A stretch of DNA of 23,570 nucleotides from a virus. Numbering within the stretch: position 1 is the stretch's first letter; every line of letters begins with the position of its first letter. The stretch lies in IMG/VR virus record IMGVR_UViG_3300025577_000064, positions 1-23,570 of that record. One strand, given 5' to 3'. This document shows positions 1 to 23,570 of the stretch, piece after piece. The translations under genes were made by a program, and so were the position numbers. The notes below the pieces were generated by a model. The model ran no database searches and was not told where the DNA came from. It worked only from the letters and a program-made list of their open reading frames with translations.

Positions 1-1237
1 TATCTGCTGAGTCATCAAAGATAAATGCACTACCACTACCTGCTGAACCACTACCTACTAAGAAACCACCATCACCTGTTGCTGATGAACCACTATTGAA
101 TAGTGCAAATCTATCAGCGATTAACAAATTAGATGATGATATAGATGTTGTTGAACCATTTACCGTTAAATTACCCGTAATGATTGCTGCACCTCCAACA
201 TTTAAAGTAGTTCCGTCAAATGTTAGGTTTGCTTCTGCATTTTGTGCGTCAGTTCCAGTTGCTGTTAAGATTCTGTTGTTTGAACCATTAGTCATAAAGT
301 CAGATACATCAACTCTTAATTCATTTGAAGTATAGTCAATACCTGTACCTGCTACATTTGAGTTCAACATAGAACCTTCAACTGCATTAGCTTGAATTGT
401 TACTGCACCATTATTTGCTAATGCTACATCACCACTAACTGCTACTGAGTTAATGTCTGTTCCGTCCCCTACTAAGATTTGTCCGTCTGTTTTTGCGTCT
501 AAATCGGTAGGTGCGTTTGAACCACCACCAACTTTAATACTACCTCTTGTGATGTTTGCCAACATATTGTTGTCTACCGAATCATTTGCGATAGTTAAAG
601 CACCACCTGCTGCTACTGTCGCATCTCCACTTACTTTACCGAATACATATTCTGCTAAGTTGGAACCTGATATAAATTTTGTTGCTCCGTCACTTACATT
701 AAATTTAAGTGCGTCGTGAGATACACCTGTTTCCGGTGTTGTTGGGAAACTTCCTGCTACACCACTCAATCCTGAACCATCTCCTGTAAAGGAACCAGTC
801 ATAGAACCCGTGATGTGTGAATCTGCTACGGAACCACTATTTGTAATGTTTCTTGAAGCGACGATATCTCTCATATCGTTAATATCAACGATAGAAGTAA
901 CATCTCTTGTTATAGTTAAATCTTGCCCAATGGTTACATCATCTGGTAAACTCAATGTAACTGAGTTTGCTCCGTTTGTTACGGTAATTTCATCTGATGT
1001 ACCTGTAATTGTTGCTGCTGCAGGTCCGTCTGCACCACCAATAATTAATTGTCCATTTGTAGTTAGTGCGACTGAACCAATAGCGTCAGTTCCACTATCT
1101 TGTGATATCAATACTGCTTTATCAGTTATTGATGTTGCACCTATACCACCCTGTGCGACTGGTAGTGCGGTATCTAATGTTAGTGTTGATAGTTCAGCTT
1201 GTGAACCACTAACAATAACTTTTTTCCAACTTGCCAT
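1..1237 (-). CDS. Fibre-like virion structural protein, 3' end beyond the window
   Basis: The reading frame is open from ATG at 1237 to the window edge, about 412 codons, with no stop, so the C-terminus is missing. It begins MASWKKVIVSGSQAELSTL and continues with Gly/Ser/Thr-rich beta-type repeats such as GGIGATSITDKAVLISQ, TNGQLIIGGADGPAAATI and TGNLTVNGSTTSISSSNLL. These resemble the repeat segments of tail-fibre and other virion proteins of marine T4-like phages; the exact role (fibre, whisker, baseplate spike) cannot be read from this part. An AAGGGAG ribosome binding site lies about 8 nt upstream of the ATG. It is the last of a run of fibre-like genes after the neck genes, sharing their TGS/SGS-rich style. 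Virion fibre protein is a confident class call; the precise family is not. Confidence 0.75.
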   Translation of the reverse strand, partial: MASWKKVIVSGSQAELSTLTLDTALPVAQGGIGATSITDKAVLISQDSGTDAIGSVALTTNGQLIIGGADGPAAATITGTSDEITVTNGANSVTLSLPDDVTIGQDLTITRDVTSIVDINDMRDIVASRNITNSGSVADSHITGSMTGSFTGDGSGLSGVAGSFPTTPETGVSHDALKFNVSDGATKFISGSNLAEYVFGKVSGDATVAAGGALTIANDSVDNNMLANITRGSIKVGGGSNAPTDLDAKTDGQILVGDGTDINSVAVSGDVALANNGAVTIQANAVEGSMLNSNVAGTGIDYTSNELRVDVSDFMTNGSNNRILTATGTDAQNAEANLTFDGTTLNVGGAAIITGNLTVNGSTTSISSSNLLIADRFALFNSGSSATGDGGFLVGSGSAGSGSAFIFDDSAD

Positions 1238-1274
1238 TTTATTTCTCCCTTAGTAGACAATATTATTTTATATA

Positions 1275-1283
1275 TATAAATAT
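1275..1283 (-). promoter_or_regulatory. Candidate phage promoter element before the partial fibre gene
   Basis: The minus strand reads ATATTTATA, 37 nt before the ATG at 1237, in a 72-nt gap that otherwise holds only AT-rich sequence and the AAGGGAG ribosome binding site. It belongs to the ATAYTTATW set. Confidence 0.35.
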
Positions 1284-1309
1284 AACGAAATTAAATTTTA
1301 GGTTTGAAT

Positions 1310-1654
1310 TTAATCAAATCCCAGATAAAAATTACTACCACTATATATAATTCCACCTTCTTGTACGGTTGGTGTTGTGGTTTGTTCTTTTAATTGAAAG
1401 TTATCAAATGAACCACTAACATCTACTGAACCTGTAAACCTGCTAAAGTCAGATACAAATAGGTTTGTAATTTTAACTTGACCTGTACTTGATACATCTA
1501 AATTTTGAAATGAACCACTATTGTAAGGTAGTGTTGAACTACCGACATTATATAGGTTTGCGGCATCTGGAATCAACGAACCACTTACGACATCTATACT
1601 TGCCGTTGTAAATGTTAATAGTGGTGCCAGTTGTTTTGATTTTGTTCTTGCCAT
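1310..1654 (-). CDS. Small SGS-rich virion/fibre-associated protein (114 aa)
   Basis: A 114-residue protein starting MARTKSKQLAPLL, with the repeat-like segments LYNVGSSTLPYNSGSFQNL (about residues 34-52) and RFTGSVDVSGSF (about 72-83). The first resembles the short repeat found in phage tail fibres. The second is a block shared with the two genes upstream (RFTGSLDLTGSF and EFTGSVDITGSF). It has no signal peptide, membrane segment or enzyme motif. It sits between two fibre-like genes in the same direction, with short gaps on both sides, so a small virion fibre or fibre-attachment protein is the best inference. GGGAAAATT just before the ATG is a poor ribosome binding site. Confidence 0.6.
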   Translation of the reverse strand: MARTKSKQLAPLLTFTTASIDVVSGSLIPDAANLYNVGSSTLPYNSGSFQNLDVSSTGQVKITNLFVSDFSRFTGSVDVSGSFDNFQLKEQTTTPTVQEGGIIYSGSNFYLGFD

Positions 1655-1667
1655 AATTTTCCCTATC

Positions 1668-1676
1668 TATAAATAT
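1668..1676 (-). promoter_or_regulatory. Candidate phage promoter element before the 114-aa virion gene
   Basis: The minus strand reads ATATTTATA, 13 nt before the ATG at 1654, in the 22-nt gap after the 289-aa gene. It belongs to the ATAYTTATW set. On the plus strand the same bases spell the T4 late promoter word TATAAATA, but no plus-strand gene is supported here. Confidence 0.3.
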
Positions 1677-2546
1677 CTAATTATTAAATTTACCGAACCC
1701 AATTATCTCATCTGAACCTTGAATTGTGTATCCTAACTCACTTGAATCAAGGTGTAATTCTAAATTTGTTGATGTCTTTTGTATAATTTGTAATGCGTCG
1801 TTTTCTACTAACATACCATTAATAAAAAACATAAAATCATTTTCAGTCGTACTTGACAAATTAGCTGGAGCCGAAGCTGTAATCGCATTAAAACTTGATG
1901 TAGTAGAATTAACAAAACTACCTGTATGTACAAATGATTTTCTTAAATAATCTCTATCTGGCTTTAACGATTGTAGTTTAGCAAACACCACTTTTTCAGT
2001 AACGAGTGCTTTATCACTTGAACCTGATGTCGTAGTGTCGTTGGAAATACCTGTGTACATTACCGTACGATTTAAATCAAATGAACCTGTTAAATCTAAA
2101 CTACCTGTAAATCTTTGACTATGACTATCTACTTCTGTTCCAAACTTTGTTGAACCTGTATTGTTGGATTGAGTAGTTTGTGTTGTTGTAAATGATTGTG
2201 TTGGTGCATTTAACACACCTTTAAAAGTTAATCCGTCTTCTGGGATATAATTACCCGTAATAATAAAATCACTTTCAGTATTTAAACTACCTGATATAAT
2301 TCCGTCTTTAAGAACAAGATTTCTTGAACCTGTTCCAATCGTAAGTGTTTCTGGTGCTAATGTTACTTTATCAAAGTTAACATCTGAACTAACTTCTACT
2401 TCTTGTCCGATAGCAATGTTAATTAAATTATCTTGTAATCCGTCAAATTCTTTTGAAGTAAATAATTTCTCATTTGCTCGTGTCGTTACACCAGTTGATG
2501 ATGAAATAATTAGTGGATTGTTTAGTTTAAATATTAAGTCTGACAT
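1677..2546 (-). CDS. Fibre/whisker-like virion protein, paralogue of the gp15-fusion C-terminal half
   Basis: A 289-residue protein whose whole length aligns by eye with residues about 290-562 of the preceding gene. Shared landmarks in order are NP near the N-terminus, IGQ-[ED]-V, LTIGTG/LNIGTG, GIISGS/GGISGS, RFTGSLDLTGSF/EFTGSVDITGSF, ISNDTT/ISNDST, ALVTE, YLRK, TASAP, NDFMFFING/NDFVFFING, DAL, LGY/IGY and GKFN at the C-terminus. It is therefore a tandem partial duplication of that gene, without the tail-terminator domain. The C-terminal 70 or so residues form a compact conserved domain. Its start ATG overlaps the upstream stop region (MSDLIFKLNN). A role as a neck or baseplate fibre is inferred; no receptor-binding domain is recognisable. 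Confidence 0.65.
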   Translation of the reverse strand: MSDLIFKLNNPLIISSSTGVTTRANEKLFTSKEFDGLQDNLINIAIGQEVEVSSDVNFDKVTLAPETLTIGTGSRNLVLKDGIISGSLNTESDFIITGNYIPEDGLTFKGVLNAPTQSFTTTQTTQSNNTGSTKFGTEVDSHSQRFTGSLDLTGSFDLNRTVMYTGISNDTTTSGSSDKALVTEKVVFAKLQSLKPDRDYLRKSFVHTGSFVNSTTSSFNAITASAPANLSSTTENDFMFFINGMLVENDALQIIQKTSTNLELHLDSSELGYTIQGSDEIIGFGKFNN

Positions 2547-4234
2547 TATGAATTAAATTTTCCGATTGCTAATATTTCGTCATCAGATTCTAATTCATAT
2601 CCTATTGATGTTGTATTTACTTCTAAATGGAATGCTGAACCTGTTTGTCTGATTGCTAATGCATCGTGTTCCATATATTGTCCATTGATAAAGAATACAA
2701 AGTCATTTAGTGTAGTTGCTGTTACACCACTTGGTGCAGAAGCTGTTGTTGCTGTAAAACTTGCGGTGTTTGTAGATATGACATCTGACGATGTTTTAAA
2801 AAATTGTTTTCTTAAATAAGTTGTTTCATCTGTTGTTAAGGTCGACACATTAAAGTTTGCTATTGCATTCTCCGTAACTAATGCTGTTGCACTTTGGTCG
2901 ACAAAAGTAGAGTCATTTGATATTTCATTTACTGAATAACCATTTAAACTAAATGAACCTGTAATGTCAACCGAACCTGTAAATTCGTGTTTATCGTCTA
3001 ATGTATCTCCAAATTCATTTGAACCTGTTGAGAAATCTACTGAACGAGTTGTAACTTGTGTGATAAACATCTCTGATGTTAAACTACCAGTTACGGTTAA
3101 ATCTCCAAGAATAGTTGCACTTTGTGATGTTATAAATGAACCTGTAAGTGCTACACTACCACTAATACCTCCGTCTGTAAACTTTGTTGTTCCTGTTCCA
3201 ATATTTAATTCGTTTGCTGTTAATGTGTTGAATTGTACATCAGCGTCTGTGGAAACATCTTGTCCAATTGATATTGTTTGTGATAATGGTGTTGAACCAT
3301 CAAAACTTGAACCATTATTAGATAATGTAACACCTGTTCCTTGTTCTAATGTAAATGGATTAGTGATTGATATACTAAATATATCTTTTGTTGCTTCACC
3401 AAACTCTGCTGCATTTGAAGATAAATCAATAGTTTCACCTTTACCATCAACGATAGTTTTTTCAGTGCTTTCTCTAATTATAAGTTTTTTAGGTGTTAAA
3501 TATTTTTGTGTTGTTGTTTTGCTATCAAATGTTTCTGGTAAAATGTATCCATATAGATTTACAGTAAATGTAGTTTGGATTAACTTTTCCCCATCTATTT
3601 GTGATGCGTCTGAAAAACTTTCAATTTGGGTTCTAAATCGCATCTTATCTGGTTCACCCCAGTATGCTCCGTCCGAATAATTAACTTTTTCTACGATACG
3701 ATTCATTTGTTCAATATATGATGTCCATATTGTAAATTCATATGTTAGATTCATATAGTCTGGCATAGAAACATTATAGTATTCTCTACCTGGTTCTAAA
3801 TTTTTCTGAACTGAAAATTTGTCAAATCGATTTTGTTGTGTGTATCTTTTTTGAAATGTATAAAAATGCTTTGGGTCATTCGCATCTAATTTATCAATTG
3901 GCATATTATCATTACGACTCATACCTGTTCGTTTAAATGCAATCAACGGAACTATAATTTGCCTTTTCTTATCTCTTAGAAATCCTTGTTTTGAAATTGC
4001 ATTCCACCTTTCTGGTGATGCGTAAATACAAGGAACTTTAACTTTTTCTTTATTGACCTCTACATCGGGTTTGATTACTTCATTGAAATAATACATAATA
4101 GCAGAGTCCATATCCATAATACCCACGGATATATTCTTCACATCATCTGTTGCTCCTGGTGAATTACGACTTATCTTTTCTCCACGATTAAATGTTAGTC
4201 GTTGACTTCTTGGTATTGGTTTGTTTCTTGACAT
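2546..4234 (-). CDS. 15: gp15-like tail terminator fused to a fibre-like C-terminal region
   Basis: A 562-residue protein with two parts. Residues about 35-235 match T4 gp15, the tail completion/sheath-stabiliser protein that caps the tail tube and joins it to the head. Landmarks are KVPCIYASPERW (66-77; T4 has RVPITYASKEHF), LTYEFTIWTSYIEQMNRIVE (163-182; T4 has MIYELSIFTRYEDDMFQIVE) and FTVNLYGYILPE (223-234; T4 has FEVNGWMYPP). Residues about 290-562 are a Gly/Ser/Thr-rich fibre-like region homologous to the whole of the next gene. T4 gp15 is only about 270 residues, so this is a fusion. It follows gp14, the usual order 13-14-15, with start and stop adjoining. The fibre half probably projects from the head-tail junction. 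The gp15 call is firm; the fibre role is inference. Confidence 0.82.
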   Translation of the reverse strand: MSRNKPIPRSQRLTFNRGEKISRNSPGATDDVKNISVGIMDMDSAIMYYFNEVIKPDVEVNKEKVKVPCIYASPERWNAISKQGFLRDKKRQIIVPLIAFKRTGMSRNDNMPIDKLDANDPKHFYTFQKRYTQQNRFDKFSVQKNLEPGREYYNVSMPDYMNLTYEFTIWTSYIEQMNRIVEKVNYSDGAYWGEPDKMRFRTQIESFSDASQIDGEKLIQTTFTVNLYGYILPETFDSKTTTQKYLTPKKLIIRESTEKTIVDGKGETIDLSSNAAEFGEATKDIFSISITNPFTLEQGTGVTLSNNGSSFDGSTPLSQTISIGQDVSTDADVQFNTLTANELNIGTGTTKFTDGGISGSVALTGSFITSQSATILGDLTVTGSLTSEMFITQVTTRSVDFSTGSNEFGDTLDDKHEFTGSVDITGSFSLNGYSVNEISNDSTFVDQSATALVTENAIANFNVSTLTTDETTYLRKQFFKTSSDVISTNTASFTATTASAPSGVTATTLNDFVFFINGQYMEHDALAIRQTGSAFHLEVNTTSIGYELESDDEILAIGKFNS

Positions 4235-4719
4235 TAAAATCCTCTATATTCTTCTAAGTTTGTAGTTGGCATTCTTGTTAGATGTGCTTGAACTACGATT
4301 GAGTGTGATTTGTTTGGGTCTCCACCAACTAATTGATTTTCATTATATGAATCAACTTCAAAATAACCCTCGTTCCATTTCATTATATCACCAATATCTG
4401 GTTTTAAATCTACTTCTACGAGATATGCTCTTTGGAATGCAAATGAAACATTTTGTTTGTTGTCTGGTCCGAAGTCATTGTATTGAAAATCAAAGTCTTC
4501 TGCGTTCACAATACACGGAAGTTTTACACCTTGTTTGTAAACTTTACCTTCCGAAGCTTCACCATACATATTTGTTTCTGTATCATATACTGAAGTTCTG
4601 TAAAGAATTACAAACTGGTCAATTATCCCGCAATCATCAATGTTTGGTTCACCTAAAAGTTCTCTATTGAACTTTTCAAATGTTGCCAAATCTTTATTTC
4701 CGTAAAATCTCTGTGGCAT
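4234..4719 (-). CDS. 14: gp14-like neck/head-completion protein
   Basis: A 161-residue protein between gp13 and gp15 homologues, the position of T4 gene 14 (neck protein that closes the portal channel after packaging). Residues 104-132, with LKPDIGDIMKWNEGYFEVDS, match T4 gp14 around [20 protein letters not shown], followed in both by a short loop ending in a Leu-Gly or Val-Gly pair. It is much shorter than T4 gp14 (256 aa), mainly at the C-terminus. The gene is packed tightly: 4 nt after gp13, and its end meets the gp15 start. The identification rests on one good motif plus the 13-14-15 order. The alternative is a generic head-tail stopper protein, which would be the same function. Confidence 0.72.
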   Translation of the reverse strand: MPQRFYGNKDLATFEKFNRELLGEPNIDDCGIIDQFVILYRTSVYDTETNMYGEASEGKVYKQGVKLPCIVNAEDFDFQYNDFGPDNKQNVSFAFQRAYLVEVDLKPDIGDIMKWNEGYFEVDSYNENQLVGGDPNKSHSIVVQAHLTRMPTTNLEEYRGF

Positions 4720-4723
4720 TTTA

Positions 4724-5878
4724 TTATCCTATGTACAAGGGATATGGAACTTTCTTTAAAGTTTCTTGTTGAGATTCAGATTCATCTCTTTGTGCTTCCA
4801 TAAGTGCCTTGCGACTTGTTTGTTCTAAGTTTTCTCTCAATTGTTCTATTAATTGTTCTTTTTCAGCGGTTGCTTCGGCTCTTAATGTATCCCCGTCTAA
4901 TGAAACTTCTGAATTTGGAATCGGAATAGTTCCATATTTAGAACGAACAATACCTAATAATTCTTTTGCTAATGCTAATGTATATTTTCTTATCCATTGT
5001 TTACCCACATCATTGATGTTTGAATAAACCATAAAGTCGTAGTTTGCATTTGAGTAATCTGATATTACATCTGCTGACCCACTATATCTTGTTCTTAATG
5101 GATTGTCTCTATCTTCTGTTTTGATGTATTCAATCCACAATGAACCTGATTGTGTTGGAATAGGAAATACTCTTAATTGATTGTTACGAATTTCAAACGA
5201 ATAAGCAGATTTTCTAATCTGGTCATTAAGTTCAATTGCCTGTATTCTTAATAAATCTGCGTAGATTGGTTGTAATACGAAAGTAATTGCTGGTGAATAA
5301 CTACCGAACCCAAATCCGTCCAACATATTATTTGTTCCCATACCTGTTCCGGCATATGGGTCAAAGTATCTTGTGATTGCTGGTCTTGATTCATAATGAA
5401 CTCTTTTAACTTCAATGGATGCGCCAGATTCACTCGCTTCACCCACTAATTCATTTAAGTCGTAGGTTTGACTACCTGAATTAACCGATACTGCAGCTCT
5501 TTTAACTTCTACTGAACCACCAACTAATGCTTCTTGCCCATATTCTTCTGAAATAAAGATATTTTCAGACAAGGTTGATTTTACTCGTTTGTGTGTAAAG
5601 TTTGAACTGGTTGATTGACCTCTTAAGTGTAATAAGTTGTCACGAATATTGAATTGATTTACTTGTGCTGAATATTCTGATATAGATTCTTCCAAACAAG
5701 CATAAAACTGAGTGTCTTGTAATTCTATATCTACGATTGGGTATCCTAATCTTCTTGCACACCAAGTTGCTACTTGTGGTGCTTCGGTCTGAAATTCCGA
5801 ATCTGTATCGAATAATCCGAAAGGTGTGGAACCACTTGCTGCGGAACCCGACCCTGGCCATATTGCTTCTTGAGCCAT
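4724..5878 (-). CDS. 13: gp13-like neck protein (head-tail connector)
   Basis: A 384-residue protein clearly related to T4 gp13, which binds the portal after packaging and forms the neck with gp14. Residues 41-70 (ARRLGYPIVDIELQDTQFYA and onward) match the T4 N-terminus [20 protein letters not shown]. Residues 294-350, with KQWIRKYTLALAKELLG, VSLDGDTL and a Glu-rich helix, match T4 NRWVKDYATALAKELNG, VTIDGQRL and EARLEKEALREEL. It is about 75 residues longer than T4 gp13, including an N-terminal Ser/Gly-rich stretch and a charged C-terminal helix. The ATG has an AGGAG ribosome binding site. It is the first gene after the terminator that follows the capsid gene, so it probably starts a neck/fibre transcription unit. 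Confidence 0.9.
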   Translation of the reverse strand: MAQEAIWPGSGSAASGSTPFGLFDTDSEFQTEAPQVATWCARRLGYPIVDIELQDTQFYACLEESISEYSAQVNQFNIRDNLLHLRGQSTSSNFTHKRVKSTLSENIFISEEYGQEALVGGSVEVKRAAVSVNSGSQTYDLNELVGEASESGASIEVKRVHYESRPAITRYFDPYAGTGMGTNNMLDGFGFGSYSPAITFVLQPIYADLLRIQAIELNDQIRKSAYSFEIRNNQLRVFPIPTQSGSLWIEYIKTEDRDNPLRTRYSGSADVISDYSNANYDFMVYSNINDVGKQWIRKYTLALAKELLGIVRSKYGTIPIPNSEVSLDGDTLRAEATAEKEQLIEQLRENLEQTSRKALMEAQRDESESQQETLKKVPYPLYIG

Positions 5879-5916
5879 TAAAATTCTCCTATTAATAGTC
5901 TATTTGTATATACAAT

Positions 5917-5925
5917 AATAAGTAT
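5917..5925 (-). promoter_or_regulatory. Candidate phage promoter element upstream of gp13
   Basis: On the minus strand this reads ATACTTATT, followed by ATTG. It lies between the terminator hairpin and the gp13 start, 38 nt before the ATG. It belongs to the ATAYTTATW set seen in seven intergenic gaps. Its place just after a terminator is where a promoter would be expected. Function is inferred. Confidence 0.35.
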
Positions 5926-5933
5926 AATAAAAC

Positions 5934-5965
5934 GAAAAAACCCCTAAATTAATAGGGGTTTTTTC
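5934..5965 (-). terminator. Strong intrinsic terminator between gp23 and gp13
   Basis: A perfect 13-bp inverted repeat: G then six A, CCCCTA, loop AATTAA, then TAGGGG, six T and C. With four consecutive G-C pairs followed by a T run it is a textbook intrinsic terminator. The A run on the other arm means it could also work on the opposite strand. It lies 40 nt beyond the gp23 stop codon and before gp13, separating capsid and neck transcription. Confidence 0.9.
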
Positions 5966-6004
5966 TTGTTAATCAAATAAGATTTAGTTTAATTAATTAC
6001 TTAA

Positions 6005-7657
6005 TTATACTTTATCTACATCTGCAACTATGACTTTACCATAGAATTCCGGACGAACCATCTTCTTAGCGTATCTTGTCATTACCCCTTTACGTGGTGT
6101 AAAGTTTTTCGGGTCATATACAAGTGGTGTCATAATTAACGGTACATATGGTGCGTAAACCGCTCCTGTTTCTAAGAAATTACTTCCTCTGAAACCTACA
6201 AGGATTTGGTTTTCTAACATATATGGGTTTTTGTAAACAGTGTATCTGTTGTTAATCGCCCCTACCTTTTGAACACCCATAGCGAACTGGTTGCTCGTTG
6301 CATCGCCATCAGCACCTGTTGCATATCCTGGAATTGATTCAAGGATTGTTGCAGTTTCTGGTGATACTACTATAAAGTTAGCTCCACCTCTTAGTGTTTT
6401 CTGATGAATTGCGTTACTTACTGATTGGATTTTGTTTCCAAGTGTTTGGAACCAGTCACCTTTTGTGTAAGCATTTGACTCACCTGATGATTCTGCAAAT
6501 ACTCCAGTAGCTGAATCATACTCAAATCCTACTCTTGCTGACCAGTTTTCAGTTTTAGCTGAAGCGTTTGACATCAACATATCAAGAATTTCTAAGTCAA
6601 TTTCCATAGAAATGTACTCAGAAAGTAATGATGTTAATTCTGCTTCTGCGTCTACTGAATGGTAAGCGTTAAGGTCTTGAGCTAATTCTGGAGTCCAAAC
6701 TGCTTTTAACTTACGAGTTTTAGCGATGATTGGAATGCTCTTTAACGCAATGTCTAATTCTGGTATATCAATATCAGTTTCAGGGTTTGCGTCAACATTA
6801 GCTGCTGATGCTTCAAAATCAGTTCTTGTGTAATTTGTTGCTGGTTGTGCGTGATATTTAATCACTGCGTTAAGCGGTTTTGTTGCTACTGATTTTTTAA
6901 CAACAAAACTAATGCGACTATTAACCGCATCGAATTTAGTATGTGCTGGGAAGAATTCATCAAAACCAGAACCTGAGATAGAGAATGCTCTAACTCCGTC
7001 TGTATCAGCATTTGTGTATGCTAATGTTGATGTTGTAATCTTCACAAGACCATTATCTGCATTAGCACCTAATGATACTGAAGCTGATAGGTCTGGTTCG
7101 AATGCTACATCTTCGAAAGAAACTGAACCCGATGTGAATTCATCAGCATCAATGTTTGATGCGTGAATTGCTAGGGAATCAGTTGATTTGTCGTTGATTG
7201 AGTATCCGAATTTTCCTGCGCCGTATAAACCGCCGCTTGCGTCTACGTTAGACCCTGATGTATTACCATATACATCTGAGTTTTCTGTATGGTTACCTGT
7301 TTGTGCAGTTCCATATTTGAAGTCAAGATAGAAAATAAGACCTGAAGGTAAGTTCATAGGTTGAACTGACACAAAGTCTTGAGCTGCTAACTCACCAAAA
7401 ATTCTACGAACTAATGGTAAAGCTACACCGCTCCACTCTTCTGCGTTTTGTCCACCAGTAACTGATGCTTCTTGGATTAGCTGACCTGCTTGGTTTTCAA
7501 GCAATACTGCCATTCCGTGTCTTTTGTTTTCTTCTTCCATACCTTCTAATAAACCTGTTGGTTCCCATTTAGATACTAACTGACGAGTTTGTTCTAATAA
7601 TTGTCTTTGTGGATTATGTCCGTCCATCAAAGTTTCAATTGAATTTAATTTACTCAT
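6005..7657 (-). CDS. 23: Major capsid protein (gp23-like)
   Basis: A 550-residue T4-type major capsid protein, the main shell protein of the head. The N-terminus MSKLNSIETLMDGHNPQRQL and the segment NKRHGMAVLLENQ (44-56) are typical of the family. Residues 60-64, LIQE|A, fit the gp21 maturation site; T4 gp23 is cut after Glu65. ALPLVRRIFGELAAQDFVSVQPM (about 79-101) and the C-terminal MTPLVYDPKNFTPRKG region are characteristic. Residues about 115-260 hold a Gly/Ser/Asp-rich variable segment where T4-like capsid proteins diverge. It starts 12 nt after the scaffold gene with an AGGAG ribosome binding site, and a strong terminator follows its stop. Confidence 0.95.
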   Translation of the reverse strand: MSKLNSIETLMDGHNPQRQLLEQTRQLVSKWEPTGLLEGMEEENKRHGMAVLLENQAGQLIQEASVTGGQNAEEWSGVALPLVRRIFGELAAQDFVSVQPMNLPSGLIFYLDFKYGTAQTGNHTENSDVYGNTSGSNVDASGGLYGAGKFGYSINDKSTDSLAIHASNIDADEFTSGSVSFEDVAFEPDLSASVSLGANADNGLVKITTSTLAYTNADTDGVRAFSISGSGFDEFFPAHTKFDAVNSRISFVVKKSVATKPLNAVIKYHAQPATNYTRTDFEASAANVDANPETDIDIPELDIALKSIPIIAKTRKLKAVWTPELAQDLNAYHSVDAEAELTSLLSEYISMEIDLEILDMLMSNASAKTENWSARVGFEYDSATGVFAESSGESNAYTKGDWFQTLGNKIQSVSNAIHQKTLRGGANFIVVSPETATILESIPGYATGADGDATSNQFAMGVQKVGAINNRYTVYKNPYMLENQILVGFRGSNFLETGAVYAPYVPLIMTPLVYDPKNFTPRKGVMTRYAKKMVRPEFYGKVIVADVDKV

Positions 7658-7668
7658 TTCTTAGTCTC

Positions 7669-8850
7669 CTAAAGTATGTTTGCTAATTTCTTGAATCTTG
7701 CTTTTAACTCTGCTCCTTCTGACAATACCTCTGCTTTCGCTGGTTTTGTAGAACGAGTTGGTTTTGAACTTGAACCTTTAGAAACTGACTCACTTAACTT
7801 TGTTGGTCTTTTAAATGATTCTGCTAATGTAGCGTAAACCAATTTAACTTCTCTTAGGTTTTTAGTTCTGTCAAAGTTTTCTACAACTTTTAGTTTCTGG
7901 TTGTTATTCAATCCAAATGCTCTGAACAATTTGTTCGAGAACAATAGTTTTGCGTTCAATAAATTAACTTCGTTTAATTTACTTCTCATAAAGTGTATTA
8001 CTTCACGATGTTCTTTAATCTCTGCTTTGAGTTTTTCATTCTCTTCCGCGTCTTCTTCTTCTTTGTCTTCTTCAGTAAGTGCTCTTAATACTTCGTCTAA
8101 GTCAAGGTCTTCTTCTTCTTTGTCTTCTGACTCTTTAACCGTATCGTGGTCTGAAAGCTCGTCTCCGGCTTTCTTGTCAGAACCTTCAGATTCTGGTCCT
8201 TGTCCTACTGATGATGAATCGTTAGCTTTATCAGCTACTTTGTTGTCGGCTTTTCCGATTTCAGAAGATACGTCGTTTTCATCGACTTTTTCTTCTTCTT
8301 CTTTGTCTTCCATTTCGTCAACTTGGTCTTCGTCGTCAAGGTCTTTTTCAAGTTCTGCAAGAACTGATTCAAGGTCTAATTCGTCCTCTTCTTCAGTTTC
8401 TTCTTCTCTCATTTCTTCTGAGTCTTCTTCTTCAGCATCTTCAGTTTCCTCTACTGAGTCTTCTTCTTCTGCGTCTTCGTCTTCTCTCATTTCCTCGGCG
8501 TCTTCTTCATCTTTGTCTTCGACTTCTTCCATTTCTTCTTCTGCGTCGTGCATACCTTCTTCTTCATCGTGCATACCTTCTTCAGAATCTTCCATTTCAT
8601 CTGTGTCCATTTCTTCTTCTGCGTCGTGCATACCTTCTTCTTCATCGTGCATACCTTCTTCAGAATCTCTCATTTCTTCAGCGTCTTCCATTTCTTCATC
8701 GGAATCTTCCATTTCAGATTGGATTTTCTTTGACAACATAGATTGTAAACGTGGTGTAAATGCTTCCTCAAGTGCTATCTTAGCGTTTGCAAGTGCAGTT
8801 TCACGAACTGATTTTGCGTCAGCAATAGCTTCTCTTAATAAGTCATCCAT
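7669..8850 (-). CDS. 22: Prohead core scaffold protein (gp22-like) with a long acidic repeat insert
   Basis: A 393-residue protein directly upstream of gp23, the place of T4 gene 22, whose product forms the prohead core and is degraded by gp21. The N-terminal helix MDDLLREAIADAKSV and the C-terminal block at about 270-347 (EKLKAEIKEHREVIHFM, LLFSNKLFRAFGL) are of the scaffold type. Between them, residues about 46-190 and 230-270 are almost entirely Glu and Asp, with repeated GMHDEEE and GMHDAEE units. T4 gp22 is about 270 residues, so the acidic insert explains the extra length. I chose ATG at 8850, not TTG at 8874, because CGGAGAA sits 8 nt upstream of that ATG. LxE motifs (KLNE294, VLSE378) are possible protease cuts. 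Confidence 0.85.
   Translation of the reverse strand: MDDLLREAIADAKSVRETALANAKIALEEAFTPRLQSMLSKKIQSEMEDSDEEMEDAEEMRDSEEGMHDEEEGMHDAEEEMDTDEMEDSEEGMHDEEEGMHDAEEEMEEVEDKDEEDAEEMREDEDAEEEDSVEETEDAEEEDSEEMREEETEEEDELDLESVLAELEKDLDDEDQVDEMEDKEEEEKVDENDVSSEIGKADNKVADKANDSSSVGQGPESEGSDKKAGDELSDHDTVKESEDKEEEDLDLDEVLRALTEEDKEEEDAEENEKLKAEIKEHREVIHFMRSKLNEVNLLNAKLLFSNKLFRAFGLNNNQKLKVVENFDRTKNLREVKLVYATLAESFKRPTKLSESVSKGSSSKPTRSTKPAKAEVLSEGAELKARFKKLANIL
8529..8668 (-). repeat. Perfect 62-nt direct repeat inside the scaffold gene
   Basis: Positions 8529-8590 and 8607-8668 are identical over 62 nt, offset by 78 nt (26 codons), so the frame is kept. Each copy contains two smaller units encoding GMHD followed by acidic residues. 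The translated block is a tandem duplication in the acidic region of gp22. Confidence 0.93.
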
Positions 8851-8915
8851 TATGTTTTTCTCCGTTGGATTCAATATAGTTATTTGGAACTATAATTAGA
8901 TTAGTTTTAATCGGT

Positions 8916-8950
8916 TACACTATATGATGTACGATAAGTACGATAGTGTA
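8916..8950 (-). other. Imperfect hairpin in the scaffold-gene leader
   Basis: TACACTAT at 8916-8923 pairs perfectly with ATAGTGTA at 8943-8950. Inside, GTAC at 8929-8932 pairs with GTAC at 8938-8941, with an asymmetric internal loop. The inner part also contains the direct repeat GTACGATA. No T run follows on the minus strand, so it is not a normal terminator. It lies about 65 nt before the scaffold ATG and could be an RNA structure in the leader or a protein-binding operator. Confidence 0.55.
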
Positions 8951-8960
8951 TTTATTTAAT

Positions 8961-8969
8961 AATAAGTAT
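8961..8969 (-). promoter_or_regulatory. Candidate phage promoter element upstream of gp22
   Basis: The minus strand reads ATACTTATT followed by ATTAAATAAATACAC. It is a member of the ATAYTTATW set, placed just after the probable bS21 terminator and 110 nt before the scaffold ATG. It would start a scaffold-capsid transcript with the 8916-8950 hairpin in its leader. The adjacent AAATAAATAC also resembles the T4 late promoter TATAAATA. Confidence 0.35.
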
Positions 8970-8977
8970 CAAGTTTT

Positions 8978-9005
8978 AAAAAAATATCACACAAAGTGTG
9001 TATTT
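8978..9005 (-). terminator. Probable intrinsic terminator after bS21
   Basis: CACAC at 8988-8992 and GTGTG at 8996-9000 form a 5-bp stem with a 3-nt loop. One bulged base then allows five more A-T pairs (8982-8986 with 9001-9005). On the minus strand a run of seven T (8978-8984) follows. It begins a few bases after the bS21 stop. The stem is weak, so termination may be partial. Confidence 0.55.
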
Positions 9006-9008
9006 ATT

Positions 9009-9209
9009 TTAATCTTCTTGATTTTTTAATTTTTCGTATTTGGTTCGTAGTTTTGCTTTATTTGTTTGTTCTCTTTTTAACGCTGATGGTTTTTTGTAAA
9101 AAGAACGTTCTTTTAATTCAAACATAATACCTGAGTCTTTTACTTTTCGTTTGAATATTTTTAGTGCTTTTTCTACTGATTGACCCTTACGAATCTGTAC
9201 TTTTAACAA
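9009..9209 (-). CDS. rpsU: Phage-encoded ribosomal protein bS21
   Basis: A 66-residue basic protein with the full bS21 pattern: N-terminal MLKVQIRKGQSVEKALKIFK, then KRKVKDSGIMFELKERSFYK with the family's R-x-F/H-Y-x-K-P signature (RSFYKKPS, residues 36-43), and a Lys/Arg-rich C-terminal helix. bS21 is a small-subunit protein close to the anti-Shine-Dalgarno region of 16S rRNA and acts in translation initiation; viral copies are known and are thought to replace or compete with the host protein. The start is TTG: the first internal ATG would remove the conserved N-terminus. Purine-rich GAGAGTAAAGG precedes it. It sits between the internal-head-protein cluster and the scaffold gene, so it is probably expressed late or with head genes. 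Confidence 0.9.
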   Translation of the reverse strand: MLKVQIRKGQSVEKALKIFKRKVKDSGIMFELKERSFYKKPSALKREQTNKAKLRTKYEKLKNQED

Positions 9210-9231
9210 CCTTTACTCTCTTTCTTCTTGT

Positions 9232-9576
9232 TTATAAAAATCCTAATAAATCGTCTAATTGTCTTAATGCTTTACGATTACCTTTCATAGCTGCTATGAT
9301 TGCAAGTGAGTATCTTCTACCACCCGTTTCAATAACATCTAATAAATCGTCTGCGTCAAGTTTATGTTTTTTTAGAAAATTAGCAACATCATTTATATCT
9401 TTATTAAGTATTTTTGCTACCTTTTCAGTATCTTTAAACTTTGGTTTAAACGCGTCATTTAATTCTTCTTCTTTTTTTAACTTGAATGCTCTTGTTGTGT
9501 CTTCAAGTGTTGGTAATGGTTCACCAAACTTTCTGTCCCATACTTTTGTTTCTTTTAATAGTTTTTTAAGTTTCAT
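9232..9576 (-). CDS. Small head-associated protein with prohead-protease-type leader
   Basis: A 114-residue protein starting MKLKKLLKE|TK, a basic amphipathic leader ending in a hydrophobic-x-Glu site as in T4 capsid-targeting sequences (inferred cut after Glu9). Residues 1-40 are nearly the same as those of the preceding gene, including exact RKFGEPLPTLEDT. The C-terminal half (about 60-114) is helical and ends in AAMKGNRKALRQLDDLLGFL. It resembles the C-terminus of the small leader protein at 16566-16913 (AAIRGKSEGDRMALRQLDR). The protein is thus a mosaic of two paralogous relationships. Its ATG overlaps the upstream stop as TAATG. It is the last gene of the cluster, with bS21 next. No enzyme motif is visible; a packaged internal protein is inferred. 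Confidence 0.65.
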   Translation of the reverse strand: MKLKKLLKETKVWDRKFGEPLPTLEDTTRAFKLKKEEELNDAFKPKFKDTEKVAKILNKDINDVANFLKKHKLDADDLLDVIETGGRRYSLAIIAAMKGNRKALRQLDDLLGFL

Positions 9577-9920
9577 TATTTTTTTGAATTTTTGTAAGCT
9601 TCGTGGGCTGTTGTTAATAAATATATTAAGTCGTGGTGAGTATCTGCTTGGTGTTGTTTTTTAACTGACCTTTCTAAATATTTAACCGCATCTTTTAAAA
9701 GTATGACATCTTTTCTCAACATATTATATCCCATAGGTGAAATCTGGTCTCTTTTGTCAGTTGTACTGAATGAATAAGAAACTTCTTTTACTGGTTCTTC
9801 GTTGACTTCTTGTTCTTGTTTTAATTTAAACTCTTTAGAAGTATCTTCAAGTGTTGGTAATGGCTCACCAAACTTTCTTTCGTTCCAAAGGTTTTCGTTT
9901 AATAGTTTTTTAAGTTTCAT
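9576..9920 (-). CDS. Small head-associated protein with prohead-protease-type leader
   Basis: A 114-residue protein starting MKLKKLLNE|NL. It shares its first 40 residues with the downstream gene (RKFGEPLPTLEDT is identical), then has its own second half. A second possible cut, EVNE|EP at about residue 41, falls exactly where the two proteins stop being alike, so the shared part could be released as a separate peptide. The remainder (about 42-114) is helical and charged, with a His-rich KKQHQADTHHDLIYLLTTAH stretch. Stop and start codons overlap as TAATG at both ends. The function is unknown; it is inferred to be carried in the prohead core. Confidence 0.65.
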   Translation of the reverse strand: MKLKKLLNENLWNERKFGEPLPTLEDTSKEFKLKQEQEVNEEPVKEVSYSFSTTDKRDQISPMGYNMLRKDVILLKDAVKYLERSVKKQHQADTHHDLIYLLTTAHEAYKNSKK

Positions 9921-10576
9921 TATCTTTTACCTTCAGCTTTTGCTTTATAGTTTTTATCCACATAATTGAAAAACTTTTTCTTTTTCTCATCAGAACCTAA
10001 TTCGTCTGGTGATGAAATTCCAAATTTCTTCATTGCTTTTTGGAAGAATGCTTCGTAGTCACCTTCTTCAATGGTATTGCTACCATATTCTTCTTTATCT
10101 TTATCTTCATCTGAGTTAGCATATTCTGGAATATCATAGTAACGATTTAAAATCATACCCATATCTTCATACAATCCAGCTAATCTTTGTTGAACTGATG
10201 ATGCTTCTTCAGCGATTTTTGAAAATGATTTTGAGTGATTGGTTAATTCTTTCATATTACGAGTTACCGTAACTTTATCAAACCAATCTTCTGTTTCTTG
10301 TAATGTATGTGATGCTGCCATTTCTGCTACCTGTGATAGTGATTTTGCAGTTTCTTTTAATGATTGTTGTTGATAAAGAGCTTCCCCTAACTTGTTATAG
10401 TTTTGTAAAGCTTCTTTAACTTGGTCTGATGATACCTTCTTTGTTTCAGATGTTTCACCATACTTTTCTTTTACTATTCCTGATAAAGAAATTTGTCCTG
10501 CATTAATTGCTGGTGTAGAAACTACTCCACCCACTAATGAGAAATTTTCTTTTAATAAATCTTTTAACTTTGCCAT
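9920..10576 (-). CDS. Head-associated helical protein with prohead-protease-type leader
   Basis: A 218-residue protein starting MAKLKDLLKE|NF, a leader of the same form as its neighbours (inferred cut after Glu10). The middle (about 50-150) is strongly helical, rich in Gln, Glu and Lys, and probably coiled coil. The C-terminal segment FFQKAMKKFGISSPDELGSD followed by EKKKKFFNYVDKNYKAK looks like a small module I recall from structural proteins of other large phages. The start has an AAGGAG ribosome binding site and a candidate promoter element just before it, so it may begin a sub-transcript (9920-9232). No catalytic motif is seen. Confidence 0.65.
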   Translation of the reverse strand: MAKLKDLLKENFSLVGGVVSTPAINAGQISLSGIVKEKYGETSETKKVSSDQVKEALQNYNKLGEALYQQQSLKETAKSLSQVAEMAASHTLQETEDWFDKVTVTRNMKELTNHSKSFSKIAEEASSVQQRLAGLYEDMGMILNRYYDIPEYANSDEDKDKEEYGSNTIEEGDYEAFFQKAMKKFGISSPDELGSDEKKKKFFNYVDKNYKAKAEGKR

Positions 10577-10593
10577 TTTATATTCTCCTTGTA

Positions 10594-10602
10594 TATAAAT
10601 AT
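10594..10602 (-). promoter_or_regulatory. Candidate phage promoter element before the 218-aa gene
   Basis: The minus strand reads ATATTTATA within GTATATTTATATAC, in the only sizeable gap (33 nt) of the head-protein cluster, 17 nt upstream of the ATG and next to AAGGAG. It is a member of the ATAYTTATW set. It would give a very short leader that still includes the ribosome binding site. Confidence 0.35.
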
Positions 10603-10609
10603 ACTAAAC

Positions 10610-11155
10610 TTATTTTTTTCGTCTATTGTATTTGTTAAATCTTTCTCTTACATCATAGTATAATCTGGACAATACTTCTCTTTTAGAATTACTTGCGTCT
10701 CTAATATTACCTGTACTGATAGCTTTTGATAAGTCCATCTTGTCATACTTGTTATTTTTTAAGTCTGATGTAAAAATACTTACTGCTCGGTTTTGAGCTT
10801 TTCCAATTTCTTTAGCTGCTTTGTTCACTGCTTCTTGTGAAAACTTCATTGCTTCCGGATTAGACCATTTAACATTACCACTAATGTTTGGTGATTCTTT
10901 TAAATGTTTTTTTGATATCAAGTGATTGTTTATTCTTTGAAATCTATTCTTTAATATCATATAATCGTCCCAAAAATCACTTAACATTTTCTTTTCTTTT
11001 GCTGGTAGATTTGACCTTTCGTAATCTCTTAAATACTTAACACCTTTGTCCATTGCTGTATCCATACCACGAGTGATAGCTCTTGATACTTTTCTCCACT
11101 CTTTTGCACCAATAGTGGTATCTTGTTCATTTAGTATGTTTTTCAACTTAATCAT
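10610..11155 (-). CDS. Head-associated basic protein with prohead-protease-type leader
   Basis: A 181-residue protein starting MIKLKNILNE|QD, with an inferred gp21-type cut after Glu10. The rest is highly basic and helical: Lys/Arg/Asn-rich throughout, ending YYDVRERFNKYNRRKK. That would suit DNA binding inside a filled head, as for T4 internal proteins. No known domain is recognised. Its ATG overlaps the stop of the 356-aa gene as TAATG, indicating translational coupling, and a 33-nt gap with a candidate promoter follows it. Confidence 0.65.
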   Translation of the reverse strand: MIKLKNILNEQDTTIGAKEWRKVSRAITRGMDTAMDKGVKYLRDYERSNLPAKEKKMLSDFWDDYMILKNRFQRINNHLISKKHLKESPNISGNVKWSNPEAMKFSQEAVNKAAKEIGKAQNRAVSIFTSDLKNNKYDKMDLSKAISTGNIRDASNSKREVLSRLYYDVRERFNKYNRRKK

Positions 11156-12225
11156 TATCTAAATTTTCCTGACATAATTTGAAGTGTATATCTTTGAACA
11201 TCTTTCGCATACCCCTCAACATCACTTCTTGAAAAGTCTGCTGTTCCGTAATCTATTTTGTCTTGCTTTTCTTGTTCTAATGCACTCAAGTAATATCCAT
11301 AATATCTATACAATTGACTTAAGTCATCACCTACTGCTGATGCTAATGCGTAAGCATCTGATTCTTGAGTAGCGGTTCTTCTATTGGATTGAAATCCGTC
11401 AATAATCTTTTTAACTTTACCCGTTGCTTTAACACCACCAAGAGCTCCGTCAATAATTTGTTGACAAAAGTTTGCTGCTTTCTTAACTTTTTCTGCTAAT
11501 TTCTTAGGGTCGTTTAATCTTTTCTTTAACATTTCGTCAAAATAAGATTGATTAATTCTTCTAAATTCATCATTGGTTGCGAATTTACTTGCACCAAATT
11601 GTGCTGCTTGTCTCATTTGTCGTTTAACACCAGCACCCATATAAGGTTGGTCTTCTGCTAAATTAATGTGATGAAATTTAATTCCTGGTATTTTCATTAC
11701 TGATGGTAATGATTGGTATCCTAATTCATTCATACCGAAAGTTTGTTTTCTTCTTGGATAAGGTAAATCTCTTGGTCCAGCATCTACGGTTGCAACTCTA
11801 CCTTTACTATATCCACCACTTGTTACTCTTTTACCTGTTACGGTTTGAACTCTTGTTGCTGGTTCGTAGTCGTGTGTCCACCACATTGGTTTTCCATCTT
11901 TCAACACTAATACTGCTGTAAATTTTCTTAATCTTAAATTATCGTTTGACCAATATCCTTTTTTACCTTTGGTCGGAATCGTAACATCTTTATCAACATA
12001 TGCAATCTCAATACCTTTTTTCTTTGGTTTTGCGTTGGTTTCGATTTCACTATCTGTGATTTTATCCCATTCAATCCCAAGTTTTGCTCCCCACATAAAG
12101 AATTGACTTTCTAATCCTTGCCAATGATTTGTTAATGCTCTAAGTTTACCTGCTGCGAACTTTTCAGTTATTAGAGTTTTAGGTTGAACTTTATTTTCAT
12201 TTAATATATCTTTTAATTTAATCAT
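11155..12225 (-). CDS. Head-associated 356-aa protein with prohead-protease-type leader
   Basis: A 356-residue protein starting MIKLKDILNE|NK, with a second candidate site LITE|KF at residue 20. After the leader, residues about 30-175 form a mixed, Trp- and Gly-containing globular region (NHWQGLESQFFMWGAKLGIE; KKGYWSNDNLRLRKFTAVLV; GKPMWWTHDYEPATRVQTVT). The C-terminal half is helical with many Lys and Gln. I do not recognise the fold. It is one of the largest single proteins in the cluster and could be a packaged enzyme, but no catalytic motif is clear. Both ends overlap neighbours as TAATG. Its protein-coding status is certain; its role is inferred from the leader. Confidence 0.65.
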   Translation of the reverse strand: MIKLKDILNENKVQPKTLITEKFAAGKLRALTNHWQGLESQFFMWGAKLGIEWDKITDSEIETNAKPKKKGIEIAYVDKDVTIPTKGKKGYWSNDNLRLRKFTAVLVLKDGKPMWWTHDYEPATRVQTVTGKRVTSGGYSKGRVATVDAGPRDLPYPRRKQTFGMNELGYQSLPSVMKIPGIKFHHINLAEDQPYMGAGVKRQMRQAAQFGASKFATNDEFRRINQSYFDEMLKKRLNDPKKLAEKVKKAANFCQQIIDGALGGVKATGKVKKIIDGFQSNRRTATQESDAYALASAVGDDLSQLYRYYGYYLSALEQEKQDKIDYGTADFSRSDVEGYAKDVQRYTLQIMSGKFR

Positions 12226-12653
12226 TATACAAAGTCCCTTCTTCCTTTTGATTCACCTTTACGATAAGATGTATTTTGTTTAAATAATTTAACCACTTTG
12301 TCCATATCTTCTGGGTTTTTTGTTTCAATACCCACATATGATGCGTAATTCTTTTCTGGACTTCTTCTGCCTTTTGTATTATATTGACCTGTAATTGGAT
12401 TGTTTGCAGTGATGATAATAACATCTTTGTTTCTCCAAAAGTAGTTTCTTCCATCGGACCAAGCCGCACCTGTTGATGAACCTTTTGCGAATGCTGGTAT
12501 ATTTAATGCTTTTAAAAACTTTTTAAATCCACCTGGTTTAAAATCAGTTAAATCAAATCCGTGTTGTGCTCCGTTTTGAAAAATCTTAGTTGATTCATTT
12601 AAACGAAAGTCTTTCCAAGTATCGTTCATTTTCATTATTTGCTTTTTATCCAT
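12225..12653 (-). CDS. Head-associated 142-aa protein with prohead-protease-type leader
   Basis: A 142-residue protein whose N-terminus holds a longer leader ending MNDTWKDFRLNE|ST, with an inferred cut after Glu20. MNDTW could itself be an alternative start (Met9); I kept the first ATG because GGATAT lies just upstream. The mature part has GGFKKFLKALNIPAFAKGSS, WSDGRNYFWRNKDVIIITAN and YVGIETKNPEDMDKVVKLFK, and looks like a small compact alpha/beta domain. I do not recognise it. It lies 8 nt after the polyprotein-like gene and overlaps the next gene as TAATG. Confidence 0.62.
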   Translation of the reverse strand: MDKKQIMKMNDTWKDFRLNESTKIFQNGAQHGFDLTDFKPGGFKKFLKALNIPAFAKGSSTGAAWSDGRNYFWRNKDVIIITANNPITGQYNTKGRRSPEKNYASYVGIETKNPEDMDKVVKLFKQNTSYRKGESKGRRDFV

Positions 12654-12661
12654 TGTATATC

Positions 12662-14749
12662 CTATAATGTTACGTTTAGACCTGTGTTCTTTTTTATCAT
12701 CACACGTAATGTGTCTCCGTAGACTCCTTTTTCTTTTGATTTAACTTTTATTTTACCTGCTCTTATTGCTAAAAATTCCATATCGTATAAATCTAATGAT
12801 GTTAATCTCATTCTAATATGTGAAACACCTTTTGAGTTTCTCATAATTTTAAACACTAATGATTTCTTTCCACCTGAGTTTCCAAATACATAATCTTTAG
12901 CTCCTATCATATACAATGCTTTAGGACCGATTTGGTCAAGAGCAGTATTTGCTTCTCTTTTATCACGAAATTCATTTACTGATTCAACTGGATTCAATAA
13001 ATAATTGGTTGCTTTTTCTAAATAATTCTGTGATAAAGTAATTTTGTCTGACCACCAACTTGGTAATGAATCTTCTTTGTTCATTCCGTTTAGTTTGTTT
13101 AGTAGTTTATTACTATCATCAACCATAATCATCACTTTTCTTTTTGATGATGCGACATCAGTATGTCCGTCTTCGTTGATGTTTTCTTTCATATCTGACA
13201 TCCACTCTAAACCTGGAACTACTATATTTTTAACTTTGTGTTTCTTTTTCATTGCATTTAAATCTTTTGCGAACTTTTTTAAATGTGGTGGTAGTTCACC
13301 TGTCTTTTCAAATTCATCTCTCATCTTTTTAACTGCTGATGGATTCATTGATTCATTAACATTTTCTAAATTTGCTTTGTCCATTTTATTTTCAATGTCA
13401 TACAACACTCTACCCATTTTTTTGGTTAGTTGTTTTTCTTTATCACCTAAGTAATAAAAAGAGTTTTCATCATAACCATTACTTGACTCAATTGTTTGTC
13501 TTAAAATTCTTGTAGAAATTTTAAATTTACCATCTGATAAATATTTTTTTAGTTGTGTTTGGTTTGGTGCATAATGTCTATTATCTTTACCCTCTTGTTC
13601 TACTGCTGGTTTGATAAATTTTCTAAATAATTTCTCAACTGCTTTTAGTTTATTGATATCTCGTTTGATTGGGTGTTTTGCTAATGCACCTTTTAAACCA
13701 TTAGCTTGTTTGATTATCAAGTTTATTGATTGTAACCAAAGTTTTGTGTATTCGTTACCTGTTTGAACTTCATCGTTTCTTTCTTGTATTACACTTTCAC
13801 TCATATCTTTTAATGCTTGTTTAAATGCTTTTTTATCTTTTTTGTAATCTGCCATTACCTGGTCAAACCCTAACATATCAACCATATCTGTAAACATTTC
13901 TTTTTCTTTTTTACCTAATTTACTGATAATCTTTTTAGATTTTGCTGACATTTCGTTTACTGATTCTTTCATAAATTCGTTGTCTAAAAATGAAAGAATA
14001 CCACTATTGGTTTTAGGTAGTTTTTTACCTGTTATTTGGTTAAATATTGCGAGTGAATATGGTTGGTCATATCGTAATCTTGATTTTAATCTTCTGATAT
14101 CTTTTTTCTTTATTGCAGTTACCAACTCATCATAAACACGTTTTGCGTTTTCTTTATTTTGAGCAGTAACACTTTTAATTACATCTTGTTTTGTATATTT
14201 TTGTGCACCTTTATCACCCTTTTTAAGAGCCACATCATAATTTCTCAACATTTGTTTTATTGAATTTTTTAGGTTGAAATAATCTTTCTTTGTAAATAAT
14301 TTATACAATTTTTCAAAATCTCTATTTTCGTTTAATGACTCACCTATTTTTTTCATTTGGTCGTGTGATTTTTCCAACTCCATACCTGGTTTAAAATTCT
14401 TTCCTTTGTTCATCACAACAAACACAACACTTTTAGGATTTACTGATTTGACTTTACCTTGAGCACCATAATGTGGACAAGTAGGATTAACATCTTTTAC
14501 GATATCACCTGAACCATAAGTGTATTCAGATAACTCTTGCTTAATCATTTCTTTGAGTTTACCCAATATTTCTTTTTTCATTGGTAGTCCTTTGTGTTTA
14601 GTTGATGCGAACTTTTTCACATCTGTCTTCTTCATATCTTTGGCTACATCTTGTGCGTCTTTGTTAAACTTTGACGCAGGTTGTTCACCTTTTTGGATTG
14701 ACCTAACAATCCCCATAAATTTTTGTTGCTTTTTACTTAATGCTGGCAT
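12662..14749 (-). CDS. Putative polyprotein of small internal head proteins with repeated prohead-protease sites
   Basis: A 695-residue protein of clearly modular build. Residues 1-60 (MPALSKKQQKFMG ... FASTKHKGLP) look like the DUF3008 type of small phage/bacterial protein. After that, hydrophobic-x-Glu motifs occur at LSE75, SLNE141, SVNE266, VIQE323, NVNE466, NINE526 and SVNE593, several embedded in E-S-[LV]-N-E or close variants. They divide the chain into pieces of about 75, 66, 125, 57, 143, 60, 67 and 102 residues. Piece 76-141 has GDIVKDVNPTCPHYGAQGKV; piece 527-593 begins DGHTDVASSKRK and has SLPSWWSDK; piece 594-695 has IGPKALYMIGAKDY and LYDMEFLAIR. I recall modules like the last two from other large phages. 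The motifs match the leader ends of neighbouring genes and gp23's site. Processing by gp21 is inferred. The ATG overlaps the upstream stop as TAATG. Confidence 0.72.
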   Translation of the reverse strand: MPALSKKQQKFMGIVRSIQKGEQPASKFNKDAQDVAKDMKKTDVKKFASTKHKGLPMKKEILGKLKEMIKQELSEYTYGSGDIVKDVNPTCPHYGAQGKVKSVNPKSVVFVVMNKGKNFKPGMELEKSHDQMKKIGESLNENRDFEKLYKLFTKKDYFNLKNSIKQMLRNYDVALKKGDKGAQKYTKQDVIKSVTAQNKENAKRVYDELVTAIKKKDIRRLKSRLRYDQPYSLAIFNQITGKKLPKTNSGILSFLDNEFMKESVNEMSAKSKKIISKLGKKEKEMFTDMVDMLGFDQVMADYKKDKKAFKQALKDMSESVIQERNDEVQTGNEYTKLWLQSINLIIKQANGLKGALAKHPIKRDINKLKAVEKLFRKFIKPAVEQEGKDNRHYAPNQTQLKKYLSDGKFKISTRILRQTIESSNGYDENSFYYLGDKEKQLTKKMGRVLYDIENKMDKANLENVNESMNPSAVKKMRDEFEKTGELPPHLKKFAKDLNAMKKKHKVKNIVVPGLEWMSDMKENINEDGHTDVASSKRKVMIMVDDSNKLLNKLNGMNKEDSLPSWWSDKITLSQNYLEKATNYLLNPVESVNEFRDKREANTALDQIGPKALYMIGAKDYVFGNSGGKKSLVFKIMRNSKGVSHIRMRLTSLDLYDMEFLAIRAGKIKVKSKEKGVYGDTLRVMIKKNTGLNVTL

Positions 14750-15198
14750 TAATATAAATCTTTTTGTTTTCTTGCACTCGTCATAGTTGAGTTTTTAAAT
14801 ATTGATTTAACTTGGTCAAGTTGAGAAGCTCTTATTGCTTTTATATAATCTGCTTTTTGACCTTTTTCTTCTCGTTTAAGTTGAGTGTTAATCATATTGG
14901 TAAACTTTTTAAATATTGCTTCAAATCTATTTTGATAACCACCTAATCTTTTTTGACCGATTACTGCAGTATTGATATCTGCAACTAAAGCACTTAAATC
15001 CAATCTTCTTTTATTTGGTTTCTTATTATCATAAAATTTTCCATAAGTCAATAGTTCTGTAATTTCTTTATATACTTTAAGGATTGCGTCAACTTCTTCA
15101 ATTGCGTATCCGTGTGCAGAACTTTTACTATGGTCAATAAATCCTCTTCTTAACTGATTTGGAAAACCTGCTTCTAATAAACTTTTTAACTTAATCAC
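14749..15198 (-). CDS. Head-associated 149-aa protein with prohead-protease-type leader
   Basis: A 149-residue protein starting MIKLKSLLE|AG, one of the best matches in the cluster to a T4 capsid-targeting leader (hydrophobic-x-Glu, then Ala-Gly). The remainder is basic and helical, for example FIDHSKSSAHGYAIEEVDAI, RFEAIFKKFTNMINTQLKRE and a C-terminal Lys-rich tail. The start is GTG, overlapping the upstream TGA stop as GTGA, so translation is probably coupled. The stop overlaps the polyprotein start as TAATG. No domain is recognised; a packaged internal protein is inferred from the leader and context. Confidence 0.65.
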   Translation of the reverse strand: MIKLKSLLEAGFPNQLRRGFIDHSKSSAHGYAIEEVDAILKVYKEITELLTYGKFYDNKKPNKRRLDLSALVADINTAVIGQKRLGGYQNRFEAIFKKFTNMINTQLKREEKGQKADYIKAIRASQLDQVKSIFKNSTMTSARKQKDLY

Positions 15199-15950
15199 TT
15201 GTTATACCTTGTTGTGATTTTTGATAATTCTTTTAAATTTTCATCTGATTTTTCTTTAATATCAATACCAACATTCATTCCGTCTTCGTCAAAAGCATCT
15301 TGATAGTAGAAGTCTTCTATTTCATCTGCGTCCATTTCTTCACCATCAGCGTTAAACATTTTTCCGTCTTTTATTTTGACTCCGTCTAAATCATAATCAC
15401 CTTTAAGGTTTTTGACATCATCTGCAAATTGTTGTGGGCCTGATGATTTAATTTTTCCATCTTTGATTTTAGTTGCTAATTCTGGTTTATCTTTAGGTTT
15501 ATCACTTACCGCATCAACGATATCGTTTGATAGTTTTTCACCTTCTTCTTTATACTTATCTATTTCTTTTTGATATTCAGCTTCTGATTTACCTTTTGAT
15601 GATGGAACATTATCTCCATAAGTATCAATTTTCTTTTTCAAATCTGAATGGTCTCCACCAATATCATCTAATGCTTGATTAATCAATGGGCCGTCTTTAT
15701 ATGGATTTAATCCACCATCTTTTAAACCTTTTGTTAGTGTATCTGCTGTTTTATTTCCTTTAGGTTTCGTATTTTTTTTAGGGTCATCTATGACTTTATC
15801 TTTACCGGCTACTTTAACAACCGTACCTGGTCTCATCTTGTGCTTTTTCTTGTATGCTGCAAAATCCTCTGGTGTTTTGAATTCTAATTCATTGATGTTA
15901 CGATTTCCGTATCTTGTTGATATTTCTGATAATATTTTTAAATCTTTCAT
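15195..15950 (-). CDS. Acidic/Lys-rich head-associated protein with leader-like sequence at both ends
   Basis: A 251-residue, highly charged protein rich in Lys, Asp and Gly, probably extended or partly disordered. The N-terminus KDLKILSEISTRYGN contains a leader-type site LSE|IS, with a second candidate NINE|LE at residue 22. The C-terminus ENLKELSKITTRYNK is a degenerate copy of the N-terminal segment in which the cleavable Glu is Lys. Residues about 24-55 (FKTPEDFAAYKKKHKMRPGT followed by VVKVAGK) look like a small motif seen in other phage structural proteins. The gene starts with TAATG overlap at the gp21 stop and ends with GTGA overlap at the next gene. Being next to the protease, it may be a core/scaffold component; the function is otherwise unknown. 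Confidence 0.62.
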   Translation of the reverse strand: MKDLKILSEISTRYGNRNINELEFKTPEDFAAYKKKHKMRPGTVVKVAGKDKVIDDPKKNTKPKGNKTADTLTKGLKDGGLNPYKDGPLINQALDDIGGDHSDLKKKIDTYGDNVPSSKGKSEAEYQKEIDKYKEEGEKLSNDIVDAVSDKPKDKPELATKIKDGKIKSSGPQQFADDVKNLKGDYDLDGVKIKDGKMFNADGEEMDADEIEDFYYQDAFDEDGMNVGIDIKEKSDENLKELSKITTRYNK

Positions 15951-16564
15951 TACTCACCCCTTATGATATGGTTGATTATATCTTCTGCTTTACAATACTC
16001 TCCACAAGTTCTACCTTGTTGTGGTTCTACGGATTCATTCATTGGATGTAGAAATGCTCCGTGAGTTGATGGATTAGAAACAAAATCAAAAGCGATTAAC
16101 TCAAAGTCATCTCCTACTTTTGAAACGGTATCTCCGTTGGATTCTCTAACCATTTCAACACTACCTAATCCTCGTGAACTGATACCTAATTTGATACCAT
16201 TCTTAAATAATTCTCTTAAAATATTACCACTTGGTGTTGTTAAGATTTCACAAGTTCCAACCAAATTGTCTCCTTCGAAATGCATTTCAGTAACATTGTG
16301 AGAAACATTTTGTAAATTAACAACTGAACTATCTGGGTGGTCTAATTCACCTAATGCTCTTTTTTGTTTTACAAAATTCTCATCATACTTTTTTGACTCT
16401 CTCATCAAAATTTCTCTCGGATATACTCTTCCGTTTTGGTTTTTTGCTTCTGCTCTTTGTAATACACCTTTAACAACTAACTTTCCGTTGTTTTCTTTCA
16501 TCGCCTCATTTATCTGAGTCGGTGTTATTTCAAATGGTATATAATCTACGATAACTTGTTTCAT
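15950..16564 (-). CDS. 21: Prohead core protease (gp21-like)
   Basis: A 204-residue homologue of T4 gp21 (212 aa), the serine protease that matures the prohead by cutting capsid, scaffold and internal proteins after hydrophobic-x-Glu. Matching blocks are GRVYPREIL (45-53), RALGELDHPDSS (69-80; catalytic-type His76, T4 has QALGELNHPP) and GISSRGLGS (127-135; nucleophile Ser129 or Ser130, T4 has GVSSRGLGS). QINE|A near the N-terminus (Glu20) and PMNE near the C-terminus (Glu177) are plausible self-processing sites. I chose ATG at 16564 (MKQVIVDYIPFE), which follows the upstream stop by a base and has AAGGA upstream; ATG at 16588 would overlap more. It heads the run of genes whose leaders carry its type of cleavage site. 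Confidence 0.93.
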   Translation of the reverse strand: MKQVIVDYIPFEITPTQINEAMKENNGKLVVKGVLQRAEAKNQNGRVYPREILMRESKKYDENFVKQKRALGELDHPDSSVVNLQNVSHNVTEMHFEGDNLVGTCEILTTPSGNILRELFKNGIKLGISSRGLGSVEMVRESNGDTVSKVGDDFELIAFDFVSNPSTHGAFLHPMNESVEPQQGRTCGEYCKAEDIINHIIRGE

Positions 16565-16565
16565 T

Positions 16566-16913
16566 TTATAAAAATCCTTTTTTCTCATCTGAATATTTTT
16601 TGTAATATCTGTCTAATTGTCTAAGTGCCATTCTATCACCTTCTGATTTACCCCTAATTGCAGCCATAACCATTTGTTTGTCCGACAAATCACCATCTTT
16701 CATTATGAAAAGTAAATCCTCTGCTTTAAATGGTCTACCTGGTTTGTCATACTTGTTGATAAAATCTACTACTTGTTTGGGTGTAAGTGGTGGATTAGAG
16801 AACCCGCTAATTCTCGCATTCTTTACTAAAGTTTTAACATCTGAGTCTGAAGTTCTAGCTCTCTCAGTTAATTTACCAAAATATCTTTCGTATTGTTCTT
16901 TTAAATTTTTCAT
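16566..16913 (-). CDS. Small head-associated protein with leader, paralogous to the 9232-9576 product
   Basis: A 115-residue protein starting MKNLKEQYERYFGKLTE|RA, a longer version of the cluster's leader with a candidate gp21 cut after Glu17. ATG at 16913 overlaps the upstream stop as TAATG, which is why I prefer it to the upstream in-frame ATG at 16994. The mature part carries KQVVDFINKYDKPGRPFKAE and ends MAAIRGKSEGDRMALRQLDR plus a basic tail. This C-terminal region resembles the product of 9232-9576 (VANFLKKHKLDADDLLDVIE, AAMKGNRKALRQLDD). It lies directly before the protease gene, the place of core proteins in T4. The exact role is unknown. Confidence 0.65.
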   Translation of the reverse strand: MKNLKEQYERYFGKLTERARTSDSDVKTLVKNARISGFSNPPLTPKQVVDFINKYDKPGRPFKAEDLLFIMKDGDLSDKQMVMAAIRGKSEGDRMALRQLDRYYKKYSDEKKGFL

Positions 16914-17953
16914 TATTTTAAATTTCCTACTTTGTTTGCCATCTTGACTAATCTTTCTGAAATCTTGGTCAATGCTTTGTGTGTATTTTTCCAATAGTCT
17001 TCTGACTTTATTTTTAATTCTGTTTTTAATTTAAGATTCATCTTTACGGTTCTGTCTAATTCGTTTAATGCGTCTCTGATTTCTCTCATTGAACGACCAA
17101 TTTTTTGTTTTGGTGTTAGGGATTCGTCGTTTCTATATTCGTGATAACGACCCTCACCTAACATTTGTTTTGTTTTTAAAAATTGTGCAAGTTTTCCTAT
17201 TTCTTTTTTAGATGTTAGGATAGTTTCATAATACTCGTTGTATTCTCTATCTACAAGTGTTTTATCGCCCATTTTAGCAATCTTGAAATAATCTTTTTGA
17301 AGTTTCTCTAAATTTTTATGAAGTTTTTGTAATGCACTAACTTCTTGTTTAGTAACTTCATTTACTGGTTTGTATCCACCGGCAGTCGCTATTTTTTTTC
17401 TTTTCTTTTTATCTTTTTTTCTACCACCACTAAATGCCATTGGTGTGAAGTAATGACCTGGTCCACCTGGATAAGTTCCAGCTGTTCCTGTTGTTGATAC
17501 TTCGTCTACTTCTCTTTTGTGTCTTTTGACGATTTCCATAACGTGCATTTTGATAAAGTTTGTATCTCTTTCAAAATCCTCACCAATCATTTCTGCAACT
17601 CTACCTAATTGAAACGATATAATATTTGTTAATTCAATTCCGTGTTCAACTGGGTCGTGGTCTACTTCTTCACCATTAACGACTTGTTTTTCCATTTCAA
17701 AGATGTGGTCCAACTCTTTTGCTGAACTAATGACTAATTCTTTTGCTTCATCATTGAGTTCTTTTTCCATTAATTTATTGTAAAGAATAACTGCGGACTT
17801 GCAGATATCAAAATGTTTGGTTTGAAATCCTAAGATATCAATGTTTTCACCACCACCGAAATGTTCTGGTTTGTTATCTTGTTCGTTTAATTCTCGTAAA
17901 ACAAGATGACGAATAGCTTCTTTTAATTTACTTACTTTGACGCGTCTGGACAT
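16913..17953 (-). CDS. Probable prohead core/internal protein, 346 aa, helical
   Basis: A 346-residue, highly charged, mainly helical protein. Residues 1-24 look like a leader: basic, with SKLKEAIRHLVLRELNE|Q, an LNE site as in the downstream cluster. The middle holds a Gly/Pro-rich region (TGTAGTYPGGPGHYFTPMAF, about 153-172) followed by a Lys cluster and another candidate site KPVNE|V (about 199). The C-terminal half is coiled-coil-like, with many Lys and Leu. It lies between portal and prohead protease, where T4 has core genes 67 and 68, but I see no direct similarity to those. The start has AAGGA upstream and overlaps the previous gene by 26 nt. Confidence 0.6.
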   Translation of the reverse strand: MSRRVKVSKLKEAIRHLVLRELNEQDNKPEHFGGGENIDILGFQTKHFDICKSAVILYNKLMEKELNDEAKELVISSAKELDHIFEMEKQVVNGEEVDHDPVEHGIELTNIISFQLGRVAEMIGEDFERDTNFIKMHVMEIVKRHKREVDEVSTTGTAGTYPGGPGHYFTPMAFSGGRKKDKKKRKKIATAGGYKPVNEVTKQEVSALQKLHKNLEKLQKDYFKIAKMGDKTLVDREYNEYYETILTSKKEIGKLAQFLKTKQMLGEGRYHEYRNDESLTPKQKIGRSMREIRDALNELDRTVKMNLKLKTELKIKSEDYWKNTHKALTKISERLVKMANKVGNLK

Positions 17954-18806
17954 TTTTGATTTCCTTAATTAGTTCGTAATATCTCATCAATGCAACCACG
18001 TGTTTGTCTTTCACGATTTTTCCTTTTGTAGCGGTGTCTGTGTAGTCAATCGCTTCTGATAATTTAATCTTTGTAATTTTATCATTGACTTTTGGTAGTA
18101 AGTTTGTTAGAGCTTTTTTGATTTTTACTACTTCATTATCGATAAATTCTTTTAATGAATTTGTATTGGATACATTATTGATATATTCTTTCAATAAGTT
18201 CTTTTGACTTTCATTTAAAGATTTATACTTAGAATTAAACTTATCAACTAATAACTGATAACTCAATAATCTTAAATCTTTATCTTGTTCTTTATAGGTT
18301 TCAGTAATCTTATTAGATTTATATACTTTTTTACCACTACTGACAATATGCTCAGTTATAGTTATTACTGAATTGGTTTTTTGAACTGGTCCAAAATCTT
18401 CTTTGCCGGTTTCTGTACCGAACACTTTATATATTGAAGCCATAATTTTAAAATTAGGTATTCTCGTATTAAAGAACTCTTTTATATCATAATTCTCTTT
18501 AATTGTTTTAATTAAATTGTACTTTTCGTTATTTAATCTACGATTAGACAATTTTCTACGACTTTTAATCACTGCTTCAACTAATGTTGCGGCATGCGAA
18601 TCATTTTTGTACTTCTTTTCTAATAATACTTGATAAAGTGCGTATTCTTTACCTAATTCGGTGTTCTTATTAAAGAATTCTTTAAAAATCTTTACCGATT
18701 TAGGACTATTTGAATCATTAATCACGTCAGCCGTTATTTGACGAGACAACAATTCATAAAGAATAGCAGTGTTCTTTATCTTGTTATGTTTAACATTTAA
18801 AGACAT
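17928..18806 (-). CDS. Conserved-looking helical protein of unknown function downstream of the portal
   Basis: A 292-residue protein starting MSLNVKHNKIKNTAILYELL. It is Lys/Asn-rich and largely helical, with no signal peptide, membrane span or catalytic motif. Unlike the following genes it has no clear leader with a hydrophobic-x-Glu site. TTGGAG precedes the ATG, and a 64-nt gap with a candidate promoter element separates it from the portal gene. Its 3' end overlaps the next gene by 26 nt. Position between portal and protease suggests a head-assembly role (core or scaffold chaperone), but this is inference only. Confidence 0.55.
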   Translation of the reverse strand: MSLNVKHNKIKNTAILYELLSRQITADVINDSNSPKSVKIFKEFFNKNTELGKEYALYQVLLEKKYKNDSHAATLVEAVIKSRRKLSNRRLNNEKYNLIKTIKENYDIKEFFNTRIPNFKIMASIYKVFGTETGKEDFGPVQKTNSVITITEHIVSSGKKVYKSNKITETYKEQDKDLRLLSYQLLVDKFNSKYKSLNESQKNLLKEYINNVSNTNSLKEFIDNEVVKIKKALTNLLPKVNDKITKIKLSEAIDYTDTATKGKIVKDKHVVALMRYYELIKEIKNVQTRQSK

Positions 18807-18839
18807 TTGAGCTCCAACTATTTTTTACTTTTTATCAAT

Positions 18840-18848
18840 AATAAATAT
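18840..18848 (-). promoter_or_regulatory. Candidate phage promoter element after the portal gene
   Basis: The minus strand reads ATATTTATT followed by ATTG, 33 nt before the ATG of the 292-aa gene. It belongs to the ATAYTTATW set. It would drive the long transcript covering the core, protease and internal-protein genes. Confidence 0.35.
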
Positions 18849-18870
18849 AAAACTTTCAAGAAATCGGTTA

Positions 18871-20730
18871 TTATTCCTTACCTTTTTCTTCTTTATATTC
18901 ATTATACTCTTTTTCTAATTCATCTACTTTTTTAGTTTCATTAATTATATCTTTTGACTTTTTACCCATTGTGTTTTTCAAAGCATCAAAGTGTGCTAAT
19001 GCAAGTGGTCTACGATTCTTCGTTTGCTTCCCTAATGGGTCACGACCTCTTGCTCCACTATCTTTGAATGGTTTGTTCATTTCCTGTGGTCTACCACCTT
19101 GTTCATCTTCTGGTCTTTCATCTTCTCCACTATCAAATGGGTCAAATATAGAACCTGCTGCTGTATCGGGTGGTGTTGCAGTATCATCTGCACCGATACC
19201 AACGGCTGCCATATCACTTGGTGTTCCAATTGACTCTCCTGAAGACATTGGGTCATTACCTTCCATTTCAATCTGTGAGTGTCTGAATTTCTGTTTTTGG
19301 TCTTCAATGATTTGATTTTCAATTTCTACTTTTTGTTTATCTGAGAAATTAAATATGTTATCATATACCCACTCATAAGGTAAAATTTTATCTTGTATCA
19401 TATCACGAGCTAAACTTACCTTCTGTCCAAACAATTCAATCTTCTCTTGTTCATACATTGTTGAAGGACTTGCTAACTCCAATTCAAAGTTTACTAAGTC
19501 TGCGTCCGTATATCCTTGTGAATACAAGTGAACAACTGCGATTTTTGTTAACTCGGATACGATAATTCTTTGTATTCTTTCTATGGTTCTGGCAAATCTT
19601 ACATCTTCTGCTGCTAATGTTGCTTTACCACCGACATTTTCATCAAACCCTAAGAATGCTTTCGGAACTCTTAGTGATGCTAATAATTTGTTTTTCAAAT
19701 ATTCAATGTCTTCGGTTGAATCATAATCAATACCACTCAACTCACTTATTTCAGTTCCACTATCTCCACCACGAACTGGCATAAAGAAGTCTTCTGTTAA
19801 GTTTTGCATATTATATTTCAAATTATACTCACCCGTTGACTCATCCATAATAGGTGTTTTCTTCATCTTGTTGATGATTCTTTGCATATAATTGTCAACT
19901 TCTGCTGGTGGTATATTTCCGATATCAATTTTGAATACTCGTTTAGAAGGTGCTCTCATAATTCTGTGAATCAACATAGCGTCTTCCATTAAAGTTAATT
20001 GTTTCCAAATCTTTCTTGTAGACTCCACCATAGATTTTCCGTAAGGTAAGAAATTACTATCGTTTGCTAATCTGAAGTGTGCTATTTGGAAGTTTTCAAA
20101 TTCTATTTTTCCTTTATTTGACTTTTGACCAAAGTAAGGATGTGCTCCTTCAATACTTTCTAAATAAAACTTAGTATAGTAAGGATTTTCTGGGTCTTCT
20201 CCCTCTGCTCTTATGACTTCATAAGGTGACAATGGAACTACATTTGTAATCCCGTATTTTTCACTAATGTCTAAGTGTAAAAAGAAGTCTCCGTACTTAA
20301 CCATATTACGAACCCAAGGCCATAAATTGAACTCAATGTTCATAATGTCATAAAATAAATTGTTTAAAATTTCTTTAATGTTTTCATTGTCAGTTTTGAT
20401 ATCTATGACTTGTCCGTATTCACCTTTCATAGTTGATTCGTCTGAATATATGTCCAATGCACTTGATATGATTGGGTCGGAATCCATTGATTCATAATCT
20501 TTAAATAATGCTAACCTTGCCGCCATCACTTGATGAACGGTAGAATAACCTGTTCCGACTAAATCTAAGTTAGTATGTAGTTTAGAATATCTATCAACCA
20601 AGTGTGACTTTACTTGTTTTTGTACTTGGTCTGTATCGGCTATCTTTAATTTCTTACCACCGACATTCCTTACAATTACATTTGTACTGAATAATCGTTG
20701 TAGTCTTCCGAATAATGATTTATCTGCCAT
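18871..20730 (-). CDS. 20: Portal vertex protein (gp20-like)
   Basis: A 619-residue T4-type portal protein, the dodecameric ring at the head vertex through which DNA is packaged and ejected. Typical segments are MADKSLFGRLQRLFSTN at the start, the block around SALDIYSDESTMKGEYGQVI (about 87-106), SKRVFKIDIGNIPPAEVDNY (about 268-287), the SGIDYDSTEDIEYLKNKLLA region and RVPKAFLGFDE with the following GGKATLAAED (about 363-385). T4 gp20 is 524 residues; the extra length is a C-terminal, Pro/Gly/acidic then Lys-rich tail from about 500 on. It follows the terminase gene after 13 nt, with GAGGT before the ATG, in contrast to T4 where genes 18 and 19 lie between 17 and 20. Confidence 0.93.
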   Translation of the reverse strand: MADKSLFGRLQRLFSTNVIVRNVGGKKLKIADTDQVQKQVKSHLVDRYSKLHTNLDLVGTGYSTVHQVMAARLALFKDYESMDSDPIISSALDIYSDESTMKGEYGQVIDIKTDNENIKEILNNLFYDIMNIEFNLWPWVRNMVKYGDFFLHLDISEKYGITNVVPLSPYEVIRAEGEDPENPYYTKFYLESIEGAHPYFGQKSNKGKIEFENFQIAHFRLANDSNFLPYGKSMVESTRKIWKQLTLMEDAMLIHRIMRAPSKRVFKIDIGNIPPAEVDNYMQRIINKMKKTPIMDESTGEYNLKYNMQNLTEDFFMPVRGGDSGTEISELSGIDYDSTEDIEYLKNKLLASLRVPKAFLGFDENVGGKATLAAEDVRFARTIERIQRIIVSELTKIAVVHLYSQGYTDADLVNFELELASPSTMYEQEKIELFGQKVSLARDMIQDKILPYEWVYDNIFNFSDKQKVEIENQIIEDQKQKFRHSQIEMEGNDPMSSGESIGTPSDMAAVGIGADDTATPPDTAAGSIFDPFDSGEDERPEDEQGGRPQEMNKPFKDSGARGRDPLGKQTKNRRPLALAHFDALKNTMGKKSKDIINETKKVDELEKEYNEYKEEKGKE

Positions 20731-20743
20731 TTTTTACCTCACT

Positions 20744-22315
20744 TTATAAGAGCCAGTCTAAGGACTCTTTTTCTTTACCTGTTTCCCACTCCCAACTATC
20801 GTTTTTATTAACGTCATCATTGGTGTATAAACCTTCATTGTCCATCATTTTAGACAATGTCTTTCTTGTTAATTCCACACCTTGTGTTCGTAATCTTAAT
20901 GCTGTATCACGAACCCAAAGTCCAATAGCAAAAGACATTACAAGGTCATCATTGTATCCTCGCATTGCTTCTGCTCTGTTATTTATGTAGACAAAAGTTT
21001 GTAGTTCATCAATCAAACGATTACTACGAACCACTACACTTTCCTCTCTAAAAAATTCTTCTAACTTACTAATAATTAGTGGTCTGGTCTTAGAAGTCGT
21101 TGAAAAACCAGCAACCATTTTCCTTTCTTCACTATAATGTTTGTTCGTCACTTGGTGTTGAACATCAACATATTGTAAGTCTTTACTTGTATAAAATAGA
21201 TTAGGATAATCCCTATCTATAATTTGTTGTATTGTTGCCCAACCAATATTATTGTTCTCTACTATAAGTAGAGCATCATTATATTCTGTTGCTACGGAAA
21301 CCAACATATTTCCAAAATCTTTAGTATTTATTCTACCTTTGTATTCTGCTACCTGAGTTAAACTTTCCAATTCAATAATGTGAAAAGCAGAATAGTCTGC
21401 ACTATCTCCACGACCAACATCAGCGCATACAATATAATCTTTGTTGTAATTTGCTGATTCCCAAACCCACATATTACTATCGATACCTCGTTTTTCTAAT
21501 GGGTCTTTACAATGATTTTTTCTCAAATTTTCCAATAGTGTTGCGTCAATCACACCAGTACCAGAAGTTAAGAAGTCACAATCACACTCTTGTGCTGCAC
21601 TTCCAATTCCAAGTAAAGTATCTTGTTCTTTTCTCCAATTTTCTTCTCTGTCGGGGTGTACGGTCCAATGCAATTTAATTGGATTGAATAATCCTCTACC
21701 TTCTTCGGCCTCTACCCAAGTTTTATGGAACCAATTACCCACACCATTAGGTGTTGATAATGCAATACATTGACCACCAGTTGTTAAAGTGGATTGAGCT
21801 GCTGTCCATATATCATCAATTTTATCAATGAATGCTGCCTCATCTAATATCAATAATGATAGAGCTTCTGAACGAGCTGCTTCTGGACCTGATGATACTG
21901 CTTTAATCTGTGAACCATTACGATATCTCAGATTTAATTTGTTATCTTCCACACATCTTTGTTTCAACCAACTCGGTAGATTTGCGTGCATAACACGAAC
22001 TTTCGTTACCAAGTTTTTTGCTACTTCTTGTTTGGTTGCAATTACCAAGATGTTTTTATCTTGTTGGAAAGTCATCATCCACAAACTATATCCAGCTGTT
22101 AATGTTGAAATACCTAACTGACGAGCTTTCAGAATAACATTCATACGATGCTCTTGGAATTCTTTGACTACTTTATCTTGAAAGTCATACAATTCAAAGG
22201 GAATTTTTCCTCGTATCGGGTGTTGTATCATACAATACTTTTGCATAAAATATGCAGGGTCTTGTGCACATTTCACATACTCTTGTTTGATTACTTCTTT
22301 TATTTGCTCTGCCAT
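20744..22315 (-). CDS. 17: Terminase large subunit (gp17-like)
   Basis: A 523-residue packaging motor with both expected domains. The N-terminal ATPase has a Walker A-type KARQLGIST (63-71; T4 has SRQLGKTT), Walker B LLILDEA (154-160, Asp158 and Glu159) and coupling motif ALSTPNG (185-191). The C-terminal nuclease has the three acidic positions in CADVGRGD (Asp299), IVENNN (Glu353) and YNDDLVM (Asp456/457). It pumps DNA into the prohead through the portal and cuts concatemers. It is somewhat shorter than T4 gp17 (610 aa). Its ATG overlaps the upstream stop as TAATG, and the portal gene follows directly. No small terminase subunit is recognised in the window. Confidence 0.95.
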   Translation of the reverse strand: MAEQIKEVIKQEYVKCAQDPAYFMQKYCMIQHPIRGKIPFELYDFQDKVVKEFQEHRMNVILKARQLGISTLTAGYSLWMMTFQQDKNILVIATKQEVAKNLVTKVRVMHANLPSWLKQRCVEDNKLNLRYRNGSQIKAVSSGPEAARSEALSLLILDEAAFIDKIDDIWTAAQSTLTTGGQCIALSTPNGVGNWFHKTWVEAEEGRGLFNPIKLHWTVHPDREENWRKEQDTLLGIGSAAQECDCDFLTSGTGVIDATLLENLRKNHCKDPLEKRGIDSNMWVWESANYNKDYIVCADVGRGDSADYSAFHIIELESLTQVAEYKGRINTKDFGNMLVSVATEYNDALLIVENNNIGWATIQQIIDRDYPNLFYTSKDLQYVDVQHQVTNKHYSEERKMVAGFSTTSKTRPLIISKLEEFFREESVVVRSNRLIDELQTFVYINNRAEAMRGYNDDLVMSFAIGLWVRDTALRLRTQGVELTRKTLSKMMDNEGLYTNDDVNKNDSWEWETGKEKESLDWLL

Positions 22316-22701
22316 TAATCTACTATCTGACCTGCTAATTTAACTGATGTAGCAGTCAATGCTACTCCAAATGTAAAGTATAACCACTTATTCTCATACC
22401 ATTTAGGTTGGACAAGTTTTACTTTTTGTTCAAGTAGTTTATTAGTGTCTTTTAGTAAAGTAAGTTGTGTTGTTTTGTTTGCTATCAACATAGAATCTAT
22501 TACTGCGGTTGCTTCCAATCTCTTTACCATAGCTTCATAATCTTCAACTAACGATACATTTAAACTATCTTTTAGTTCCAATTCTTTAATTGCATTGGTA
22601 AATCCCAATACTTGTTCTTCTGTGAAAGAATAAGTCTTAGGTTCTTGGATATCTTGTGCGAACAAAAGTCCTACGAATAATATGTATATAATATATCTCA
22701 T
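22315..22701 (-). CDS. Small exported/membrane coiled-coil protein upstream of the terminase
   Basis: A 128-residue protein with an N-terminal hydrophobic signal-like segment (MRYIIYILFVGLLFAQ, plausible cut near Ala15), a helical/coiled-coil middle (about 25-95) and a C-terminal hydrophobic stretch WLYFTFGVALTATSVKLAG that could cross the membrane. This topology (secreted start, periplasmic coiled coil, C-terminal anchor) recalls one-component spanins that fuse the two membranes at lysis, but there is no lipobox cysteine, so that is only a possibility. The ATG follows the ATAYTTATW element by 3 nt and has no clear ribosome binding site. Confidence 0.5.
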   Translation of the reverse strand: MRYIIYILFVGLLFAQDIQEPKTYSFTEEQVLGFTNAIKELELKDSLNVSLVEDYEAMVKRLEATAVIDSMLIANKTTQLTLLKDTNKLLEQKVKLVQPKWYENKWLYFTFGVALTATSVKLAGQIVD

Positions 22702-22704
22702 ATA

Positions 22705-22713
22705 TATAAATAT
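22705..22713 (-). promoter_or_regulatory. Candidate phage promoter element before the membrane protein gene
   Basis: The minus strand reads ATATTTATA inside an alternating AT stretch, 3 nt before the ATG of the 128-aa gene. It belongs to the ATAYTTATW set. As a promoter it would give an almost leaderless message, so its function here is the least certain of the set. Confidence 0.25.
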
Positions 22714-22716
22714 ATA

Positions 22717-23001
22717 TTATTTAGAAAACTTCTTCAAAAACTTTACTGCGTCGTCAGCATTATCTTCTTTTACTGCTTCTGATGCTTTTTCAAGTTGTTT
22801 TTTAGTAGTGGTTACTTTTCTTTTTAATTTAGCTACTTCTTTTTTGTTAACTTTCTTCTTTGCTTCAAGAACTTTTACTTCTTTTTCAAGTTCTTTAACT
22901 TCATTGTCTTTAACTTTGATAGCTTTATCTAACTCTTTGACTTCTTTCTTTTTATTTCCGCCAAAAAATAGATTCATTATCATTTGTATAATGTTACCCA
23001 T
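22717..23001 (-). CDS. Small coiled-coil protein, Lys/Glu-rich
   Basis: A 94-residue protein: a short hydrophobic N-terminus (MGNIIQMIMNLFFGG), then an uninterrupted charged coiled coil from about residue 17 to 75 with Lys, Glu, Val and Leu in heptad-like spacing, and an acidic/basic tail. The N-terminal segment is too short for a full membrane span but could lie on a membrane. AGGAG precedes the ATG, which overlaps the upstream stop as TAATG. No family is recognised; with its membrane-type neighbour it might belong to a lysis or membrane-associated pair, which is speculative. Confidence 0.5.
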   Translation of the reverse strand: MGNIIQMIMNLFFGGNKKKEVKELDKAIKVKDNEVKELEKEVKVLEAKKKVNKKEVAKLKRKVTTTKKQLEKASEAVKEDNADDAVKFLKKFSK

Positions 23002-23567
23002 TATTCTGCTCCTGTTAGTTGTTGTTGTGCTTCTTCTACTTTTTTTCTATTATCTCTAATAAAATCTCTTGCTTCTTGAATGGTTTGTTCAAATTTTTCT
23101 TTACCCATTTCCCATTTGTCTGCTTCTAACATTGGTGTATTTACACCTACATTATTATACCATTCTTTCTTACCGCCTGTTTTTTCAAAGTCATCTATAC
23201 TTTGTTCTAAATCTTTTAGTTGTGCCATTTGATTAGCAAGAACTTTCTTTCTTGCATATTCCTCATACTCACCACTAACTCTTAATTTGTGTTCAATTTC
23301 AATCTGACAATCAAAACAATGTCCCATCATTCTCCAAAACTTATCATCAAGTCTTTTCTTCATTGCTTTTTTACAAGTTGGACAAAACCAAGGCATTCTT
23401 GCTGATGCCATAATGTCAGTTAATTCTGATTTTCTTGTTTTACCACCTTCATTTTTCTGTGCTTCGGGTGTATATCCGACTATCGACCTTTTTTCTACTT
23501 CTTCACCTTTTAGTAGAGCTGCTAATGCTTTGTTTTCTCTTTCTGCTTCTTTTGACCTGCCTGCCAT
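23001..23567 (-). CDS. Zinc-ribbon-like protein with a C-terminal helical region
   Basis: A 188-residue protein with two Cys pairs, WFCPTCKKAM (Cys62, Cys65) and GHCFDCQIEIE (Cys84, Cys87), 18 residues apart, a typical zinc-binding ribbon. It is preceded by a basic/acidic N-terminal region and followed by helices (about 95-185). The pair of motifs and the sequence around them look like a hypothetical protein I recall from marine T4-like phages. Upstream of the terminase it could be a DNA- or terminase-binding factor; T4 gp16 (small terminase) sits in that place but is not similar. The ATG is 3 nt from the window edge, so its ribosome binding site is not visible. Confidence 0.6.
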   Translation of the reverse strand: MAGRSKEAERENKALAALLKGEEVEKRSIVGYTPEAQKNEGGKTRKSELTDIMASARMPWFCPTCKKAMKKRLDDKFWRMMGHCFDCQIEIEHKLRVSGEYEEYARKKVLANQMAQLKDLEQSIDDFEKTGGKKEWYNNVGVNTPMLEADKWEMGKEKFEQTIQEARDFIRDNRKKVEEAQQQLTGAE

Positions 23568-23570
23568 AAC

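Follow-up and report, generated by a model that had tools for sequence, protein, structure and literature searches.

The question raised by this locus is whether a single gene, lying among the head genes of a virus, encodes a chain of small internal head proteins that is cut apart by the prohead protease. The window, that is, the whole stretch of 23,570 nucleotides that was analysed, covers positions 1-23,570 of IMGVR_UViG_3300025577_000064, a virus record of which it forms a fragment. An earlier note on this DNA had described a 695-aa frame at 12662-14749 as a putative polyprotein of about eight such proteins. The frame exists and is read on the minus strand, from 14749 to 12662, the opposite strand being crowded there with stop codons. 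All seven hydrophobic-x-Glu motifs are found where they had been claimed, at Glu75, 141, 266, 323, 466, 526 and 593, with the endings ELSE, SLNE, SVNE, VIQE, NVNE, NINE and SVNE in that order. Counted as plain [LIM]xE, the motif is not enriched in the protein (9 occurrences versus 7.8 in shuffled sequences); the narrower [LIV][NQS]E occurs 7 times versus 1.45 in shuffles (p=0.00025), and E[SN][LIV][NQ]E is present in 5 copies against an expectation of 0.01. The proposal that a leader-like helix precedes the motifs holds at Glu75 (KLKEMIKQELSE/75; a slash marks the predicted cut here and in Table 1), whereas elsewhere short ES[VIL]NE-type junctions are found instead. Since the longer motif recurs five times and the helix stands ahead of Glu75 only, what recurs is a short peptide of the approximate form E-S-V-N-E/, not a repeated leader. 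A second possible site lies 4-5 residues N-terminal of several junctions (E137, E262, E318, E522). The seven sites do delimit eight pieces, although the first of them (residues 1-75) consists of DUF3008: instead of a 10-residue T4-type leader, the polyprotein has this domain at its N-terminus, and it carries its first site at residue 75.

Table 1. Features of the window; modules and junctions belong to the 695-aa polyprotein.
Feature	Position	Strand	Description
gp23-type major capsid protein	6005..7657	-	phrog_138 E=2e-74; T4 gp23-type chains E=1e-33
Acidic scaffold-like core protein	7669..8874	-	net charge -92
114-aa protein	9232..9576	-	leader MKLKKLLKE/
114-aa protein	9576..9920	-	leader MKLKKLLNE/
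218-aa protein	9920..10576	-	leader MAKLKDLLKE/; Mel-JY01 homologue by sequence inspection
181-aa single protein	10610..11155	-	leader MIKLKNILNE/
356-aa single protein	11155..12225	-	leader MIKLKDILNE/
M7, aa 594-695	12665..12970	-	alpha/beta; phrog_9437, PHROG E=2e-14
Junction 7	12971..12985	-	ESVNE/593
M6, aa 527-593	12971..13171	-	predicted helical hairpin
Junction 6	13172..13186	-	ENINE/526
M5, aa 467-526	13172..13351	-	helical
Junction 5	13352..13366	-	ENVNE/466
M4, aa 324-466	13352..13780	-	helical
Junction 4	13781..13795	-	SVIQE/323
M3, aa 267-323	13781..13951	-	helical
Junction 3	13952..13966	-	ESVNE/266
M2, aa 142-266	13952..14326	-	all-helical
Junction 2	14327..14341	-	ESLNE/141
M1b, aa 76-141	14327..14524	-	predicted KOW/SH3-like beta barrel; AlphaFold strands 83-134
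Junction 1	14525..14539	-	QELSE/75
M1a, aa 1-75	14525..14749	-	DUF3008 + leader-like helix ending KLKEMIKQELSE/; Pfam PF11450 E=6e-6
149-aa protein	14749..15198	-	leader-like (M/V)IKLKSLLE/A; directly upstream of polyprotein
gp21-family prohead protease	15950..16588	-	phrog_207 E=5e-53; PDB 5jbl (T4 protease) E=1.6e-12

The setting of the gene is that of a head core cluster. In the window, TerL, portal, core-type ORFs (292 and 346 aa), the protease and several further ORFs lead up to the 695-aa ORF, beyond which come a row of ORFs with leader starts, a bS21-like 66-aa ORF, the acidic scaffold-like protein and the gp23-type capsid protein. The synteny portal-292-346-protease-polyprotein-leader row-scaffold-capsid protein is repeated in many contigs, and in many of them the polyprotein gene sits between the equivalents of genes 21 and 22/23. 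The gp21-type (S80-type) protease that the earlier note presupposed is indeed encoded here, with its catalytic Ser in the aligned SRGLGS and its His in ELDHP, where the 5jbl chain has ELNAP; we read the Ala of the latter as an inactivating mutation. This enzyme, which is likely the cutter of the polyprotein, has a predicted site of its own, TQINE/A at aa 28, and the capsid protein has a predicted maturation site, QLIQE/A, at aa 63. Across relatives, [IV]-x-E is retained at capsid position 63, with Ala, Ser or Asn as the next residue, and near residue 28 of the protease, with Ala or Ser next, and on the strength of T4 homology both positions are likely maturation sites. The motif of these predicted sites (LIQE/A and QINE/A) is common to the polyprotein junctions, whose P1′ residues are more varied than the Ala/Ser found at the capsid and protease sites.

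Several other features of these neighbourhoods were recorded. The scaffold-like protein contains near-exact tandem acidic repeats (DSEEGMHDEEEGMHDAEEEM). The 66-aa ORF at 9009-9209 (minus strand) resembles ribosomal protein bS21, and a Mel-JY01 ORF at a comparable place is annotated RpsU; phage bS21 genes by head genes are known from freshwater Bacteroidetes phages, on the opposite strand there (PMC9723584). Judged by protease and capsid protein, the closest named relatives are Microcystis phage Mel-JY01 and Flavobacterium immuto phages, near whose protease no polyprotein of this type was seen. Mel-JY01 does encode, near its prohead protease, a 388-aa hypothetical protein (L081:15395-16561) with a C-terminal domain that by eye is ADP-ribosyltransferase-like, in which it would resemble T4 Alt. 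In the uncultured 484-kb phage LR756508 the protease ORF (L127:544-2268) bears an intein-like insertion right after ELDHPD, by the catalytic histidine, and ORFs near the protease begin with another leader type, KLRKIIREEI. In relatives, the equivalent of the ORF upstream of the protease (16913-17953 of the window) is a multi-junction polyprotein with an M4-like module (L007:2366-4012, L014:7679-8776, L031:3418-4515, L033:4121-5218).

It had also been stated that the gene lies next to a row of single-module relatives. Such a row exists, its members starting with 9-10 residues of the type MIKLKDILNE/, and the loci retrieved contain 122 distinct leader-bearing ORFs, among them NUDIX hydrolase-like proteins (e.g., L078:1199-1639, L058:45-473). 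The expectation that individual pieces would occur on their own elsewhere is likewise borne out by M6 and M7, both found behind this same leader. M7 is preceded in most polyproteins by a VNE or INE junction, and in L054, L055 and L059 it is fused behind ES[VI]NE/RM..., while in L049/L050 it forms its own gene, with the start MIKLKELLNE/RM..., beside a shorter polyprotein. In L037, L058, L064 and L073, M6 has a gene to itself and follows a MIKLKxLLNE-type leader, with ~25 extra residues between the two. As M6 and M7 are found behind either, leader (MIKLKELLNE/) and junction (ESVNE/) are interchangeable for these two modules. For T4 IPIII, the N-terminal 10 residues are enough for targeting, with processing governed by residues 8 and 10 (PMC9026906); these correspond to P3 and P1 here, and Asp at position 10 prevents IPIII processing. 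Among further observations on leader-tagged proteins, the two 114-aa proteins and many relatives have W-x-R-K-F-G-E-P-L-P-T-L right after the leader cut site, a conserved new N-terminus that occurs within polyprotein modules too (L044, L047); one scanned module matched Zeta_toxin/AAA_33, and L058:3145-4041 is ADP-ribosyltransferase-like by eye.

DUF3008 comes first in 37 of the 37 DUF3008 polyproteins that have two or more junctions and a complete 5′ end, and the few multi-junction ORFs lacking it have a leader-like start, the protease and scaffold ORFs excepted, so that DUF3008 or a leader looks like the entry ticket. We found no paper on DUF3008 in the open-access literature searched; the domain exists as a stand-alone protein in cyanophages. 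Those of Bellamy (L083:3001-3465) and S-SM2 (L086:3001-3474) keep VNE/INE in their C-terminal part, and a cytidylyltransferase encoded two genes upstream in S-SM2 has the leader-like start MKSFFQFLSE.

The modules behind this first domain behave as exchangeable cassettes. A scan of IMG/VR gave 296 relatives, and the comparison used 79 distinct loci from among them; GTDB genomes gave no relative at the sensitivity used. The architecture of the window is M1a-M1b-M2-M3-M4-M5-M6-M7, and relatives differ from it in both module set and order: M1a-M1b-M3-x-M6-M2-M5 in L017, M1a...M6-M7-M3 in L098, M1a-M1b-x-M4-x-M6-x-M3-x-M5-M7 in L026, and an ending in M6-M5 in L005. L012 has the order of the window minus M2, the deletion being exact between ESLNE and ESVNE, and a copy of M2 that is 94% identical stands elsewhere in the order in L017. 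M3 was found in 15 different upstream contexts; M5 follows DUF3008 directly in L063/L070, M2 in L017 and M6 in L005; and M4 is also present within a second, non-DUF3008 ORF in L007, L014, L017, L030 and L033. Clustering the modules of 73 polyproteins yielded 99 distinct neighbour pairs, with seven different upstream neighbours for one cluster. Synonymous distances between the window and L017 vary widely by module (M2 0.05, M5 0.19, M1a 0.28, M6 0.42, M1b 0.58), which indicates separate module histories. Thus, comparison of the relatives shows modules being added, dropped and reordered at the junctions, and the suggestion of fused cargo modules in one precursor gains support from this reordering and deletion of whole pieces at the motifs.

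The coincidence of cassette borders and motifs can be expressed in numbers. When borders were taken from homology alone, [VILMF]xE was found within 2 residues of 79 of the 88 starts of modules and of 48 of the 62 ends, versus 10% of random positions in the same proteins, a nearly nine-fold enrichment at the starts for which binomial p-values overstate the case, related contigs being non-independent samples. A more circular test used the alignment ends internal to the 695-aa protein, 87 of 141 of which fall within 5 residues of the seven sites; the null of circularly shifted sites had a mean of 15.9, and the <1% of shifts that matched the observed value presumably lay near the true positions. 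Predicted structure points the same way. In a whole-chain AlphaFold model (23 sequences, mean pLDDT 66), all seven sites fall in segments with pLDDT <50, which hold 26% of residues, sites 526 and 593 sharing one long poorly modelled stretch (504-606). A second model, of residues 467-695, has M6 as a helical hairpin and M7 as an alpha/beta domain, with confidence falling at the M5/M6 border and a low-confidence helix (pLDDT about 57) continuous across E593. Predicted domain borders therefore lie at the sites, as had been anticipated, save that the last one, E593, is ambiguous. The same data bear on an unlikely alternative, an uncut multidomain virion protein that is packaged whole and in which ESVNE is a flexible linker for domain recombination: linkers also lower model confidence, domain shuffling at linkers generally occurs, and the SPN3US prohead protease spares 42 head proteins (PMC10052503). 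However, neutral linkers would be free to lose the Glu or the hydrophobic residue or to change the distance between them, whereas the linker here is almost always [VIL]-x-E, as in the leader ends and the predicted capsid and protease sites, and one module can occur behind either leader or junction.

The ESVNE junction is conserved at the DNA level as well, as the 15-mer GAATCNGTAAAYGAA, which has 154 copies on the coding strand versus 4 on the opposite one. In 74 distinct ESVNE contexts the serine codon is TCN in all 74 (background about 0.77) and the valine codon GTA in 71 (background 0.43-0.47); the ENINE and ENVNE junctions use other codons. Conservation of this kind suggests a recombination seam, although the shared codons would fit either a seam copied by recombination or recent common descent. 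Tentatively, the junction may combine a protease site with a DNA seam, by which these phages would keep assembling fresh combinations of injected proteins out of a common pool of modules: the 15-mer would let homologous recombination insert, delete or reorder cargo cassettes, and each cassette from the pool would be released by the head protease.

What the pieces are is suggested by their size, charge and conservation. They are predicted to measure 57-143 aa (6.6-16.7 kDa), similar in size to the internal proteins of T4, and seven of the eight are basic, with a pI of 9.1-10.2, M6 being the exception. Purifying selection acts on the modules, with dN/dS values of 0.07-0.8 (0.14-0.26 for M1b), and is weakest for M7 and M2. 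For M1b, Foldseek returned NusG KOW/NdhS with a probability of 1.00 but a best E of 0.016; M2-M6 received no functional assignment from Pfam or PHROG, the profile search of M7 against PDB gave no credible match, and the fold search with residues 467-695 gave none either. These properties also speak to a reading that we regard as quite improbable, a core/scaffold-type protein like T4 gp22, gp67 and gp68, chopped into pieces that leave the head and are functionless after assembly. It would share the gene neighbourhood, and multiple cleavage is known for T4 core proteins and SPN3US propeptides. Yet the pieces here are mostly predicted to be folded, mostly basic and conserved as units, whereas the scaffold of this virus is acidic; the modules are swapped freely, the same leader tags NUDIX-like proteins in relatives, and the polyprotein has no gp22/67/68-type family match in PHROG or Pfam. 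Moreover, M7 stands alone in unrelated phages, among them phiM12, where it lies outside and away from the head genes, and others with much smaller genomes, which argues for cargo rather than scaffold.

Taken together, the gene is quite probably a precursor of internal head proteins, cut at its junctions into pieces that are packaged and injected. The precursor would enter the prohead core through its N-terminal DUF3008 module with the leader-like helix, or through core affinity; the gp21-type protease, encoded 1.2 kb upstream, would cut after [VIL]-x-E at the seven junctions and free eight small, mostly basic proteins, which by analogy with T4 IPI-III would remain with the DNA and then be injected. 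The sequences show directly the cassette mosaic, the match of junctions and motifs, the exchange of junction and leader for M6 and M7, the protease and the head-gene locus, whereas we infer cutting, packaging and injection, as well as any anti-defence or host-takeover role. T4 Ip1, Ip2 and Ip3 are injected, and each inhibits a different GmrSD enzyme (PMC12373910), which by analogy makes an arsenal role of the modules plausible. A very unlikely variant would have the chain injected whole, as a polyvalent-type protein, with a different protease releasing it inside the host cell. In phages and plasmids, polyvalent proteins do join 2-15 domains and have been likened to viral polyproteins (PMC5512222), but the chain described here is without a peptidase domain (Pfam found DUF3008 alone above the cut-off, and neither peptidase nor other catalogued polyvalent domains) and its junction motifs match the targets of the phage's own prohead protease.

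If the precursor is cut as predicted, it would represent a novel means by which a virus fills its capsid with a variable set of proteins for injection. It would be a true polyprotein in a DNA phage, cleaved by the capsid-maturation protease and delivering many internal proteins per targeting event, and splitting at [VIL]-x-E would offer a general rule to find small, probably injected proteins hidden in 'hypothetical' ORFs. Each of T4 Ip1-3 acts against a single subtype of restriction enzyme, which makes the cassette pool a candidate source of anti-defence proteins as well. Earlier work has described leader-tagged internal proteins encoded singly, as well as polyvalent proteins and propeptides cut at several places. 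In the open-access literature, with subscription papers and preprints outside the search, we found no description of a shuffled-cassette precursor with head-protease junctions. Judging from sequence comparison, this marine T4-like phage and many of its relatives string modules into one precursor via sequences that look like head-protease cut sites.

The closest comparison is with T4 IPI, IPII, IPIII and Alt (PMC9026906, PMC3012670, PMC12373910), which share with this system the protease family, the head-gene locus, the 10-residue leaders (here on the neighbouring genes) with processing determinants at P3 and P1, and small, basic, diverse proteins with fast turnover between relatives. In T4, however, each gene encodes a single protein with a single leader, whereas here up to about eight modules per gene follow one N-terminal module, joined by bare 5-residue junctions and reordered as cassettes. 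Polyvalent proteins such as P1 DarA/DdrB and N4 vRNAP (PMC5512222) likewise place many domains in one phage polypeptide and are shuffled between elements, but their release is thought to occur via an embedded metallopeptidase, while here the junctions match a capsid-maturation protease. SPN3US and phiKZ head proteins (PMC10052503, PMC5694885) have several prohead-protease sites in one protein, the extra cuts there breaking up a departing propeptide, whereas the cuts predicted here would separate individually conserved modules. Finally, the genes for T4 gp22, gp67 and gp68 adjoin gene 21 and the proteins undergo multiple cleavage, yet these are assembly factors reduced to small peptides and not shuffled-module mosaics, whereas the polyprotein described here is such a mosaic.
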